From: Streptosporangium sp. NBC_01495
GTDB lineage: Bacteria; Actinomycetota; Actinomycetes; Streptosporangiales; Streptosporangiaceae
NCBI RefSeq assembly: GCF_036250735.1
Contig: NZ_CP109430.1
Span: forward strand, 8,928,001-8,992,000
Reading direction: 5' to 3'
Length of the DNA stretch: 64,000 bases
Positions 1 to 64,000 of this stretch are shown here, piece by piece (positions within the stretch are counted from its first letter, which is position 1; each line of letters starts with the position of its first letter). Below the pieces are notes generated by a model, which was not told the DNA's origin, searched no databases, and saw only the letters and a program-made list of their open reading frames with translations. The translations under genes and the position numbers were made by a program.

Positions 1-317
1 GCGCCGCCGGACGCCGCCTGCCTGACGACGCGGATCACGCCGCGGTGGCAGGAGGCGTACAGGTCGAGCAGCGCGGCACCGCCGTCGGTGGAACCGTCGT
101 CGACGACCACCACCTCCAGGGCGACCCGCTGGATCAGCAGCGAGGTCAGGCATCTGTCGAGATAGGGCCCGCAGTTGTGAAGCGGGACGATCACGGTGAC
201 GTCGACGTCGGACCGGATCGCCTCCTCGCTCGTGATGTCGCGGCCGCCCCGCTCCATGCTCGTGATATCGCAGCCGTCCCGCCCTGTGCGGACTCGCTGG
301 AGGATCGTTACTGTCAC
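1..317 (-). CDS. Glycosyltransferase family 2, N-terminal part (runs off the left edge)
   Basis: Transfers a sugar from a nucleotide-sugar donor in family GT2; the acceptor cannot be told. Reading leftward from a GTG at 317 the frame gives VTVIVPLHNCGPYLDRCL and then VVVVDDGSTDGG, the GT-A nucleotide-binding start with the DDGSTD signature. An AGGGG ribosome site lies 7 bases before the GTG; an in-frame ATG (Met near residue 19) is an alternative. The N-terminal extension holds a short duplication, DITSMERGGR followed by DITSEEA. The C-terminal part is outside the window. Confidence 0.8.
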   Translation of the reverse strand, partial: MTVTILQRVRTGRDGCDITSMERGGRDITSEEAIRSDVDVTVIVPLHNCGPYLDRCLTSLLIQRVALEVVVVDDGSTDGGAALLDLYASCHRGVIRVVRQAASGG

Positions 318-488
318 CGCCGCGCCCCTCGTCGGTCACTTTCCGCTTATCTAGCGTCTCAGTATGTGACGAAGGGGCGCCCGTACGGGGCGAATCCACA
401 GGGTTGCCTCCCCGATCCACCGGTGCGGGAGACGCATGGGGAGTGAAACAACCGTTTCGTACGTCTTGCGCGATACCCCCGAACCTCG

Positions 489-1520
489 TCAGACCTCGTC
501 GGGCCTCGCCGCCGCGACCCGGGCGGAGTCCTCACGGCCGTCCCCGACGGGGTCGCCATCGCCCTCGCCGCCCTGCCGAGCGGGGTCGTCACGACCGCGC
601 GAAGCCCGGTGCGCCCCGGGCACCCGTGTCCGGAACCGGCGGCGCAGCAGCCAGGCGAGGACGTACAGGGCCACCGCCACCGCGAGCAGCGCCCCGAGGA
701 AGTGGAGCGGAAGGATGACCAGCGTGGCGCTCCGCGTGGAGGTCCCGCCGGTACCCGAGACCGACACCGTCGCGCGGCAGACGCACATGAACGGCGGGTT
801 CTCCCACCTGGCGGTGACGGTCCTGCCGACCCCGCGGGGCAGGGTGAAGTCGGGGAACGGCACGTCGTACCCGTTCACGACGACCTTCAGGCCCCGAGGG
901 GCGAGGAAGTCGCGGTGGACGGTCCCGGTGTTGTCGACGGTGGCGGTGAAGTCGATGGGCCCGCCCGTCGCGAAGCCGCTGGAGGTGGTGAGGTCGTCGA
1001 CGCGCAAGGACGTGTCGATCGCCCCCGGAAGCGTGAGATAGATGGGCGTTCCGATCACCCGGTTGACCCTGAGGTTGCCTTCGCCGGAATCGGCGGGCAC
1101 GGCGAAGAGCAGGGCCACCTGGTACCCGCCGGGCTCGGGCCTGGGCGGGGGATCGATCCGTACGGTGACGCCCCGCTCCGCGCCAGGGGCGAGGCGGAAG
1201 CCCGCCGGCGTGACCCTGAGCCAGCCGGCGGCGGAGCCGGGGGCGGCACGCTCGAAGGCCGTCCGGCCGGTTCCGTCCACCGTGAAGTTCGCCCTGCCGA
1301 CGGCAACGTCGAGCGGCGACCGGCCCCTGTTGGCCACACGGAACGACTGGGGGTCGTCGATCCCCTCCGGCCCGACCGCCAGGCGTGCCGGGCTCACCGT
1401 GAGCGAGAAGTCCGGATTCGGGGCCGGGCCGGAAGCCCCCAAAACCCCGGAACCCGTCACCGAGGCCATGCCGCCCGCCACGAGAAACGCGACGATCACG
1501 CGCTGGAGCCCTCCGGCCAC
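489..1520 (-). CDS. Secreted, membrane-anchored beta-sandwich protein (DUF916-like), unknown function
   Basis: No enzyme motif is visible. A signal peptide (about residues 1-31) is followed by two beta-rich domains. The first (about 35-165, starting PDFSLTVSPARLAVGP) resembles the DUF916/WxL-associated fold; the second reads IDFTATVDNTGTVHRDF. One membrane helix near 268-292 is followed by an Arg-rich cytoplasmic tail. This suggests a wall-facing protein. GTG start with GGGGGA 9 bases upstream. It reads the same way as the glycosyltransferase, 171 bp away, and divergently from the sensor kinase. Family placement is by resemblance only. Confidence 0.65.
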   Translation of the reverse strand: MAGGLQRVIVAFLVAGGMASVTGSGVLGASGPAPNPDFSLTVSPARLAVGPEGIDDPQSFRVANRGRSPLDVAVGRANFTVDGTGRTAFERAAPGSAAGWLRVTPAGFRLAPGAERGVTVRIDPPPRPEPGGYQVALLFAVPADSGEGNLRVNRVIGTPIYLTLPGAIDTSLRVDDLTTSSGFATGGPIDFTATVDNTGTVHRDFLAPRGLKVVVNGYDVPFPDFTLPRGVGRTVTARWENPPFMCVCRATVSVSGTGGTSTRSATLVILPLHFLGALLAVAVALYVLAWLLRRRFRTRVPGAHRASRGRDDPARQGGEGDGDPVGDGREDSARVAAARPDEV

Positions 1521-1905
1521 CGCACATCCCCCTGCCGTCGTGGAACGCCGCCGGAGTCCGCCTCGGCGGTCACACCCCGACTGGACACTCCGCGACCATC
1601 GCGCTCGCCATCACCGCGCCCCTGAGCACCAACGGGGCCCTTCCCCAAAGATCCCCTCAAGATCTTTTTTACCCATAGTAGTCATTTGATCACACAGGGC
1701 GCAAGCTCCGGAGGGACATGTCGGCCGCGCCCCCGGTGCCCCCGGCGCCCCCGGCGCCCCCGGCGCGCGACGCTTTCCGAAGTCGCGTTCCGAAGTCGCG
1801 TTCCGAAGTCGCGTTCCGAAGTCGCGTTCCGAAGTCGCGTTCCGAAGTCGCGTTCCGAAGTCGCGTTCCGAAGTCGCGTTCCGAAGTCGCGTTTAGGGTG
1901 AGGCC
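1521..1905. other. Divergent intergenic region with AT-rich patch and repeats
   Basis: This 385-bp spacer lies between the DUF916-like gene (minus) and the sensor kinase (plus). It holds an AT-rich patch at about 1658-1690 that could carry a minus-strand promoter, a short C-rich repeat (about four units of CCCCCGGCG, 1736-1768) and the 13-bp tandem array at 1775-1891. No convincing gene is present. Confidence 0.6.
1775..1891. repeat. Nine perfect tandem copies of a 13-bp unit
   Basis: The unit TTCCGAAGTCGCG repeats nine times without a mismatch (9 x 13 = 117 bp). The last copy ends 14 bp before the sensor-kinase ATG, so the tract covers the place where the promoter and leader of that operon should lie. 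Because 13 is not a multiple of three, all frames read through it and yield apparent peptides, which I treat as artefacts. A role in regulation is inference. Confidence 0.95.
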
Positions 1906-3096
1906 ATGAGCCGATGGACGCAGCCCGCTGCCGACGCCGGCCTGGCGACGCTCGTCGGGGTCCTGGTGGGCATCGCGATGAGCGTGGCGATCGAGCCCGC
2001 TCCCGGGTCGCGACCTCCCGACGTGATCGCCTACGGTCTCGCCGCGATCATCGGCGGGGTTCTCCTCGTCCGCAGGCGCTCACCGCTGGGCGTGCTCCTC
2101 GTCACGACCGCATGCCTCCTGCTGTACTACAGGCTGGAATATCCGGGCATCACCCCGGCCGTCCCCCTGGCCGTCGCGCTCTACACCGCGGCGTCGGGAG
2201 GACTGCTGGCGTGGTCGCTCGGTGTCGCCGCGCTCTTCGTCGTGCTGGGGCTGACGATCCGCCCCCTGCATCTCGGTGAGCCGATCCTGCAGGTGCTCAC
2301 GGACATGACGGCCCAGGCGGGACTACTCCTCGCCGTCGTCCTGCTGGGCGAGACCCTGCGCAGCCGGAGAGCACGGCTCGCGGAGGCCCGGGAGAGGCTG
2401 GCCCTGGTGGAGGCCGGACAGGAGCGCGAGGCGGCCCGGCGGACGGCGGAGGAGCGGCTGCGGATCGCCGGGGAGATACACGACGTGCTGAGCCACACGA
2501 TCACCGGGATAACCATCCAGGCGGCGCTGGCCGACGACGTGCTCGACGATCGGCCGGCCGACGCGCGGACGGCCCTGCGCGCCATCCGGACGTCCGCCAG
2601 AGAGGCCACGATCGAGCTCAGGTCGGCCCTGGGACTCCTCCGGACGGACGACGGCGAGCCCCCGCCGCACGTACCGGCTCCCGGCCTGGGCCAGGTCGGC
2701 GAGCTGACCGGACGGGCGCGGAGCGCCGGACTGGAGGCGACGGTCGTGGTGAGGGGTGAGGCGCGGCGGCTGCCTCCTGCGGTGGACCTCGCCGCGTTCC
2801 GCGTCGTGCAGGAGTCGGTGACGAACACGATCCGGCACGCGAACGCCAAGACGGTACGGATCACCCTGGCCTACGAGCCGGACGCGCTTGAGGTCGAGAT
2901 CGTCGACGACGGACGCCCCCGTGAGGACCGGGACCGGGAAAACGACGAGCGCACGGAAACCGGGGTGTCTCCGGGCTACGGGCTCAGCGGGATGGAAGAG
3001 CGCGCGTCGTCCCTCGGCGGAACGCTCGCGGCGGCCCCCCTTCCCGGCGGCGGATTCTCCGTCCTCGTCCGGATGCCGACCGGAGACGCCGCGTGA
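1906..3096 (+). CDS. NarL/DesK-type sensor histidine kinase
   Basis: Autophosphorylating membrane kinase of the HisKA_3 class (396 aa). About six hydrophobic segments fill residues 10-150, then a coiled stretch (LRSRRARLAEARERLALVEAG), the phosphoacceptor box with GEIHDVLSH near residue 193, and an HATPase domain with the N box VVQESVTNTIRHANA and the G-box region YGLSGMEERA. No periplasmic domain is seen, so the stimulus is probably sensed in or near the membrane. ATG preceded by GTGAGG. It overlaps the next gene by 4 bp (GTGA), so the pair is translationally coupled. Confidence 0.93.
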   Translation: MSRWTQPAADAGLATLVGVLVGIAMSVAIEPAPGSRPPDVIAYGLAAIIGGVLLVRRRSPLGVLLVTTACLLLYYRLEYPGITPAVPLAVALYTAASGGLLAWSLGVAALFVVLGLTIRPLHLGEPILQVLTDMTAQAGLLLAVVLLGETLRSRRARLAEARERLALVEAGQEREAARRTAEERLRIAGEIHDVLSHTITGITIQAALADDVLDDRPADARTALRAIRTSAREATIELRSALGLLRTDDGEPPPHVPAPGLGQVGELTGRARSAGLEATVVVRGEARRLPPAVDLAAFRVVQESVTNTIRHANAKTVRITLAYEPDALEVEIVDDGRPREDRDRENDERTETGVSPGYGLSGMEERASSLGGTLAAAPLPGGGFSVLVRMPTGDAA

Positions 3097-3755
3097 TCCG
3101 GGTACTGATCGCCGACGATCAGACGGTGGTCCGGGTGGGCCTGCGCGGGCTTCTGGAGAACGGCGACGACATCAGGGTCGTCGCGGAGGCGACGACGGGG
3201 GAGGACGTGGTCCGGCTCGCGCGCGAGCTGCACCCCGACGTCGTGCTCATGGACATCAGGATGCCGGTCATGGACGGGCTGGAGGCGACCAGGCGGATCG
3301 CCGGGGACGACACGCTGTCCGCGGTTCGCGTGATCGTGCTCACGACCTTCGATCTCGACGAGTACGTCATGGACGGCCTTCGCGCGGGTGCGAGTGGCTT
3401 CCTCACCAAGGACGTCGAACCCGCCGACCTCCGGCAGGCGGTACGCGTGGTCGCCCAGGGCGAGGCGCTGCTGTCCCCCGGGGCGACCCGCCGGTTGATC
3501 ACCCGCTTCCTCGCTCAGGAGCCGTCCCGGCGGGACGCGGGTGTGCTCGACAGGCTCACGGGCAGGGAGCGCGAGGTCATGGCACTCGTGGCGGCCGGGC
3601 TGAGCAACGAGCGGATCGGCGAGCGTCTGTCCATGAGCCCGGCGACCGCACGCACCCACGTCCACCGGGCCATGCTGAAACTGGGCGCGCGCGACCGGGC
3701 CCAACTCGTGGTGATCGCCTACGAAACCGGCCTGGTCCATCCCGGGCACGCCTGA
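3093..3755 (+). CDS. NarL/FixJ-type response regulator
   Basis: DNA-binding partner of the preceding kinase (220 aa). The receiver domain (about 1-120) has the acidic pair ADD near residue 9, the phospho-acceptor Asp in VVLMDIRMPVMDG near residue 53, and the Lys of LTKDVEP. A LuxR-type helix-turn-helix (LTGREREVMALVAAGLSNERIG, about 150-205) follows. The GTG start overlaps the kinase stop codon. The gene ends just before a short degenerate repeat and the multicopper oxidase, a plausible but unproven target. Confidence 0.93.
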   Translation: MIRVLIADDQTVVRVGLRGLLENGDDIRVVAEATTGEDVVRLARELHPDVVLMDIRMPVMDGLEATRRIAGDDTLSAVRVIVLTTFDLDEYVMDGLRAGASGFLTKDVEPADLRQAVRVVAQGEALLSPGATRRLITRFLAQEPSRRDAGVLDRLTGREREVMALVAAGLSNERIGERLSMSPATARTHVHRAMLKLGARDRAQLVVIAYETGLVHPGHA

Positions 3756-3763
3756 CGACCGGG

Positions 3764-3835
3764 ACACACCCGACGGCCAAGACGCACCCGGCAACCGGAA
3801 CACACCCGACGACCAGGGCGCATCCGGCACCGTAC
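3764..3835. repeat. Four degenerate 18-bp repeats after the response regulator
   Basis: Units such as ACACACCCGACGGCCAAG and ACACACCCGACGACCAGG follow one another in register directly after the response-regulator stop codon. The copies differ at several positions, so this is an old or drifting array. No hairpin is evident. Confidence 0.7.
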
Positions 3836-3930
3836 GGCTCCCGCCCGGTCATCCATACGGTGATCTGCGTAGCCGGTGTCGGCACAGGGCGGATGCGTGA
3901 GCCGGTGCCGGGAACCTAGCGTCGGCGCCC

Positions 3931-6015
3931 ATGTACGAGTTCGCGGCGAACGCCGACAGCATCCTGGTGGCCCTGCTCCTCATCGTCTGGGGCGTCGCCG
4001 GGCTCCTCGCGGGTGGCCTCTCCACGCGTCGCCGGACACGGGCCCTGCTCGTGCTGATCGGCGTGGGAACAGGCGTCGCGGCGGCTCGGGGGATCGACAC
4101 CGGCCTGCTGTGGTCGACCGGCTGGGTCTTCGCCGCGGACCGGGTACTGGTGGCGCTCCCCCTGCTCGCCGTCCCGATGGTGGCGACGTTCGCGCTGGCC
4201 GTCCCGGCACTGCGGCGGATCGCCGGACGGCCCCACACGACGGACATCGCCGGGCGGCCCCAAACGATGGAAGGAGCGGCGGGGGCGCCGGTGCCCTTCC
4301 CGGTGTCCGTCCGAGTGCCCTTCCCGGTGTCCGTCCGGGTACCGGTGCGGACGACCGCGGCTGCCGCCCTGCTCGGCGCCTACATGGAGTACCTCTCCCG
4401 CCCGCTCCCTCCGTACGGCGCGGACATGGCGATCTACGCGGGCGTCCTCCTCGTGGCGGCGGGGGCGTCCCGGGCGCGAAGCCCGCGCCCCGGTGGGGCC
4501 AGGCGGGTCCTGGCCGTCACCGCCCTGGTGGCGACGGCCGTCACCGGCGCGGGCCTCTACGAGATGCGGACGAGCCGCCTGCCCGACCGGATGTCCATGA
4601 TGGGCCACGGCGATGTGGACTACGGAGGAGGTCCCGGCGGTTCCCACCACGGAAGGCGGGCACCGGGCACCCCCGCCGCCGGCGTCGCCGATAACGTCGA
4701 CGTCGCCGACCTCACCGGTCCGCGCACGGGCACCCCCGACCGCGCGTTCACCCTGACGGCCCAGGAAACAAGAATCCGGCTCGGCTCCGGCGCCGTGATC
4801 GACGCCTGGACCTACAACGGCCAGGCGCCAGGGCCCTCGCTGACGGTGCGCAAGGGCGACCTCGTCGAGGTGACGCTCGTCAACAGGCTTCCCCGCGAGG
4901 GGGTCACCATCCACTGGCACGGCCTGGACGTACCCAACGCCGAGGACGGCGTCGCGGGCGTGACCCAGGACGCCGTCCAGCCGGGCGGGAGCCACGTCTA
5001 CCGGTTCCGCGCCGACCAGGTGGGCACGTTCTGGTACCACACCCACCAGCGCCCGCTCGTCGGCGTGCGGCGCGGGCTGTTCGGCTCGCTCGTGGTACTC
5101 CCCCCGGGGGGCGCGACGGGTGAGGACATCACCGTGATGGCCCACAACTGGGAGCGTCCCGACGGGCCGGTCGCGGCGTTCGGCACGTCGGACACGCTCG
5201 GGCGCCGGCCGGTGAAACCCGGCACCCCGGTACGGCTACGCGTGGTCAACACCGACAGGAACGCCTGGTCGGATGTCGAGTCCAGGAACCTCGTACTGGT
5301 GGGCACGCGCTTCCGGGTCGCCGCCATCGACGGCGTCGACCTCGACGGCCCCTCCGAGCTCGACGGGGTGCGGCTCTCGGTGGCCGAGGGCGGCCGGTAT
5401 GACCTGACCTTCGTCATGCCGGACCGGCCGGTTCTGCTGGCCGACCTCGCCAACCCCCGGGCCGGCCTGCTCCTGACCCCCGGCTCGGACGGCCGGATGA
5501 CCGCACCCCCGGTTCCGCGGGACGCGCCGCTCTTCGACCCCGCGACGTACGGCACGCCGGCGCCGGTCCCCTTCACCCGCTTCGACCGCGACTTCACGGT
5601 GGTCATCGACGATGGGATCGGCTTCTACGACGGCGCCGTCCATTTCCTGCCCACCATCAACGGGCACAGCTTTCCCGACACTCCCGTCCAGGTGGTCCGG
5701 CGGGGTGACGTCGTCCGTATGACGTTCGTGAACCGCAGCCACCAGGTCCACCCGATGCACCTGCACGGACACCACGCTCTCGTGCTTTCCCGGAACGGCC
5801 GCCCGGCCGGCGGGAGCCCGTGGTGGATCGACACCCTGGCCGTCCAGCCTGGCGAAACCTACGAGATCGGATTCCTCGCGGACAATCCGGGTGTCTGGAT
5901 GGACCACTGCCACGACCTCGGCCACGCGGCCGACGGCATGGTGACGCACCTGACCTACGAGGGGGTCTCCACCCCCTATGAGATCGGCCGCAAAACCCCC
6001 AACCGGCCGGAGTGA
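3931..6015 (+). CDS. Membrane-fused multicopper oxidase (laccase/CueO-like)
   Basis: Copper oxidase of 694 aa that would oxidise phenols or metal ions outside the cell with reduction of O2 to water. About the first 205 residues are a multi-span membrane domain. The oxidase follows with the usual ligands: HWHG near 328, WYHTHQ near 367, HPMHLHGHH near 607 and HCHDLGHAADGM near 660, so type 1, 2 and 3 copper sites look complete. A polytopic N-terminal anchor is unusual, since most relatives have a Tat signal. No clear ribosome site precedes the ATG. It sits between two two-component systems; the substrate is unknown. Confidence 0.88.
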   Translation: MYEFAANADSILVALLLIVWGVAGLLAGGLSTRRRTRALLVLIGVGTGVAAARGIDTGLLWSTGWVFAADRVLVALPLLAVPMVATFALAVPALRRIAGRPHTTDIAGRPQTMEGAAGAPVPFPVSVRVPFPVSVRVPVRTTAAAALLGAYMEYLSRPLPPYGADMAIYAGVLLVAAGASRARSPRPGGARRVLAVTALVATAVTGAGLYEMRTSRLPDRMSMMGHGDVDYGGGPGGSHHGRRAPGTPAAGVADNVDVADLTGPRTGTPDRAFTLTAQETRIRLGSGAVIDAWTYNGQAPGPSLTVRKGDLVEVTLVNRLPREGVTIHWHGLDVPNAEDGVAGVTQDAVQPGGSHVYRFRADQVGTFWYHTHQRPLVGVRRGLFGSLVVLPPGGATGEDITVMAHNWERPDGPVAAFGTSDTLGRRPVKPGTPVRLRVVNTDRNAWSDVESRNLVLVGTRFRVAAIDGVDLDGPSELDGVRLSVAEGGRYDLTFVMPDRPVLLADLANPRAGLLLTPGSDGRMTAPPVPRDAPLFDPATYGTPAPVPFTRFDRDFTVVIDDGIGFYDGAVHFLPTINGHSFPDTPVQVVRRGDVVRMTFVNRSHQVHPMHLHGHHALVLSRNGRPAGGSPWWIDTLAVQPGETYEIGFLADNPGVWMDHCHDLGHAADGMVTHLTYEGVSTPYEIGRKTPNRPE

Positions 6016-6146
6016 TCACACTCTCCCCTGGCCGATCACGGCATCGGGCCCGTCCCTCACCGCTTGCCACCCCGGAGTCAAAGAGCCGATCCCCATCAAC
6101 CGTCCGATGGATTCCGAAAACGCCGCCCGCCGATGATCCTCAAGAC

Positions 6147-6863
6147 ATGACAGTCATCGAGATCGACGGCCTGAGTAAGAGCTACGGGGGCGGCAAGGCG
6201 GTGGATGGCGTCTCCCTGAGGGTGGAGCAAGGCGAGATCTTCGGCATCGCCGGTCCCAACGGAGCGGGGAAGACCACGATCGTGGAGTGCGCGTCGGGGT
6301 CGCGGCGGCGAGACGGCGGCACCCTGCGGGTGCTGGGCCTGGACCCGTGGGACGATCGGCGCGAGCTGCTGCAGCGCATCGGTGTCCAGCTGCAGGAGGC
6401 CGCCCTGCCCGATGCGATCAAGGTCGGTGAGGCGCTGCGGATGTACGCCTCCTTCTACGACAGGCCCGCCGACTGGCGGAGGCTCATGGACGAGTGGGGG
6501 CTGGCGGACAAGAGGAGCGCCGGATTCGCGAGCCTGTCCGGCGGCTGGAAACAGCGGCTGTTCATCGCGCTGGCCCTGGTCGGCAACCCGGAGGTCGTCT
6601 TCCTCGACGAGCTGACCACGGGCCTGGACCCCGCTGCCCGCCGGATGACCTGGGGCCTGATCCGCGACATGCGCGAGCGCGGGGTCACCGTCGTGCTGGT
6701 CACCCATTTCATGGACGAGGCCGAGGCGTTGTGCGACCGCATCGCGATCATCGACCGGGGCCGTGTCGTCGCCGAGGGCAGCCCGCGCGAGCTGATCGCG
6801 AAGGGGCGGGCCGATTCTCTGGAGAACGCGTACTTCGCACTGACCGGAAGGGAAACGGCATGA
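6147..6863 (+). CDS. ABC transporter ATP-binding protein (ABC-2 exporter type)
   Basis: Nucleotide-binding subunit of an exporter (238 aa). Walker A GPNGAGKTT near residue 37, ABC signature LSGGWKQRL, Walker B VVFLDEL and the switch His in VTHFMDEA are all present. I start at the ATG giving MTVIEIDGLSKSYGGG; the open frame runs 135 bases further upstream but that part looks non-coding. It overlaps the permease by 4 bp (ATGA), and the next two genes encode a kinase and a response regulator. This is a drug or lipid exporter module under two-component control; the substrate is unknown. Confidence 0.92.
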   Translation: MTVIEIDGLSKSYGGGKAVDGVSLRVEQGEIFGIAGPNGAGKTTIVECASGSRRRDGGTLRVLGLDPWDDRRELLQRIGVQLQEAALPDAIKVGEALRMYASFYDRPADWRRLMDEWGLADKRSAGFASLSGGWKQRLFIALALVGNPEVVFLDELTTGLDPAARRMTWGLIRDMRERGVTVVLVTHFMDEAEALCDRIAIIDRGRVVAEGSPRELIAKGRADSLENAYFALTGRETA

Positions 6864-7582
6864 AAGGCATCACGCACGTCATCGCGGTCGAGCTCAAACT
6901 GATCGTGCGCGATCCGATGTCGGGGTTCTTCGCCCTGGCCTTCCCGGCGATCATGCTGTGGGTCAAGACGCGTACCGGCAAAACCCTTCCCGGCGGGCTG
7001 CCGGTCATCGACGCCACGGTGCCGATGCTGAGCGTCTTCGTCATCGGCCTGGCCGGGCTGGTCGTCCTCCCGGCCACGCTGGCCCAGTACCGGGAACGCC
7101 GGATCCTCAAGCGGCTGCGCGCCACTCCCGCCTCGCCCGCGATGCTGTTCGGGGCCCAGTGGGCCGCTCACACGCTGCTGGCCGCGATCGGTACGGTGCT
7201 GCTGATCGCCATCGGGCTGGCCGCCCTCGGGCTGTCGGTGCCGGCCGACGTCGCGGGCTTTCTCCTGGCGTGGGCACTCGGCGCGCTGAGCCTTGGCGCC
7301 ATCGGCCTCCTCATCGGCGCGCTCGTCCCCAGCGGCCGCACCGCGACCGTGATCGGGCTGAGCGTGTTCTTCCCGATGGTCTTCCTCTCCGGTGCCATGA
7401 TCCCCCGCGAGACCATGTCCGGCTCGATGCGCGCCATCGGCGACCTGACCCCGATGGCCCCCGTGGTCGAGGCGATCCGCGACGCCTGGGAGGGCAACGC
7501 GATCTCCCCGGTCACCCTGGGAGTCATGGTGGCGATCTCCGTCGTCATCGGCGGCCTCGCCGTCAGGGCGTTCCGATGGTGA
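6860..7582 (+). CDS. ABC-2 type transporter permease
   Basis: Membrane subunit (240 aa) paired with the preceding ATPase. Six hydrophobic segments are visible, including FFALAFPAIMLWV, LSVFVIGLAGLVVLPATL and the final SPVTLGVMVAISVVIGG. The LKRLRATPASPAML segment after helix 2 is typical of daunorubicin-resistance (DrrB)-like permeases. ATG overlaps the ATPase stop (ATGA) and the gene overlaps the sensor kinase downstream, so four genes form one operon. Confidence 0.9.
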   Translation: MKGITHVIAVELKLIVRDPMSGFFALAFPAIMLWVKTRTGKTLPGGLPVIDATVPMLSVFVIGLAGLVVLPATLAQYRERRILKRLRATPASPAMLFGAQWAAHTLLAAIGTVLLIAIGLAALGLSVPADVAGFLLAWALGALSLGAIGLLIGALVPSGRTATVIGLSVFFPMVFLSGAMIPRETMSGSMRAIGDLTPMAPVVEAIRDAWEGNAISPVTLGVMVAISVVIGGLAVRAFRW

Positions 7583-8832
7583 CCGCCGCCGACCTCGACA
7601 CCTCACGCTGGGAGCGTGCCCGGCCCGCCCTTCCTTACCTTTTCATCCTGCTTCCGGCGGTCTTCGCCTTGCTGCGGGATTGGAGGCCGGAGGTGCTGGC
7701 CCTGGCGGTGCTCGCCGGAGCCTGGCACTGGTTCATGGTGACCTCGCACCCCACCTGGATCGAGCGGCCGGTGGCGATGGTCGTCTACTTCGTCGTGATG
7801 CTCGCCGTCATCGGGACGCTGGCCGGAATCGACGCGCTGTTCACGGTGACCGGCGTGGGAGCGTTCGTCCAGGCCTTCACCCTGCTGCCCGGGTGGTGGG
7901 CGTACACGGGTGTGGCCGCGACGGCCGGCGTGCTGGTCGCCGTTCCCCCTCGGCCTGGCCGGACCCCGGGCGAGACGCTCTACGCCTTCCTCGTCGCGAC
8001 GTTGATCGCCTCCGCGATCGGCCTGCTGACCCGGACCGTCTCCGACCAGAACGACCAGCGCAGGGCGATGATCGTTCAGTTGCGGAAGACCGGCGCCGAG
8101 CTGGCCGCGCTCGCGGAGGAGAACGCGAAACTGCAGGCCCGGCTCCTGGCCAGCGCCCGTGAGGCCGGTGTGCTCGGGGAGCGGCAGCGGATGGCCAGGG
8201 AGATCCACGACACCATCGCGCAGGGCCTGACCGGCATCCTCACCCAGTTGGAGGCGGCCGACGACGCGATCGACGACATACCCGCCGTCCGCTCGCGACT
8301 GAACACGGTGCGCACCCTGGCCAGGGAGAGCCTGAACGAGGCTCGGCGATCGGTTCAGGGGTTGCGTCCGGCGCCGCTGGACGAGGCCCAGCTCGCCACC
8401 GCCCTGCACGACGTCGCGGCGAAATGGTCGCGGACCACCGGCAAACCCGTCTCCGTGTCGGTCACCGGCGACCCCCGGCCGCTGCACGCGGAGGTGGAGA
8501 CCACCTTGCTGCGGGTGGCGCAGGAGGCGCTGGCCAACGTTTCCAAACACGCCGCCTCGGCCACCCGGGTCGGTCTTACCCTGTCGTACATGGATGATGT
8601 CGTGGTGCTGGACGTGCGCGACGACGGATGTGGCTTCACCCTCGGGGCGGCGGACTCCTCGGACGCGAGCGGCTTCGGCCTCATCGCGATGCGTCAGCGG
8701 GTCACCCGGCTGGCCGGTGAGTTCGTGATCGAGACGGCCCCCGGCCAGGGAACGGGGATCTCCGCCACCGTTTCCGCCATCCCCGCCGACGCGGATCCTG
8801 GATCGTCTGGCCACCGCGAAAGCGCGGGGTGA
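7576..8832 (+). CDS. NarL/DesK-type sensor histidine kinase, second system
   Basis: Membrane kinase of 418 aa. About five membrane segments lie in residues 15-150, then a coiled region (ELAALAEENAKLQARLLASAREAG), the His box MAREIHDTIAQGLTG near residue 212, and an HATPase domain with QEALANVSKHA, DDGCGF and GFGLIAMRQRV. Two starts compete: ATG at 7576 (MVTAADL) and GTG at 7579, the latter making a GTGA overlap with the permease stop. The operon position suggests it controls the exporter. Confidence 0.92.
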   Translation: MVTAADLDTSRWERARPALPYLFILLPAVFALLRDWRPEVLALAVLAGAWHWFMVTSHPTWIERPVAMVVYFVVMLAVIGTLAGIDALFTVTGVGAFVQAFTLLPGWWAYTGVAATAGVLVAVPPRPGRTPGETLYAFLVATLIASAIGLLTRTVSDQNDQRRAMIVQLRKTGAELAALAEENAKLQARLLASAREAGVLGERQRMAREIHDTIAQGLTGILTQLEAADDAIDDIPAVRSRLNTVRTLARESLNEARRSVQGLRPAPLDEAQLATALHDVAAKWSRTTGKPVSVSVTGDPRPLHAEVETTLLRVAQEALANVSKHAASATRVGLTLSYMDDVVVLDVRDDGCGFTLGAADSSDASGFGLIAMRQRVTRLAGEFVIETAPGQGTGISATVSAIPADADPGSSGHRESAG

Positions 8833-8835
8833 GAC

Positions 8836-9474
8836 ATGCCGATTCGTATGATCATCGTCGACGACCACCCCGTCGTCCGTGACGGACTGCGCGGCATCTT
8901 CACCGGCGACGATGCCTTCGAGGTCGTCGGTGAGGCGGCCGACGGGCCGGAGGCGCTCGCCGTCGCGCTGCGGACCAGCCCCGATGTCGTGCTCATGGAC
9001 CTGCGCATGCCGAAGATGAGCGGCGCGGAGGTCATCCGCCGGCTACGCGAGCAGACGCCCGGCATCCACGTGCTGGTCCTGACCACCTTCGACAACGACG
9101 CCGATGTCCTGCCCGCGATCGAGCAGGGCGCCACCGGCTACCTGCTCAAGGACACTCCGCGCGCCGACCTGCGCCGCGCCGTACAGGCGGCGGCCCGCGG
9201 TGAGACGGTCCTGTCCCCCTCCGTGGCCGGCGTGCTGGCGCACCGGGTGCGCACGCCGGAGCAGCGGACGCTGAGCCGCCGGGAGATCGAGGTGCTCGGC
9301 CTCATCGCCCGTGGCGCGACCAATCGCGAGGTGGCCGCGAAACTGTTCATCACCGAGGCGACGGTGAAGACGCATCTGCTGCACGTCTTCGCCAAACTCG
9401 GCGTCAACGACCGGGCAGCCGCGGTCGCGGCGGCCTACGAGACCGGCCTGCTCAAACCGGCCGCCAACGGCTGA
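8836..9474 (+). CDS. NarL/FixJ-type response regulator, second system
   Basis: Response regulator (212 aa), 3 bp after the kinase stop, with a GTGAG site just upstream. Receiver domain with DDH near residue 10, phospho-Asp in VVLMDLRMPKM and Lys in LLKDTPRADL. The LuxR-type DNA-binding domain reads LSRREIEVLGLIARGATNREVA. It closes the ABC operon 6147-9474. It belongs to the same subfamily as the regulator at 3093 but is clearly a different gene. Confidence 0.93.
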   Translation: MPIRMIIVDDHPVVRDGLRGIFTGDDAFEVVGEAADGPEALAVALRTSPDVVLMDLRMPKMSGAEVIRRLREQTPGIHVLVLTTFDNDADVLPAIEQGATGYLLKDTPRADLRRAVQAAARGETVLSPSVAGVLAHRVRTPEQRTLSRREIEVLGLIARGATNREVAAKLFITEATVKTHLLHVFAKLGVNDRAAAVAAAYETGLLKPAANG

Positions 9475-9742
9475 TTCACGAGCACCGGAAACCTCGCCCC
9501 CTGACCGGCCACCAGGGCTCTTCCCCCAGCGCGGCAGCGCTCAAAGGGCCGACGAGGGAACGGGGATGAACGCGGTCATCGCCCCGCCCTCTCGCGCTCC
9601 TACCGGCCTCCGAGGAGGACCTTCGAGAAGGATCGGCACCACCTACGAGCCCCCGGCTCGCCCAAGGCGATCATCCTAGAACCGGATGCCCCGCCGGAGG
9701 CGTGTCCTCGGTGAAGGCGTCGAGGTCGGCCGGGTGCCGTGC

Positions 9743-9748
9743 TAGCGT
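9743..9748 (+). promoter_or_regulatory. -10 box (TAGCGT) of a leaderless cupin transcript
   Basis: TAGCGT matches the actinobacterial TAnnnT -10 pattern and lies 8 bases before the GTG at 9757. That spacing puts the transcript start at or next to the codon. No clear -35 element is seen. The call decides the start of the next gene. Confidence 0.45.
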
Positions 9749-9756
9749 CGCGGCTC

Positions 9757-10182
9757 GTGCTGGAGAACGTATATGTGGGTAGCGCGGACGTGGACGCGGC
9801 CTGTGACCGTGGTTGGCTGCTCGGGCACTTCAAGCCGGCCGGCGATGTCCGGCACAGCGACGGCGTCGAGATCAAGTGGGGCGTGCACCCGCAGCGCGAC
9901 GAGCGCGCGCAATGGGTCACCGGTGAGAAACGTACGGCGCTGCTCATGTTGATCAGTGGCCGTTTTCGGGTGGAACTGCCAGGACGTAGCGTGCTGCTGG
10001 CCAAGCGAGGCGAGTACGTCGTGTGGGGTCACGGCGTCGATCACTCCTGGTACGCCGAGGAGGAATCGGTGGTGCTCACGGTCCGCTGGCCATCGGTCCC
10101 GGGCTACGCGGTTCCTGAGCGGGAACCCGAACAACCGTACCTTGACCTTGGTCGAGGAGAGCCCCGCGACCTTCAGGGGTAA
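9757..10182 (+). CDS. Small cupin-fold protein
   Basis: A 141-residue protein with a single cupin barrel: TALLMLISGRFRVELPG, LAKRGEYVVWGHGVDHSWYAEEES and VVLTVRWPS. The family is common in actinomycetes and is sometimes mislabelled signal peptidase I. No catalytic role is known to me; GHGVDHSW could give metal-binding His residues. The open frame starts at 9739, but a TAGCGT -10 box lies inside that extension, so I use the GTG at 9757 as a leaderless start. It stands alone after the exporter operon. Confidence 0.7.
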   Translation: MLENVYVGSADVDAACDRGWLLGHFKPAGDVRHSDGVEIKWGVHPQRDERAQWVTGEKRTALLMLISGRFRVELPGRSVLLAKRGEYVVWGHGVDHSWYAEEESVVLTVRWPSVPGYAVPEREPEQPYLDLGRGEPRDLQG

Positions 10183-10552
10183 CGGGAATCTCCTCTGCTC
10201 CCGCCGCCTTCCGTCACCGGGCCCGCGCGCGAAAACGAGGTGAGATCGTCGGGGCCCGCCCGGTAGTCTCACCCCAACACGCAGGGGCTGAGCATGTGGT
10301 GAGCTCACTCGGTTGTAACCCGGACGCTTCGGCTGTGGCGGTTCGACTCCGTCCTCCTGCACCTGCACCGCTGAGGCTCGTCGGCACGCCGGAGAGCACC
10401 GCGGAGGGGAGCCCGCGCATGAGATCAGCGTCTTGAAAGGTGAAGATCCGGCAAAACGGGACGGCCGGTCAGGGTTCCGGCTCCCCTCGCCGTGGACGGA
10501 TACCCGCGGGCCGGGGCGGATAACTCCACGGCTGTAGGGCAGAGAGGCGCGC
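10183..10552. other. Intergenic region holding a tRNA-like gene
   Basis: This 370-bp stretch has no protein gene. It contains the tRNA-like sequence at 10281-10361 and, 98 bp upstream to downstream of it, unstructured GC-rich sequence leading to the small membrane ORF at 10553. A TAGTCT box at 10264-10269 could be the tRNA promoter -10. Confidence 0.5.
10281..10361 (+). tRNA. Divergent tRNA-like gene, anticodon GTA (Tyr) by my fold
   Basis: A cloverleaf can be drawn by hand. Acceptor GCAGGGG pairs with CTCCTGC; the D arm GAGC/GCTC has A14, G18G19 and A21; the T arm GGCGG/CCGTC carries loop TTCGACT. The anticodon loop TTGTAAC has T33 and gives anticodon GTA. Discriminator A is followed by CC, but the final A is T, so CCA is not encoded. 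Oddities: position 8 is C, the top anticodon-stem pair is a C-A mismatch, and the variable region is about 12 bases, short for a bacterial tRNA-Tyr. It may be a specialised or decaying tRNA. Confidence 0.5.
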
Positions 10553-10642
10553 ATGGTGAACCCCTTGGACATCGCGCTGGTCTTCCTGCTCGTCGCCGTC
10601 GCAGGCCTCGTCGTCCGCTACTGCATGCGGCAAAGTCGTTGA
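10553..10642 (+). CDS. Small single-pass membrane protein (29 aa)
   Basis: ATG with AGAGAGG 5 bases upstream. The peptide is MVNPLDIALVFLLVAVAGLV followed by VRYCMRQSR: one hydrophobic helix with a basic C-terminus, so the tail would be cytoplasmic. Size and layout resemble KdpF-type small membrane subunits, but no kdp genes are nearby. A GC-rich inverted repeat (GCCCCC/GGGGGC) follows the stop codon. Too short for most gene callers; only conservation would settle it. Confidence 0.45.
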   Translation: MVNPLDIALVFLLVAVAGLVVRYCMRQSR

Positions 10643-10691
10643 AGCAGCGACGCCCCCACCCCGGGAGGGGGCCAGGGGCGCCGCGCGATCG

Positions 10692-10840
10692 CTACAGGTG
10701 TTGCCCGTCGGGCGAGGGCGTCGCCCTCCCCCGGGTGATGTGCAGGTCGACGACGCGGCCGTCAGGGTCGATGAGGATGTGCCGGCCAGGCACAAGGGCC
10801 TGATGGTCCGATCATGCTCGTACCGCGCCTCGCGCTTCAC
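10692..10840 (-). pseudogene. Frameshifted remnant of an unknown protein
   Basis: On the minus strand one frame reads VKREARYEHD and another continues HQALVPGRHILIDPDGRVVD and then LHITRG before a stop at 10692. The two halves join naturally if one base was lost near 10818. GRHILIDPDGRVVD looks like real coding sequence, but I cannot name the family. The upstream part is missing. Confidence 0.3.
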
Positions 10841-10858
10841 GGCCTTGGCGTGGTGGGG

Positions 10859-11515
10859 CTACCCGGCGGGAAATGGGCTGGCGACCGCCCACAGGAGCCT
10901 GCGAAGAGCCGCCGGGTCGCCTGCGGTGACGACGCTCCCGTCGGACACGAAGGCGTCGAGGGTGGCCGGGTCACCGAGCAGGGCGTTCAGCGTCCTGGGG
11001 TCCGTGCGAAGGGAGGCGTCCGCCGCGGCCGGCTCGCCGGGCCGGATGTCGATCCGGCCGGACGCCGACCGGATGGTCCACACACGGTCGTCGAGTTCGA
11101 GGCGGTAGGTGGTCGCCGGCGCGGCTGGGTCGGGGCGCGCGGAGGCGCGCAGGAAGAGCAGGACCGAGGTGGCGCCGAGTGTGGTCGGCTCGGGCGGCAG
11201 CGGGACGCGGATGCCCCAGCCGCCCAGGGCGAGCACGATCGGCTCCAGCTCCCGCCCCCAGTCGGTCAGCTCGTACACCCAGGAACCGGCCGGGGCCGCG
11301 AGCCTGCGGCGGCGGAGCACTCCACGGCCTTCGAGCTCGCGGAGCCTGTCGGCGACCAGGTTCGAGCTCGCTCCGGACAGGGCGCGGCGCAGGTCGGAGA
11401 ACCGCTCCGGCCCGAGGAGCAGCTCGCGCACGACCAGCAGCGCCCATCGTTCCCCCACGACATCAAGGGCGCGAGCGATCCCGCAGGCGTCCCCGTAGCT
11501 ACGGCTCGTCGGCAT
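10859..11515 (-). CDS. HxlR-family regulator with C-terminal SCP2-like domain
   Basis: Winged-helix repressor (218 aa). CGIARALDVVGERWALLVVRE is the HxlR signature, followed by the wing and dimer region to about residue 110. The remaining half (LELDDRVWTIRSASGRIDIR, AADASLRTDPRTLNALLGDP) resembles an SCP2 sterol-carrier domain that may bind a small ligand. I use the ATG at 11515 (MPTSRSYGDACG), which has GGAGGGA upstream; the open frame extends to 11572 through the operator. Divergent from the glyoxalase gene it probably controls. Confidence 0.88.
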   Translation of the reverse strand: MPTSRSYGDACGIARALDVVGERWALLVVRELLLGPERFSDLRRALSGASSNLVADRLRELEGRGVLRRRRLAAPAGSWVYELTDWGRELEPIVLALGGWGIRVPLPPEPTTLGATSVLLFLRASARPDPAAPATTYRLELDDRVWTIRSASGRIDIRPGEPAAADASLRTDPRTLNALLGDPATLDAFVSDGSVVTAGDPAALRRLLWAVASPFPAG

Positions 11516-11547
11516 GGCGGGCTCCCTCCACATTCTGGTTCGAAAAT

Positions 11548-11581
11548 ACAACTCTATGGTTGTTTTAAACAACTCGATTGT
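11548..11581. promoter_or_regulatory. Operator cluster between HxlR regulator and glyoxalase genes
   Basis: Overlapping inverted repeats lie in an AT-rich divergent promoter: ACAAC-N6-GTTGT, GTTGTTTTAAACAAC (15 bp, perfect around one centre base) and ACAA-N5-TTGT. The shared half-site is ACAAC/GTTGT. The cluster lies between the two start codons, so binding would affect both genes. The HxlR protein is the obvious candidate ligand; this is inference. Confidence 0.65.
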
Positions 11582-11622
11582 GTACGGTCCCGGATGTCCG
11601 GCCAGATCGGAGAGGGAACACC

Positions 11623-12009
11623 ATGGGACAGCCAGTTGTGCACTTCGAGGTCATCGGGACCGACCCGGCGAGGCTCCGCGGCTACTACGGCGAGCTGTTC
11701 GGGTGGGAGTTCGACACCGGCGGACCGGTCGCGCCGGCGGTGTCCCGGCAGGGCGACTACGGCTTCACCGACACCGGCGCGACCGGCGACGGGGCCGGGA
11801 TCCCGGGCGGCGTCGGCGGAGGACCGGGCCACGACAGCCACGTCATCTTCTACGTCGGCGTCCCCGACGTCGAGGCCGCGCTAAGGAAGGCGGAGAGCCT
11901 CGGGGGGATCCGCCGGATGGGCCCCGAGCGGGCCCCGGGCAGGGATCTCGCGGTCGGCCACTTCACCGACCCCGAGGGCAACCTGATCGGCCTCGCCGGT
12001 CCGGCCTAG
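11623..12009 (+). CDS. VOC/glyoxalase-family protein
   Basis: A 128-residue vicinal-oxygen-chelate protein with two paired beta-alpha-beta-beta-beta modules: VVHFEVIGTDPARLRGYYGELFGWEFD at the start and VGHFTDPEGNLIGLAG at the end. The metal-ligand positions (His in VVHFEV, Glu in DPEGN) are kept. Substrate unknown; such proteins isomerise, cleave or simply bind small molecules. ATG with GGAGAGGGA upstream. Divergent from the HxlR regulator. Confidence 0.85.
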   Translation: MGQPVVHFEVIGTDPARLRGYYGELFGWEFDTGGPVAPAVSRQGDYGFTDTGATGDGAGIPGGVGGGPGHDSHVIFYVGVPDVEAALRKAESLGGIRRMGPERAPGRDLAVGHFTDPEGNLIGLAGPA

Positions 12010-12117
12010 CCTCGACACCTGACGAGACAACAACGACGAGCACGGGTTGCCCCAGCGCACGCTCATCGGCATGAGCGAACGTGGTGGCTCCCCCTCGGAC
12101 GTACGGTCACGGACAAT

Positions 12118-12145
12118 AGGGCAGGGGAGCCGGCTCCCCTGCCCT
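12118..12145. terminator. Perfect 28-bp palindrome downstream of the glyoxalase gene
   Basis: AGGGCAGGGGAGCC followed by GGCTCCCCTGCCCT is a perfect palindrome with no loop, about 110 bp after the glyoxalase stop codon. It lacks a T tract, so it could be a terminator hairpin or a DNA-level element. It runs directly into the 17-bp tandem repeat. Confidence 0.5.
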
Positions 12146-12196
12146 GTGGGAGGTACGGCCCTGTGGAAGGTACGGCCCTGTGGAAGGTACGGCCAC
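12146..12196. repeat. Three tandem 17-bp repeats
   Basis: Units GTGGGAGGTACGGCCCT, GTGGAAGGTACGGCCCT and a third differing only at its end stand head to tail immediately after the palindrome. The rest of the 376-bp gap (12010-12385) shows no gene. Confidence 0.85.
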
Positions 12197-12385
12197 ACCA
12201 CGCACGTGATTCCGTCCACATCGTCTCGCCATAGACGCGCGGTTCAAGAAGCCCGGCCGCCTCCGGGGGAGTTTCGCCTTGAGACGGTTCGGCATGCTGA
12301 TGTTGAGCGCGGTCAGTGTGGTGAGTATGCCGTCTTCATGGCCTTCCTCGGCTTCGCGGACCGCGTTCCCCTGGAAGGTGGACGG

Positions 12386-12823
12386 TCAGTTGCTGTAGAT
12401 CCGGGTCGGGTCAAGCAGGACGACCGTGCGACGTTGCTCGGCCATGGTCCGGTCGTACTCGTCCCAGTCATCGTGGCTACCTCCGGCCGCGGTGAACACC
12501 TCACGCAGCAGCAGTCGCAGGCGCTCACCATCGATGTCGGAGACCGGATCGTCCGGCCCTACAAGCCTGATCGTGCCCTCGATGGTGGCCCAGTCCCAGC
12601 CGGACCGAACCGTTACGGTCGCCCGGGGGCGCGCCCGCAGGTTGGTCAGCTTCACCCTCCCGTAGGTGACGAACCCGAGCACCGGAACGCCGGTGAGCGG
12701 GTGGGGCAACAGGCCCGCGTTGACCAGCGACGCCTGGATCGTGCCGTCCGCCCGCAGTGTCGAGACGACGACCAGGCCGCGTTCCTTCGCCGCCAGCGCG
12801 GCGAACTTGTCCAGCGTTGTCAT
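12386..12823 (-). CDS. PPOX-class F420/FMN-dependent split-barrel enzyme
   Basis: A 145-residue pyridoxamine-oxidase-like split-barrel protein: ERGLVVVSTLRADGTIQASLVNAG, GVPVLGFVTYGRVKLTNLRARP and ATVTVRSGWDWATIEGTIRLVG. Relatives reduce small molecules with F420H2 or FMN. The ATG at 12823 has GGGGGAG just upstream; the longer open frame runs into the neighbouring regulator region. Divergent from the HxlR gene at 12985, which probably regulates it. Confidence 0.88.
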   Translation of the reverse strand: MTTLDKFAALAAKERGLVVVSTLRADGTIQASLVNAGLLPHPLTGVPVLGFVTYGRVKLTNLRARPRATVTVRSGWDWATIEGTIRLVGPDDPVSDIDGERLRLLLREVFTAAGGSHDDWDEYDRTMAEQRRTVVLLDPTRIYSN

Positions 12824-12950
12824 ACTCCCCCTGTCCCTCACCGACGACCGTAGTGGACGACCTCTCCGAACGAGCGGCGATCCGGTGTGACGACGAAGCG
12901 CGACGGGATGAGAGGTGGCGCTCAGGCATGACCTTCCTCCATCGGTTCGA

Positions 12951-12992
12951 TTTACAGACTCATGCTCTGCGCTACTGTGGCAGGGTGAGTCT
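12951..12992 (+). promoter_or_regulatory. Promoter and inverted repeat of the leaderless HxlR gene
   Basis: TTTACA (12951-12956), a 16-bp spacer and TACTGT (12973-12978) form a good sigma-70-type promoter. The GTG at 12985 is 7 bases beyond the -10, so the transcript is probably leaderless. An inverted repeat AGACTCA-N23-TGAGTCT (12956-12992) brackets the -10, and its right arm enters the first codons. It fits autoregulation. Confidence 0.6.
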
Positions 12993-13335
12993 GGATAACG
13001 AACCAACAAATCTGGGAGCGCCCCGGGACTGCCCCATCGCCAACGCGCTCGAGGTCGTGGGCGAACGCTGGACCCTGCTCGTGCTTCGCGAGCTGGGCTT
13101 CGGCGTCCACCGGTTCAAAGACATCCAGACCAACACCGGCGCACCCCGCGAGACCCTCACGCTGCGTCTGCGCAAGCTCGAAGACGCCGGGCTCATCGAG
13201 CGCCGTCGATACTCAGAGCACCCGCCCCGCGACGAGTACCTGCTCACCCCCGCCGGCAAGGACATCGCACCCGTCCTCCGCTCCCTGCGACACTGGGGCG
13301 AACGCCACGCGCCCCTGTTGCTCCGAACGTCCTGA
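12985..13335 (+). CDS. HxlR-family transcriptional regulator
   Basis: Winged-helix repressor (116 aa) with CPIANALEVVGERWTLLVLRE and the wing LIERRRYSEHPPRDEYLLTPAG. The Cys at about residue 14 is the position used as a redox sensor in some HxlR/YodB members. The open frame reaches back to 12757, but the promoter lies at 12951-12978, so I start at the leaderless GTG giving VSLDNEPTNLG. Divergent from the split-barrel enzyme. Confidence 0.88.
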   Translation: MSLDNEPTNLGAPRDCPIANALEVVGERWTLLVLRELGFGVHRFKDIQTNTGAPRETLTLRLRKLEDAGLIERRRYSEHPPRDEYLLTPAGKDIAPVLRSLRHWGERHAPLLLRTS

Positions 13336-13470
13336 AACGGCGCCTCCCCCCGGCCCCGCCCACACGGCCGCCGGGATCCACCTGAGACCAGGACCGACGG
13401 GAGACAACGACGTCCTGCTCATCGTCGTACTCACCGGCATAGGCGGCGCCCGGCCGTCGAGTCGGCACGC

Positions 13471-14226
13471 TCAGGAACCAGGGACGAAGGGGACGTTCTC
13501 GGGTGCGGCCTTGCGGGCCGCGAGGATCGCGGCGGCCATGTCGCCGACCGGCAGGCGCAGCGGCGGCGCGTCGAGTTCCGCGGCGTCGGCGATGGCGCGG
13601 GCGACCTGCTCCGGGGTGAGGGAGCGGCTGCCGTTCATGCTGTCGGTGGCCAGCGCGGTGTAGGGGTCGTCGGGCAGCCGGTAGATCAGCGGGGCGTCGA
13701 GCGCACCCGAGCTCACCGTGCCCGGCTCCAGCAGGGTGGCGTGGATCCCGAACGGGCTGGTCTCGATGGTCAGCGCCTCGACCAGCGCCTCAAGGGCCCA
13801 CTTGCTGGCCGAGTAGGCGGCGTTCCCAGAAAAGACGACGCGGCCCACCACGCTGGACACGAACAGTAACCGCCCGGCCCGGCGCTCGCGCATCTGCGGC
13901 AGCAGGGCTTGCGCGACCCGGATCGCGCCGGAGGTGTTCTGCGCGAACAGCCGCTCGATCTCGGCCACCGGACTCGCCTCGACCGCGCCCAGGAAGATCA
14001 CGCCCGCATTGGACACCAGCACGTCGACCTCGCCGGCGGCCGCGACCGCATCGTCGACGGTGGCCTGGTCGGTGACGTCGAGGCGTAGCCGCTGCGCCAC
14101 ATCGAGGTCTTCGAGCGTGCGGGGATCGCGGGCGGTGGCGATGACGCGGTAACCGCGGGCAGCGAACTCGGCGGCGGTGGCCCGGCCGATGCCCTTGGAG
14201 GCCCCGGTGATCAGTACGGACGTCAT
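13471..14226 (-). CDS. Short-chain dehydrogenase/reductase (SDR)
   Basis: NAD(P)-dependent oxidoreductase of the classical SDR type (251 aa). TGASKGIG near residue 7 binds the cofactor, NAG near 74 stabilises the fold, and the catalytic YSASK follows a Ser in FVSSVVG. ATG with GGAG about 8 bases upstream. Substrate unknown. It faces the truncated HxlR gene at 14285, the same layout as the other HxlR/enzyme pairs in this region. Confidence 0.9.
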   Translation of the reverse strand: MTSVLITGASKGIGRATAAEFAARGYRVIATARDPRTLEDLDVAQRLRLDVTDQATVDDAVAAAGEVDVLVSNAGVIFLGAVEASPVAEIERLFAQNTSGAIRVAQALLPQMRERRAGRLLFVSSVVGRVVFSGNAAYSASKWALEALVEALTIETSPFGIHATLLEPGTVSSGALDAPLIYRLPDDPYTALATDSMNGSRSLTPEQVARAIADAAELDAPPLRLPVGDMAAAILAARKAAPENVPFVPGS

Positions 14227-14254
14227 GGAGTGCTCCTGTCAGTACGAAAATCGA

Positions 14255-14290
14255 ACTCACTTGACGTCGGCCACGCTAGCGACCGTGAGT
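14255..14290. promoter_or_regulatory. Inverted repeat at the SDR / truncated HxlR divergent promoter
   Basis: ACTCAC (14255-14260) and GTGAGT (14285-14290) form an inverted repeat with a 24-bp spacer; a TTGACG hexamer lies between. As at 12956-12992, the right arm is the start codon and first bases of an HxlR gene. The similar half-sites (TGAGTC and GTGAGT) suggest related operators. Confidence 0.4.
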
Positions 14291-14371
14291 CCGAAAAGCG
14301 AATCCACTCGGACCGGCGGCCCCCACCTCTGCGGGATCGCCGACGCGTCAGGCGTCGTGGGTAACCGCTGA
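14285..14371 (+). pseudogene. Truncated HxlR-family regulator (N-terminal 28 codons)
   Basis: From a GTG the frame reads VSPKSESTRTGG then PHLCGIADASGVVGNR and stops. HxlR proteins continue from VVGxRW into the recognition helix, so everything after the first helix is missing. It lies divergent to an SDR gene, like intact HxlR regulators. Homology ends where a transposase-like remnant on the other strand begins, so insertion or deletion is the likely cause. Confidence 0.6.
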
Positions 14372-14374
14372 GCT

Positions 14375-14552
14375 TTGTTTGTTGGGAAGAAGAGCCTGGT
14401 TCGTCGGCGAGTACGGCTTGGGTGACGGCGAGGAAGGCCAGGGCGAGCATGGCCAGGGTGACGTATCGATACCAGGCAGGGTGGAGGCGGACCCGGGAGC
14501 CTGATGGCACACCACTGGTGTCCGGGCTATGGGGGGGAACCTCAAAGCCACG
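14375..14552 (-). pseudogene. Transposase C-terminal remnant, IS701-like
   Basis: Between a stop at 14553 and the breakpoint near 14375, the minus strand reads VRLHPAWYRYVTLAMLALAF then LAVTQAVLADEP. This resembles the C-terminal end of IS701-type transposases (W-Y-R-H-V-T-L-A-M-L-A-x-A-F-L). The catalytic part is absent. Family assignment rests on this one stretch. Confidence 0.4.
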
Positions 14553-14602
14553 TCAGGCAAGTACGCTGACCGCGATCGCCCTCGACGGTGAAGGAGCCGC
14601 CA

Positions 14603-15067
14603 ATGACCACCGACCCGACGATGACCCGGATCGGCCAGGGGGTGGAGTTGCATCACCACCGAGGTCAGCGTGAAGCCGCTCGCGACTTGTTCGCGCAGAT
14701 CTGGGACGACATCGGCGGCGAGCAAGGCGACCCGTTGCATGTTTGTGTCCTTGCCCATTCGATGGCCGACGTGCAGGACGACGTGCACCAGGAGCTCATG
14801 TGGGATCTGCGAGCGCTCGCCGCCGCCGATCTGGTCACCGATGAGCGGGTGGGCCAAGCCGGGGTGCCACTTTCAGTGGCCGGCTTGTATCCGTCGTTGC
14901 ACCTCAATGTGAGCGATTGCTATCGCAAGCTGGGCGATCTCGGCCGCGCCCGTGAGCACCTCCAGCAGGCGCGAGCCGAGATCGGCGCACTTGGCGACGA
15001 CGAGTACGGGCGGCTCATCAAGGGTGGCCTGGAGCGGCTGACCGAACAGTTGGATGACGCCATCTGA
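14603..15067 (+). CDS. TPR-like hypothetical protein
   Basis: A 154-residue, mainly helical acidic protein. ARDLFAQIWDDIG, AGLYPSLHLNVSDCYRKLGDLGRAREHLQQARAEIG resembles one or two tetratricopeptide repeats, which usually bind other proteins. HHHRG near residue 18 is a small His cluster. The ATG at 14603 has GAAGGAG 7 bases upstream. No partner genes are evident nearby. Confidence 0.7.
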   Translation: MTTDPTMTRIGQGVELHHHRGQREAARDLFAQIWDDIGGEQGDPLHVCVLAHSMADVQDDVHQELMWDLRALAAADLVTDERVGQAGVPLSVAGLYPSLHLNVSDCYRKLGDLGRAREHLQQARAEIGALGDDEYGRLIKGGLERLTEQLDDAI

Positions 15068-15349
15068 CTGCGCCCCGGCGAATTCTCCGCACCAGCTGTT
15101 GATCTTCTTCGTGGATGCTTTGAGCCGGGGTGCCCTCAGGTCAGGAGGCCCAGGGTCTCGGGCGTTTCCCAGACTGTCAGCCGCCGCACTGACACGCCTG
15201 AAGCCCCCGAACACCGGTGAGGCAAGTACGCCCTCACCTCACTTGCCCCACATGACTTCTCTGAACTGGCGATAGCCCGGACGAACGGGCGGGAGGGAAG
15301 ATCGTGATTCTCTCGGCTCGTCTCGGAACCAGGAACTACTGTCGCGAAC

Positions 15350-16012
15350 ATGGTCGAACACGATGCCCTCAGCGCCACCCTCGAGGCTTACGACGCTGCC
15401 GCCTCCACCTATGCGCAGCTGTTCCGCGGCGAGCTGCGTGACAGGCCCCTGGACCGCGCGATCTTGGGTGCCTTCGCCGAGGTCGTAAGTGCGAGTGGGG
15501 ACGGTCAGGTCGCGGACCTGGGGTGTGGGCCTGGCCATATCACCGCTCATCTGGACGAGCTGGGGCTGGCGGCGTTCGGTGTCGACGCCTCTCCCGCGAT
15601 GATCGAGTTTGCTCGACAGGCCTATCCGGGCCTGCGGTTCGACGTGGGCTCGATGGCCGCGCTGAACATCGCTGACGGCGTGCTGGGCGGCGTACTCTCA
15701 CGTTGGTCCATCATCCACACTCCGCCGCAGGAACTCCCCGTCATCCTGGCGGAGTTCCATCGTGTGCTGGCACCCGGCGGCCACCTTCTGGTCGGCTTTT
15801 CGGCAAGCGCTGATCCGTCTCACCCGACGCAGGTCTTCGATCACGCAGTCGCGCCGGCCTATCGGTGGTGGCCTGATCACCTCGCCGCGATGCTGCGCAA
15901 GTCCGGGTTGGTCGAGGTGGCCCGGATGGTTCGCGAGCCTCAGCCCACCGACCGGCGGCAGTTCCAGGAGGTTCAACTGCTCGCCCGCAAAGCCTGGGCA
16001 GGGGCTGCCTGA
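15350..16012 (+). CDS. Class I SAM-dependent methyltransferase
   Basis: A 220-residue methyltransferase with motif I VADLGCGPGHITAHL near residue 54, the acidic residue of motif II in FGVDASP, and VLAPGGHLLVGF after beta-strand 4. Resembles small-molecule methyltransferases; substrate unknown. No strong ribosome site is seen before the ATG. It stands alone between accessory genes. Confidence 0.87.
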   Translation: MVEHDALSATLEAYDAAASTYAQLFRGELRDRPLDRAILGAFAEVVSASGDGQVADLGCGPGHITAHLDELGLAAFGVDASPAMIEFARQAYPGLRFDVGSMAALNIADGVLGGVLSRWSIIHTPPQELPVILAEFHRVLAPGGHLLVGFSASADPSHPTQVFDHAVAPAYRWWPDHLAAMLRKSGLVEVARMVREPQPTDRRQFQEVQLLARKAWAGAA

Positions 16013-16229
16013 CCGAACACACGACCGCGTCCAACCTGCCGCACGGGGAGCCGTCCGGGCGTCGACTCGTGATCAGGGCTCACCGCCCGTTCGAGCTCCG
16101 ATCTGGTCGAACGAGTGGACTCCGAGGAACACCTTCGGTGACCTGCGCCCCTGGCGGGCATCGAGCCGAGCGATCTTCTCTGCTGCCCCAGCGAGGCTGA
16201 CCCGTAGCCCTGCTCAAGGGCTTGTGCTG

Positions 16230-16853
16230 TCAGCGAATCCCTCGGGCGAGAAGGTCCTTCACAGCCTGAGATGCCTTTGCGGGGGATCCGGCGTCGAACG
16301 GCGGTTGCGGGTCGTACTCAATCGCAAGCTGGATCGCCTCGGCGGTGGTCTGATCGGTGATGTGTGCTGTCAGTGCGAGCGCCATGTCTATGCCGGAAGA
16401 AACTCCGGCAGCGGTCACGATCTTTCCCTGAAACACCACACGCTCGGCCGTATAGGTGACCCCGAACGACTCCAACACATCGATCGCCGCCCAATGGGTC
16501 GTCGCCGAGAGTCCTGTCAACAGTCCGGCGGCTCCCAGCAGCAACGACCCCGTGCATACAGAAGTCGTCCAGACGCTTCCCCGGTGCATTCGCCGGATCC
16601 AATCGAGAAGTTTGTCATCCTGCAACAGTCCCCGCGTTCCCGGACCCCCGGGAACCAGCAATACGTCACAGGAATCGATGTCATCGAACGTTGCATCGGC
16701 GGTGATGGCCAGCGACTTGGGGACGTCCCGCACCGGTCCGGACTCGGTGGCCGCGAACACGACCTCGGCACCCGGCAAGAACTTGAGCACCTCATACGGG
16801 CCAACCGCGTCAAGGGCGGTGAACCGGTCGAACAGTGGTATGACGATACGCAC
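16230..16853 (-). CDS. DJ-1/PfpI family protein
   Basis: A glutamine-amidotransferase-like fold protein (207 aa). VLLVPGGPGTRG holds the upstream acidic/oxyanion region and SVCTGSLLLGAAGLL carries the nucleophile-elbow Cys near residue 99; HWA follows. Relatives include isonitrile hydratases, glyoxalase III and, when fused to AraC domains, regulators; here there is no DNA-binding part. GTG start with AAGGGAG upstream. Confidence 0.85.
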   Translation of the reverse strand: MRIVIPLFDRFTALDAVGPYEVLKFLPGAEVVFAATESGPVRDVPKSLAITADATFDDIDSCDVLLVPGGPGTRGLLQDDKLLDWIRRMHRGSVWTTSVCTGSLLLGAAGLLTGLSATTHWAAIDVLESFGVTYTAERVVFQGKIVTAAGVSSGIDMALALTAHITDQTTAEAIQLAIEYDPQPPFDAGSPAKASQAVKDLLARGIR

Positions 16854-17308
16854 AGCGACTCCCTTACCGAATTGCGATGAATGATGACCAGGCTATGGCG
16901 AGCTCACCAATCCCTGTCGCTCTCAGGGACCGCGTGACGCATACGCACGCACCCCGCCCGCTGGATCTTCCCGTCGCCGTCGTCCGACCATCCGAGGAAC
17001 GGGCCGGGGCCGGGACGCCAAGGTGGAGCGCCCCACCGGACGAACGACCTTGGTGCCCTGACCCCGGTCTGCTCGACTTGTCCTGGGGCGACGGCGACGG
17101 CGACGGGAAGATCCGGCCCCTAGCCAACTACAGCCTCAACCCTGCTCCTGGCGATCATCCCGGAGCTTGAGGCCCCTGCCGGAGGCTGCTTAAACAGAAC
17201 TCTGCTCAGGAGGGGAGCGGCGTGGGAGAGCAATATTGCCGCCGAGTGTTCATGCCCCGCCACGGCGTACAGGGCTTTGAGCGGGGTCTCGTTGGCACGG
17301 TCGGCCGG
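16854..17308. other. 455-bp stretch with no supported gene
   Basis: A 97-codon open frame (16877-17170) exists but has no ribosome site, no recognisable motif and a Pro/Asp/Gly-rich composition typical of chance high-GC frames. Nothing else is seen. Confidence 0.4.
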
Positions 17309-17890
17309 TTACCAGTTGTCCCAGCCTTCGTAGCCGTACCAACGGTCCTTCAAATAGCGGTAGCGGTCGTCGATGGTCTCGACTGGCTCGCCGGAGGGCA
17401 GCCAGAGGAAGCCCTTGTTGTCGTGCAGGAACCAGTCCTGGGCGCTGAACTCCGCGCTGCCGGGCACCATTTCTCTAGTATCGATATCCAAGTGCTGCCC
17501 TCCGTCGCACACGTAGTACAGGCCCACCCATTGGCAGGGCTCTTCGCGGTCAGGATTTTCAGCCACGGCTTTGGCGTAAGCCTCCATGCTGGGTGCGGAG
17601 ATCGTGAAGCGTATCCAGAACGGCGCGTCGGTTATGAGGGCGAGCATGACGCCGCCCGCGATGAACCACGGGATGATCCAGCGGCGGCTGCGTGAGCCTT
17701 CCAAGGTTCCCTTGCGCTCGGCCCACACCATTCGAACGGCCCAGTAAGCGAGCAGCAACCCACCAACGGGGATCGTGAACAAGAACATCTCGATCCCGTA
17801 CCAGTACGGGTAGCTGGCCCATATCAAGACGACGGCTGTCGCAGCTGAAAAAACGACCATGAAGGGCAACCCGGGCGGCTTGCTGATCAC
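17309..17890 (-). CDS. Hypothetical membrane protein with extracytoplasmic C-terminal domain
   Basis: A 193-residue protein with three hydrophobic segments in the first 90 residues (MVVFSAATAVVLIWASY, LFTIPVGGLLLAYWAVRMVW, WIIPWFIAGGVMLALIT), then a polar, aromatic-rich domain with two Cys (EEPCQWVGLYYVCDGG). The layout is close to the gene at 18176, suggesting a distant paralogue pair. GTG start with AAGGTGA upstream. Function unknown. Confidence 0.7.
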   Translation of the reverse strand: MISKPPGLPFMVVFSAATAVVLIWASYPYWYGIEMFLFTIPVGGLLLAYWAVRMVWAERKGTLEGSRSRRWIIPWFIAGGVMLALITDAPFWIRFTISAPSMEAYAKAVAENPDREEPCQWVGLYYVCDGGQHLDIDTREMVPGSAEFSAQDWFLHDNKGFLWLPSGEPVETIDDRYRYLKDRWYGYEGWDNW

Positions 17891-17939
17891 GGCGTCACCT
17901 TAGCGCCCATCCCAGCGACACTGGGCAGTTGGAGCGACT

Positions 17940-18112
17940 GGCCTTGGGCGGCGGCGGTGCGGCGCTGGGTCGGCGGCTTCGCGGTGTACGGCGGGGCGGG
18001 CCTACGGCGATGCCCCGCGCGGCGCCCGCGCCGCGACCGGCCCCCAGGCCGCAGCGCGGGGCGGGGACGCTGGCGCGGGGCGTACGGCGGCGCGGCGCGC
18101 CGCCGCTTGATA
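17940..18112. other. Very GC-rich low-complexity intergenic stretch
   Basis: Between the two membrane-protein genes about 170 bp are almost pure G and C with GCGGCGG and CCCGCGC runs, flanked on the right by ordinary AT-richer sequence (ACCCATAAGAACAATTCGGC). Apparent frames through it are Ala/Arg/Pro-rich and I reject them. It may be a replication- or slippage-prone spacer. Confidence 0.5.
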
Positions 18113-18175
18113 CCCATAAGAACAATTCGGCAGTGATTGGGACAAGACATTGTGATGCGACTCCGCGCTAGTACT

Positions 18176-18760
18176 TCAGTCGTAGTCGGAGCAGGTCGCA
18201 TACCAGTCGCCAGTCACATGATCGAATGAGGACGCACCGAGCTCCTCCATGCGCCCATTCGGCACATGAGCGAATCCGCATTTGATGAGCATTCCACCCG
18301 CATTGGCGACACCAAGCTGCGTGATCCCCTTCCAGCGCTGTGCCGTATCGATGGTGAACAGGCCGACACGCTCCTGCCCGAATGACGAACGCTCCTGTTC
18401 AGGTAGCGACTGCGCGTAGCTGTTGAGAGCGGATTCGGAGATTAGGAAAGCTGCCCGCATCGGAAGCATGGAGTTCGCCAGGGTGAGTGTGAGGACCCCG
18501 ATGAGTGGCGTCGCAACAATCCATGGGCTGCGCCTGTAGCTGCTGCCCCGTGTCATGAGGAGCGAGATCCATATGAGGCTGGACAAGAGCCATGCGGGGA
18601 TGACGAAGAGAGCCAGGAGATAGTTACCGCCGGGGTAAGCCGCAGCGAAGAGCGTCAGGACGGCGCTCACGGTAACGGGGCCAAGGATAAGGACCAATCG
18701 CCACCATTGGCTTCTGCGGAGTACCTGATGCTGGAGATCCACGGCTGAGGGGGTGGCCAT
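18176..18760 (-). CDS. Hypothetical membrane protein, similar layout to 17309
   Basis: A 194-residue protein with hydrophobic segments (LVLILGPVTVSAVLTLFAAAY, LLALFVIPAWLLSSLIWISLL, WIVATPLIGVLTLTL) followed by a soluble part with two Cys: GGMLIKCGFAHVPNG and GDWYATCSDYD. Function unknown. ATG start; ribosome site weak. The IS3 element inserted 62 bp upstream of the start, where it could affect expression. Confidence 0.7.
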   Translation of the reverse strand: MATPSAVDLQHQVLRRSQWWRLVLILGPVTVSAVLTLFAAAYPGGNYLLALFVIPAWLLSSLIWISLLMTRGSSYRRSPWIVATPLIGVLTLTLANSMLPMRAAFLISESALNSYAQSLPEQERSSFGQERVGLFTIDTAQRWKGITQLGVANAGGMLIKCGFAHVPNGRMEELGASSFDHVTGDWYATCSDYD

Positions 18761-18815
18761 GCGAAGGACCCTAGCTCGGTGGACAGGATCATGCCCAGGA
18801 TGCTTGCCGTGTAAG

Positions 18816-19097
18816 TCACCCGTGGCAATCCCCTCGAACCGTAGAGACTTCTGTTGTGGTGATCTTCGCTTTTAGGATCTTGCTGGTGCGCTGCGCGTCC
18901 TCGCTGGGGCAGGCCCTGGCCTGCCCGTACTCCTGCCGCCAGGGGCCGTAGAGGTCTCCGGGGTCAAGGGCGGCCGAAGGCCGTCGCGCAGCGATCGCGT
19001 CAGCGACCCTTGAGGCCGGAGCAGGCGGCCCCGGACACTGCGCGGCGCATCCCCCGGCCCGCACGAGGTGTTCGATCAGGAGAACGCGGCGGCTCAT
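18816..19097 (-). CDS. Third open frame of the IS3 element (93 aa), unknown
   Basis: It starts at an ATG overlapping the orfB stop codon (ATGA) and ends just outside the left terminal repeat. The translation has no motif I recognise. IS3 elements normally carry two genes and end shortly after orfB; here about 270 bp separate the orfB stop from the IS end. It may be a real accessory gene or a chance frame in a long 3-prime end. Confidence 0.35.
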   Translation of the reverse strand: MSRRVLLIEHLVRAGGCAAQCPGPPAPASRVADAIAARRPSAALDPGDLYGPWRQEYGQARACPSEDAQRTSKILKAKITTTEVSTVRGDCHG

Positions 19098-20065
19098 GCC
19101 GCCTCCTTCCGTTCGTGCCGCGCAGCGGCCTTGCGTTTCCTCTTGTCCTCCTTGCGCTGCCGTGCCGCGGCCCGCAACCGCTGCTGAACCGACGGATCCA
19201 ACCGCTCGAACTCCACCGGCGAAAACATCGCGTTCGTCGAATGCAGCCGCATCGTGTTGAAGTCGTCGATCCAGGCGGCGATCGCACGACGGGCCTGATC
19301 ATGGGTGGCGAACGGCTCACGGCGCAACAACTCGAACTCCAAACTGGAGAAGAACGACTCGGCCGCGGCATTGTCCAGCGCCGAGCCGACCCGCCCCATC
19401 GACTGCACGATGCCCATCCGCTCACAGGCCCGCCGGAAGTCGGCCGCGGTGTACTCCGACCCTTGATCACTGTGAAACCTCACACCCGCGACGCCACCGC
19501 CCCGCAGGGCGACCGCCATCTGCAGCGACGCGGTGGCCAGCGCGGCTCCCTTGTGCGCGCTCATCGCGAACCCGAGCACTCGGCGGGAGAACAAGTCCTC
19601 GGTGGCCGCCAGATACAGCGCTCCTTCAGCGGTGGGGATCTCGGTGCCGTCCCCGCACCAGGTCACGTCCGGCCCGGGTGCGGTGAAGTCCCGCCGCAGA
19701 TGGTCCTCGGCCCGCCACCGGCCCCGGCCCGGCCGGGTGGTGTTCTTGCGCTTGGTCTTGGGCCGGGCCGCCAAAGCGCGCTCAGCCATGACCTTCGCCA
19801 CCGTGTTCTTACTCACTCGCCAACCGGCCCGACGCAGCCGGGCGGTGATCCGCGGTGATCCCTCAGTGCCTTTGCGCTGATGAAACGCCGAGACGACGGC
19901 CTCGATCAGACCAGCCCGACGGCGTTCGCGCTCGCCAGGACCCTCGCGCCCCCGCCGCGACCACTTATAAAACCAGGACTGCGACACCCCCAGCGCCCGG
20001 CACGCAACCGCGTGCGCAACACCGTGCTCGGCCCTCTGAGCGGCGATGAAGCCGGCCATGCTCAC
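19094..20065 (-). CDS. IS3-family transposase OrfB (DDE integrase catalytic subunit)
   Basis: A 323-residue protein: N-terminal HTH_21-like helices (GVSQSWFYKWSRRG), then an rve-type DDE domain with Asp in WCGDGTEIP, Asp in FHSDQGSEYT and Glu in NAAAESFFSSLEFELL. The GTG start overlaps the orfA stop (GTGA), which suits coupled translation; I see no clear frameshift slippery run. Basic C-terminal tail. Intact. Confidence 0.93.
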   Translation of the reverse strand: MSMAGFIAAQRAEHGVAHAVACRALGVSQSWFYKWSRRGREGPGERERRRAGLIEAVVSAFHQRKGTEGSPRITARLRRAGWRVSKNTVAKVMAERALAARPKTKRKNTTRPGRGRWRAEDHLRRDFTAPGPDVTWCGDGTEIPTAEGALYLAATEDLFSRRVLGFAMSAHKGAALATASLQMAVALRGGGVAGVRFHSDQGSEYTAADFRRACERMGIVQSMGRVGSALDNAAAESFFSSLEFELLRREPFATHDQARRAIAAWIDDFNTMRLHSTNAMFSPVEFERLDPSVQQRLRAAARQRKEDKRKRKAAARHERKEAA

Positions 20066-20358
20066 CGGCCCATCGCGTCCTTGACCCAGAGGGCCACCGA
20101 GCGCTTGAGCACATCACGCTCCATCGCCAGCTCGGCGACCTCCCGACGCAGCCGGACCAACTCGGCCCGCTCGTCCTCGCCCAGGCCGCCGTTTCCGGCT
20201 CGCCGCCGCTGCCGGGCCATGTTCACCCAGTTGGCCAGAGTGCCCGCATTGACCCCCAGATCCTGGGCCACCCGCACGATCGGCCTACCGGTCTCCTCAA
20301 CGATCCGGACCGCACCGTCTTTGAAGTCCTGATCGAACCTCCGTCGTGTCTCAGACAT
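20062..20358 (-). CDS. IS3-family transposase OrfA (HTH protein)
   Basis: A 98-residue protein with a helix-turn-helix (VRVAQDLGVNAGTLANWVN) and a leucine-zipper-like coiled coil (RAELVRLRREVAELAMERDVL) that dimerises with OrfB. It binds the terminal repeats in the family. The start is 49 bp inside the right terminal repeat. Confidence 0.92.
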   Translation of the reverse strand: MSETRRRFDQDFKDGAVRIVEETGRPIVRVAQDLGVNAGTLANWVNMARQRRRAGNGGLGEDERAELVRLRREVAELAMERDVLKRSVALWVKDAMGR

Positions 20359-20441
20359 CGCCGTTCCCCCTTTAAGGCGATGTCTCTACGTTACGAGGGA
20401 AAGCCCACCCGGATCGGGATGCCTGTCAGTATGACCAGCGA

Positions 20442-20915
20442 TCATGCATGCTTTCGCAGTGATTCGACGACATGTTCTCGGGTTTTGATCAGGTGAAACC
20501 CGTCGTGCTGGCGTATGGCTGGTGGATGATCCTGACGCATGGCGTCGAGGACGCGGATCGCGAATGCCTCGGATGCGAGTGATGAGACCTCGTCCGCGGT
20601 GACCCAGCGGAAGGCGCGGGCTTCGTCGGTTTCGGTGAGGTGGCCGCTGATGACCTTGCAGCGGAAGACCAGGGCGACGATGCCGCGTGTCATGTTCTTG
20701 TAGACGCCGGTGAGGGTGACGGGCTCGACGTGCAGGCCGGTCTCTTCGTGGATCTCTCGGAGTAGGCCGGTGGTGATGTCCTCGTCGCGTTCGAGGACTC
20801 CGCCGGGTGCTTCCCAGTGGTTGTTGTCCCTGCGCTGGGTGAGGAGTGCGCGGCCTTGGTCGTCGATGATCACGCCTGCCACGCTGACGGAGTGCTGCGG
20901 GTGGTGGTGATCCAT
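20442..20915 (-). CDS. NUDIX hydrolase
   Basis: Hydrolyses a nucleoside diphosphate linked to another group; exact substrate unknown. The 157-residue protein has a complete Nudix box: GGVLERDEDITTGLLREIHE followed by ETG. ATG at 20915 with GGAGG 7 bases upstream. Divergent from the GntR gene, sharing a promoter region that holds an inverted repeat. Such Nudix/GntR pairs are common on actinomycete integrative elements. Confidence 0.9.
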   Translation of the reverse strand: MDHHHPQHSVSVAGVIIDDQGRALLTQRRDNNHWEAPGGVLERDEDITTGLLREIHEETGLHVEPVTLTGVYKNMTRGIVALVFRCKVISGHLTETDEARAFRWVTADEVSSLASEAFAIRVLDAMRQDHPPAIRQHDGFHLIKTREHVVESLRKHA

Positions 20916-20957
20916 CGGATGTCCTCCGGGGCTGCTGATCGCTATTCTCAAGCTGCG

Positions 20958-20971
20958 GTACACGTATGTAC
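20958..20971. promoter_or_regulatory. Inverted repeat GTACA-N4-TGTAC upstream of gntR
   Basis: GTACACGTATGTAC lies between the Nudix and GntR genes, 17 bp before the GTG. GTAC arms with a short spacer are plausible GntR targets, so this may be a site for autorepression. Its sequence differs from the larger palindrome at 21785. Confidence 0.45.
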
Positions 20972-20988
20972 GAGTTGAGGAGTTGGTC

Positions 20989-21774
20989 GTGGCCGAGCTG
21001 CCGTTGCCGGATCTGGATCCGACCAGCGATCGGGCTGTCTTCCGGCAGATCGCCGACCACATCAGGCACGCGATCGAGCAGGGCGTTCTTGCCGAAGGTG
21101 ACAAGGTGCCCTCGGAAGCTCAGCTCATGCAACATTACGGCGTCGCGCGGATGACCATCCGCAACGCGCTCCAGGTCCTCCAGAGTGAGGGCCTGACCGT
21201 GGCCGAGCACGGACGTGGTGTCTTCGTTCGCTCGCATCCTCCGGTGCGGCGGCTGGCCTCCGATCGGTTCGCCCGTCGTCATCGAGAGCGGGGCAAAGCG
21301 GCGTTCATCGCGGAGACGGAAGGGGCCGGCGGCAAACCGTCCGTCGACTCGATCGAGATCACCGAAGAGCGGGCGTCGGCGGAGGTGGCCGAGAAGCTTG
21401 GGATCTCTTCGGAGGATCACGTGATTCGGCGCTCGCGCCGGTATTTGATCAACGGTCAGCCGGTGGAGACGGCTGTGTCGTACATCCCGGCGGAGATCGC
21501 GCGGGATACGCAGATCGCGCAGCCGGACAGTGGTCCGGGAGGGATCTACGCCCGGCTGGAGGAGTTGGGGTTCCGGCTGGATCGCTTCGTGGAGGAGATC
21601 CGTTCGCGGATGCCGCTGCGTGATGAGGTACGGGCGCTCAAGCTGGCGCCTGGTGTTCCGGTGTTTCACCTGGTCCGTGTGGCTTATGCCATCGATGGTC
21701 GCGCTGTGGAGGTGTGCGACACGGTGATGTCCAGCGATGCCTATGTGCTCTCGTACGAGTTGCCTGCGCGGTAG
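20989..21774 (+). CDS. GntR/HutC-family transcriptional regulator
   Basis: A 261-residue regulator. The N-terminal winged helix (IADHIRHAIEQGVLAEGDKV, LMQHYGVARMTIRNALQVLQ) is followed by a UTRA ligand domain (about 95-255). GTG at 20989 has GAGGAG 6 bases upstream. Proteins of this type (KorSA/TraR) repress transfer and excision genes of actinomycete integrative elements, which fits the integrase remnant and tRNA nearby. Its likely operator is the palindrome at 21785. Confidence 0.88.
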   Translation: MAELPLPDLDPTSDRAVFRQIADHIRHAIEQGVLAEGDKVPSEAQLMQHYGVARMTIRNALQVLQSEGLTVAEHGRGVFVRSHPPVRRLASDRFARRHRERGKAAFIAETEGAGGKPSVDSIEITEERASAEVAEKLGISSEDHVIRRSRRYLINGQPVETAVSYIPAEIARDTQIAQPDSGPGGIYARLEELGFRLDRFVEEIRSRMPLRDEVRALKLAPGVPVFHLVRVAYAIDGRAVEVCDTVMSSDAYVLSYELPAR

Positions 21775-21777
21775 GAC

Positions 21778-21830
21778 TTGACGTACTCCTCTAGAGGAGT
21801 CATAAATGTCTTACGCACTACTCCTCTAGT
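21778..21830 (+). promoter_or_regulatory. Promoter with palindromic GntR operator filling its spacer
   Basis: TTGACG (21778-21783) and CATAAA (21801-21806) are 17 bp apart, and a perfect 16-bp palindrome ACTCCTCTAGAGGAGT (21785-21800) fills that spacer. A second half-copy, ACTCCTCTAGT, lies at 21820-21830. The palindrome has the form of HutC-type sites; the DasR site ACTGGTCTAGACCACT is similar. Binding would block RNA polymerase. The assigned ligand is the upstream GntR protein. Confidence 0.7.
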
Positions 21831-21896
21831 CGAGCAGACGTCTATTGGAGGCTGGTCGATTAAGCGTGAGGCATTGAGCTGAGGAGGTCGCACGGC

Positions 21897-22076
21897 GTGA
21901 CGGAGCAACCATGCATCTCATGCGGCGGCAAAGGGTGGAAGTACGTCAGCCAGCGACGCGGCCTGATCGGCGGCCTACCAGGGGCGGCGCTGGCTTTCAT
22001 CCGCGTCCGGGATGACTGTTCACTGTGTCAGGGACAGAAGGTCAATCCGGCGTCGCTGATGCGGGCCGGCGCATGA
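21897..22076 (+). CDS. Small zinc-ribbon-like protein (59 aa)
   Basis: GTG with GAGGAGG 9 bases upstream. The peptide carries two CxxC pairs, PCISCGGKGW and DDCSLCQGQK, about 36 residues apart, resembling half of a DnaJ-type zinc finger. Its stop overlaps the next start (ATGA). It is the first gene behind the GntR-controlled promoter. Similar small proteins occur on actinomycete integrative elements; function unknown. Confidence 0.65.
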   Translation: MTEQPCISCGGKGWKYVSQRRGLIGGLPGAALAFIRVRDDCSLCQGQKVNPASLMRAGA

Positions 22077-22432
22077 GCCCCTCACTACCTGCGGGACGGC
22101 TGATCCTCGGCGACATCTGTTCCCCGGCGAGGGCAGCGGAGTCCTTGAAAGCGGAGTTGAAGCACTGCGGCATTGACGCCGATGTCAACGATGGTTACGG
22201 GCTGGCCGTGGTGTCGATCTGGACGGGATTGACCGTCTGGTCCGATGGCCTGACCTTCTGGTGGCGTACGGGAGGCTGGGATGCCAGGCGCGGACGGGCG
22301 GTGTATGCCTGGCATGCGGCGGAGGAACTCGAACGCGTCGCGCGGCGGGTGGCGCTCCGCTACGCCGACCTACAAAAAACTCATCCGCTACCCACCACGA
22401 GGGCGGGGGCTCATCATGCTGACCCTGTCTGA
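22073..22432 (+). CDS. Hypothetical protein of integrative-element type
   Basis: A 119-residue protein starting at an ATG overlapping the previous stop. A compact alpha/beta domain is suggested by GLAVVSIWTGLTVWSDGLTFWWRTGGWDARRGRAVYAW followed by a helix. It looks like the short actinomycete proteins found beside GntR regulators, but I cannot assign a function. It overlaps the next gene by 17 bp. Confidence 0.6.
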   Translation: MSPSLPAGRLILGDICSPARAAESLKAELKHCGIDADVNDGYGLAVVSIWTGLTVWSDGLTFWWRTGGWDARRGRAVYAWHAAEELERVARRVALRYADLQKTHPLPTTRAGAHHADPV

Positions 22433-22712
22433 CGAGTGCCTCGGAATCAGTCCGCATGTGCTTCTGGCTCAACGTGATCATGTGCGCCTTGAGTGGCGGA
22501 AGCCAAACGGGGTTTTGGGGCGGGCGCAACCAGAGTCTTGGACGTGTGGGTGTCGAGCCACGATCTACGAACTCCGCGTCGGCGCTGGGCAGGGGTTCAT
22601 CAGGCGGACCATTCGACGCGATGGTGATCACCAGATCGATGACACCCGTCCGTGGAGGATCACCGAAGCTCGGGCCGTCTGGTCGGCGTTGCTGGCCGGG
22701 CGGGCTCGCTAG
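22416..22712 (+). CDS. Hypothetical protein (98 aa) of the same operon
   Basis: ATG within the end of the preceding gene, with a GGGGG run upstream. The translation (ECLGISPHVLLAQRDHVRLEW, CGCRATIYELRVGAGQGFIRR) includes a CGC motif and basic patches. No family recognised. It is the last gene of the GntR-controlled set before the integrase remnant. Confidence 0.5.
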   Translation: MLTLSDECLGISPHVLLAQRDHVRLEWRKPNGVLGRAQPESWTCGCRATIYELRVGAGQGFIRRTIRRDGDHQIDDTRPWRITEARAVWSALLAGRAR

Positions 22713-22804
22713 ACGAGTGTGGTGGTGCGGTGACTGGTTGCGGAGGGCACCGGAGGTCTCGCACCGCCACACTCCTCACCTGCAAGAGAGTGCTCGCTTT
22801 GCAA

Positions 22805-22954
22805 GTCGGAAGTCATCTCTACCAGCACGCCAGCCAGGACCGGGACAAGGTCATCGCCAAGGCACTCGGGCAGGCGTTCAAGCGGGCACGGGCAGGCGGG
22901 CGCGAGAAGCCATCGGGCACGCAACGGGCACGGAAGATCATAAAGTTCCCCTGA
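22805..22954 (+). pseudogene. C-terminal remnant of a tyrosine integrase
   Basis: The frame reads VGSHLYQHASQDRDKVIAKA and ends KIIKFP. YQHAS-x-DRD-x-x-IA is the typical C-terminal end of actinophage and AICE integrases, including the region of the catalytic Tyr. The rest of the integrase, with the Arg/His residues, is missing. It points at the 3-prime end of tRNA-Thr 50 bp away, where such elements integrate. Confidence 0.65.
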
Positions 22955-22960
22955 ACGACG

Positions 22961-22998
22961 AAAGGCCAGGTCAACCGATATCGGTTGACCTGGCCTTT
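22961..22998. terminator. Perfect 38-bp palindrome, bidirectional terminator
   Basis: AAAGGCCAGGTCAACCGAT followed by its exact reverse complement. With A-rich and T-rich ends it can terminate transcripts from both sides: tRNA-Thr on the minus strand and the integrase remnant on the plus strand. Confidence 0.8.
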
Positions 22999-23006
22999 CA
23001 CATGCG

Positions 23007-23079
23007 AGCCGACGAGGGGAATCGAACCCCTGACCTACAGTTTACAAGACTGTTGCTCTGCCGATTGAGCTACGTCGGC
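23007..23079 (-). tRNA. tRNA-Thr (anticodon TGT)
   Basis: A canonical 73-base cloverleaf on the minus strand: acceptor GCCGACG/CGTCGGC, D arm GCTC/GAGC, anticodon loop CTTGTAA with TGT, T arm AGGGG-TTCGATT-CCCCT and discriminator T. CCA is not encoded. It reads ACA codons. Its 3-prime end faces the integrase remnant, consistent with use as an attachment site. Confidence 0.95.
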
Positions 23080-23151
23080 ACGGTCGCCAGACGAGTGTAG
23101 TCGGCTTACTCCCTGTACGTCACCGAGGTATGCCCCGCCGATTGCGAACTG

Positions 23152-24120
23152 TTAGGAACGGCGGTGGCGGGCGACCTCGTAGAGGGCGATGCCCGCGGCG
23201 ACCCCGGCGTTGAGGGACTCGGCGGCGGCGTGCATCGGGATGCGGACGACCAGGTCACACGACTCGCGGACCAGGCGGGACAGGCCCTTGCCCTCGGAAC
23301 CCACGATGACGACCAGCGGGCCGTCGAGGAGGTTCGCCTCTCCGATGTCGACCGTGCCCTCACCGTCCAGGCCGATCACGAACAGGCCCGCCTCGCGGTA
23401 CTCCCGCAGGGTGGCGGTGAGGTTGGCGGCGCGGGCGACCGGCAGGGTGGCCAGCGTGCCCGCCGAGGTCTTCCAGGCCCCGCCCGTGACCCCCGCCGAG
23501 CGGCGGGAGGGGATGACCAGGCCGTGGGCGCCGAAGGCGGTGGCCGAGCGGGCGATGGCACCCAGGTTGCGGGGATCGGTGACGCTGTCGAGAGCGACGA
23601 TCAGCGGGACCTCCGCCGCCTCCTGGGCGATGCGGACCAGGTCCTCGGGGTGGGCGTAGTCGTACGCCGGGATCTGCAGGGCGATGCCCTGGTGGATCCC
23701 GCCCTCGGTGAGGCGGTCAAGCTTGTCCCTGCCGACCTCCAGCATCGCGATGCCACGGTCGGCGGCCATGCGGACCGACTCCTTGACCCGGTCGTCGTTG
23801 TCGATGCGCAGGGCCACATAGAGCGTGCTGGCCGGAACCCCGGCCCGCAGCGCCTCGACGACGGGGTTGCGCCCGCCGATGTGCTCGGGCGCGTCGTCGC
23901 TCCGCCGGGTGCGGACCGGGGTGCGCGGGGAGGGAGACCTGCCGGTCTTCTCCTCGCGGTCGATCCGCTCGGTGCGCGACTTGTCCTTGTGCCAGTGCCG
24001 CAGATGCGCCGGCGGGGTGGCCCCCCTGCCCTCCAGGCCACGACGGACGTTGCCGCCCGTGCCCTTGGTCGGACTCTTCTTCTTCGCGGGTCGCCCGGAC
24101 CCCTTACCCCCACCAGCCAT
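23152..24120 (-). CDS. rlmB: 23S rRNA (guanosine-2'-O-)-methyltransferase RlmB
   Basis: SPOUT methyltransferase of the TrmH/RlmB type (322 aa) that modifies a guanosine of 23S rRNA. A basic N-terminal extension rich in Lys/Gly/Arg (about 1-78) precedes the substrate-binding domain (IGGRNPVVEALRAG) and the knotted catalytic domain with ALDSVTDPRNLGAIARSA, VIVGSEGKGL and IPMHAAAESLNAGVA. It lies 23 bp after cysS on the same strand, the usual actinobacterial pair. Confidence 0.93.
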   Translation of the reverse strand: MAGGGKGSGRPAKKKSPTKGTGGNVRRGLEGRGATPPAHLRHWHKDKSRTERIDREEKTGRSPSPRTPVRTRRSDDAPEHIGGRNPVVEALRAGVPASTLYVALRIDNDDRVKESVRMAADRGIAMLEVGRDKLDRLTEGGIHQGIALQIPAYDYAHPEDLVRIAQEAAEVPLIVALDSVTDPRNLGAIARSATAFGAHGLVIPSRRSAGVTGGAWKTSAGTLATLPVARAANLTATLREYREAGLFVIGLDGEGTVDIGEANLLDGPLVVIVGSEGKGLSRLVRESCDLVVRIPMHAAAESLNAGVAAGIALYEVARHRRS

Positions 24121-24143
24121 GGTTTATAGAGTACGGCCTGGTT

Positions 24144-25541
24144 TCACCGCGAGAGTTCCCAGCGTGGTCCCTGGGGGGTGTCCTCGACGTGGATGCCCGC
24201 GTGGGAAAGCTGGTCACGGATGCCGTCGGCCGCCGAGAAGTCCTTGCGCGCCCGCGCCGCCTGCCGCTGCTCCAGCGCGACGGCGACCAGCGCGTCGACG
24301 GTCGCCCGCATGCCGGTCTCGCCGCCGGAGGAGCGCCACTGCTCCGAGCGCGGGTCGAGGCCGAGGACGTCGAGCATGTTCTGCGTCTCGGCGAGCAGCC
24401 TGGCGACCTGCTCCTTGTTGCCCTGGGCCAGCGCGACGTTGCCCTCGCGGACCACCTCGTGCACCACGGCGAGCGCCTGGGGGGTGCCCAGGTCGTCGTC
24501 GAGGGCGTCGGAGAACGCCTGGGGAAGCGGCGCGTGCGCGTCGACGTCGTGGATGACCTCGGCCGCACGGGTGACGAAGCCCTCGATGCGCTGGTAGGCC
24601 ACGGCGGCCTCGAACAGCGCCTCCTCCGAGTATTCGATCGCGGAGCGGTAGTGCGGGGCCGCCAGGTAGTAGCGGAGCTCGACCGGGCGGACCTTCTTGG
24701 TCACCTCGGGGACCAGCAGGGAGTTGCCGAGCGACTTGCTCATCTTCTCCGCGCCGATCTTGAGCATGCCGTTGTGCATCCAGTAGCGGGCGAAGCCGTC
24801 GCCCGCCGCCTGGGACTGGGTCAGCTCGTTCTCGTGGTGCGGGAAGATCAGGTCGACGCCGCCGCCGTGGATGTCGAAGGTGGCCCCGAGATACTTGGTC
24901 GCCATGGCGGAGCACTCCAGGTGCCAGCCGGGACGGCCCCGGCCCCACGGGGTCGGCCAGGTCGGCTCGCCGGGCTTCTCGCCCTTCCAGAGCGCGAAGT
25001 CGCGCGGGTCGCGCTTGCAGGAGTCGGTCTCGGTGTCGCCCGCGGCCCGCATGTTCTGGAGCTTCTGGTTGGACAGCGAGCCGTACCGGTCGGCGTAGGA
25101 CATGACGTCGAAGTAGACGTCGCCGCCGGAGGCGTAGGCGTGACCGGCGGCGATCAGCCGGTCCATCAGCTCGATCATCTCGGGCACGTGGCCGGTGGCC
25201 CGGGGCTCGACGGTCGGGGGCAGGCAGCCCAGCACCTCGTAGGCCCAGGTGAAGGCCCTCTGGTTGCGCTCGGCGACGGCGAACCACGGCACACTCTCGG
25301 CTGCGGCGACCCTAATGATCTTGTCGTCGATGTCGGTGACGTTGCGGCAGAAGGTCACCTCGTAGCCAGACCTGATCATCCAGCGGCGGAGCACGTCGAA
25401 GTTGACGCCCGAGCGGATGTGCCCGATGTGCGGGGGAGCCTGCACGGTGGCACCACACAGGTAGATCGAGGCCCGGCCGGGTTCGACCGGGACGAATTCG
25501 CGGACGGTGCGTACGCTGGTGTCGTATAGCTGCAGGCTCAC
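24144..25541 (-). CDS. cysS: Cysteinyl-tRNA synthetase
   Basis: Charges tRNA-Cys (465 aa). The Rossmann catalytic domain has the HIGH-like [10 protein letters not shown] near residue 37, Cys zinc ligands in YLCGATV and [14 protein letters not shown], and KMSKS in [10 protein letters not shown] near 268. A helical C-terminal domain follows. In actinobacteria the paralogue MshC makes mycothiol; the full length, operon with rlmB and normal KMSKS region favour CysS. Confidence 0.93.
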
Positions 25542-25644
25542 GAAGGCAAGGCTAATGCCTCACCTCGCCTCACAAACCGAGTTGCGGGACGTTGAAGACA
25601 CTCAGCAGAGTGTTTTATGACCATTAGCGGCGAATGTCGCCCAA

Positions 25645-26049
25645 CTAGTCCGACGAAACGACGCCGTGATAGACCACGCGGCCGGGGGCGATCCTGACGA
25701 TCATCCTCTCCACCTGGGGATTCTCCTCGACCCAGCCCTCCCCTCGGTATTTGTACGACATCTCCTGAATGAGCGCCCCGTCGGGATCGTCGGTCAGGGT
25801 GACCGTCCCCCGCACCTCGGCGTAGCGGTACGGGTCGGCGGGGTCGAACACCACGATGGTCGTACGCGGGTCTCGCGCGAAGTTGACACTCTTGCGCCTG
25901 CCCTTGACGGTCGAGAACACGATGTCGTCCCCGTCCGTCTTCGCCCAGACGACGCTCGCCTGCGGGCTCCCGTCGTCGTTGAGACTCGTCACGGTGGCGA
26001 AGTTCGCGGCGTCGAACATCTCGCGTACGGGATCGGACAGTTTTGCCAT
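25645..26049 (-). CDS. PPOX-class F420-dependent oxidoreductase
   Basis: A 134-residue split-barrel flavin/F420 protein: ATVTSLNDDGSPQASVVWAKTDG, GRRKSVNFARDPRTTIVVFDP and YAEVRGTVTLTDD. Probably binds F420 and acts on a small molecule or protects cofactors. It stands alone between cysS and the DUF2637-like gene. Not closely similar to the enzyme at 12386. Confidence 0.9.
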   Translation of the reverse strand: MAKLSDPVREMFDAANFATVTSLNDDGSPQASVVWAKTDGDDIVFSTVKGRRKSVNFARDPRTTIVVFDPADPYRYAEVRGTVTLTDDPDGALIQEMSYKYRGEGWVEENPQVERMIVRIAPGRVVYHGVVSSD

Positions 26050-26131
26050 CTCTTCGCCTCGATCGATCTCTGTCGCTCTCGGAAAACTTCCCCGATCATG
26101 CTAGATGCCGATTCTGTAGGCTCAAAGGGCC

Positions 26132-27712
26132 ATGGACGTCAAATCCCCCGGGGCGGCAGGCTCGATCTCCCGCCCGTCCCCGCCCCCGCCCCTGACCATC
26201 GCCGCCACCGAGCCGAGCCGGGTGGCCGTCGCCCTGCGCCGCGCCGGGATCGCCGTCACCGGAGTCGGCGTGGCCGCCCTCACCGCCGCGGCCTGCGTGC
26301 TCTCCTTCGAGGACCTGCGCGCCCTCGCCATCGCGGGCAGGGCGCCCGCCGGCCTCGCGTACCTCTACCCCGCCGCCTTCGACGCCCTGCTCGTCATCGC
26401 GATGATCGGCGTCCTGCTGCTGCGGGGCGGATGGTGGCCGGTACGGCTGCAGGCGGGCGTGGTCCTGACGCTGCTGTTCGCCGGCGCGGCCACCGCCGAG
26501 GTGTCCACCGCCATGCGGATGACGGTGGACGAGGGACGCGCGGCCGTCGTGGTCGCCGTCGCCCCCTGGGTGATGCTGGTCCTGGCCCTGTGGCTCTGGC
26601 TCCTGTTGATCAAACACGCCGCCGCCCGGAGGTCCGCGACCGACGCGGCCCTGTCCGGCCCGTCGTCCGAGCGCGACATCGTGCCGTTCCCCGAGGCGAG
26701 CCTGGCGGCCACGGAGCGTCCCGGTGCGCCCGACCCCGGAGAGCAGTGGCAGGGGCAGGCTCCGCCGGCCCACCCCGAACCCGCCCGTTCCGGTCACGGA
26801 GACCACTCGGGCCACCCGGGGCAGCTGGTGCACCACCCGGCGGCCGAGATCATGCTCGACCCGCATGCCGCGCCTCCCCTGGAGGCCGTCCCGCACCACG
26901 ACCTCCCGGTGGGCGAGCCGGTGATCGGTCCCACCGCGGCACCGGAGACGCCGGAGGTCAACGACATCCCGCAGGACCCGCCGCCCCCGCGGGGACCGGC
27001 CACTCCCCGGCCCGGCAAGCCGATGCGCTGGGGCGACCTGGTCAGACCCCGCCAGGGCGATCTGCTCGTCCACCCGCCCCGTCCCGCCGTACGGGCACCG
27101 CGTGAGGAGCCCGATCCGGAGAGCGGGAGCGGCGGGGGCAGGGTCAGCGAGCGGGTGGAGACCTGGGACAGCGACGCCGACCTTCCGCGGGAGCGGACGG
27201 CCGAGGCGGGCAAGGCGGGCAAGGCGGATGAGTCCGGTACGACCGGGGAGGGCCCGCGCACCACGGCCCGGCGCGGCACGGCCAGGAGCACCGCGAAGGC
27301 CAGGAACACGAGGGAGGCCGGGAGCGCGGCGGCGGGTGGAGGCGACGTGGACGAGGTGAGCGAGCGCGACGCCGACACCCAGCCGATCCTCGCCGTGAAG
27401 GACCGCCCGGCGAGTGCCCCGCCCGGGACCGCCAAGGAGAGGACCGCGAGGAAATCCACGGAGAGGGCCGCGAGGACGACCAAGGGGACGAACCCGGAGA
27501 CAACCGCGGAAACGGCCGTGGAGGCGCCTGTGGCGGCACGAGGGACGCGTACAGCGGGCAGGAAGGCCGGAGGGTCCCCCGACCCCGCGCACGGCGCCGA
27601 GGCCGCGGAGACCGGGGAGGAGGCCACGGCGCGGTCGTACGACGACGAGGACGGCACCGCGGCACCGCCCTCCGGGCGGATGCGCAGCACGCCCGTACCG
27701 CCGGGCGAGTGA
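26132..27712 (+). CDS. DUF2637-like membrane protein with long disordered tail
   Basis: A 526-residue protein. Residues 30-170 hold four membrane helices in the DUF2637 pattern (AGIAVTGVGVAALTAAACVLSFEDLRALA, LYPAAFDALLVIAMIGVLLL, VLTLLFAGAATAEVSTAM, VMLVLALWLWLLLI). The other 350 residues are charged and low in complexity, rich in Pro, Glu, Arg and Thr. DUF2637 proteins (SpdB-like) occur on actinomycete plasmids and chromosomes; function is not established. TAGGCT at 26117 could be a -10 box. The gene ends at a 39-bp repeat array. Confidence 0.75.
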   Translation: MDVKSPGAAGSISRPSPPPPLTIAATEPSRVAVALRRAGIAVTGVGVAALTAAACVLSFEDLRALAIAGRAPAGLAYLYPAAFDALLVIAMIGVLLLRGGWWPVRLQAGVVLTLLFAGAATAEVSTAMRMTVDEGRAAVVVAVAPWVMLVLALWLWLLLIKHAAARRSATDAALSGPSSERDIVPFPEASLAATERPGAPDPGEQWQGQAPPAHPEPARSGHGDHSGHPGQLVHHPAAEIMLDPHAAPPLEAVPHHDLPVGEPVIGPTAAPETPEVNDIPQDPPPPRGPATPRPGKPMRWGDLVRPRQGDLLVHPPRPAVRAPREEPDPESGSGGGRVSERVETWDSDADLPRERTAEAGKAGKADESGTTGEGPRTTARRGTARSTAKARNTREAGSAAAGGGDVDEVSERDADTQPILAVKDRPASAPPGTAKERTARKSTERAARTTKGTNPETTAETAVEAPVAARGTRTAGRKAGGSPDPAHGAEAAETGEEATARSYDDEDGTAAPPSGRMRSTPVPPGE

Positions 27713-27723
27713 GAGACGGTGGT

Positions 27724-27945
27724 GAGCCTGAGCCGGGAACCGGGCGTGTGAGGGGCGAAGGCGAGCGAAAGCCGGGAACCTGGCGGGTGAGAGAAGCGAG
27801 CGAGCGAAAGCCAGGAACCTGACGGGTGAGAGAAACGAGCGAGCGAAAGCCAGGAACCTGACGGGTGAGAGAAACGAGCGAGCGAAAGCCAGGAACCTGA
27901 CGGGTGAGAGAAACGAGCGAGCGGAGGCCCGAAACCGGGCGGTGC
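27724..27945. repeat. About five tandem copies of a 39-bp unit
   Basis: Downstream of the DUF2637-like gene a 39-bp unit containing GAGCGAAAGCCAGGAACCTG and ACGGGTGAGAGAAACGAGC repeats head to tail. The central copies are identical, the outer ones degenerate. Since 39 is divisible by three, all three minus-strand frames stay open as 13-residue peptide repeats; no ribosome site supports translation. Confidence 0.9.
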
Positions 27946-28155
27946 GCCACTTCTTCGGGGTGGCTCCACTCGCGGCGCCGGAATCGGTCCGGGTGCTACC
28001 GCCGTGTTCAGGTCCCGCCGCCCGGCTGCCCTCTCCGGTCTCCGGGCGACGGGGCCTGAACCTCACCTTTCTGGTGAAACCCGGGCGGGACCGAACGACG
28101 GTCTTTCGCCGGAACCGCCGTTCGCCACCCGGTGTTGGACCGGCCCGCAGCTATT

Positions 28156-28175
28156 CGCTCACACATGTGTGAGCG
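28156..28175. promoter_or_regulatory. Perfect 20-bp palindrome, possible operator
   Basis: CGCTCACACATGTGTGAGCG is a perfect palindrome with a CACATGTG core in otherwise unremarkable intergenic DNA. Symmetry and length suit a dimeric repressor site. No gene starts nearby in the forward direction. Confidence 0.5.
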
Positions 28176-28276
28176 GCGCCCCGCTGCGGACCGGCGATTT
28201 GCTCACCTCCGGGCCCGGGTACAGGAGTGGCCGGAAGCCGGTTCGGCGCGCTGCCAAACCGGCCCGGAACGGCCGA

Positions 28277-28312
28277 GACCCGCTCGGCATGCCAGATGGA
28301 ACCGAGCGGGTC
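28277..28312. terminator. Stem-loop followed by TTCTCCT
   Basis: GACCCGCTCGG pairs with CCGAGCGGGTC across a 14-base loop; the plus strand continues TTCTCCTG. It could end a plus-strand transcript from the DUF2637-like gene or a small RNA. Confidence 0.4.
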
Positions 28313-28422
28313 TTCTCCTGGAGCACGGTGACATCGTGCGCGTCACCGCGAGCACCTCCGGACCGGAGGGGGTCCAGTCGAGCCTTCGACGAGGTCACCG
28401 GGGTGGTTCACCCGGGTGCTCG

Positions 28423-28689
28423 CTAGACCCTGGAACGCTTGAGACCGGCGACCAGGCCGACACCGACGATGGCCAGGCCCACCTGCATGACGAGCTCGAT
28501 CCAGTCGATGCCGTCCGTGGTGGCGACGCCGAGGACCTGCGCGATGGCGGTACCGATAAGCGCGGCGACGATGCCGACGACGACGGTCAGGATCAGTCCG
28601 ATCGCCTGCTTACCGGGAAGCAGGAGACGGCCGAGGGCGCCGATGACCGCGCCGATGACGATTGCCCCAAGAATGGACGCGATAGTCAT
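28423..28689 (-). CDS. GlsB/YeaQ/YmgE-family membrane protein
   Basis: An 88-residue, three-helix membrane protein of the transglycosylase-associated family: AIVIGAVIGALGRLLLPGKQ, LILTVVVGIVAALIGTAIA and a C-terminal helix ending KRSRV. Family members are stress-induced; biochemical role unknown. ATG with GGGAGG 6 bases upstream. It lies 92 bp after a paralogue on the same strand. Confidence 0.9.
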   Translation of the reverse strand: MTIASILGAIVIGAVIGALGRLLLPGKQAIGLILTVVVGIVAALIGTAIAQVLGVATTDGIDWIELVMQVGLAIVGVGLVAGLKRSRV

Positions 28690-28781
28690 TTCAACCTCCC
28701 AGTGAGCGTGAGACCTTCACTCTCACAAGGAGGTGGCTACCCCCTAGGTCACGGATATTCCTACGGGCGGTAAAAAATCCG

Positions 28782-29048
28782 TCAGTGCGTCTTTCTCGCC
28801 TGCATCTGGACGACGAGGAGCACCCCCAGCACCGCGAGCGCCAGCTGGATGATGTGCTCCCACCAGTTGACCCCTCGCGGGTGGGTCAGACCGAGCGCTC
28901 CGGCGATGGCGGTGCCGATGAGCGCGGCGACGATGCCGACAATGAGCGTCAGGCCGATGCTGATGTTCTGGCGCCCCGGAAGGATGAGACGCGCCAGGGC
29001 ACCGATGATGGCGCCGATGATGATTGCGGAGACAATCGAGACGATCAT
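28782..29048 (-). CDS. GlsB/YeaQ/YmgE-family membrane protein, paralogue
   Basis: An 88-residue paralogue of the gene at 28423 with the same pattern: AIIIGAIIGALARLILPGRQ, LTLIVGIVAALIGTAIAGAL and a third helix, then a basic end QARKTH. ATG with GGGGGAG upstream. The pair looks like a tandem duplication that has diverged mainly in the third helix. Confidence 0.9.
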   Translation of the reverse strand: MIVSIVSAIIIGAIIGALARLILPGRQNISIGLTLIVGIVAALIGTAIAGALGLTHPRGVNWWEHIIQLALAVLGVLLVVQMQARKTH

Positions 29049-29114
29049 GTCCGGCTCCCCCTGTTACGAGACACGGTCACCAAGGGGTTACCCAGCGCAT
29101 TCACTGATCACGCT

Positions 29115-29155
29115 AAAAAGGGGTGGCCCGTACCGCGCCAGGAAACGGGCCACCG
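29115..29155 (-). terminator. Intrinsic terminator of the carD-ispF operon
   Basis: On the minus strand GGTGGCCCGT (29155 downward) pairs with ACGGGCCACC, followed by CCTTTTTAG. Stem plus T run gives a Rho-independent terminator 80 bp beyond the ispF stop codon. Confidence 0.8.
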
Positions 29156-29235
29156 CCTCGATAGGGATCGACGAGCATTCCGCGCCGCCCGCCGGAACGT
29201 TTTCCACGTTCCGTATAGAAGACGTCCGACACCCT

Positions 29236-29694
29236 CTACAGGTTCACCACGATCGCGGTCGCGACGGCGGCGACACCTTCGCCGCGGCCGGTGAGGCCCA
29301 GCCCGTCGGTCGTGGTGGCGCTGACGCTCACGGGAGCGCCCACGGCGGCACTGAGAACCTTCTCGGCCTCGACGCGCCGGGGGGCGAGCTTGGGGCGGTT
29401 ACCGATCACCTGGACGGCCACGTTGCCGATCTCGAAGCCCGCGGCGCGCACCTTGCGGGCGGTCTCCTCCAGCAGGGCGGCACCCGAGGCGCCGGCCCAC
29501 CGGGGGTCGGCCGTGCCGAACAGGCCGCCGAGGTCACCGAGACCCGCCGCGGACAGCAGCGCGTCACAGGCGGCGTGGGCCGCGGCGTCACCGTCGGAGT
29601 GACCGGCCAGACCGGTCTCGCCTGGCCAGTGCAGGCCCGCGAGGTGAAGCTCGCGACCAGAAGCGAACGGGTGGACGTCGACTCCGACGCCCAC
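29236..29694 (-). CDS. ispF: 2-C-methyl-D-erythritol 2,4-cyclodiphosphate synthase
   Basis: Cyclises CDP-methylerythritol phosphate in the MEP isoprenoid pathway (152 aa with this start). Zinc and substrate residues are visible: GVDVHPF at the N-terminus, [20 protein letters not shown] and DPRWAGASG, and the C-terminal [17 protein letters not shown]. The start is unsure: I use the GTG at 29694, 17 bp after the carD stop; relatives start a few residues earlier. The carD-ispF order (usually with ispD between) is typical; ispD is absent here. Confidence 0.88.
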
Positions 29695-29711
29695 CCGTGG
29701 AAATGTCTTGT

Positions 29712-30194
29712 TCAGGAGTTGAGAACCTCGTCCAGCAGGGCCTCGGCCTTGTCCTCGTTGGTCTTCTCCGCGAGCGCGAGCTCGCTGACGAGGATCTGCC
29801 TGGCCTTCGCCAGCATTCGCTTCTCTCCTGCGGAGAGTCCGCGCTCCCTGTCTCGCCGCCACAGGTCGCGAACGACCTCGGCAACCTTGTTGACGTCGCC
29901 GGACGCCAGCTTCTCAAGGTTCGCCTTGTAGCGTCGGGACCAGTTCGTGGGCTCTTCGGTGTGAGGCATTCGAAGCACGTCGAAAACGCGCTCAAGGCCC
30001 TCTTGTCCGACGACATCGCGAACACCCACGAGTTCTGCGTTGTCTGCCGGCACCTGGACGGTAAGGTCGCCCTTGTCGACCTTAAGAACCAGGTAGGTCC
30101 TTTCCTCACCCTTGATGGTTCGGGTCGTGATCGCCTCGATCCGAGCAGCCCCGTGGTGGGGGTAGACGACAGTGTCGCCGACCTGGAAAGTCAT
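29712..30194 (-). CDS. carD: CarD-family RNA-polymerase-binding regulator
   Basis: A 160-residue global regulator that binds the RNA polymerase beta lobe and stabilises open complexes, notably at rRNA promoters. The N-terminal Tudor-like domain reads [20 protein letters not shown]; the C-terminal helical domain ([31 protein letters not shown]) has the Trp of NWSRR that wedges into DNA. ATG with GGAAGG upstream. First gene of an operon with ispF. Confidence 0.95.
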
Positions 30195-30455
30195 GTGACA
30201 AGTACCCCTTCCGCTGTACTCAAGAGTACCACGTATCCACAGCCTCCCGGAACAGTGAAATCACCATAACTGCAGGTCAAAGCCGCATCTTATGGCTTGA
30301 CAAGTGCCCAAGTGTGTGAATCAGAGGGGCAAAAAGCACTTATGACCTGCGTTCCTCGCCTTCGGATGATGAGGCGGGTCGGCGGGAAACCCGGTAAACG
30401 TCGCCGATAGGGTTGCCCTTGCCCTATCTCACGCGTGACAAGGAGAACTCGCACC

Positions 30456-31040
30456 GTGACCCGCAACATCCGCCACCGGGCGATCGTCGCCGCGGCGTTC
30501 CTCGCAGCCGCTCCGGCCCTGGCCGGCTGCGGTGCCGGATCCGACGCGATCACCAACAAGCCCTACTCGCCGACCGAGGCCCTCACGGTCAAGGCGAAGG
30601 GCATCGACATCTCCCAGGCCTTCTTCCTGGGTCCCGACTCCGGCGCCACGCTGCCGACGGGGGCGACCACCCCGCTCTACCTGTCGCTGATCAACACCAA
30701 CGCGGGCTCCGACCAGCTCGTCGGTCTCGGCGTCGACCCCGCCCTCGGTACGGCGAAGGTGAGCGCGCCCGTGACGCTCCCCCAGAACCAGCGGGTGAGC
30801 GTCGGCAAGCCGACCCCCACCGTCCTGATCGAGGGGCTGAAGAAGCCGCTCAGGGGCGGCGAGGGCGTCAAGGTGCAGCTGCAGTTCGCCAACGCCGGGA
30901 TCGTGCAGCTCACGATCCCGGTGATCACCCGCAGCCGCGAGTTCACCGCCTATCCGCAGGCTCCCGGCGCCTCCGCGGCCCCCACGCCGTCGCCCACCCC
31001 CTCGGCCACCACCGGGGACGAGCACTCCGCCGGCCACTGA
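30456..31040 (+). CDS. Secreted lipoprotein, PCu(A)C copper-chaperone-like
   Basis: A 194-residue lipoprotein: basic start, hydrophobic stretch and lipobox LAGC, so lipid-anchored outside the cell. The body (LFLGPDSGATLPTGATTPLYLSLINTN and EGLKKPLRGGEGVKVQLQF) is a beta-sandwich resembling DUF461/PCu(A)C proteins, but the Met/His copper motif is not obvious, so metal binding is uncertain. GTG with AAGGAG 9 bases upstream; divergent from carD. Confidence 0.72.
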   Translation: MTRNIRHRAIVAAAFLAAAPALAGCGAGSDAITNKPYSPTEALTVKAKGIDISQAFFLGPDSGATLPTGATTPLYLSLINTNAGSDQLVGLGVDPALGTAKVSAPVTLPQNQRVSVGKPTPTVLIEGLKKPLRGGEGVKVQLQFANAGIVQLTIPVITRSREFTAYPQAPGASAAPTPSPTPSATTGDEHSAGH

Positions 31041-31078
31041 GGCCACCGCCCCGGACCCGGTGACGGCCTCCGGACACG

Positions 31079-31120
31079 CCGAGGGGCCGTACGGCGCGGG
31101 CACGCCGTACGGCCCCTCGG
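31079..31120. terminator. Strong 18-bp stem-loop after the lipoprotein gene
   Basis: CCGAGGGGCCGTACGGCG pairs perfectly with CGCCGTACGGCCCCTCGG around a 6-base loop, 39 bp after the stop codon. No T tract. The following 150 bp hold two degenerate copies of a roughly 53-bp repeat beginning AGGCGGGCGTCGTCG. Confidence 0.7.
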
Positions 31121-31284
31121 ATCGTCCGAAGGCGAGCGATCCCCGAAGGCGGGCGATCCCCGGAGGCGGGCGTCGTCGGAGAGAGGACGTCGCCCCGGAG
31201 GTGAGTGATCACCTGGAGGCGGGCGTCGTCGAAGTGGACGTCGCCCCTGGGAGCGGGCGATCGCCTGGAGACGGGCGGGGAGGC

Positions 31285-31970
<686 letters not shown>

Positions 31971-31974
<4 letters not shown>

Positions 31975-33164
31975 TGCGCGGCCTCCAGGGGGATCGTGGT
32001 TGTGACTGGTTCCGTGACCGCCATGCCGCCGAAGGCGGGCAGGCGGAGGGTGAATGTGGAACCGGAACCTTCCTTGCTCCACACCGTGACCGCCCCGTTG
32101 TGGGAGGCGGCCACGTGCTTGACGATGGCCAGGCCGAGGCCCGTGCCACCGGTCGCCCGCGAGCGGGCGGCGTCGACGCGGAAGAACCGCTCGAAGATCC
32201 GCTCCTGTGCGCTCTCAGGGATGCCGATCCCCTGGTCGCTCACGCTGATCTCGACGGATTCGGTGTTGGGACCCGCCGCGCGTGCGCTGACCACGACCCG
32301 GGTGTGCTCGGGGCTGTAGGCGACCGCGTTGTCGATGAGGTTGCGCAGGGCGGTGACGAGGAGCTCGTCGTCGCCCCATATCCGCAGGCCCTCGACCCCG
32401 CCGGCGACGAGGGTGATGTCCTTGGCCGCCGCGGTGGTGTTGCAGCGGTCGATGGCCTCGTGAACCGCCTCGTCGATCAGGACCGGGCCCGGGGTGGGAA
32501 TGGGCTCGGCGCCCTGGATGCGGGAGAGGGTGATGAGGTCCTGGACGAGATAGGTGAGCCGGGCCGCCTCGTGCTGCATGCGCCCGGCGAAGCGGGTGAC
32601 CGCCTCGGGGTCGTCGGCGGCGTCCTGGATGGTCTCGGCCAGCAGCGACAGCGCGCCCACCGGCGTCTTGAGCTCGTGGCTCACGTTGGCCACGAAGTCA
32701 CGGCGCACCGCCTCGACGCGGCGGTGCTCGGTCTGGTCCTCGGCGAGGACGAGCACCTGGCCGTAGGAGCCGAGCGGGGCGACCCGCACCGCGAAGTTGG
32801 TCGACTCCTGGCCGAACTTGTGGCCGGCCACCTCGATCTCGCTCTCGCGGATCTCGCCGTCCCTGCGCACCTTCCTGGCCAGCGCGAGCAACTCGGCTGC
32901 CATCAGGTGATCTCCCTTGACCAGGCCGAAGGCGCGTGCCGCCGAGCTGGCCCGCAGCACGCGATCCTCCTTGTCGAGCACGACCGCCGAGGACGGCAGC
33001 ACGGCCAGCACCGACGCGACCCCCTGCGGCAGTGCGCCCGGCTCGACGCCGTCCACCGGTGTCATCGCTCTCCGCTGTCCCTGGTTCTGGCGGACGACCA
33101 TCACGGCCAGCGCTCCCACGACGAAACCGGCCAGTGCGGCCAGGCTCGCCATCAGCTCACTCAC
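31971..33164 (-). CDS. senX3: Sensor histidine kinase SenX3/PhoR
   Basis: A 397-residue kinase: one N-terminal membrane helix (ASLAALAGFVVGALAVMVV), a PAS-like domain (about 50-150), the His box FVANVSHELKTPVGALSLL near residue 160, and an HATPase domain with NLIDNAVAYSPEHT, SDQGIGIPESAQERIFERFFRVD and GTGLGLAIVKH. It senses phosphate supply through the Pst/PhoU system in this family. GTG with GGGAGG upstream; divergent from phoU. Confidence 0.92.
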
Positions 33165-33258
33165 GTGGTCCTCCCGTAGGCTTCACGTCCTCGATGGTAG
33201 GTGGGGGTTTTCACGTTGGGGACGGCCAAGGGCGCATGACCAAGGCCTTTCCCATAAA

Positions 33259-33291
33259 GTTCACTTTACGGTCGAGGTTCGTTCACCGTTA
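33259..33291 (+). promoter_or_regulatory. PHO box: three contiguous 11-bp direct repeats
   Basis: GTTCACTTTAC, GGTCGAGGTTC and GTTCACCGTTA stand head to tail between senX3 and phoU. Eleven-bp units beginning GTTCAC are the actinobacterial PhoP/RegX3 recognition unit. The outer units fit well and the middle one weakly. The site sits 20 bp before the phoU ATG. TACGGT at 33298-33303 could be the -10 box. Confidence 0.8.
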
Positions 33292-33310
33292 CCGCCCTAC
33301 GGTGAGACTC

Positions 33311-33970
33311 ATGCGCGACGCCTATCACGAAGAACTCGACGCCCTCACCGAGCGGCTGGTCGAGATGACCCGACTCGTGAGGTCGGCGATATCGCGGGCC
33401 ACCACCGCCCTCCTTGACGCCGACCTCCACCTCGCCGAGAGCGTCATCTCCCAGGACGAGGAGGTCAACCGGATCTTCGCGGAGATCGAGGCCACGATCT
33501 TCGACCTGATGGCCAGGCAGCAGCCCGTGGCCGTGGACCTCCGGATGATCATCGCGGCGCTGCGGATGGGCACCGACCTGGAGCGCATGGGCGACCTCGC
33601 CGAGCACGTGGCCAAGATCGCCAGGCTGCGCCACCCCGACTCCGCGATCCCGCCGGAGGTCCGCTCCACCATCCTGGAGATGGGCCAGATCGCCGAGCGC
33701 CTCATCACCAAGACCGGCAGCTGCATCGCCTCGCGCGACGTGGAGTCGGCCCTGGAGCTGGAGTCCGACGACGACGCCATGGACAAGCTGCACCGGAAGC
33801 TGTTCAAGATCCTGATGGTCCCCGACTGGAAGTACGGCGTCGAGCCGGCCATCGACGTGACGCTGATCGGCCGCTACTACGAGCGCTACGCCGACCACGC
33901 CGTGCGCGTCGCGCACGACGTGGTCTACCTGGTGACGGGCTCCCGGCCCCAGGACGCTTCCTCGCTCTGA
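33311..33970 (+). CDS. phoU: Phosphate-specific transport regulator PhoU
   Basis: A 219-residue all-helical protein made of two three-helix repeats with metal-binding E/DxxxD motifs (MGTDLERMGDLAEHVAKIA and RYYERYADHAVRVAHDV). It links the Pst phosphate transporter to SenX3. The open frame starts far upstream but MRDAYHEELDALTERLV is the family start, with GGTGAG just before it. Divergent from senX3 across a PHO box; followed by a strong terminator. Confidence 0.93.
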   Translation: MRDAYHEELDALTERLVEMTRLVRSAISRATTALLDADLHLAESVISQDEEVNRIFAEIEATIFDLMARQQPVAVDLRMIIAALRMGTDLERMGDLAEHVAKIARLRHPDSAIPPEVRSTILEMGQIAERLITKTGSCIASRDVESALELESDDDAMDKLHRKLFKILMVPDWKYGVEPAIDVTLIGRYYERYADHAVRVAHDVVYLVTGSRPQDASSL

Positions 33971-34015
33971 CCCTCACGAAGATCCTCACGAACATCTCCA
34001 CGAACATCTCCACGG

Positions 34016-34060
34016 AAAGAGGGAGGGCCCGCCGCATCCGGCGGGCCCTCCCTCTTTTCT
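34016..34060 (+). terminator. Intrinsic terminator of phoU
   Basis: A perfect 19-bp stem (AAAGAGGGAGGGCCCGCCG and its complement) with loop CATC, followed by CTTTTCTC, 46 bp after the phoU stop. It is preceded by a short tandem of CACGAACATCTC. Confidence 0.93.
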
Positions 34061-34199
34061 CGTACGTTCTGAGATGTCCGGGCTACCGGATTCGTCCGCA
34101 GTGCTCCGATGTTCACGCCGGAGGTGAAGCGAATCCTCTCGCATGGCGGGACAGGCGCCGATTCGCCGCCACGGCGGATTGGTGCCTGGTACCTTGCTC

Positions 34200-34369
34200 G
34201 GGTCGGGTACCGCCGGGCGTGCGGGAACGGAGTTCGTGAGGACTCGAAAGCCTGTGGAGACCCGATAAGACCATCTCGATGGCTCAGGTCGATGAAGCAG
34301 GAAGCCACAGAGGTGTCGCGCGAGTGACACGGGCTGAATCCTCGGCATTCATGCCGAGGAGCACGTCAA
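34200..34369 (+). ncRNA. Orphan IS200/IS605 right end with omega-RNA-like scaffold
   Basis: The sequence GCGGGAACGGAGTTCGTGAG, CCTGTGGAGACCC and GATGAAGCAGGAAGCC, then GAATCCTCGGCATTCATGCC and GAGGAGCACGTCAA, follows the pattern I know from the 3-prime end of actinobacterial TnpB elements: the guide scaffold (omega RNA) overlapping the right-end hairpin (34340-34359). No TnpB or TnpA gene remains upstream; only about 140 bp separate it from the phoU terminator. The terminal TCAA overlaps the gpmA stop codon, so the guide position is gpmA sequence. Transcription is not shown. Confidence 0.6.
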
Positions 34370-35109
34370 CTGCCCTGGTTGGCCACGGCCTCGATGGCGA
34401 CCTCGGCGGCGGCGGGGTCGAGATACCGGCCCCCCTTGGTGACCGGGTGGAAGTCGGCGTCCAGCTCGTACCGGAGCGGGATGCCGGTGGGGATGTTGAG
34501 CCCGGCGATCTCGTCGTCGCCGATCCCGTCCAGGTGCTTGACCAGCGCCCGGAGCGAGTTGCCGTGCGCGACGACCAGCACGCTCCTCCCCGCCGCGAGG
34601 TCGGGCACGATCTGGTCGTACCAGTACGGCAGCATGCGCTCGACGACGTCCTTGAGGCACTCGGTCCTCGGCATCAGCTCACCCGGCAGGAGCGCGTAGC
34701 GGGCGTCGCCGGCCTGGGAGAACTCGTCGTCGTCGGCGATCGGGGGCGGCGGGACGTCGTAGGAGCGGCGCCAGAGCATGAACTGCTCGTCGCCGAACTC
34801 GGTCCGCGTCTGCGCCTTGTCCTTGCCCTGCAGAGCGCCGTAGTGGCGCTCGTTCAGCCGCCAGGACCGGGAGACCGGGAGCCAGAGCAGGTCCGCCGCG
34901 CCCAGCGCGAGGTTGGCCGTCTGGATCGCCCTGGTCAGCAGGGAGGTGTGCACCACGTCGGGGTGCACCCCCGCGTCGAGCAGCAGCCGCCCGCCGCGTC
35001 GTGCCTCCTCCTCGCCCTTGGCCGAGAGCCCCGCGTCCACCCATCCGGTGAACAGACCCTTCGCGTTCCACTCACTCTCACCGTGCCGAAGCAGCACCAA
35101 AGTCGACAT
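34366..35109 (-). CDS. gpmA: 2,3-bisphosphoglycerate-dependent phosphoglycerate mutase
   Basis: Glycolytic enzyme interconverting 3- and 2-phosphoglycerate (247 aa). The catalytic His is in [10 protein letters not shown] near residue 8; [22 protein letters not shown] and the second His in [15 protein letters not shown] are present. Its neighbours (YbjN protein, mshA, senX3-regX3) match actinobacterial order. An IS605-type end abuts the stop codon without disturbing the protein. Confidence 0.95.
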
Positions 35110-35190
35110 GCCGACAAGCTTAGTGGGCGCTTGCTTGGCGTCTCCTACGCTTGCCCACCTTGAAACCGCCCGGTGCCCGGCACGGCGCCC

Positions 35191-35670
35191 TCAGCGCTCG
35201 GGGTCGGCGAAGCGGGCGAAGGCCTGGAGGTTGGCGAGTGACTCGCCGCGCTTGGCGCGCCACTCCCACTCGCGCCGGATCGAGGAGGCGAAGCCCAGCT
35301 CCAGGGCGCGGTCGAAGCCCTCGTCCGAGTAGGTGAGCACGCACCCGAGGAGGCGGTCGATCTCCTCGTTGGTGACCGCGCCCAGCGGGACGCGGCCCAC
35401 GAGGTAGACGTCGCCGATCGGGTCGAGGGCGAAGTGCACCCCGTACATGGAGCCGTTCTTGGTGAGGAGCCAGCGGTAGAACTCGGCGTGGTTCTCGTCG
35501 GGCTGTCGGCAGAAGAACGCCTCCACGTGCAGGGCCTGGTCGCCGACGATCAGCCAGGTCATGGTGGCGAGCTTGTGCTGGCCGGGGAGCCGCACCAGGA
35601 AGGCCCCCGGCCGGGGCTGCTCGTAGGAGGCGTCCGCGCTCTTCAGCGCCGCCTCGATCACTTCGCGCAT
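35191..35670 (-). CDS. YbjN-domain protein
   Basis: A 159-residue alpha/beta protein with the YbjN fold, related in structure to type III secretion chaperones: GAFLVRLPGQHKLATMTWLIVGDQALHVEAFFCR, FYRWLLTKNGSMYGVHFALDP and DVYLVGRVPLGAVTNEEIDRLLG. Biochemical role unknown. It sits between gpmA and mshA; the mycobacterial counterpart as I recall is Rv0487. Confidence 0.85.
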   Translation of the reverse strand: MREVIEAALKSADASYEQPRPGAFLVRLPGQHKLATMTWLIVGDQALHVEAFFCRQPDENHAEFYRWLLTKNGSMYGVHFALDPIGDVYLVGRVPLGAVTNEEIDRLLGCVLTYSDEGFDRALELGFASSIRREWEWRAKRGESLANLQAFARFADPER

Positions 35671-35837
35671 GGGCCCAGCCTACGAGCGGGCCTCACGAAC
35701 AGACCGCCCCCGCTTCACGAGCGCCCCACGGGCGGACTCCACCGACCGGCCCCGCCCACCCCCGCGAGCGGCCCCGGAGCCGACGACACCCGCCTCCCGA
35801 GCAGGCCCCGAAGCCGGCGGGGCCCGCCGCGCGGGCC

Positions 35838-37124
35838 TCACGAGTTGACCGCGATCGGGAGCCGGTGCAGGTTCGCCATCGCCCCGACGTAGACGTCCGC
35901 CAGCCGGGCCGCGGTGGCCGACCAGCCGAAGGCCGCCGCGTGGGCCACCGCTCCCGACGACAGCGACTCCCGCCAGGCGGGCTCGTAGACGAACCGGCGG
36001 AGCACTCGCGCCCAGTCGTGGGCGTCGTGCCCCTCGACGAGCACCCCGGAGACGCCGTCGCGCACGGCGGTGCGCAGCCCGCCCACGGACGCGGCGGCGA
36101 CCGGGGTGCCGCAGGCCTGGGACTCCAGGGCCACCAGGCCGAACGACTCGCTGTGCGAGGGGACGACGGTCACGTCGGACGCGCGGTACCAGTCGGCCAG
36201 CTCGTGCTGGGGCGCGGGGGGAACGATCCTGACCACGTCGGAGATCCCCAGCGAGGCGGCCACGTCGGTGAGGTAGGAGGGCCTGGCCAGGCCGTTGCCG
36301 CTGGGGCCGCCGACGCAGGCGACGACCAGCCTCGACCTGAGCGAGGGGTCGTCGATGAGCATCCTGGCCGCGGCGCGCAGCAGCACGTCCGGGGCCTTCA
36401 GCGGCTGCACCCGGCCCACGAACAGCAGCACGTGGGCGTCCTGCGGCAGCCCGAGCCTGTGGCGGGCCGCGCCCTGGGAGGCGGGCTGGAAGACCCTGAG
36501 ACTCACGCCGGGGTTGACGACCTCGACGCGGGCCGGGGCGGCCCCGTACAGCTCGACGAGCTCCCTCGCCTCGGTCGGGGTGTTGGCCACCAGGCGGTCG
36601 GCGACGTCCACCACCTGCTGCTCGCCCAGCACGCGGGCGGCCGGCTCGGGCCTGTCGTCCTCGGCGAGCAGGAGGTTCTTGACCTTGGCCATGGTGTGCA
36701 TGGTGTGCACCAGCGGCAGGCCCCAGCGCTCCTTGGCCAGCCAGCCCACCTGGCCGGAGAGCCAGTAGTGGGAGTGGATGACGTCGTAGCGGCCCGGCTC
36801 GTACATGGCCTCGGTGCGCAGCACGCCCGACAGGAAGGCGCAGAGCTGGCTGGGCAGGTCGCCCTTGTCGAGCTCCTCGTACGGCCCGGCGGTGATGTGG
36901 CGAACCGAGACGCCCGGGACGATTTCGGCGACCGGTGGCAGATCCCGGGATGTCTGCCGGGTGAAGATCTCCACCTCCACCCCGAGTTCGGCCAGGCGTT
37001 TCGCCACCTCGACGATATAGACGTTCATCCCGCCCGCGTCCCCGGTCCCCGGCTGGTCCAGGGGGGACGTGTGCATGCTGATCGTCGCGACCCGGTTGAC
37101 CCGCCGTCGCCTCACCGACACCAC
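35838..37124 (-). CDS. mshA: D-inositol-3-phosphate glycosyltransferase MshA
   Basis: First step of mycothiol synthesis: transfers GlcNAc from UDP-GlcNAc to inositol 3-phosphate (428 aa). GT-B fold of family GT4 with [20 protein letters not shown]-like start ([19 protein letters not shown]), [28 protein letters not shown], and [21 protein letters not shown] carrying the E-x7-E motif. Arg-rich N-terminus; nearby alternative starts exist. Divergent from an SDR gene. It indicates a mycothiol-producing actinomycete. Confidence 0.93.
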
Positions 37125-37228
37125 CTCCGAGAGGCCTCAACCATCGGGCAATCCGCAACATTCCCGTCAGATAGCCACATTGAGTCCATGCAAGGCGATC
37201 CCGGCGGCTCCTGGCAGGATGGGGGGTC

Positions 37229-37966
37229 ATGAAGAGGACAGCTGTGGTGACAGGGGCCAGTAGCGGGATCGGCGAGGCGACGGCCCGCAGGCTCGCCGCC
37301 GAGGGCTTCGACGTGGTGGCCGGTGCGCGGCGCAGGGAGCGGCTCGACGCGCTGGCCGCCGAGGTGCCCGGCATCCGCCCGGTCACCCTGGACGTGACGT
37401 CGCAGGAGTCGGTGGACGAGCTGGCCGCCTCGCTCGACCGCTGCGACGTGCTGGTCAACAACGCCGGTGGCGCGATCGGCCTGGAACCCGTGGCGAGCGG
37501 GAAGGTGGCCGACTGGCAGCGGATGTACGACGTCAACGTGCTCGGCACGCTCCGCGTCACCCAGGCGCTGCTGCCCAAACTGGTCGAGTCGGGCGACGGC
37601 GTGCTGCTGATGCTCACCTCGGTGGCCGGGCTCGTCTCGTACGAGGGCGGCGGCGGCTACAACGCGGCCAAGCACGCGCAGACCTCGATGACCGAGGTGC
37701 TCAGGCTGGAGCTGGTCGGCGAGCCGGTCAGGATCGTCGAGGTCGCCCCCGGGATGGTCCACACCGAGGAGTTCTCGCTGAACCGCTTCCGCGGTGACTC
37801 CGCCGCGGCGGGACGGGTCTACGAGGGCGTGCCCGACCCGCTCTCCGCCGACGACGTGGCCGACGCCATCGCCTGGTGCGTGACCCGCCCGGCCCACGTG
37901 AACATCGACCGCCTCGTCATCCGCCCCCGGGCCCAGGCCGCCCAGCACAAGGTCCACCGCGTCTGA
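37229..37966 (+). CDS. Short-chain dehydrogenase/reductase
   Basis: Classical SDR (245 aa) with TGASSGIGEATARRLA, NNAGG and the catalytic Ser/Tyr/Lys in LTSVAGLVSYEGGGGYNAAKHA. Substrate unknown. It is divergent from mshA, the place of the short-chain oxidoreductase Rv0484c in M. tuberculosis as I recall. It ends 2 bp before the next gene. Confidence 0.92.
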   Translation: MKRTAVVTGASSGIGEATARRLAAEGFDVVAGARRRERLDALAAEVPGIRPVTLDVTSQESVDELAASLDRCDVLVNNAGGAIGLEPVASGKVADWQRMYDVNVLGTLRVTQALLPKLVESGDGVLLMLTSVAGLVSYEGGGGYNAAKHAQTSMTEVLRLELVGEPVRIVEVAPGMVHTEEFSLNRFRGDSAAAGRVYEGVPDPLSADDVADAIAWCVTRPAHVNIDRLVIRPRAQAAQHKVHRV

Positions 37967-37968
37967 TC

Positions 37969-38772
37969 GTGCGGAAACCGACGGGGAAGCCGATAGGAGA
38001 GGTCACCAGGGGGACCACGGGGCACAACCGCCTGCGCCGGGCCGACCGCTGGGTGGTCGCCGCGCACGGCCGCTCGCTGCGCTCCGCCGCCCGCCCGCTG
38101 GTGGTCGACCTCGGGTACGGGGCCTCGCACACCACGACCCTGGAGATGTTCCTCCGCCTGCGCGCGATCTGCCCCTCGGTCGAGGTCGTCGGCGTCGAGA
38201 TCGACCCGGCCAGGGTGGCGGCGGCCAAACCGTACGAGCGGCCGGGCCTGTCCTTCGCCCTGGGCGGTTTCGAGCTGCCGGTGGCGCGGCCACCCCTGCT
38301 GGTCAGGGCGTTCAACGTGCTGCGGCAGTACGGGGAGGCGCAGGCGTGGGGATACTGGGCGATGCTCTCCGAACGGCTCGCGCCGGGCGGGATGATCGTC
38401 GAGGGCACCTGTTCGGAGGTGGGTCACCGCGCGGTCTGGGCCGGGCTCGACCGCTCGGGGCCCCGGACGCTCACCCTCTCGGCCCGCTTCGACTCCTTCG
38501 AACGCCCCTCGGACCTGGCCGACCGGCTGCCCAAGACGCTCATCCACCGCAACGTCCCCGGCGAGCCCATCCACGCCTTCCTGCGCGACTTCGACCGCGC
38601 CTGGGCGGTCAACGCCCCGCTGAGCCCGTACGGCTCCCGGCAGCGCTGGATCGCCGCCGCCGAGACGCTCGCCGGGACCTGGCCGCTGGCCGAGCACCCC
38701 CCGCTGGGCGGCCGGTCGCGCTGGCGGCTGGGCGAGATCACCCTTCCCTGGGCCGCGGTCGCCCCGGAGTGA
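37969..38772 (+). CDS. Class I SAM-dependent methyltransferase-like protein
   Basis: A 267-residue protein with motif I VVDLGYGASHTTTLEMFLRL near residue 45 and VVGVEIDPARV for the adenosine ribose. The GxG motif is G-Y-G rather than the usual G-C/S-G. LAPGGMIVEGTCSEVG follows strand 4. Substrate unknown. GTG start 3 bp after the SDR stop, so likely co-transcribed; no ribosome site is visible. Confidence 0.8.
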   Translation: MRKPTGKPIGEVTRGTTGHNRLRRADRWVVAAHGRSLRSAARPLVVDLGYGASHTTTLEMFLRLRAICPSVEVVGVEIDPARVAAAKPYERPGLSFALGGFELPVARPPLLVRAFNVLRQYGEAQAWGYWAMLSERLAPGGMIVEGTCSEVGHRAVWAGLDRSGPRTLTLSARFDSFERPSDLADRLPKTLIHRNVPGEPIHAFLRDFDRAWAVNAPLSPYGSRQRWIAAAETLAGTWPLAEHPPLGGRSRWRLGEITLPWAAVAPE

Positions 38773-38786
38773 CCTCCCAGCCCTGG

Positions 38787-38816
38787 TAAGGCAACCCTAA
38801 GTTAGCCGTATATATT
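38787..38816 (+). promoter_or_regulatory. Possible DtxR/IdeR iron box with AT-rich -10 region
   Basis: TAAGGCAACCCTAAGTTAG (38787-38805) matches about 12 of 19 positions of the DtxR/IdeR consensus when read on the other strand, and TATATT (38811-38816) follows. The spot is the only AT-rich patch in the area and lies just before the acetyltransferase gene. Iron control is a guess. Confidence 0.35.
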
Positions 38817-38831
38817 TGGTAAAGTCCATGT

Positions 38832-39362
38832 ATGTCAGAACTGCGGTTCGTGGTGGATCCCGAACTCACCTCCGAGCTCACCGGCGAGCTCATCGAGTGC
38901 TGGACCGAAGTGGTGAACTCCGGAGGGTCTGTCGGCTTCGTCCCCCCGGTCACCTCCGACGACATCATCGAGACGGCGACCGCCGCCTTCGCCGCCTGTG
39001 ACGCCACCCTCGGCGGCCCCGACCACCTGCTCGTCGGGTTCGACGCGGAGGACCGGGTGGCCTGCTGGCTGATCCTGGGCGACGGCAAGTCGTGGCTGCG
39101 GGCCCACTGGCGCTGGGTGTGGCGCGTGATGGTCGACCCCAAGCACCAGGGCAGGGGCTACGGGACGCGGCTCATGCGCGCCGCCGCCGACGCCGCCCGC
39201 GCCCTGGGCGTGGAGGCGCTGCACCTGACGGTCCGCGGCGGCACCGGGACCGAGGGCTTCTACAGCCGTCTGGGGTACATAGAGGTCGGCCGGATCCCGC
39301 GGGCGATCCGCCTCGCCCCCGGCGACGACCGGGACGAGATCTACATGGTCAAAAACCTGTGA
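38832..39362 (+). CDS. GNAT-family N-acetyltransferase
   Basis: A 176-residue acetyl-CoA-dependent transferase. The CoA-binding loop is VDPKHQGRGYGTRLMRAAADAAR near residue 100-122, followed by LHLTVRGGTGTEGFYSRLGYIEVGRIP. Substrate unknown. ATG start after an AT-rich promoter region with a possible iron box. Confidence 0.9.
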   Translation: MSELRFVVDPELTSELTGELIECWTEVVNSGGSVGFVPPVTSDDIIETATAAFAACDATLGGPDHLLVGFDAEDRVACWLILGDGKSWLRAHWRWVWRVMVDPKHQGRGYGTRLMRAAADAARALGVEALHLTVRGGTGTEGFYSRLGYIEVGRIPRAIRLAPGDDRDEIYMVKNL

Positions 39363-39382
39363 CACACGTCACTCGACAACCC

Positions 39383-39392
39383 GTAGTACTAC
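39383..39392. promoter_or_regulatory. BlaI-type operator GTAGTACTAC
   Basis: GTAGTACTAC is a perfect palindrome 31 bp before the BlaI-family gene. BlaI/MecI proteins bind TACTAC/GTAGTA half-sites, so this is a good candidate autoregulatory operator. Confidence 0.55.
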
Positions 39393-39423
39393 CCCTCGTG
39401 GTGCGGGAGTTAGGCTTGGATGC

Positions 39424-39792
39424 GTGAAGGGTCTCGGCGAGCTTGAACGCAGCATCATGGACATCATCTGGGCACAGCCATCCTCTGTGACGGCGCGGGA
39501 GGTCGGGCGTCTGATCTCCGACCGCGACCTCGCGCCCACCACCGTGATGACCGTGCTCGACCGGCTCACCCGCAAGGGCTTCCTGCTCCGCACCCGCGAC
39601 GGGCGCGCGTGGCGGTACGCACCGGCGGAGAGCCGCGACGCCTACATCGCGGAGCTTATGCTGGAAGCGCTGGATTTGACCGGTGACCGGTCGGCGGCCC
39701 TCACCCGGTTCGCCCAAGCCGTCACCGGCACCGAAGCCGACATCCTGCGCAGGGCCCTGACGGACCTTGAGGGGGAGCTGGAGGACGAGTAG
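39424..39792 (+). CDS. BlaI/MecI/CopY-family repressor
   Basis: A 122-residue winged-helix repressor: GELERSIMDIIWAQPSSVTAREVGRLIS, APTTVMTVLDRLTRKGFLLRTRDGRAWRYAPAESRD, then a helical dimer domain. Relatives are inactivated when a membrane metalloprotease triggers their cleavage. GTG start; the stop codon abuts the M56 protease gene, giving a sensor/repressor pair. No beta-lactamase gene is in the window. Confidence 0.92.
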   Translation: MKGLGELERSIMDIIWAQPSSVTAREVGRLISDRDLAPTTVMTVLDRLTRKGFLLRTRDGRAWRYAPAESRDAYIAELMLEALDLTGDRSAALTRFAQAVTGTEADILRRALTDLEGELEDE

Positions 39793-40716
39793 ATGACCGC
39801 GGCAGCCCTGGCGACGCTCGCCCTGGTCTGCGCGGTCGGCGCCTGGCGGTTCACCCGGGCGCGATGGACCTACCGCGCCCCGCACGTGGCCATCGTCCTG
39901 TGGCAGGCGCTCGGGGTCACCTGGGGCCTGGCCGGGACCGGCGCCCTGCTGGGTTACGCGCTGGAGCCCTACGGCAAGGGCGTGCTGCACGGCCTGCACG
40001 AGTTCGCGATCTCCGCGTTCGGCGTCGGGCGGGGGCTCCCCACGCCGTACGACATGCCGAGGCTCATCGCGCTCGTCGCGGGGCTGACCGCGCTGGCCGT
40101 GCTGATCCTGGTGCTCCTCGCCGCGGGCGCGCAGACGTTCCGCGCCCGCCACCGCCACCGCACCCTGCTCGCCCTGGTCGCCAGGGAGGACCCGGTGGTC
40201 CCCGGCGTGCGGGTGCTCGACCACCCGGGCGCCACCGCCTACTGCGTGCCCGGCCTGCGCTCCCAGGTGGTGGTCAGCGAGGGGGCGCTGAAGCTGCTCT
40301 CCTCCGACGAGCTGAGCGCGGTGCTCGCCCACGAGGCCGCCCACGTGCGCGAGCGGCACGACCTGGTGCTGCTGCCCTTCGCCGCGCTGCGCAGGGCGCT
40401 GCCCTGGTCGCGCGTGGTCAGGGACGCGCAGGGCGAGGTCGGGCTGCTTGTGGAGATGGCCGCCGACGACGTCGCCCGCCGCGGCTGCTCCGCGCGCCGC
40501 CTGGCGACCGCCCTGCTGCGTTTCGGCACGGCGGGCGCCGTTCCGGCCCCGCACGGCGCGCTGGGCGCCGCGAACTCCGCCGCCGCCGTGATGGCCAGGG
40601 TCGAGCGCCTGGTGAACCCGGTCCCGGTCCTGCCTCGCGGGGTCCGCTACGCCATCGTCACCTTCTCCGTCGTCCTGACGTCGTCGGCGCCGCTGCTCTG
40701 GCTGGTCCCGTACTGA
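39793..40716 (+). CDS. M56-family membrane metallopeptidase (BlaR1/MecR1-like, no sensor domain)
   Basis: A 307-residue membrane protease with about four helices and the zinc motif HEAAH in LSAVLAHEAAHVRERHD near residue 178. The penicillin-binding sensor domain of BlaR1 is absent, so the signal must be different. The gene starts directly after the BlaI stop codon. It probably acts on, or upstream of, the repressor. Confidence 0.88.
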   Translation: MTAAALATLALVCAVGAWRFTRARWTYRAPHVAIVLWQALGVTWGLAGTGALLGYALEPYGKGVLHGLHEFAISAFGVGRGLPTPYDMPRLIALVAGLTALAVLILVLLAAGAQTFRARHRHRTLLALVAREDPVVPGVRVLDHPGATAYCVPGLRSQVVVSEGALKLLSSDELSAVLAHEAAHVRERHDLVLLPFAALRRALPWSRVVRDAQGEVGLLVEMAADDVARRGCSARRLATALLRFGTAGAVPAPHGALGAANSAAAVMARVERLVNPVPVLPRGVRYAIVTFSVVLTSSAPLLWLVPY

Positions 40717-40829
40717 GGACGGTCCCGCGTTGATTTGTTTTGAAGATGCGGTCCGTCCACATACCGAATCCGGGTCTCGCCCTGGAGGTCTAGCCGGTTT
40801 CGTCCAGCTTTAGCCAAACTCACCCCAAA

Positions 40830-40871
40830 GTGCTTGCAAGTGTTAGCCAACCCGTTTGCAATTGCAAGCAC
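40830..40871. promoter_or_regulatory. Operator region upstream of the XRE gene
   Basis: GTGCTTGCAA (40830-40839) and TTGCAAGCAC (40862-40871) form a perfect 10-bp inverted repeat; CTTGCAAG and TTGCAATTGCAA are themselves palindromic. TTAGCCAA occurs twice, 33 bp apart (40810 and 40843). The region lies 20 bp before the ATG and suggests autoregulation. Confidence 0.6.
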
Positions 40872-40890
40872 GGTCCGGCAGACTCGAAAC

Positions 40891-41421
40891 ATGGCACTAC
40901 CCAAGGTCGGCTCGATCGGTGAGTACATCCGCGAGCAACGCACGCACGCGAAGATCTCCCTGCGACAGCTCGCCGCGGCGGCGGGGGTCTCCAACCCCTA
41001 CCTGAGCCAGATCGAGCGCGGGCTGCGCAAGCCCAGCGCCGAGATCCTGAACCAGATCGCCAAGGGCCTGCACATCTCGTCGCAGGCGCTGTACGTCCAG
41101 GCGGGCCTGATCGAGGAGCGCGACCCGGACAGCGACGTGCTGACCGCGATCAGGGCCGACCACCTCATCACCGAGCGCCAGCGCCAGGTGCTGATCGACA
41201 TCTACGAGTCGTTCCGCAAGGAGAACCATCAGGCCGAGGCCCCGGACGACGAAGCGCAGACCTCCCAGAAAGCGCCTCTCGCACCGGAGCCCCGGCGGGG
41301 TGAAGCGGGTCCCTCGCCTGACGGCGAGGTGCCGCTCCCCGGGGAATACCTCACCGCGTTGAAGCCCTACGCGGCCCCCCAGAGCAACGGCCACATCACC
41401 AAGGAAACCAAGGAAGGTTAA
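40891..41421 (+). CDS. XRE-family HTH regulator upstream of hbhA
   Basis: A 176-residue regulator. The N-terminal HTH reads IGEYIREQRTHAKISLRQLAAAAGVSNPYLSQIERGLRKPSAEIL; the C-terminal half is acidic and Pro-rich. The ATG at 40891 (MALPKVGS) is preferred to the open frame from 40834, which covers the operator. Its stop is 3 bp before hbhA, as for Rv0474-Rv0475 in mycobacteria. Confidence 0.9.
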   Translation: MALPKVGSIGEYIREQRTHAKISLRQLAAAAGVSNPYLSQIERGLRKPSAEILNQIAKGLHISSQALYVQAGLIEERDPDSDVLTAIRADHLITERQRQVLIDIYESFRKENHQAEAPDDEAQTSQKAPLAPEPRRGEAGPSPDGEVPLPGEYLTALKPYAAPQSNGHITKETKEG

Positions 41422-41424
41422 CCC

Positions 41425-41877
41425 ATGCCCATCACCGCCGAAGTCAAGAGGCTGGCCGAGTCCAAGCCGTTCTACGCCGTCGCCGGAGCCGGCGACTTCG
41501 CCGTCGAGAAGCTCCTCGAGCTTCCCGAGCAGCTCCACAAGCTGCAGGGCCGCCGCGAGGAGATCCGCGAGGCCGCGAAGGACCTCCCGGGGAGGGCCAG
41601 GCAGCTCGCCGGGAAGGCCGAGGGCTACGCCAAGGACTTCCCCGTGAAGGCGCGCGACTACGCCGACCAGATCGCGGGCCGGGCCAACGACCTGTACGAG
41701 GAGTTCGCCAACCGCGGCCGCAAGGTCGTCTCCAAGACCAGCGGCGAGATCGCCCTGGAGCTGGAGGAGGTCTCCGAGGCCGCCGAGCCCGCGATCGCCG
41801 CCGCCCGGACGCCCAGGAAGGGCACCCGCACCACAAAGGCCGGCACGTCCGGCAGGTCCACCACGTCCAAGAGCTGA
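41425..41877 (+). CDS. hbhA: Heparin-binding haemagglutinin-like protein HbhA
   Basis: A 150-residue protein, mainly a long helix (KPFYAVAGAGDFAVEKLLELPEQLHKLQGRREEIREAAKDLPGRARQLAG) ending in a Lys/Ala/Thr-rich tail (TPRKGTRTTKAGTSGRSTTSKS). In M. tuberculosis HbhA is a surface adhesin; in free-living actinomycetes its role is unclear. The tail is shorter and less Lys-rich than the mycobacterial one. AAGGAAGG precedes the ATG. Confidence 0.85.
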   Translation: MPITAEVKRLAESKPFYAVAGAGDFAVEKLLELPEQLHKLQGRREEIREAAKDLPGRARQLAGKAEGYAKDFPVKARDYADQIAGRANDLYEEFANRGRKVVSKTSGEIALELEEVSEAAEPAIAAARTPRKGTRTTKAGTSGRSTTSKS

Positions 41878-42186
41878 GCGGCCCCTCGCGGAAACCGGAT
41901 CCGGCGGACCTCACGCGAACCGGCCGGCGACGGCGTAACGGCCGCGGCGCCGACCGCAGGCAGAAGGCGGCACCACCGATCAACGCGGTGCTGCCGCCTT
42001 CCGGTCCGTCCAGGTGCCCGCGCGAGGACGATCGGAGCCACATCGCCGACCGGCCGCGGGAGAAGACCACCGTTCGGGCGCGAGGACGAGTCGCCAACCC
42101 CGGCCGGTACGGGCCGAGGACGACGCGAACGGGGCTTTCGGCATTAGGCTGAGGGAGACCGGCGAGGCGAACGTTCTGGAGAGACG
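41878..42186. other. 309-bp spacer with a terminator-like hairpin
   Basis: Between hbhA and the DUF2516 gene. Apart from the stem-loop at 41963-42001 nothing recognisable is seen. Confidence 0.5.
41963..42001 (+). terminator. Stem-loop downstream of hbhA
   Basis: GAAGGCGGCACCACCG pairs with CGGTGCTGCCGCCTTC (one mismatch) around a 7-base loop, 86 bp beyond the hbhA stop. No long T run follows. Confidence 0.6.
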
Positions 42187-42516
42187 ATGATCGAAATCCA
42201 CGGTGCCCTGGACCTGGTCTTCTGGATCCTGGCCGTCGGAGTGTTCGCGCTGTCGGGCTGGGCGCTCGTCCACGCGGTGAAGACCCCGGCGCGGGCGTTC
42301 GCGGTCACCGGCAAGCAGACCAAGAATCTGTGGCTGGTCATCCTCGGGCTGGCGGCGCTGTTCGGCTTCGCCGCCGCGGTGCAGTATCTCAGCGTGCTGA
42401 GCATCTTCACGATCGCGTCCGTCATCGCCTCGGGCATCTACCTCGCCGACGTGCGTCCCGCCGTTCGGGAGATCGGCAAGGGCGGCGGCAACCAGGGGCC
42501 GTACGGACCCTGGTGA
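42187..42516 (+). CDS. DUF2516 membrane protein
   Basis: A 109-residue protein with three membrane helices: LVFWILAVGVFALSGWALVHAV, LWLVILGLAALFGFAAAVQYL and IFTIASVIASGIYLADVRP. Matches the DUF2516 protein that follows hbhA in mycobacteria (Rv0476 as I recall). Function unknown. ATG with GGAGAG upstream. Confidence 0.85.
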   Translation: MIEIHGALDLVFWILAVGVFALSGWALVHAVKTPARAFAVTGKQTKNLWLVILGLAALFGFAAAVQYLSVLSIFTIASVIASGIYLADVRPAVREIGKGGGNQGPYGPW

Positions 42517-42661
42517 CGCCTTGGCCACGTCACCGAAGGCGGTGACACCGACCGCGACCGGGGACCGTACGGACCCTGGCGCCCCGTCCTCCGGGGCGGG
42601 GTTCGCGCGGCCCCGAAGCGATCGGCTTGCCTGGCGGGGTTCCGGCCGGTAGACACGCCGG

Positions 42662-43216
42662 ATGATGTTCGCGCGCAAGCCCACGCTCTCCGGAGAGCAC
42701 GTGACGCTCCGGCCGGTCGGCCCCGAGCACGTGGACGGCCTCTGGGAACTGGTCAACGACCCCGAGACGGTCCGGCTGACCGGCTCGCGCGGCAAGCCCG
42801 ACTACGAGGCGCTCAAGGTCTGGTACGGCTCGCGGGGTGACCTCTGCGACCGGCTGGACCTGGCGATCTGCACCGCCGATGACGACGCCTACGTGGGCGA
42901 GATCGTGCTCAACGATCTCGACGCCGACAACCTCTCCTGCAACCTGCGCATCGCGCTGATCGGCCCCCGGGCGTACGGCAGGGGCTATGGCACCGAGGCG
43001 ATCCGGCTCACCCTCGACCACGTCTTCCGCACCACGCCGCTGCACCGGGTGGGCCTGGAGGTCTACACCTTCAACGAGCGGGCCGCGCACGTCTACCGCA
43101 AGGTCGGCTTCGTCCAGGAGGGCGTCCGCCGTGACGCCCTGCGGGTAAACGGGGAATGGTATGACTCCGTAATCATGTCGATACTTGCCCCTGACTGGGT
43201 TGTCAGGGAAATTTGA
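42662..43216 (+). CDS. GNAT-family acetyltransferase (RimJ/RimL type)
   Basis: A 184-residue transferase with VTLRPVGPEHVDGLWELVNDPET at the start, the CoA loop GPRAYGRGYGTEAIRLTLDHVF and the family end HRVGLEVYTFNERAAHVYRKVGFVQEGVRRDA. Acts on an amino group of a protein or small molecule. Two adjacent Met codons could start it. It precedes the celR-like promoter. Confidence 0.92.
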   Translation: MMFARKPTLSGEHVTLRPVGPEHVDGLWELVNDPETVRLTGSRGKPDYEALKVWYGSRGDLCDRLDLAICTADDDAYVGEIVLNDLDADNLSCNLRIALIGPRAYGRGYGTEAIRLTLDHVFRTTPLHRVGLEVYTFNERAAHVYRKVGFVQEGVRRDALRVNGEWYDSVIMSILAPDWVVREI

Positions 43217-43247
43217 CATACATATGGTGATTTTTCGGAAACATCTT

Positions 43248-43291
43248 TTGACACTCCCGAAACAATGCTAGGTTCAGTGGGAGCGCTCCCA
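43248..43291 (+). promoter_or_regulatory. Promoter and perfect CelR/CebR operator upstream of the LacI-family gene
   Basis: TTGACA (43248-43253) and an extended -10, TGC-TAGGTT (43269-43274), are followed by TGGGAGCGCTCCCA (43278-43291), which overlaps the expected start point. This 14-bp palindrome is the known CelR operator of Thermobifida fusca and the CebR site type of Streptomyces. The repressor would control its own gene. Confidence 0.85.
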
Positions 43292-43321
43292 CCTGTGCGG
43301 CATCTTGGTGTGGAGGAAGTT

Positions 43322-44326
43322 ATGGCCGATCTACCCACACTTGCCCAGGTCGCAGCAGAGGCAGGGGTATCCCCTGCCACCGCGTCCCGGGTACTCACCG
43401 GTTCAGTCAGAGTCAGCACATCGACTCGTAGGCAGGTGCATGACGCAATATCGCGTCTCGGTTACGTAAGGCATCGCGCTCCCCGTGGCGGCTCCGGCCG
43501 CCGATCCGACCAGGTCGTGGCCATCGTGGTCTGCGAACCCGCGCACCGGCTGTTCACCGAGCCGTTCTACGCGCGGATGATCACGGCTGCGGAGGAGGTC
43601 CTCACCGGGCACGGCGTCCCCCTCGCCGTGATGACCGCCACGGCGGCCACCTCCACCATCGCCACGCCACCGCTCGTCGCCGGAGGCGTCGACGGCGTCC
43701 TGCTGATCGCGGCGCGCGACCGGCATCCGCTCGTGGTGACCCTGGCCGCCTCGGGCATTCCCGTACGGAGTGCGGGCCGTCCCCCGGATGGCATCGACCT
43801 CCCCCACGTCGACATGGACAACCGCGACGGCGGTCGGCAGGCGGCGGAACACCTGCTGCTCGGCGGCCGGAGGTCCATCGGCGTCATCGCGGGCCCACCC
43901 GCCCTTCCGGCCGCTCGCGACCGGCTCGACGGGTTCCTGCAGACCCTCGCCCTGGCCGGGATGACGGGCGTGCCGGTCGCGTACGGCGACTTCAGCCACG
44001 CGTCGGGCGTGCACGGCATGCAGTGGCTGCTGCGCAGGATGCCACACGTCGACGCGGTCTTCGCCGCCTCCGACGTGATGGCCGCCGCCGCGCTGCAGAC
44101 CCTGCGCCGGGCCGGCCGCCGGGTGCCGGAGGACGTGGCCGTCATCGGGTTCGACGACGCCCCCGCCTCCCGGCGGACCTCACCCACGCTCACCACCGTC
44201 CGCCAGCCGGTGGAGGAGTTCGCCGCGCTCGCCACCCGGCTGCTGCTGCTCTCCATGAGCTCGGCCGGCGCTCCCCGCGACAATCCCGTACTCCCCACTG
44301 AGCTGGTGGTCCGTGAGTCCGCCTGA
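43322..44326 (+). CDS. celR: LacI-family repressor of cellulase genes (CelR/CebR type)
   Basis: A 334-residue repressor. The HTH and hinge (LAQVAAEAGVSPATASRVLTGSVRVSTSTRRQVHDAISRLGY) are followed by a periplasmic-binding-protein-like domain (about 60-334, e.g. GVDGVLLIAARDRHP, VAVIGFDDAPASRRTSPTLTTVRQP). CelR of T. fusca is released by cellobiose; the same ligand is likely here. ATG at 43322 has GGAGG upstream. Its operator recurs at the GH48 promoter 9 kb away. It overlaps the next gene by 14 bp. Confidence 0.88.
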   Translation: MADLPTLAQVAAEAGVSPATASRVLTGSVRVSTSTRRQVHDAISRLGYVRHRAPRGGSGRRSDQVVAIVVCEPAHRLFTEPFYARMITAAEEVLTGHGVPLAVMTATAATSTIATPPLVAGGVDGVLLIAARDRHPLVVTLAASGIPVRSAGRPPDGIDLPHVDMDNRDGGRQAAEHLLLGGRRSIGVIAGPPALPAARDRLDGFLQTLALAGMTGVPVAYGDFSHASGVHGMQWLLRRMPHVDAVFAASDVMAAAALQTLRRAGRRVPEDVAVIGFDDAPASRRTSPTLTTVRQPVEEFAALATRLLLLSMSSAGAPRDNPVLPTELVVRESA

Positions 44327-45752
44327 CCACGTCGGGCTTCGCGCGGGGGACGTGCTCACCCGCAGGTACCTGTTGCTGGAGCGGATCGCGTGGGGTGGCA
44401 TGAGCGTCATCTGGCGTGCCTTCGACCAGTCGCTCCAGCGGATGGTCGCCGTCAAGATGCTGGACGGCGAGCTGGGCGTCGACCGGGGGGAGCGCGAGCT
44501 GATCCGCAGGGAGGCGCGTGCCACCGCGCGCCTCATCCACCCCGACGCGATCGAGGTCTACGACTACGGGGAGAGCGTGACCTCCCATGGTCGCCTCGCC
44601 GCGTACGTGGTGATGCGCCTGCTGGAGGGGCGCCCGCTGGCGGACCGGATCACCGAGGGCCCGCTGCCGTGGGCGGAGGCGGCGACGATCGCCGCCAGGC
44701 TGGCCACCGTGCTGGCCGCCGCCCACGAGCGGGGCATCGTGCACCGGGACGTCACCGCCGAGAACGTGCTGCTGACCTCGGCCGGCGCCAAGCTGCTCGA
44801 CTTCGGCATCGCGGCCTTCATCGGGGAGGACGACGACGACAGGGCCTCCGACTACGGGACCCCTCCCTACGTGGCTCCGGAGCGGCTGACCGGCGCGGTC
44901 GCGGACCCGGCGAACGATGTCTACGCGCTGGGCGTGCTGCTGTTCGAGATGCTCACCGGTGACCACCCGTACCCGGAACGGACCTGGGAGGAGATCGAGA
45001 ACGTCCGCAGGGAGGGACCACCGCCGGTGGCGGAGGTGCCGGGGATGCCCGCGCGGATCAGCGCGCTCTGCCAGGTGTGCCTGTCGCACCGGCCCGAGGC
45101 CAGGCCCAAGGCGCAGGAGGTGGCCGACGGCCTGGCGGCGGCCCTCAATCCCCCGGCTCCGACCGTGGCTCCGGCCTCGGCCACGGTCCCGGCCCGCTCG
45201 ATCGGCGGGAACGAGCTGGTGCGCTGGACGGTGGTCGCGACGGTGGTGGCGCTGTTCGCGGGGCTGCTGGTGTGGAACCAGCTCTCCGGCTCCCCCGGCT
45301 TCCCCGGCTTCCCCGGTTTCCCCGGCTCTTCCGGCGGTCAGATGGCCGGTCCGCAGGGTCGCGGGACGGTGCCGCCCACGGTCCTCGATCCCACCACCGC
45401 CCACCCCGAACCTTCCCCTTCCGTCACCGTCACCGTCACCCGCAAGCAGGGTAAGCACGCGGCGGAACCGGCGCCCGGGGTGGAGGCGATCCGTTCGTAC
45501 GACCCGAATCTCAACCAGAGTGTGCGGCGCTTCAACGCCGTACTCGCGAAAGGGGAGGACGAGGGCAGGATCCGGTCCGACGTGGCCCTGGACCTGCGGC
45601 AGGTGTTTGCCAACAGCGTCTGGGACTCCCGCGACCTCACCCCGATCCGAGGAAAGATCGCCGAACGCAACCGGGAGGGCACGCTGCCCGACGACTTCCG
45701 CCACGCCCTGGAGACCCAGCTCCTGCATGTGTCGATCGCGTTGACCGGGTAG
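44313..45752 (+). CDS. Transmembrane Ser/Thr protein kinase
   Basis: A 479-residue kinase: catalytic domain about 12-275 with VAVKML Lys near 47, HRD near 144 and DFG near 163, one membrane helix (VVATVVALFAGLLVWNQL, about 305-322), an FPG repeat and an extracellular part with a helical end. The HRD loop reads HRDVTAENV, with Thr where Ser/Thr kinases have Lys, and the Gly loop reads AWGGMSV. The GTG lies inside the end of the celR-like gene, so the two are coupled. Targets unknown. Confidence 0.88.
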   Translation: MSPPDHVGLRAGDVLTRRYLLLERIAWGGMSVIWRAFDQSLQRMVAVKMLDGELGVDRGERELIRREARATARLIHPDAIEVYDYGESVTSHGRLAAYVVMRLLEGRPLADRITEGPLPWAEAATIAARLATVLAAAHERGIVHRDVTAENVLLTSAGAKLLDFGIAAFIGEDDDDRASDYGTPPYVAPERLTGAVADPANDVYALGVLLFEMLTGDHPYPERTWEEIENVRREGPPPVAEVPGMPARISALCQVCLSHRPEARPKAQEVADGLAAALNPPAPTVAPASATVPARSIGGNELVRWTVVATVVALFAGLLVWNQLSGSPGFPGFPGFPGSSGGQMAGPQGRGTVPPTVLDPTTAHPEPSPSVTVTVTRKQGKHAAEPAPGVEAIRSYDPNLNQSVRRFNAVLAKGEDEGRIRSDVALDLRQVFANSVWDSRDLTPIRGKIAERNREGTLPDDFRHALETQLLHVSIALTG

Positions 45753-45771
45753 AAAACCGAAATATACAACT

Positions 45772-45838
45772 AAACCGCCTAAGGTCCCCGGGCGGTTTCC
45801 AGGGATCGTCGCAACACGGAATGTGTTGCGACGATCCC
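45772..45838 (+). terminator. Two stem-loops after the kinase gene
   Basis: AAACCGCC/GGCGGTTT (45772-45798) and the stronger GGGATCGTCGCAACAC/GTGTTGCGACGATCCC (45802-45838, 16 bp, loop GGAAT) follow the stop codon by 20 and 50 bp. Confidence 0.8.
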
Positions 45839-45962
45839 AGGGCTTGCCGGTAGCGGTTCCGGCAGGAGGACGCCCCGCGGTTGGATCCTCGGTGATTCCC
45901 ACCGGAACCCCTACTACCTCCTCACCCCTGGTTTCGCCGGTTTCCCGTCGGTGCGGTGAGCG

Positions 45963-46949
45963 TCAGCTCCGCCGGCCGGGGCGGTCGACGATCACCGATG
46001 ACAGCAGGGCCCTGCTCCACACCGCGCCCTTGGGGACGACGACGCGCCCGTCCCAGGACTCGTCGCTCAGCCAGAGCATCCGGCTGCCCAGGTAGCGGTA
46101 GGTGCCCGTTTCGAGGATGTCGTAGCGGCGGGAGGGCCCGTCAGCGGCTCCTTCTCGCCAGATACCCAGGCCGCTGCGGCCTGCGGCGTCGCTCACGCCC
46201 TGCTCGATCCGGACGCCGGGAATGAGCGCCAGCGCGCGGTACATGGCCGCCTCCAGGCGTGGTGGCATCGAGCCGTACCGGCTCAGGTAGAGCATGATCA
46301 CCCGGTAGGCGCGGGCGTCGTCGGGCTCAGCGCTCTTGGGGACGCCCTCCTCATGTGCCCCCTCGATCCAGTGACGATCGGCGGTGACCTTGGCCAGCAG
46401 TTTCCTCGGGTCGGTCGGCAGCGCGCGGAGCTTGACGTCGTACTGCTGCGATGACAGGTCGTCATCACCCGGATCTAGGCGAACGTCTCTGATGACCAGC
46501 TCTCCCTCCTTCTGACCGAGGCGGGCGCTACCCAGGTGGGCGCTCTGTTTGCCGTCGTAGCGCATCCATACCTCACGGGTTATGGCCGCGTCCGAGTTCG
46601 GTTGTTTGTCCAGGGTCTTGGTGTAGTGCCACTGCGTCGGCAGGGGCACCTGGGCGCTTTTGCGCCTGCCCGCCACTTCGGCGGCATGGGCCAGGACCAC
46701 GCCGGCGTCGAGCTGGACGAGCGGCGGCGTGTTCGCCGGGTTCGGGGCGGGCGGTTCGGGCCGCAGGGTGGTCACGGCGAGTGCGGCGGCGGCGCCCAGC
46801 GCTCCGACCAGGAGCAGGCGGCGCCCCAGTGTCCGCCCGCGCCCCCGGATCCGCGTCAGCATCCGCCGGCGCTGCGGGATGACCCATTCCTGGCCCGGCT
46901 CGGGGATCTCGGCGCGCCACTCGCGCAGCGATCGCAGGTCATCATCCAT
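45963..46949 (-). CDS. CU044_5270-family membrane protein, ECF-sigma partner
   Basis: A 328-residue protein: cytoplasmic start MDDDLRSLREWRAEIPEPG, Arg-rich patch, one helix (LLLVGALGAAAALAVTTL), then a beta-rich extracytoplasmic domain (about 75-328). This CU044_5270 pattern is encoded beside ECF sigma genes in many actinomycetes and may be an anti-sigma or signal domain. The ATG overlaps the sigma-factor stop by 8 bp. Confidence 0.8.
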   Translation of the reverse strand: MDDDLRSLREWRAEIPEPGQEWVIPQRRRMLTRIRGRGRTLGRRLLLVGALGAAAALAVTTLRPEPPAPNPANTPPLVQLDAGVVLAHAAEVAGRRKSAQVPLPTQWHYTKTLDKQPNSDAAITREVWMRYDGKQSAHLGSARLGQKEGELVIRDVRLDPGDDDLSSQQYDVKLRALPTDPRKLLAKVTADRHWIEGAHEEGVPKSAEPDDARAYRVIMLYLSRYGSMPPRLEAAMYRALALIPGVRIEQGVSDAAGRSGLGIWREGAADGPSRRYDILETGTYRYLGSRMLWLSDESWDGRVVVPKGAVWSRALLSSVIVDRPGRRS

Positions 46950-47532
46950 CGAGGGACTCCTCTCGGGTGGTCGCGAGGGTGGGGCCGCCGAGTGCCTGGC
47001 GCGTCTTGGCTCTGGCCCGGTGAAGGCGGGACGCGACGGTTCCGGGAGGGATGTCCAGCGCGCGGGCCACGTCCTCGTACGACATCTCAGCCCAGGCCAC
47101 GAGTAACAGCACCTCCCGGTCACCGGGTGACAGCTTCGCCAGCGCCGCCGCCAGCCCGGCCTGCTGGGCGGCGACCCGGTCGTCGACGCGTTCGGTGTAC
47201 GGCTCGGTGATCTCATCGACGCCGCTGCGGACCAGCGCCCGGTAGAAGCGGATCTCCACCCGCCGATGCCGGCTGATGAGCCGGGCCGCGATGCCATACA
47301 GCCAGGGCCGCGCGTCGGGGTGGCTCGCGTCGTAGCGGTGGCGGCGCCGAAAGGCGGTCAGGAAGGCGTCGGAGACTATGTCGTCGGCCAGCGAGGGCCC
47401 CAGCCGTCGGGCGACGTAGCGCCGCAACGCGGGCGCGTGCCGGTCGAAGAGGTCGGCGAAGGCCTCCGGGACGCGTTCCGAGCGCCGGATCAACTCGGCG
47501 TCATCGGCCCTGCCGGATTCTTCGGCGATCAC
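46942..47532 (-). CDS. ECF-family RNA polymerase sigma factor
   Basis: A 196-residue sigma factor. Region 2: LFDRHAPALRRYVARRLGPSLADDIVSDAFLTAFRRR and DARPWLYGIAARLISRHRR; region 4: LAKLSPGDREVLLLVAWAEMSYEDVARALDIPPGTVASRLHRARAK. GTG start. Co-transcribed with the CU044_5270 gene. Its targets are unknown; the own promoter in 47533-47600 is a likely one. Confidence 0.93.
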   Translation of the reverse strand: MIAEESGRADDAELIRRSERVPEAFADLFDRHAPALRRYVARRLGPSLADDIVSDAFLTAFRRRHRYDASHPDARPWLYGIAARLISRHRRVEIRFYRALVRSGVDEITEPYTERVDDRVAAQQAGLAAALAKLSPGDREVLLLVAWAEMSYEDVARALDIPPGTVASRLHRARAKTRQALGGPTLATTREESLDG

Positions 47533-48000
47533 ATGGTGCTCCCGTCCTTGCGCAATGGTTCGTCGGCTTTCGCCCGCACAACCACTGCGAATTCACGGTA
47601 TGGAGTGTGATCTGCGTCATATAACGACATCCGGCCGGGTCGGGCACAGGATGCCGGGTGCGGCGGAGCGCTTCGGCGAGCGCGCCAACGCCCTGCTCAC
47701 CGTCACCTTCAAAGCTCTACGGCGGGCCGGTCCGGCCCTTGGTGCATCGGAAAGATCACTCAGGTCGCACTCGTCCTGTTCGTCGCGAGCACGAACGGGC
47801 CATCCGGGCCGGCCGCTCGGCGATGTGGACGCGCTCTTCTCCACGCGGGTGCCGCGTGGGGGTGGACCGTGGCGCCCGTCGACCGAACGCCGACGCCACG
47901 GTCCTGTTCTCACCTGTCGTGCCGTTACGTCACTCCCGACCTGTCTTGACCCCTGAAACGGGAGCCAGGGCGGAGGGGGCTCAGGTTTTGGCCGTTGGGG
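47533..48000. other. 468-bp region with a transposase remnant
   Basis: Between the sigma-factor gene and the DUF397 genes. It contains the IS5-like remnant and otherwise no supported gene. Confidence 0.5.
47640..47830 (+). pseudogene. IS5-like transposase C-terminal remnant, frameshifted
   Basis: One frame reads AERFGERANALLTVTFKALRR, and a neighbouring frame continues WCIGKITQVALVLF. Joined, this resembles the end of IS5-family transposases (GERANALLKxTFKALRRVSLCPWRIGKI). Two frames and the missing N-terminal part mark it as dead. Confidence 0.6.
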
Positions 48001-48210
48001 TTAGTCGAATTCGCCGTTTCTCACGCCGCCGACGAAGGCCGCCCATTCGCCCCGGGCGAAGACCAGCGCCGGACCGGACGGATCCTTACTGTCCCTGACC
48101 GCCGCACGGCCCCCGGACAAACCGGCGACTTCAACACAATCGCCGCCATTGCTACCGGACAGTGAGGACTTACGCCATTTGGCCCCGGAAAGCTCGTCGG
48201 TCATGTCCAT
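48001..48210 (-). CDS. DUF397 protein, copy 1
   Basis: A 69-residue protein typical of actinomycetes: KWRKSSLSGSNGGDCVEVA, AAVRDSKDPSGPALVFARGEWAAFVGGV. DUF397 proteins pair with XRE/DUF5753 regulators, as in the WhiJ systems of Streptomyces. Almost identical to the next gene. ATG start. Confidence 0.92.
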   Translation of the reverse strand: MDMTDELSGAKWRKSSLSGSNGGDCVEVAGLSGGRAAVRDSKDPSGPALVFARGEWAAFVGGVRNGEFD

Positions 48211-48241
48211 CGCTCGGTCCTTTCCTTGGCCAGGTGCGGGA

Positions 48242-48451
48242 CTAGTCGAATTCGCCGTTTCTCACGCCGCCGACGAAGGCCGCCCATTCGCCCCGGGCGA
48301 AGACCAGCGCCGGACCGGACGGATCCTTACTGTCCCTGACCGCCGCACGCCCCCCGGACAGGTCGGCGACTTCAACGCAATTGCCGCCATCGCTACCAGA
48401 CAGTGAGGATTTGCGCCATTTGGCGTTGGCAAGCTCGTTGGTCATGTCCAT
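48242..48451 (-). CDS. DUF397 protein, copy 2
   Basis: A 69-residue near-copy of the previous gene; the proteins differ only in the first half (for example ELANAKW versus ELSGAKW), and the C-terminal codons are identical at the DNA level. Its start overlaps the XRE gene by 10 bp, so it is the direct operon partner. Confidence 0.92.
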   Translation of the reverse strand: MDMTNELANAKWRKSSLSGSDGGNCVEVADLSGGRAAVRDSKDPSGPALVFARGEWAAFVGGVRNGEFD

Positions 48452-49275
48452 AGCTCGGCCTTCTCCTTAATCATGTGCAGTGACTCGCGGCGGGAGATCG
48501 CGTCCGTACGGATCACGCCGTGCCTGAATGTTAGCCCCCTGACTTCGGGTGCCCGCTCGATTATCCGGTTTCCTGCTGGCTGCGATTCGACGTACGCCAT
48601 GGGTGAGGCGCCACGGGGCAGTTCGGCGACGGTGAACGTGCCGAGCAGCCCAAGAACACTGTAAGCGTTGTAAGGGAGAATCTGAAGTGAAATGTTGAGC
48701 CGCTCACCCATCTTCAAAAGGTGGTTGAGCTGGGCGAACATGATTTCCGGGCTACCCACGGGACGGTGCAAAACCCCCTCGTCGATCACCACCCAGAGCA
48801 TCGGGGGCCTGAGGCGGTCGAGGATGGTCTGCCGGTGCAGCCGGGCGGCGACATGCCCTTCTGCCTGGTCGTGGTCCACGTCGGGCTCGCGGCTGAGCAG
48901 GGCACGCGCGTAGTCCTCCGTCTGGAGCAGGCCGGGGAAGACACTCAGTTCCCAGATGTGGAGCGCTTCGGCCTCTCGCTCGAACTCCACCCACGGGCGG
49001 AACCAGCGGGGAACCGGGGAGTTGGCCTTCTCCAGAGCGTTGAGCAGGTCGACCAGGGTCGTGCCGGAGTCCAGGGCGGCATCGAGTTTCTCGGCCGTGT
49101 GGTGGTTCGCCGGACGGGTGCCCGTCTCGATCATGCTGAGGTGACTGACGGAGACGGGGACCTGCTTCGCCAGCTGCTTCTGGCTGAATCCCGCCGCTGA
49201 GCGAAGCCTGCGAACCTCCTGCCCGAAGTAGTGGCGAGGAGTCACCGTCAGGTCAGCGGGGAGAATCTCGGTCAT
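48442..49275 (-). CDS. XRE-family regulator with DUF5753 domain
   Basis: A 277-residue regulator: HTH FGQEVRRLRSAAGFSQKQLAKQVPVSVSHLSMIETGTRPANHHTAEKLDAAL, then the DUF5753 domain (about 95-275) with FPGLLQTEDYARALL and LWVVIDEGVLHRPVGSPEIM. Such proteins act with DUF397 partners in development and antibiotic control in Streptomyces. Divergent from the ATPase gene. Confidence 0.92.
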   Translation of the reverse strand: MTEILPADLTVTPRHYFGQEVRRLRSAAGFSQKQLAKQVPVSVSHLSMIETGTRPANHHTAEKLDAALDSGTTLVDLLNALEKANSPVPRWFRPWVEFEREAEALHIWELSVFPGLLQTEDYARALLSREPDVDHDQAEGHVAARLHRQTILDRLRPPMLWVVIDEGVLHRPVGSPEIMFAQLNHLLKMGERLNISLQILPYNAYSVLGLLGTFTVAELPRGASPMAYVESQPAGNRIIERAPEVRGLTFRHGVIRTDAISRRESLHMIKEKAELWT

Positions 49276-49496
49276 CTCGGCCTACCTTTCATCACTTCGC
49301 GGCGTCTTCGCGTCAATACTCTCCGTCTTCGTGCTCCGGCGCACCAATTCCAAGGCGATTGTGAATTTATGTGAACCCCATTGTGCTACCGGCTCCGGGC
49401 GTCGTTTGGGACGGTGGAGGCACCCAGTCATGCAGACATCGACACCTCGGTCAATAGGGCAGGGAAGCAGCCGCACGAATTGCACGAAGGGGCACC

Positions 49497-49967
49497 ATGC
49501 CACAAAAACCCAGAAAGCTAGGCGAGATCGTCCTGCGGAGAAAGCCCGAATCGGTTTCCCAGGCGCGCGAGATGGTGCGCGATCTCCTCGGCGCCGACCA
49601 TCCGGCCTACGAGCAGGTACGGCTGGCCGTCTCCGAGATCACGACGAACGCCGTCGAACATTCCGAATCCGGCCCCGTGGGAGATCTGGTGATGGTCGTC
49701 CTGAAGGTGGTCAACGACTTCGTGTACGTCGAGGTGACCGACCCCGGTTCCGCGTCCAGGAAACCCCACATCCAGGAATGCGCACCCCTGGACGCGGAAG
49801 GCGGTCGAGGGCTGTTCATCGTCGACGAGATCTCGGCCGGGAAATGGGGGGTCCGCGATTTCGGGGCCGGTGGCCGGACGGTGTGGTGCGCGATTCCGGC
49901 CACCCCGCCGAACGCCGCCGAGCCGCCCACGGCCGCGCCCGTCCTTCCCGCCGCCCAACCAGGATGA
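49497..49967 (+). CDS. RsbW-like ATP-binding protein (HATPase_c_2)
   Basis: A 156-residue GHKL ATPase of the anti-sigma/SpoIIAB type: N box VRLAVSEITTNAVEHSESG, VYVEVTDPGSASRKPHI and the G box AEGGRGLFIVDEIS. A Pro/Ala-rich tail ends it. It often lies beside XRE/DUF397 genes in actinomycetes and may be a kinase or ATP-dependent partner. Followed 19 bp later by a small gene. Confidence 0.88.
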   Translation: MPQKPRKLGEIVLRRKPESVSQAREMVRDLLGADHPAYEQVRLAVSEITTNAVEHSESGPVGDLVMVVLKVVNDFVYVEVTDPGSASRKPHIQECAPLDAEGGRGLFIVDEISAGKWGVRDFGAGGRTVWCAIPATPPNAAEPPTAAPVLPAAQPG

Positions 49968-49986
49968 GCAGGATGAGGAGGCGCGG

Positions 49987-50214
49987 GTGAGTGGCTGGCA
50001 CGTCCTCGACGACACGGCGACGCGAAGGGTCAACGGGCGGGACGTCAGGATCACGACGGGAGACTTCCCCAGCATCCAGGCGGCCATCGAGAGCTGGGAG
50101 GCCGGGGAACGGGCGCGGCAGGCCCACGACCTGAGGGAGATGGGCAGGCTCGTGGACAGCGCGATAGCCCGGTTACAGCGTCACCATGCCGAACACCGCG
50201 ATCCTCCCCGATGA
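49987..50214 (+). CDS. Small helical protein (75 aa)
   Basis: GTG with AGGAGG 6 bases upstream, 19 bp after the ATPase gene. The protein reads GWHVLDDTATRRVNGRDVRI, then a long amphipathic helix (SIQAAIESWEAGERARQAHDLREMGRLVDSAIARL). Function unknown; the position suggests a partner of the ATPase. Confidence 0.7.
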   Translation: MSGWHVLDDTATRRVNGRDVRITTGDFPSIQAAIESWEAGERARQAHDLREMGRLVDSAIARLQRHHAEHRDPPR

Positions 50215-50492
50215 ACCCCGAGCCCTCCCCTCGGTGACGGGCGGGCGAGGGCCGTACGGGGCGAGGTGGGAGGAGACGCGGACGCGGCGGGCGGAACGCT
50301 GCCCGGAGTCAGGTCGCCCCGGAAACCCACATAAAAAGCATCATCTCTCTTATACGCCCCGATAACCACACAATAAAACATCCCGCATGTCGTATAACCA
50401 GTACGACACCGCCGATTAGTAGAGTCAGCAGAAATGGCGCATCATCGGCAATGCGCCTGGACGGAGAAATACCAAAAGAAAAGGATAAAGTT

Positions 50493-51788
50493 GTGACAGG
50501 CATTGGTCACTCACATATTGCTCCGCGAAGTACCGTCCGCTCCTGGCTGACGGGGGCCCTGACCGTCGCGGTCGCGTTGGGCTGCGCCGCCGCGATACCG
50601 CACCCGGCGAGCGCGGCGCAGGCGGTGAACACAGCGGGCACGGCGCACGAGATGAACGCGACGAACACGGGACCCGGGACGAACGAGGCGACGCCGGTGC
50701 CGCTCGGCACGGCCACGAACTTCGCGGTGCTGGCGGGAACGAGGGTCGCCGACACCGGCGCCACCGTCGTCACCGGCGAGCTGGGGGTGAGCCCGGGAAC
50801 GGCGGCCACCGGCTTCCCGCCCGGCGTCGTGGCCGGCGCCGTCTACACGGCCGACTCCGTCGCCGCGCAGGCCCAGGCCGACCTGGCCACCGCCTACGAC
50901 AACGCGGTCAGGCGGCCCGGCACCGCCTCTCTCCCGGCGCAGCTCGGCGGTCTCACCGTGAAGCCGGGCGTCTACAACCCCGTCTCGGGTGCCTTCCAGA
51001 TCGCCGGGGAGCTGACCCTCGACGGACAGGGAAACCCGAACGCCGTCTTCGTCCTCAGGGCACCCGGCCTGGTCACCGCGCCCGCCAGCGCGGTGAGACT
51101 CGCCAACGGCGCCCAGGCGTGCAACGTCTTCTGGCAGGTCGGCGGCTCGGCCACGCTGGGAGCCAACTCCAACTTCGTCGGGAACGTCCTCGCGCTGAAC
51201 TCGATCACCGCGGCCGACGGCGCGACCGTGAACGGCCGCCTTCTGGCTCGCGAGGGCACCGTCAACCTGGACGGCGCCACCGTCACACGATCCGCCTGCG
51301 CGGTCGTGCCGTCGAGGCAGACCTCCACCAAGCTGGCCGCGTTCTGCGATCCGGAAGCGCCGGGTCATCTCACCCTTGTCGCGAACGTCACGTCCTCGGG
51401 GGCGGCCCCCCTGGCCGGGCCGGTCGAGTTCTTCGCCAACGGGGTGAGCCAGGACAAGTCCCAGTCCGACGACGGAGGCCGTGCCTCCCTGACCGTGTCC
51501 CACGTCCCGACACGAACCCATGAGTTCGTGGCCGCCTTCGCGGGCACGAACCGGCTCGACCCCAGCACCTCACCGGTGCTGACCGTGCCCGTCGGTCCCA
51601 AGGGAGTCTGCCAGGCACCACCGGCGAGTCCGGCCACCGCAGGCGACACCGCAGGCGCCGACAACAAGAACAAGAACAATCGGGGCCCCGTAACGTATCC
51701 GCCCAAGAAAAAGGCGTTCAAGGGAAGGAACAGTGAACGCCACCGTCACCACCATCCACGGTTCAGGCACCATCGCCACCAGCGCTGA
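50493..51788 (+). CDS. Ice-binding-like (DUF3494) secreted protein with Ig-like domain and His/Arg tail
   Basis: A 431-residue secreted protein. A signal peptide ends near VALGCAAAIPHPASAA. The DUF3494 beta-helix fold (about 65-270: PLGTATNFAVLAGTRVADTGATVVTGELGVSPG, FVLRAPGLVTAPASAVRLANGAQACNVFWQVGGSATLG) is that of ice-binding proteins and some adhesins. A bacterial Ig-like domain (about 275-365) follows, then a basic tail RHRHHHPRFRHHRHQR. GTG with AAGGAT upstream. The His/Arg tail is unusual and may bind metal or wall polymer. Confidence 0.8.
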   Translation: MTGIGHSHIAPRSTVRSWLTGALTVAVALGCAAAIPHPASAAQAVNTAGTAHEMNATNTGPGTNEATPVPLGTATNFAVLAGTRVADTGATVVTGELGVSPGTAATGFPPGVVAGAVYTADSVAAQAQADLATAYDNAVRRPGTASLPAQLGGLTVKPGVYNPVSGAFQIAGELTLDGQGNPNAVFVLRAPGLVTAPASAVRLANGAQACNVFWQVGGSATLGANSNFVGNVLALNSITAADGATVNGRLLAREGTVNLDGATVTRSACAVVPSRQTSTKLAAFCDPEAPGHLTLVANVTSSGAAPLAGPVEFFANGVSQDKSQSDDGGRASLTVSHVPTRTHEFVAAFAGTNRLDPSTSPVLTVPVGPKGVCQAPPASPATAGDTAGADNKNKNNRGPVTYPPKKKAFKGRNSERHRHHHPRFRHHRHQR

Positions 51789-51990
51789 AAAAACGGCTCC
51801 ACGGGCTGAGGAGAGGTAAAGCGGCCGTCCCGGGTCCCAAGAAGGTCCCAAGAAGGCAGTGGGTTCCGGAGAGACATCGTCCGGGAATTCCGAGGTGACG
51901 CGGAACCGCATCGCGTTTCCGCGTCACCGTCACCGGCATCGGCCGGGGCGACGCGTGAGCCCACCCGTTCATCCGGCGCCGCCGGTGAGT

Positions 51991-52021
51991 CCGCCCCGTC
52001 GGCCGTTGGCCGGTGGGGCGG
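51991..52021. terminator. Hairpin downstream of the ice-binding-like gene
   Basis: CCGCCCCGTCGGCC pairs with GGCCGGTGGGGCGG (two G-T wobbles) around GTT. It lies 200 bp after the stop codon and lacks a T run. Confidence 0.45.
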
Positions 52022-52166
52022 ATCCATCGGCGGCGCCGCGACGGGGGATGAACAGGCCGGATCACCCCCCGCGCCGGGGCCGGAACCCGCGTGGATCGGA
52101 CGGCCACCTCGGGGACGGGCACGGGCCCGGGGCGTACTCACGAGCAAGCACTCGGCCGGGAAGATC

Positions 52167-52184
52167 GAAAGTTCTGAAACTTTC
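52167..52184. promoter_or_regulatory. Inverted repeat GAAAGTT-N4-AACTTTC
   Basis: The arms are exact, with spacer CTGA. GAAA...TTTC elements lie upstream of several actinomycete polysaccharide-degrading genes, so a second regulator may act here, about 100 bp before the promoter. Confidence 0.5.
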
Positions 52185-52268
52185 ATGGTTCGCGAAAAAG
52201 GCCGCCCGGATCGCAGCAGCCTGGCGGCATGGGCCGCGAAACACCGGCGTAACCGAAGGCACATGCCA

Positions 52269-52316
52269 TTGACATCCCGTTCACCGTCTCCAGAATCCCT
52301 TATGGGAGCGCTCCCA
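52269..52316 (+). promoter_or_regulatory. Promoter and perfect CelR operator of the GH48-GH9-GH5 set
   Basis: TTGACA (52269-52274), 16 bp, CAGAAT (52291-52296), then TGGGAGCGCTCCCA (52303-52316) over the expected start point. The operator is identical to the one before the celR-like gene at 43278, so a bound repressor would block initiation. Confidence 0.82.
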
Positions 52317-52397
52317 CCCCCTCTCTCCCCTGCTTGATCCGATGCGGTGCCACCACCAGCGGATTCGCATCGATCCCCACTCACGGAGGCCCATTTC

Positions 52398-55337
52398 ATG
52401 CATCTGTTCCCCCTCAGAGCGGGAGCGCTCCCACGCTTCCGGAGACGGGTCGCCGCGCTGGCGCTGCTCAGCCTGGCGGCCGGGACGACCACCGCGCTGG
52501 CAGCCTCCCCCGCCCTCGCGGCCGTCGCCTGCGACGTGACGTACACCACCAACGACTGGCAGGGCGGCTTCACCGCCAGCGTGTCCGTCAAGAACCTGGG
52601 CGACCCGCTGACCGGATGGACCCTCGGGTTCAACTTCCCGACGACCACCCAGCGGCTCTCCCAGGGCTGGAGCGCCACCTGGGCACAGAGCGGCCAGGCC
52701 GTCACCGCCCAGAACCTCGCCTGGAACGGCAACCTGGCCACCGGCGCCTCGACCAGCATCGGCTTCAACGGCACATGGTCGGGGTCCAACCCCAAGCCGA
52801 CCGCCTTCACGATCAACGGCACCACCTGCGGGGGGACCGCCCCCGTCAACCAGCCGCCCACCGTGAGCATCACCAGCCCGGCGGCCGGGGCCACCTTCGC
52901 CGCGCCCGCGACGGTGGCGATCGCCGCGAACGCGGCCGACAGTGACGGCACCGTCTCCAAGGTCGACTTCTTCAACGGCACCACGCTGCTGGGCACCGAC
53001 ACCACCGCGCCGTACGCCTACAACTGGACGAACGTCGCCGCCGGGAGCTACTCCCTCACCAGCAGGGCGACCGACGACAAGGGCGCGGCCACCACCTCCG
53101 CCCCCGTGGGGATCACCGTCACCGCCAACGCGACCCCCGCCGTGGTCGTCACCCCGGCCACGGTCGCCGTCCCCGAGGGCGGCACGGCCGACCTCGCGGT
53201 CAGGCTCTCCAGGGCCCCCTCCGCGAACGTCACCGTGGCGACCGCGAGGACGAGCGGCGACACCGACCTCACGGTCTCCTCCGGCGCGTCGCTGACCTTC
53301 ACCACCGCCAACTGGAACACGGCCCAGACGGTACGGGTCGCGGCGGCCGAGGACACCGACCAGACCTCCGGCAGCGCCGAGTTCACCTCGACCGCCACCG
53401 GCCACACCTCCGCCAAGGCGACCGCCACCGAGGTCGACAACGACTCGTCCGGCGGCGACAACGAGTACATCCAGCGCTTCACCGCGATGTACAACAAGAT
53501 CAAGGACCCGGCGAACGGCTACTTCTCGCCGCAGGGCGTGCCCTACCACTCCGTCGAGACCTTCTTGGTCGAGGCGCCGGACCACGGGCACGAGACCACC
53601 TCCGAGGCCTACAGCTACTACCTGTGGCTGGAGGCGGCGTACGGCAAGGTGACCGGCGACTGGACCAGGTTCAACGACGCCTGGGCCTCGATGGAGAGAT
53701 ACATCATCCCGGCCACGGCCGACCAGCCGACCAACTCCTTCTACAACCCGGCCAAGCCCGCCACGTACGCCGGTGAGTGGGACGACATCAAGCAGTACCC
53801 GTCCAGGCTGGACAGCGGCGTGAGCGTCGGCACCGACCCGATCGCCAACGAGCTCAAGACGGCGTACGGCACCAGCGACGTCTACGGCATGCACTGGCTG
53901 CTGGACGTGGACAACACCTACGGCTTCGGCCGCTGCGGCGACGGGACCACCAAGCCCGCGTACATCAACACCTACCAGCGCGGCCCCGAGGAGTCGGTCT
54001 TCGAGACCATCCCGCAGCCGTCCTGCGACACCTTCAAGCACGGCGGCCCGAACGGGTTCCTGGACCTGTTCACCGGCGACAGCAGCTACGCCAAGCAGTG
54101 GAAGTACACCAACGCCCCCGACGCCGACGCCCGCGCCGTCCAGGTGGCCTACTGGGCGCACACCTGGGCCACCGAGCAGGGCAAGGCCTCGCAGGTCTCG
54201 GCCACGATCGCCAAGGCCGCGAAGATGGGCGACTACCTGCGCTACGCGATGTACGACAAGTACTTCAAGAAGCAGGGCTGCACCAGCACCTCGTGCCCGG
54301 CCGGAACCGGCAAGGACAGTTCGGCCTACCTGCTGAGCTGGTACTACGCCTGGGGCGGCGCCAACGACAGCTCCGCCGGATGGGCCTGGCGGATCGGCTC
54401 CAGCCACAACCACTCCGGCTACCAGAACCCGATGGCCGCGTGGGTGCTGTCCAGCGTGGACGCGCTCAAGCCCAAGGGCGCGACCGCCGTGCAGGACTGG
54501 ACCACCAGCACCAAGCGGCAGATGGAGTTCTACCGCTGGCTGCAGTCGACCGAGGGCGCGATCGCCGGTGGCGCCACCAACAGCTGGCAGGGCCACTACG
54601 CGGCCCCGCCGTCGACGCTGCCCACCTTCTACGGGATGGCCTACGACTGGCAGCCGGTCTACCACGACCCGCCGTCCAACCAGTGGTTCGGCTTCCAGGC
54701 GTGGTCGATGGAGCGGGTCGCGGAGCTGTACTACGCGACCGGCAACGCCGACGCCAAGCTCGTGCTGGACAAGTGGGTCAAGTGGGCCACCGACAACACC
54801 ACGATCAACGCCGACGGGACCTACCAGATCCCCTCGACGCTGGTGTGGACCGGCCAGCCCGACACCTGGAACCCGAGCAACCCGGGCACGAACTCCGGGC
54901 TGCACGTGAGCATCAGGGACTACACGACCGACGTGGGCGTGGCGGGCTCGTACGCCAAGGTGCTGACCTACTACGCGGCCAAGTCCGGCAACGCCACGGC
55001 CAAGGCCGTCGCCAAGGGCCTGCTCGACGGCATGTGGCGGAACAACCAGGACGCCAAGGGCGTCTCGGTCACCGAGACCAAGGCCGACTACAGCCGCCTC
55101 AACGACCCGGTCTACGTGCCCCCGGGCTGGACCGGCAAGATGCCCAACGGCGACACGATCAACTCCAGCTCGACCTTCATGTCCATCCGGTCCTTCTACA
55201 AGAACGACCCGGACTGGCCGAAGGTGGACGCCTACCTGAAGGGCACCGGCCCCGCCCCGTCCTTCAACTACCACCGGTTCTGGGCGCAGGTGGACGTGGC
55301 CGTCGCCCTCGCCGAGTACGGCCGCCTCTTCCCCTGA
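52398..55337 (+). CDS. GH48 cellobiohydrolase with CBM2, Ig-like and Calx-beta-like domains
   Basis: Processive exo-cellulase acting from cellulose chain reducing ends (979 aa). Signal peptide to about 42; CBM2 44-140 ([25 protein letters not shown]); Ig-like domain 150-240; Calx-beta-like domain 244-350; GH48 from 355 ([20 protein letters not shown]) with the acid Glu in [18 protein letters not shown] near 398-405. ATG at 52398 has GGAGG upstream. First gene of a CelR-controlled set. Similar in plan to T. fusca Cel48A, with a different linker. Confidence 0.95.
52420..52433 (+). promoter_or_regulatory. Second CelR-like operator inside the GH48 coding start
   Basis: CGGGAGCGCTCCCA matches the operator at 13 of 14 positions and lies at codons 8-12 of the GH48 signal peptide (RAGALP). 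It is 117 bp downstream of the first operator, close to eleven helical turns, which would allow looping or a roadblock. Confidence 0.65.
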
Positions 55338-55346
55338 TCCCCCGTC

Positions 55347-58012
<2,666 letters not shown>

Positions 58013-58140
58013 CACCCGCTCCGGCGGCTCACTCCGGCGACCCGCACCACAAGGCCGGCACCCGCTCCGGCGACCCGCACCGCGAACCGACGCCCCACTC
58101 CGACCACCCGTACCGCGAACCGACACCCGCTCCCCTGTCC

Positions 58141-58210
58141 AGGCGTCCGTTCCTCCCACCGGACGCCTCCTCACCCCGGCCGGGCGCGACGACCCCTCCG
58201 CCCGGCCGGG
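58141..58210 (+). terminator. Two stem-loops between the GH9 and GH5 genes
   Basis: AGGCGTCCG/CGGACGCCT (58141-58168) and CCCGGCCGGGCG/CGCCCGGCCGGG (58175-58210) are perfect stems. They follow a degenerate repeat (ACCGCGAACCGAC, about 58078-58126). The second ends 22 bp before the GH5 start. Confidence 0.8.
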
Positions 58211-58232
58211 CACCCCCCAACCGAGGTAGGTC

Positions 58233-59795
58233 ATGCGAATCAGACTGGCGCTGCTCGCGGCGCTCCTTCTCCCGTTCCTCGTCTCCATACCGCCCGCCCA
58301 CGCCGCCGTCGGCCTCCACGTGAGCGGTACGCGGATCGTCGAGGCGAACGGCAACGCGTTCGTCATGCGGGGCACCAGCCACGCGCACACCTGGTACCCG
58401 ACCCAGACCAGCTCGTTCGCGAACATCAAGTCACTCGGCGCGAACACCGTCCGGGTGGTGCTCAGCGGCGGCCGGTGGACCGCCAACGGCACCTCCGACG
58501 TGGCGAACGTCGTCTCGCTCTGCAAGCAGAACAAGCTCATCTGTGTCCTGGAAAATCATGACACCACCGGGTACGGCGAGCAGAGCGGCGCGTACACCCT
58601 CGAACAGGCCGTGGACTACTGGATCAGCGTCAAGAGCGCGATCGTCGGCCAGGAGGACCACGTCGTCCTCAACATCGGCAACGAGCCCTTCGGCAACAAC
58701 GCGACCACCCCGGGCTGGACCCAGGCCACCTCGGCCGCGATCACCCGGCTGCGGAGCAACGGGTTCCAGCACCTGATCATGGTGGACGCGCCCAACTGGG
58801 GCCAGGACTGGGGCTTCACCATGCGCGACAACGCCTCCACGGTCTTCGCCGCCGACCCGCAGCGCAACACGGTCTTCTCCGTCCACATGTACGGGGTGTT
58901 CGACACGGCCGCCGAGGTCACCTCCTACCTGCAGGCGTTCCAGACCGCGGGACTGCCGCTGGTGGTCGGCGAGTTCGGTTTCGACCACTCCGACGGCAAC
59001 CCCGACGAGGACACGATCATGGCCCAGGCGCAGGCCAGGGGCGTCGGCTACCTCGGCTGGTCGTGGAGCGGCAACGGCGGCGGCGTCGAGTATCTCGACC
59101 AGGTGACCAACTTCAACGTCGCCGCCCTCACCACCTGGGGACAGCGCCTGTTCAACGGGGCGAACGGCATCGCGCAGACCTCCGTCGAGGCCACGATCTA
59201 CGGCGGAACCGGCACCCCCGACACCCAGGCGCCGACCAGGCCCGGCACCCCCGCCGCCTCCGACGTCACCGCCACCGGCGCCCGGCTGTCCTGGACCGCC
59301 TCCACCGACGACCGCGCGGTCACCGGCTACGACGTCCTCCGCGGAACCACCAGGCTCGGCTCCTCGACGACCAACTCGATCACCCTGACCGGGCTCACCC
59401 CGCAGACCGCATACAGCGTCACCGTCGTCGCCCGCGACGCCGCGGGAAACACCTCCACCGCCTCGGCGGCGACGACCTTCACCACCCTCGCCGGACAACC
59501 CGGCGGCACCTGCACATCCACATACCGTACGAGCAACTCCTGGCAGGGCGGCTTCCAGGGCGAGGTCACCGTCCGCTGCACCTCCGCCGTCACCACCTGG
59601 CGGACCGTCCTCACCTACCCCTCCGGTGTGAACGTCGGCCAGTCGTGGAGCTCCACCCTCTCCGCGGCTCCCCCGGTCTTCACCTTCACCAACGCCGCCT
59701 GGAACGGAGCCGTCCCGGCGGGAGGATCCACCACCTTCGGCTTCATCGGCACCTGGTCCGGCACGGGCACCCCGCCCACCCCCACCATCTCCTAG
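58233..59795 (+). CDS. GH5 (subfamily 8-like) beta-mannanase with FnIII and CBM2
   Basis: Secreted glycoside hydrolase (520 aa): signal peptide 1-24; GH5 25-325 starting GLHVSGTRIVEANGNAFVMRG, with acid Glu in LNIGNEPF near 150 and nucleophile in VVGEFGF near 245; FnIII 330-420; CBM2 425-520. HAHTWYP and the overall plan match GH5_8 mannanases such as Streptomyces ManA, so beta-1,4-mannan is the likely substrate rather than cellulose. ATG with GAGGTAGG upstream. Confidence 0.9.
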   Translation: MRIRLALLAALLLPFLVSIPPAHAAVGLHVSGTRIVEANGNAFVMRGTSHAHTWYPTQTSSFANIKSLGANTVRVVLSGGRWTANGTSDVANVVSLCKQNKLICVLENHDTTGYGEQSGAYTLEQAVDYWISVKSAIVGQEDHVVLNIGNEPFGNNATTPGWTQATSAAITRLRSNGFQHLIMVDAPNWGQDWGFTMRDNASTVFAADPQRNTVFSVHMYGVFDTAAEVTSYLQAFQTAGLPLVVGEFGFDHSDGNPDEDTIMAQAQARGVGYLGWSWSGNGGGVEYLDQVTNFNVAALTTWGQRLFNGANGIAQTSVEATIYGGTGTPDTQAPTRPGTPAASDVTATGARLSWTASTDDRAVTGYDVLRGTTRLGSSTTNSITLTGLTPQTAYSVTVVARDAAGNTSTASAATTFTTLAGQPGGTCTSTYRTSNSWQGGFQGEVTVRCTSAVTTWRTVLTYPSGVNVGQSWSSTLSAAPPVFTFTNAAWNGAVPAGGSTTFGFIGTWSGTGTPPTPTIS

Positions 59796-59850
59796 CCGTA
59801 CCCCGGTGGCCTCCCCGCCCCGCGCCGGCTGCCTCCCGTCGTACGCCGGG

Positions 59851-59916
59851 CGGTGAGGCCGCCGTCACCGGCGGCCTCACCGCGGCCCCGTGGCCGGTTC
59901 ACACCGGCCACGGGGC
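59851..59916 (+). terminator. Two strong stem-loops after the GH5 gene
   Basis: CGGTGAGGCCGCCG pairs with CGGCGGCCTCACCG (59851-59882, loop TCAC) and GCCCCGTGGCCGG with CCGGCCACGGGGC (59885-59916, loop TTCACA). They form the third pair in this gene set and probably its end; they may also serve the convergent peptide gene. Confidence 0.85.
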
Positions 59917-59974
59917 TCCCCCGCAGCGCGCCCGGATCGGGACGCGGATGTGGTCCGGCGATCGGGAGACCCGG

Positions 59975-60307
59975 TCAGTCGTCGAACCCGAAGCCTCCGA
60001 AGCCGCCGCTGCTGTTCCTGTTCTCCAGGCGGTTGTTGTTGTTGTTGTGGTTGTTGATACGGATCCTGAAGTTCTCGCGGTGGTGGTGCCGGTGCCGGTT
60101 CCAGCCACCGCCGCCGCCACCGCAGCAGCCGCGACCGCAGCCGCGACCACAGCCACCGCCGCCCCAGGTCGGGAAGGCCACGGCGGTGACCGTGGCGGTC
60201 GTGGCACCGGCGCTCGCGACTGTAGTCGCCGCACCCATACCGACAGCCCCGCCGGTCAGCGCCACGGTGAAGGCGAGCCCTGCAATAACACTCTTGAACT
60301 TGGGCAT
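59975..60307 (-). CDS. Small secreted Gly/Cys/Asn-rich peptide, unknown
   Basis: A 110-residue protein. Signal peptide MPKFKSVIAGLAFTVALTGG to about residue 34, then WGGGGCGRGCGRGCCGGGGGGW with four Cys, a His/Arg patch NRHRHHHREN, an INNHNNNNN run and the acidic end GGFGGFGFDD. ATG at 60307 with GAGGGG upstream. I do not recognise the family. Structural wall protein, metal-binding peptide or modified-peptide precursor are all possible; no modification enzyme is nearby. Confidence 0.65.
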   Translation of the reverse strand: MPKFKSVIAGLAFTVALTGGAVGMGAATTVASAGATTATVTAVAFPTWGGGGCGRGCGRGCCGGGGGGWNRHRHHHRENFRIRINNHNNNNNRLENRNSSGGFGGFGFDD

Positions 60308-60628
60308 TGCTTTTCCCCTCGAAAGGTTCAATTACCCCGATTCCCGGCATTTCTGGATCGGCCGGAAATCACTAGAGGTGGCCAGGTATGAGCCATCCCT
60401 GCCTGTCATACTTTCCTGCTATCTCTGCCCATAAACGATAATTCAATCCTTTTACACTGCGATTGTCCGCTTATTGTGGTTATTAAACTCTTCCAGATTG
60501 ATTTGCGGTGAAATGTCCTTTATGTTCCACGAGGAATACCGGCCCGTGGAGATCGCGACGGCGCCCCGGACGCTCTCGGATCCTTCGGTGGCGAGAGTGA
60601 CGCCCACCGGCTGACCGTTCCGTCCCGC
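60308..60628. other. 321-bp AT-rich promoter-like region
   Basis: The stretch 60400-60500 is the most AT-rich of the area (CATAAACGATAATTCAATCC, TTATTGTGGTTATTAAACTC) and probably holds the promoter of the secreted peptide. A 30-codon plus-strand frame from 60522 has no clear ribosome site. Confidence 0.45.
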
Positions 60629-61363
60629 TCAGGAAGAACGCGCGTCGATGCCGTACCTGTGCAGCGTGGAGACCATCCAGCGCGAGAGGCGTAGGTGGCC
60701 GACGAGGGTGGGGTGGACGCCGTCGGGCAGGACCGCTCCGCGACCCCAGCCCCGGCCGTGCGGGCCGAGGGGCTCGAACGGGTCGAGGAACGGCACCTCC
60801 TGCCGGTCGGCGGCCAGCGAGACGGCCTCCCGCACGCCGTAGGCCCACCGAGGTGCCCTGGTCATCCAGATCGGGCCGACCAGCACGATCCTGGTGTGCG
60901 GCCATCGCCGCCTGACCAGCGCCAGCAGGTGGACGGCCGCGTTCTCGATCCTGACGGCCTCGATCCCGCGGTCGTTGCGCCCGCCGGAGATGATGAGCAT
61001 GTCGGGCTCGGGGCGCCAGGAGAGCTCCTTGACGAAGGAGTCCCGGAAGGTCCGGCCCACCCTGCCGGGGTTGACGAAGCCCGTTCCGGCGGCGCCCGCA
61101 GTGATCAGCTGCCAGCCCAGTTCCCGCGCGACCCGGGCCGCGTAGCCGTCCCACCCCCGTACGGGACCCGACCCGACCGTGAAGCTGTCGCCGACGATCA
61201 TGACGAGCGGGGCCTGGGGCGGCCAGGTGGGTGGGGATTCCGTGCCGGCGGCCATCGGCGTGGTCGCGCCGTCTCCGGGGCTACATCCCGAAATAAGGCA
61301 GGAAATCGCTACAAGAAATGCGACCGTGAACGCCCACGGTCGTCTACGTACGGGCGTGCGCAT
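60629..61363 (-). CDS. SGNH/GDSL-family lipoprotein hydrolase
   Basis: A 244-residue lipid-anchored esterase-like protein with lipobox LISGC near residue 27. Block I is VMIVGDSFTVGSG (nucleophile Ser), block III SGGRNDRG, block V DGVHPTLVGH, so the catalytic triad is present. Likely removes acetyl or acyl groups from polysaccharide or lipid. It sits next to the hydrolase set but has its own orientation. Confidence 0.9.
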   Translation of the reverse strand: MRTPVRRRPWAFTVAFLVAISCLISGCSPGDGATTPMAAGTESPPTWPPQAPLVMIVGDSFTVGSGPVRGWDGYAARVARELGWQLITAGAAGTGFVNPGRVGRTFRDSFVKELSWRPEPDMLIISGGRNDRGIEAVRIENAAVHLLALVRRRWPHTRIVLVGPIWMTRAPRWAYGVREAVSLAADRQEVPFLDPFEPLGPHGRGWGRGAVLPDGVHPTLVGHLRLSRWMVSTLHRYGIDARSS

Positions 61364-61581
61364 GCCACCTCGGGAAACGTCGGACTCCCGACATGATTGC
61401 AGATGTCCGCCGACGACCGCGGCGACTCCGCCCCACGAACACGACCGGACCCGCGGATCCGGCTCGGCCCCATCGGATCAGAGCGGCACCATCGACGTAA
61501 AACAGCTTGGAACAGCACCGTTCACACCGCGACCGCCCGGGTCACCACCGGACCGAGGTGACGCCGTGGGGCGGGGACGGG

Positions 61582-62610
61582 TCAGCTGACCTCGGAGGGG
61601 CTGACGGACCAGGTGTTGCAGTAGGCGATCCTGGCGTACTTCCAGCCCTGGTGGAGCCAGGCGGCGTAGTGCTCGCCGCTGCCGTGGTCGCGCCGGGTGT
61701 TGCCGTTCTGGTCGTCGCCGCGCCCGAACTCCGTCCGCAGTACCTCCTGCCAGCGCGCGTTGGTGACCCCGAGCGGGACCCGTACGGTGCGGACGAAGGC
61801 CCCGGAGAGGCACTGGGCCTGGAGCTCGTGGCGGCGGGAGTGGGCGTCCTGGGCACTACGGGACTTGCTGGAGACCTCCCACCACCAGGCCCCGCCGATA
61901 CCCGCCATGCTCTGCACGTGGTGCGCGTACTCGTGGGCGAGCACGGCCAGGTAGGGGACGTGGTTCCCGGCGGGGTCGACGTCGCCGCTCTGCTCGATCA
62001 CGTGGCTCAGGCCGATGTACATGCCCCGGTTGGACGGGCAGTAGTAGGCGGAGGCGTTGGCGTCGGGGTAGGTGCCGCAGGGCCCGCGTCCGGGACGGGA
62101 CCAGTAGACCTTGCGCGCCGGGAGGAAGACCGCGCCGGCCTGGGAGAACTTCGCCGACCACGCCCGCTCCAGGCAGTCGGTGACGGCGTTGAGATAGGAC
62201 AGCATGTCGCGGGGCTGGGTCGAGGGCCTCGGGGCGCGGCACGAGGTGGGGCGCATCAGGCCCGTGCCGTACAGCGGGTTGCGCTTGAGCCTGGCCGTGG
62301 TGTCAGAGCGCCGCATGTAGCGGAGGTCGACGGCCAGGTTCCGCTTCGCGGCGACCGGCGTGATCTCGACGTCGCCCAGCGAGCCGAGGTTCAGCTTCTC
62401 CGGCGGGGTGAAGTCCGGCGTGGTGATCTCGGTGTCGCCCGTCTGCTGGGGGACCGCGCTCCTCGTCGCCACCGGGGCGGTCCCGGGACCGGCGGGAACC
62501 TCGGCCTCCTTCTCGCCTGCCAGGCCCGCGATCACCACGACCGCGGCGAACGCCGTGGCGAGAACGCCGAGCACGCCGAAGGCCAGCGGGTTCGACCCCC
62601 GTGGGCGCAT
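61582..62610 (-). CDS. Neutral zinc metallopeptidase (YpfJ-like)
   Basis: A 342-residue membrane-anchored protein: one helix at 10-32, a Pro/Thr-rich spacer, then a YpfJ/zn-peptidase domain with the zinc motif in VLAHEYAHHVQSMAG near residue 225 and a downstream Glu in HELQAQCLSG. Cys residues could form disulfides. Substrate unknown. ATG start; divergent from the DUF2207 gene. Confidence 0.88.
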   Translation of the reverse strand: MRPRGSNPLAFGVLGVLATAFAAVVVIAGLAGEKEAEVPAGPGTAPVATRSAVPQQTGDTEITTPDFTPPEKLNLGSLGDVEITPVAAKRNLAVDLRYMRRSDTTARLKRNPLYGTGLMRPTSCRAPRPSTQPRDMLSYLNAVTDCLERAWSAKFSQAGAVFLPARKVYWSRPGRGPCGTYPDANASAYYCPSNRGMYIGLSHVIEQSGDVDPAGNHVPYLAVLAHEYAHHVQSMAGIGGAWWWEVSSKSRSAQDAHSRRHELQAQCLSGAFVRTVRVPLGVTNARWQEVLRTEFGRGDDQNGNTRRDHGSGEHYAAWLHQGWKYARIAYCNTWSVSPSEVS

Positions 62611-62744
62611 GCGACCGCCTCTCCAAAGAGTTGATCTACGGGCGGCAATCTAGCGGATGCAACCACATATGGGTTTATGAGTGGGAAAAAATGGATACTG
62701 GGTCGGCCATCACGGGCCGGTGGATCTCGCTAAGCTCCCGACAC

Positions 62745-64000
62745 ATGGCGGCATCTTTCTCGCACCGAGCGGCTTTCTCCCGCCGAGCGGCCTTCTCGCG
62801 CCGAGTGGCCTTCTCGCGCCGAGCAGCCGGGAGTCTGGCCGCGACGGCCATCCTCGCGCTGGCACTCAGCGCGTCCCCCGCCCTCGCGTCCCCCGCACTG
62901 GCGAGCGGCCCGACCGGCACCGAGTCCCCCCAAGCCGGGCGGGCCGGGGCGGGATCCTCCCAGGCCGGGCAGAGCACCCGGGCCGCACAGGTTGCGCAGG
63001 CCGCGCAGGTTGCGCGGACCACACGGGCCGCGCGGCCCGCGCAGGCCGGCAAGGTGACGAGCACGACGGTCCAGCTGGAGCTCCGGCAGGACGGCGTGCT
63101 CCACGTCAAGGAGGAGGTCGTCTTCGAGGGTGACGCGCCGTCGCGCGGCATCGTCGACCGGACCCGCTACGACGACAGCAGCGACCGGCTCTACCGGGTC
63201 ACCGGCCTCAAGGGCGACGCCACGCTGACCGGCGAGACCATCACCCTGAAGGGCGCGGGAAGCGCCACCCTGGAGTACGACGTCCAGGGCGCCGTCACAC
63301 CGCTGGCCGACGCCCAGGAGCTGCGCTGGTACGCGGTGGGCGCCTGGTCCGTCCCCGTCGAGCAGGCCAGGGTCAGCGTGAGCGGACCGGCCACGATGCA
63401 GAGCCTGTCGTGCTTCGCCGGCCCCCTGACCTCGGCGATCGCCTGCACCGAGGCCTCCATGGACCACACGGGCGTCACCGCCGAGTTCGGGCAGCAGGAC
63501 CTCGGCGCCGGTGAGGTGCTCACCGTGGTCGTCGGCTACCCCACCGGTGCCACCCAGGGTGCGCCGGTCCTGGAGCGCCGCTTCGAGCTGTCCAACGCCT
63601 TCACCCTGAACGCCGTCACCGGCGGCGCGCTGGCCGGCCTGCTGCTCCTGATGCTCGGCGGCCTCGCCCTCCTCTACTGGACCCGGGGTCGCGACGCCCG
63701 CGTGGTCGGCCACGAGTCGGGCTCGCTCAGCGGCGTCGAGAACGGCCACTTCACCCCGCCGGACGGCGTCCGCCCCGGCCAGATCGGCACCCTCATGGAC
63801 GAGCAGGCCGACGTGATCGACGTGACCGCCACGATCGTCGACCTGGCCGTCCGGGGCTATCTCAGGATCGACGAGCAGTCCCGGCAGACGTACGAGACCC
63901 CCGACTGGAGCCTCGTGCGGATGCCCGCCGCCCAGGTCGCCTCGCTGATGCCCTATGAGCGTGAGCTCTACGACGCCATCTTCGACGGCCGGGACGCGGT
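62745..64000 (+). CDS. DUF2207 membrane protein, 5-prime part (runs off the right edge)
   Basis: Starts at an ATG giving MAASFSHRAAFSRRAAFSRR, four 6-residue basic repeats (18-bp DNA repeats), then the signal/anchor helix (LAATAILALALSASPALA). A beta-rich domain (VQLELRQDGVLHVKEEVVFEG) and a helix (TLNAVTGGALAGLLLLMLGGLALLY) lead to GHFTPPDGVRPGQIGTLMDEQADVIDVTATIVDLAVRGY, typical of DUF2207. Function unknown. The frame is open to the window end. Confidence 0.88.
   Translation, partial: MAASFSHRAAFSRRAAFSRRVAFSRRAAGSLAATAILALALSASPALASPALASGPTGTESPQAGRAGAGSSQAGQSTRAAQVAQAAQVARTTRAARPAQAGKVTSTTVQLELRQDGVLHVKEEVVFEGDAPSRGIVDRTRYDDSSDRLYRVTGLKGDATLTGETITLKGAGSATLEYDVQGAVTPLADAQELRWYAVGAWSVPVEQARVSVSGPATMQSLSCFAGPLTSAIACTEASMDHTGVTAEFGQQDLGAGEVLTVVVGYPTGATQGAPVLERRFELSNAFTLNAVTGGALAGLLLLMLGGLALLYWTRGRDARVVGHESGSLSGVENGHFTPPDGVRPGQIGTLMDEQADVIDVTATIVDLAVRGYLRIDEQSRQTYETPDWSLVRMPAAQVASLMPYERELYDAIFDGRDA

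Follow-up and report, generated by a model that had tools for sequence, protein, structure and literature searches.

A PATE-like IS200/IS605-type element at gpmA of a Streptosporangium with a candidate TnpB guide RNA as its cargo

Omega-RNAs without a nuclease gene in cis and Geobacillus elements without tnpB have reportedly been described by Altae-Tran and colleagues in 2021 and by Meers and colleagues in 2023. The PATEs of Haloquadratum have no terminal inverted repeats, carry palindromes near both ends, cause no target duplication and encode no transposase; their ends are related to those of IS605-type elements, and some of them arose by internal deletion (PMC3119063). The guide RNA of TnpB, termed omega-RNA or reRNA, is in ISDra2 (PMC8612924) composed of the 3′ end of tnpB and the right end of the element, with the flanking DNA as guide and the target motif on the left. 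RAGATH-18 is the guide RNA of IS607 TnpBs, and PMC11061315 counts 10,258 of 16,029 RAGATH-18 RNAs as adjoining IS607 TnpBs, so that a share lies elsewhere. PATEs and TnpB guide RNAs are known separately, and their combination here appears to be a new variant; a word-match search of openly licensed papers found no description of a multi-genus lineage that consists of an omega-RNA alone and has a -10 box of its own.

The DNA analysed here (the window) is a stretch of 64,000 nucleotides from Streptosporangium sp. NBC_01495 (NZ_CP109430.1, positions 8,928,001 to 8,992,000). Positions 34087-34369 on its plus strand form a complete non-autonomous IS200/IS605-type, PATE-like element of 283 bp, with a left end (a palindrome with CTAC beside it), a right end (a hairpin and TCAA) and an intact omega-RNA scaffold. 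A preliminary description had placed an orphan TnpB-type scaffold at 34200-34369; the RNA part of that span stands, but the span is too short, omitting the left end and left third (34087-34199), and the -10-like box, the multi-genus family and the gpmA stop codon supplied by the insertion had also been missed. The features are as follows.

33311-33970, plus strand: phoU.
34022-34056, no strand assigned: G+C-rich hairpin of the phoU-gpmA spacer, read from the sequence, with similar hairpins seen by eye in the spacers of relatives.
34083-34086, plus strand: CTAC adjoining the element on the left, by analogy the left cleavage site and TAM.
34088-34136, plus strand: left-end imperfect palindrome, GGATTCG...CGAATCC, read from the sequence.
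34154-34186, plus strand: second hairpin, upstream of the -10-like box, from sequence reading and a related locus (L073).
34187-34195, plus strand: TGG-TACCTT, the -10-like box (TANNNT) of the guide RNA, at an offset conserved among orphans.
34197-34369, plus strand: TnpB-type omega-RNA (reRNA) scaffold, from a covariance model match and covariation on 33 rows.
34336-34339, plus strand: GAAT at the foot of the right hairpin, from the sequence.
34339-34360, plus strand: right-end hairpin TCCTCGGCA-TTCA-TGCCGAGGA, with 7 of 9 pairs changed on both sides.
34366-34369, plus strand: TCAA, by analogy the right cleavage site; its minus strand gives the gpmA TGA stop.
34370-34389, plus strand: guide slot in the flank, identical to the antisense strand at the 3′ end of gpmA and to the empty-site target.
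34366-35109, minus strand: gpmA (phosphoglycerate mutase), with the last codon and stop replaced through the insertion.

The hairpin that closes the structure, the overlap of the terminal TCAA with the gpmA stop (34366-34368, minus strand), the antisense orientation of the guide slot to the end of gpmA and the loss of both protein genes had each been noted in the preliminary description and were borne out here; no tnpB-like or tnpA-like sequence was found within about 1.5 kb of the element. The element thus lacks tnpA, the Y1 HUH transposase gene of autonomous IS200/IS605 elements. Its start (CGGATTCG) and end (CACGTCAA) form no terminal inverted repeats, which sets it apart from classical MITEs and agrees with the PATEs as defined in PMC3119063. 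It shares with them palindromes near the ends (34088-34136 and 34339-34360), the lack of a target duplication at the gpmA empty site, with which a second copy, aligned to one relative, is consistent, and a length too short for a transposase together with ends that match those of larger elements, here tnpB elements of about 1.8 kb. It differs from the Haloquadratum PATEs in holding a covarying TnpB guide scaffold and a -10-like box that recur across genera; the accessible text of PMC3119063 mentions no guide RNA.

When 34196-34369 is folded by itself, its stability exceeds that of all 200 shuffled versions (z -2.85), and the omega-RNA is predicted to start at about 34202. The letters of GAAT at the hairpin foot are the same as those of what we take to be the right guide of IS608. 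The left-end palindrome is 75-80% similar to the left ends of six tnpB-bearing elements of about 1.8 kb in other genomes, which share both ends with the element; tnpB is present in all six and a tnpA-like frame in five of them, the frame in L133 being apparently broken. In L073 the second hairpin sits between the left end and the tnpA stop and is perhaps a tnpA terminator. At gathering scores the only Rfam match in the window was a tRNA, and no family reached its gathering score on the element; miRNA-like matches at 34000-34081 fell on the spacer hairpin below gathering scores and were taken as chance. Plasmid and phage collections gave no match.

In the host genome (G000, 11.1 Mb, genus g1) the element occurs three times, the copies being 98% identical and all on the plus strand; the other two also measure 283 bp each when counted from the end of CTAC. 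The stretch that the three share runs from about GCTAC, followed directly by CGGATTCG, to CACGTCAA; outside this stretch the flanking sequences appear to differ. In 14 of 15 congeners the phoU-gpmA spacer runs into gpmA without the element, the comparison of this spacer that the preliminary description had proposed. The locus examined in the remaining congener (G013) does not take in gpmA, which was not found near phoU there (L075), and the spacer continues into coding-like sequence that could, as a guess from reading it, be a group II intron reverse transcriptase. At the insertion point 13 of the 14 have CTAC and one (L084) has TCAC, followed by YTGCCCTGG in 12, and two have CGGCCCTGG. Read on the opposite strand, the CTA is TAG, the stop codon of gpmA, so that the CTAC left of the element corresponds mostly, in relatives, to this stop plus one base. 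Compared with the CTACCTGCCC form (L086, L088), no base has been duplicated or lost, and the end of GpmA has changed from NQG(K/R) followed by the stop to NQGS followed by a TGA stop taken from the TCAA of the element. Across the host and the 14 congeners in which the site was seen, the insertion is known from the host genome only.

For copy 2, G013 offers a match to the joined flanks that spans the junction (80%). The alignment is gapped within the 40 bases to the left of that point and reads TTGC in place of the host's CTAC, and this apparent empty site is consistent with insertion without target duplication. The right flank of copy 2 is present in 15 of 15 congeners; in ten of them, G013 not included, some 165-430 bases separate it from the left flank, so the copy-2 spacer has also undergone other changes. 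For copy 3, no clear empty site was seen among the congeners. Between the options left by the preliminary description, a mobilisable minimal element is best supported, by three near-identical copies, both ends, the clean gpmA empty site and the consistent site of copy 2, while a dead end suits some relatives and not the window copy. The host genome also contains fragments apparently without a full element, one left-end-like (G000:C1:9277059-9277106, 92% over 48 bp) and one right-end-like (G000:C1 3528669-3528725, 78%). In another genome (L071, G012:C1, about 740-905) a shorter element-like stretch of about 160 bp resembles the element at its left end and terminates on the right in GCGTCAA, and has no omega-RNA scaffold.

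The link to TnpB comes from a covariance model, R1, built from 33 orphan RNAs, that is, scaffolds standing apart from tnpB. R1 gives 180 bits on the window copy, which was in the training set. The host genome has 26 TnpB zinc-ribbon matches and six Y1 transposase (TnpA) matches, one of them partial. On the 20 of these 26 TnpB loci to which R1 was applied, 11 scored 67-110 bits, 7 scored 24-39 and two (L013 and L021) gave no match. In particular, the 3′ ends of L009, L010 and L011 scored 109.8, 109.8 and 106.0 bits (E 3.8e-24 or better), L012 and L015-L020 scored 71-76 bits, and L014 scored 66.8 bits. R1 also matches TnpB right ends in other genomes. The likeness of the orphan RNA to TnpB right ends is far beyond chance, and the scaffold is homologous to the RNA at the 3′ end of tnpB and the right end of its elements. 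The TnpB right-end layout claimed in the preliminary description is thereby supported, and right ends that match are present both in the host genome and in its genus. Its suggested comparison with omega-RNA models turned out mixed, since curated Rfam models gave sub-threshold matches only and the connection was made by R1, built here from orphans. RAGATH-18 (RF03064) reached 27.9 bits at 34251-34303 against a gathering score of 44.9, a weak match, and in contrast to that family the ends here are of IS200/IS605 type.

The locus shares with ISDra2 (PMC8612924) the arrangement of scaffold, flanking guide and left-hand target motif, and differs in having no tnpB in cis, a promoter-like box upstream, and CTAC in place of TTGAT. 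No TnpB right end in the host genome comes nearer to the element than about 73%, which counts against service by a TnpB in trans, so that such compatibility is hypothetical. L009, L010 and L011 retain three acidic D/E/D motifs, which we take to be those expected of an active nuclease. Six of the host TnpBs (L015-L020) are proteins 89-96% identical to one another. Given 26 TnpB against six TnpA matches, many host tnpB elements may rely on TnpA in trans too.

The guide CTGCCCTGGTTGGCCACGGC matches the gpmA end without mismatch in 3 of the 14 congeners, with one mismatch in 8 and with two in 3, and CTAC lies directly 5′ of the target in 13; the right flank thus has the form of a guide whose target motif is found at the empty site. 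In the host's own genome, the sole perfect match to the first 18 bases is the guide itself, which is preceded by GTCAA and not CTAC. With moderate confidence, and on sequence evidence, we interpret the element as a PATE-type member of the IS200/IS605 group that carries a TnpB guide RNA and nothing else, which would make it a guide-only parasite of TnpA/TnpB elements. TnpA supplied in trans would excise and insert it, and a guide RNA made from its own -10-type promoter would have as its terminal portion some 16-20 nt from the adjoining gpmA sequence and be loaded into TnpB made at another locus. Thus armed, TnpB would cleave gpmA at the empty site (CTAC plus guide) and spare the occupied one, and repair would copy the element back into a chromosome that had lost or lacked it. 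The cutting and sparing steps are modelled on ISDra2 (PMC8612924) and on plasmid gene-drive work (PMC11870625). The supply of TnpA and TnpB from other loci is supported by TnpB zinc-ribbon matches in 22 of the 24 orphan-bearing genomes of the family; G330 and G241, which have an orphan and in which no such match was found, speak against it. The orphan of G241 has the longest branch (0.7) and that of G330 ends in TCAC and not TCAA, which would fit decay without TnpB, although two cases prove little.

Orphans with a full scaffold are spread over 14 genera of the family, in no fewer than 24 genomes (38 rows), and are present in two Streptomyces, with one row each in Streptomyces bambusae and Streptomyces sp. 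B-S-A6. These 40 rows (alignment A2) are a minimum, as the full scaffold was required. A 24-base pattern from the orphan-only part matched in 40 of 341 family genomes at up to two mismatches, where the backwards control also fired, and for this reason only full-scaffold rows were counted; inspection covered part of the two-mismatch matches, so the count is again a minimum. Inspected matches in which no scaffold was found were L155, L157, L162, L163, L149 and L171-L173 (two mismatches), L143 and L159 (one mismatch), and L211 from Kiritimatiellae. Alignment A1 of the orphan RNAs leaves out the near copies L002 and L003, L104, L124 and L168 (right end lost or broken), L165 (44-nt insert), and L120, L121 and L125 (start pattern not recognised), of which L120 and L121 enter A2 under the larger loci L179 and L180, and L125 is also in A2. 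Similarity to tnpA or tnpB was absent from 43 of 44 orphan loci, including that of the window copy, over about 0.4 to several kb on each side, the exception (L167) having a tnpB-like stretch of another type nearby. Many relatives have lost the left end and are therefore probably immobile.

A tree computed from 128 shared-scaffold columns places all 40 orphans and three tnpB-linked rows (L132, L133 and L014) on one branch (96/92), nested among tnpB-linked rows. The orphan label needs 3 changes against 21 when shuffled, and a single orphan clade was not rejected (p 0.39); the alignment is short and fitted to the model, and its bootstrap not settled. The orphans are perhaps one lineage, although these data neither establish nor reject that all of them go back to one origin. 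By sequence, the orphans belong to a group within the diversity of tnpB-carrying elements, and the family is a little-described one of several actinobacterial genera.

The orphan RNAs retain their pairing. In the 33 RNAs standard pairs fill 96.6% of pair cells against 88.9% in shuffles, and double changes occur at 19 of 39 pairs (105 cells against 31.1 in shuffles, with 0 of 500 shuffles as high), in a test whose structure was derived from the same alignment; partners slid out of register pair at 34-48%. Rows judged by eye to have no left end number 23 and contain 184 changed pairs, of which 33 are broken, against about 128 expected from random change; in 9 rows with a left end the figure is 10 of 63, against about 43, L065 being in neither group. 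These counts include changes that preceded the loss of the left end, and pair retention alone is therefore no proof of later selection.

Upstream of the RNA, TANNNT stands 17 nt before its start in 28 of the 40 orphan rows, related by descent and so not independent events, and in two more is shifted by one base; it is absent from the expected place in 12 of the 40. None of 27 tnpB-linked rows has it at any offset scanned, and at other offsets in orphan rows it occurs in a mean of 0.06 rows. The T, A and T are kept in 30, 33 and 32 of 39, and the middle three letters vary. TANNNT is the form of actinobacterial -10 hexamers, and the box is likely, on this pattern, to be a dedicated promoter for the orphan guide RNA. 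No -35 box is visible upstream of the -10-like box of the window copy, and a scan for the sigma-70 consensus found nothing at the element.

These results bear on whether the element is a plain PATE, for which transposition in trans is real and the omega-RNA only inherited, unused baggage. We regard this as rather unlikely. PATEs formed by internal deletion from IS605-type elements are known (PMC3119063), mobility requires the ends only, and the three host copies are recent, leaving little time for the RNA to decay; yet compensatory changes keep the RNA pairs across genera, also in rows without a left end, the -10-like box is conserved and specific to orphans, and the RNA is held at one site, beside efp, where the spacer preceding it diverges.

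That site lies in another genus (g36), where in three of six species an orphan stands between genes that, from reading their translations, are aroB-like and efp-like, and a fourth species (G145) has an empty site, GAAGCCAC joined to TAGACTGCC. Across the three species the box and RNA differ by 3.3-4.9%, alike to the end of aroB (3.6-4.8%), and the spacer before the orphan is heavily gapped and diverges by 14-20%. On the other side of the orphan, the efp leader shows a difference of only 0.6-4.0%, so that the constraint could sit on the DNA beside the efp promoter. A second orphan is common to the same three species (L267, G147:C72; L268, G144:C181; L145, G142:C196), upstream of a gene starting MVVDAVRTYLDATSGLNELTRK; it differs by 12.3% between two of them and has lost its core in the third, its right hairpin is eroded, and its upstream flank diverges by 20-26%, above the orphan's own divergence. 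The contrast between the two orphans speaks for constraint at efp, as judged from these divergences. The orphan at the efp site (L146, L147 and L170) ends just before a -10-like box, TAGACT; likewise copy 2 of the host (right junction in L183) lies just before TAGCGT, and L113 precedes TACAAT. Insertion may favour or rewire promoters, an association that consists of these three cases (copy 2, L113 and efp) and that we do not claim.

Could the orphan guide have been kept for host regulation, antisense or TnpB-guided, for example of gpmA or efp? The guide slot is antisense to the end of gpmA, the insertion separates gpmA from the spacer hairpin, the efp copy has been kept vertically in three species, and both it and copy 2 are immediately upstream of -10-like boxes. 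However, the gpmA insertion is known from the host genome only and absent from 14 of 15 congeners, independent copies carry different guides, and the search for another host gene as target found no second site with fewer than two mismatches and four at two mismatches; we therefore consider this explanation improbable. In relatives the G+C-rich spacer hairpin is near gpmA, and here the element stands between the two; the sequence of the hairpin suggests that it is perhaps a shared terminator, and the terminator scan did not call it (34022-34056). If it is one, gpmA messages may run antisense through the guide RNA.

That the element is a decayed remnant of a tnpB element lying here by chance, as the missing protein gene and the decaying orphans elsewhere (L267, L268 and L145) might suggest, is contradicted both by the number of copies and by the empty site at gpmA and is very improbable in view of three equal-length copies of the same internal structure, a precise gpmA junction and the same structure in other genera.

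We return to the reading of the element as a guide-only parasite of TnpA/TnpB elements. Beyond the single locus, we suggest tentatively that the orphans could be a distinct class of mobile guide-RNA genes, which would have shed their proteins, gained a promoter of their own, borrowed TnpA and programmed TnpB against their own empty sites, and which at times would be fixed by the host. Such fixation now and then by the host is what we propose for efp in g36. If the RNA works in trans, a transposon would persist and home with a guide RNA alone, and TnpB would be a shared resource exploited by cheaters, a stage on the way to the separate guide genes of CRISPR systems. The family offers many natural guides with known target sites, and its kept (efp) and decaying (second site) orphans provide a natural contrast on when guide RNAs are retained.
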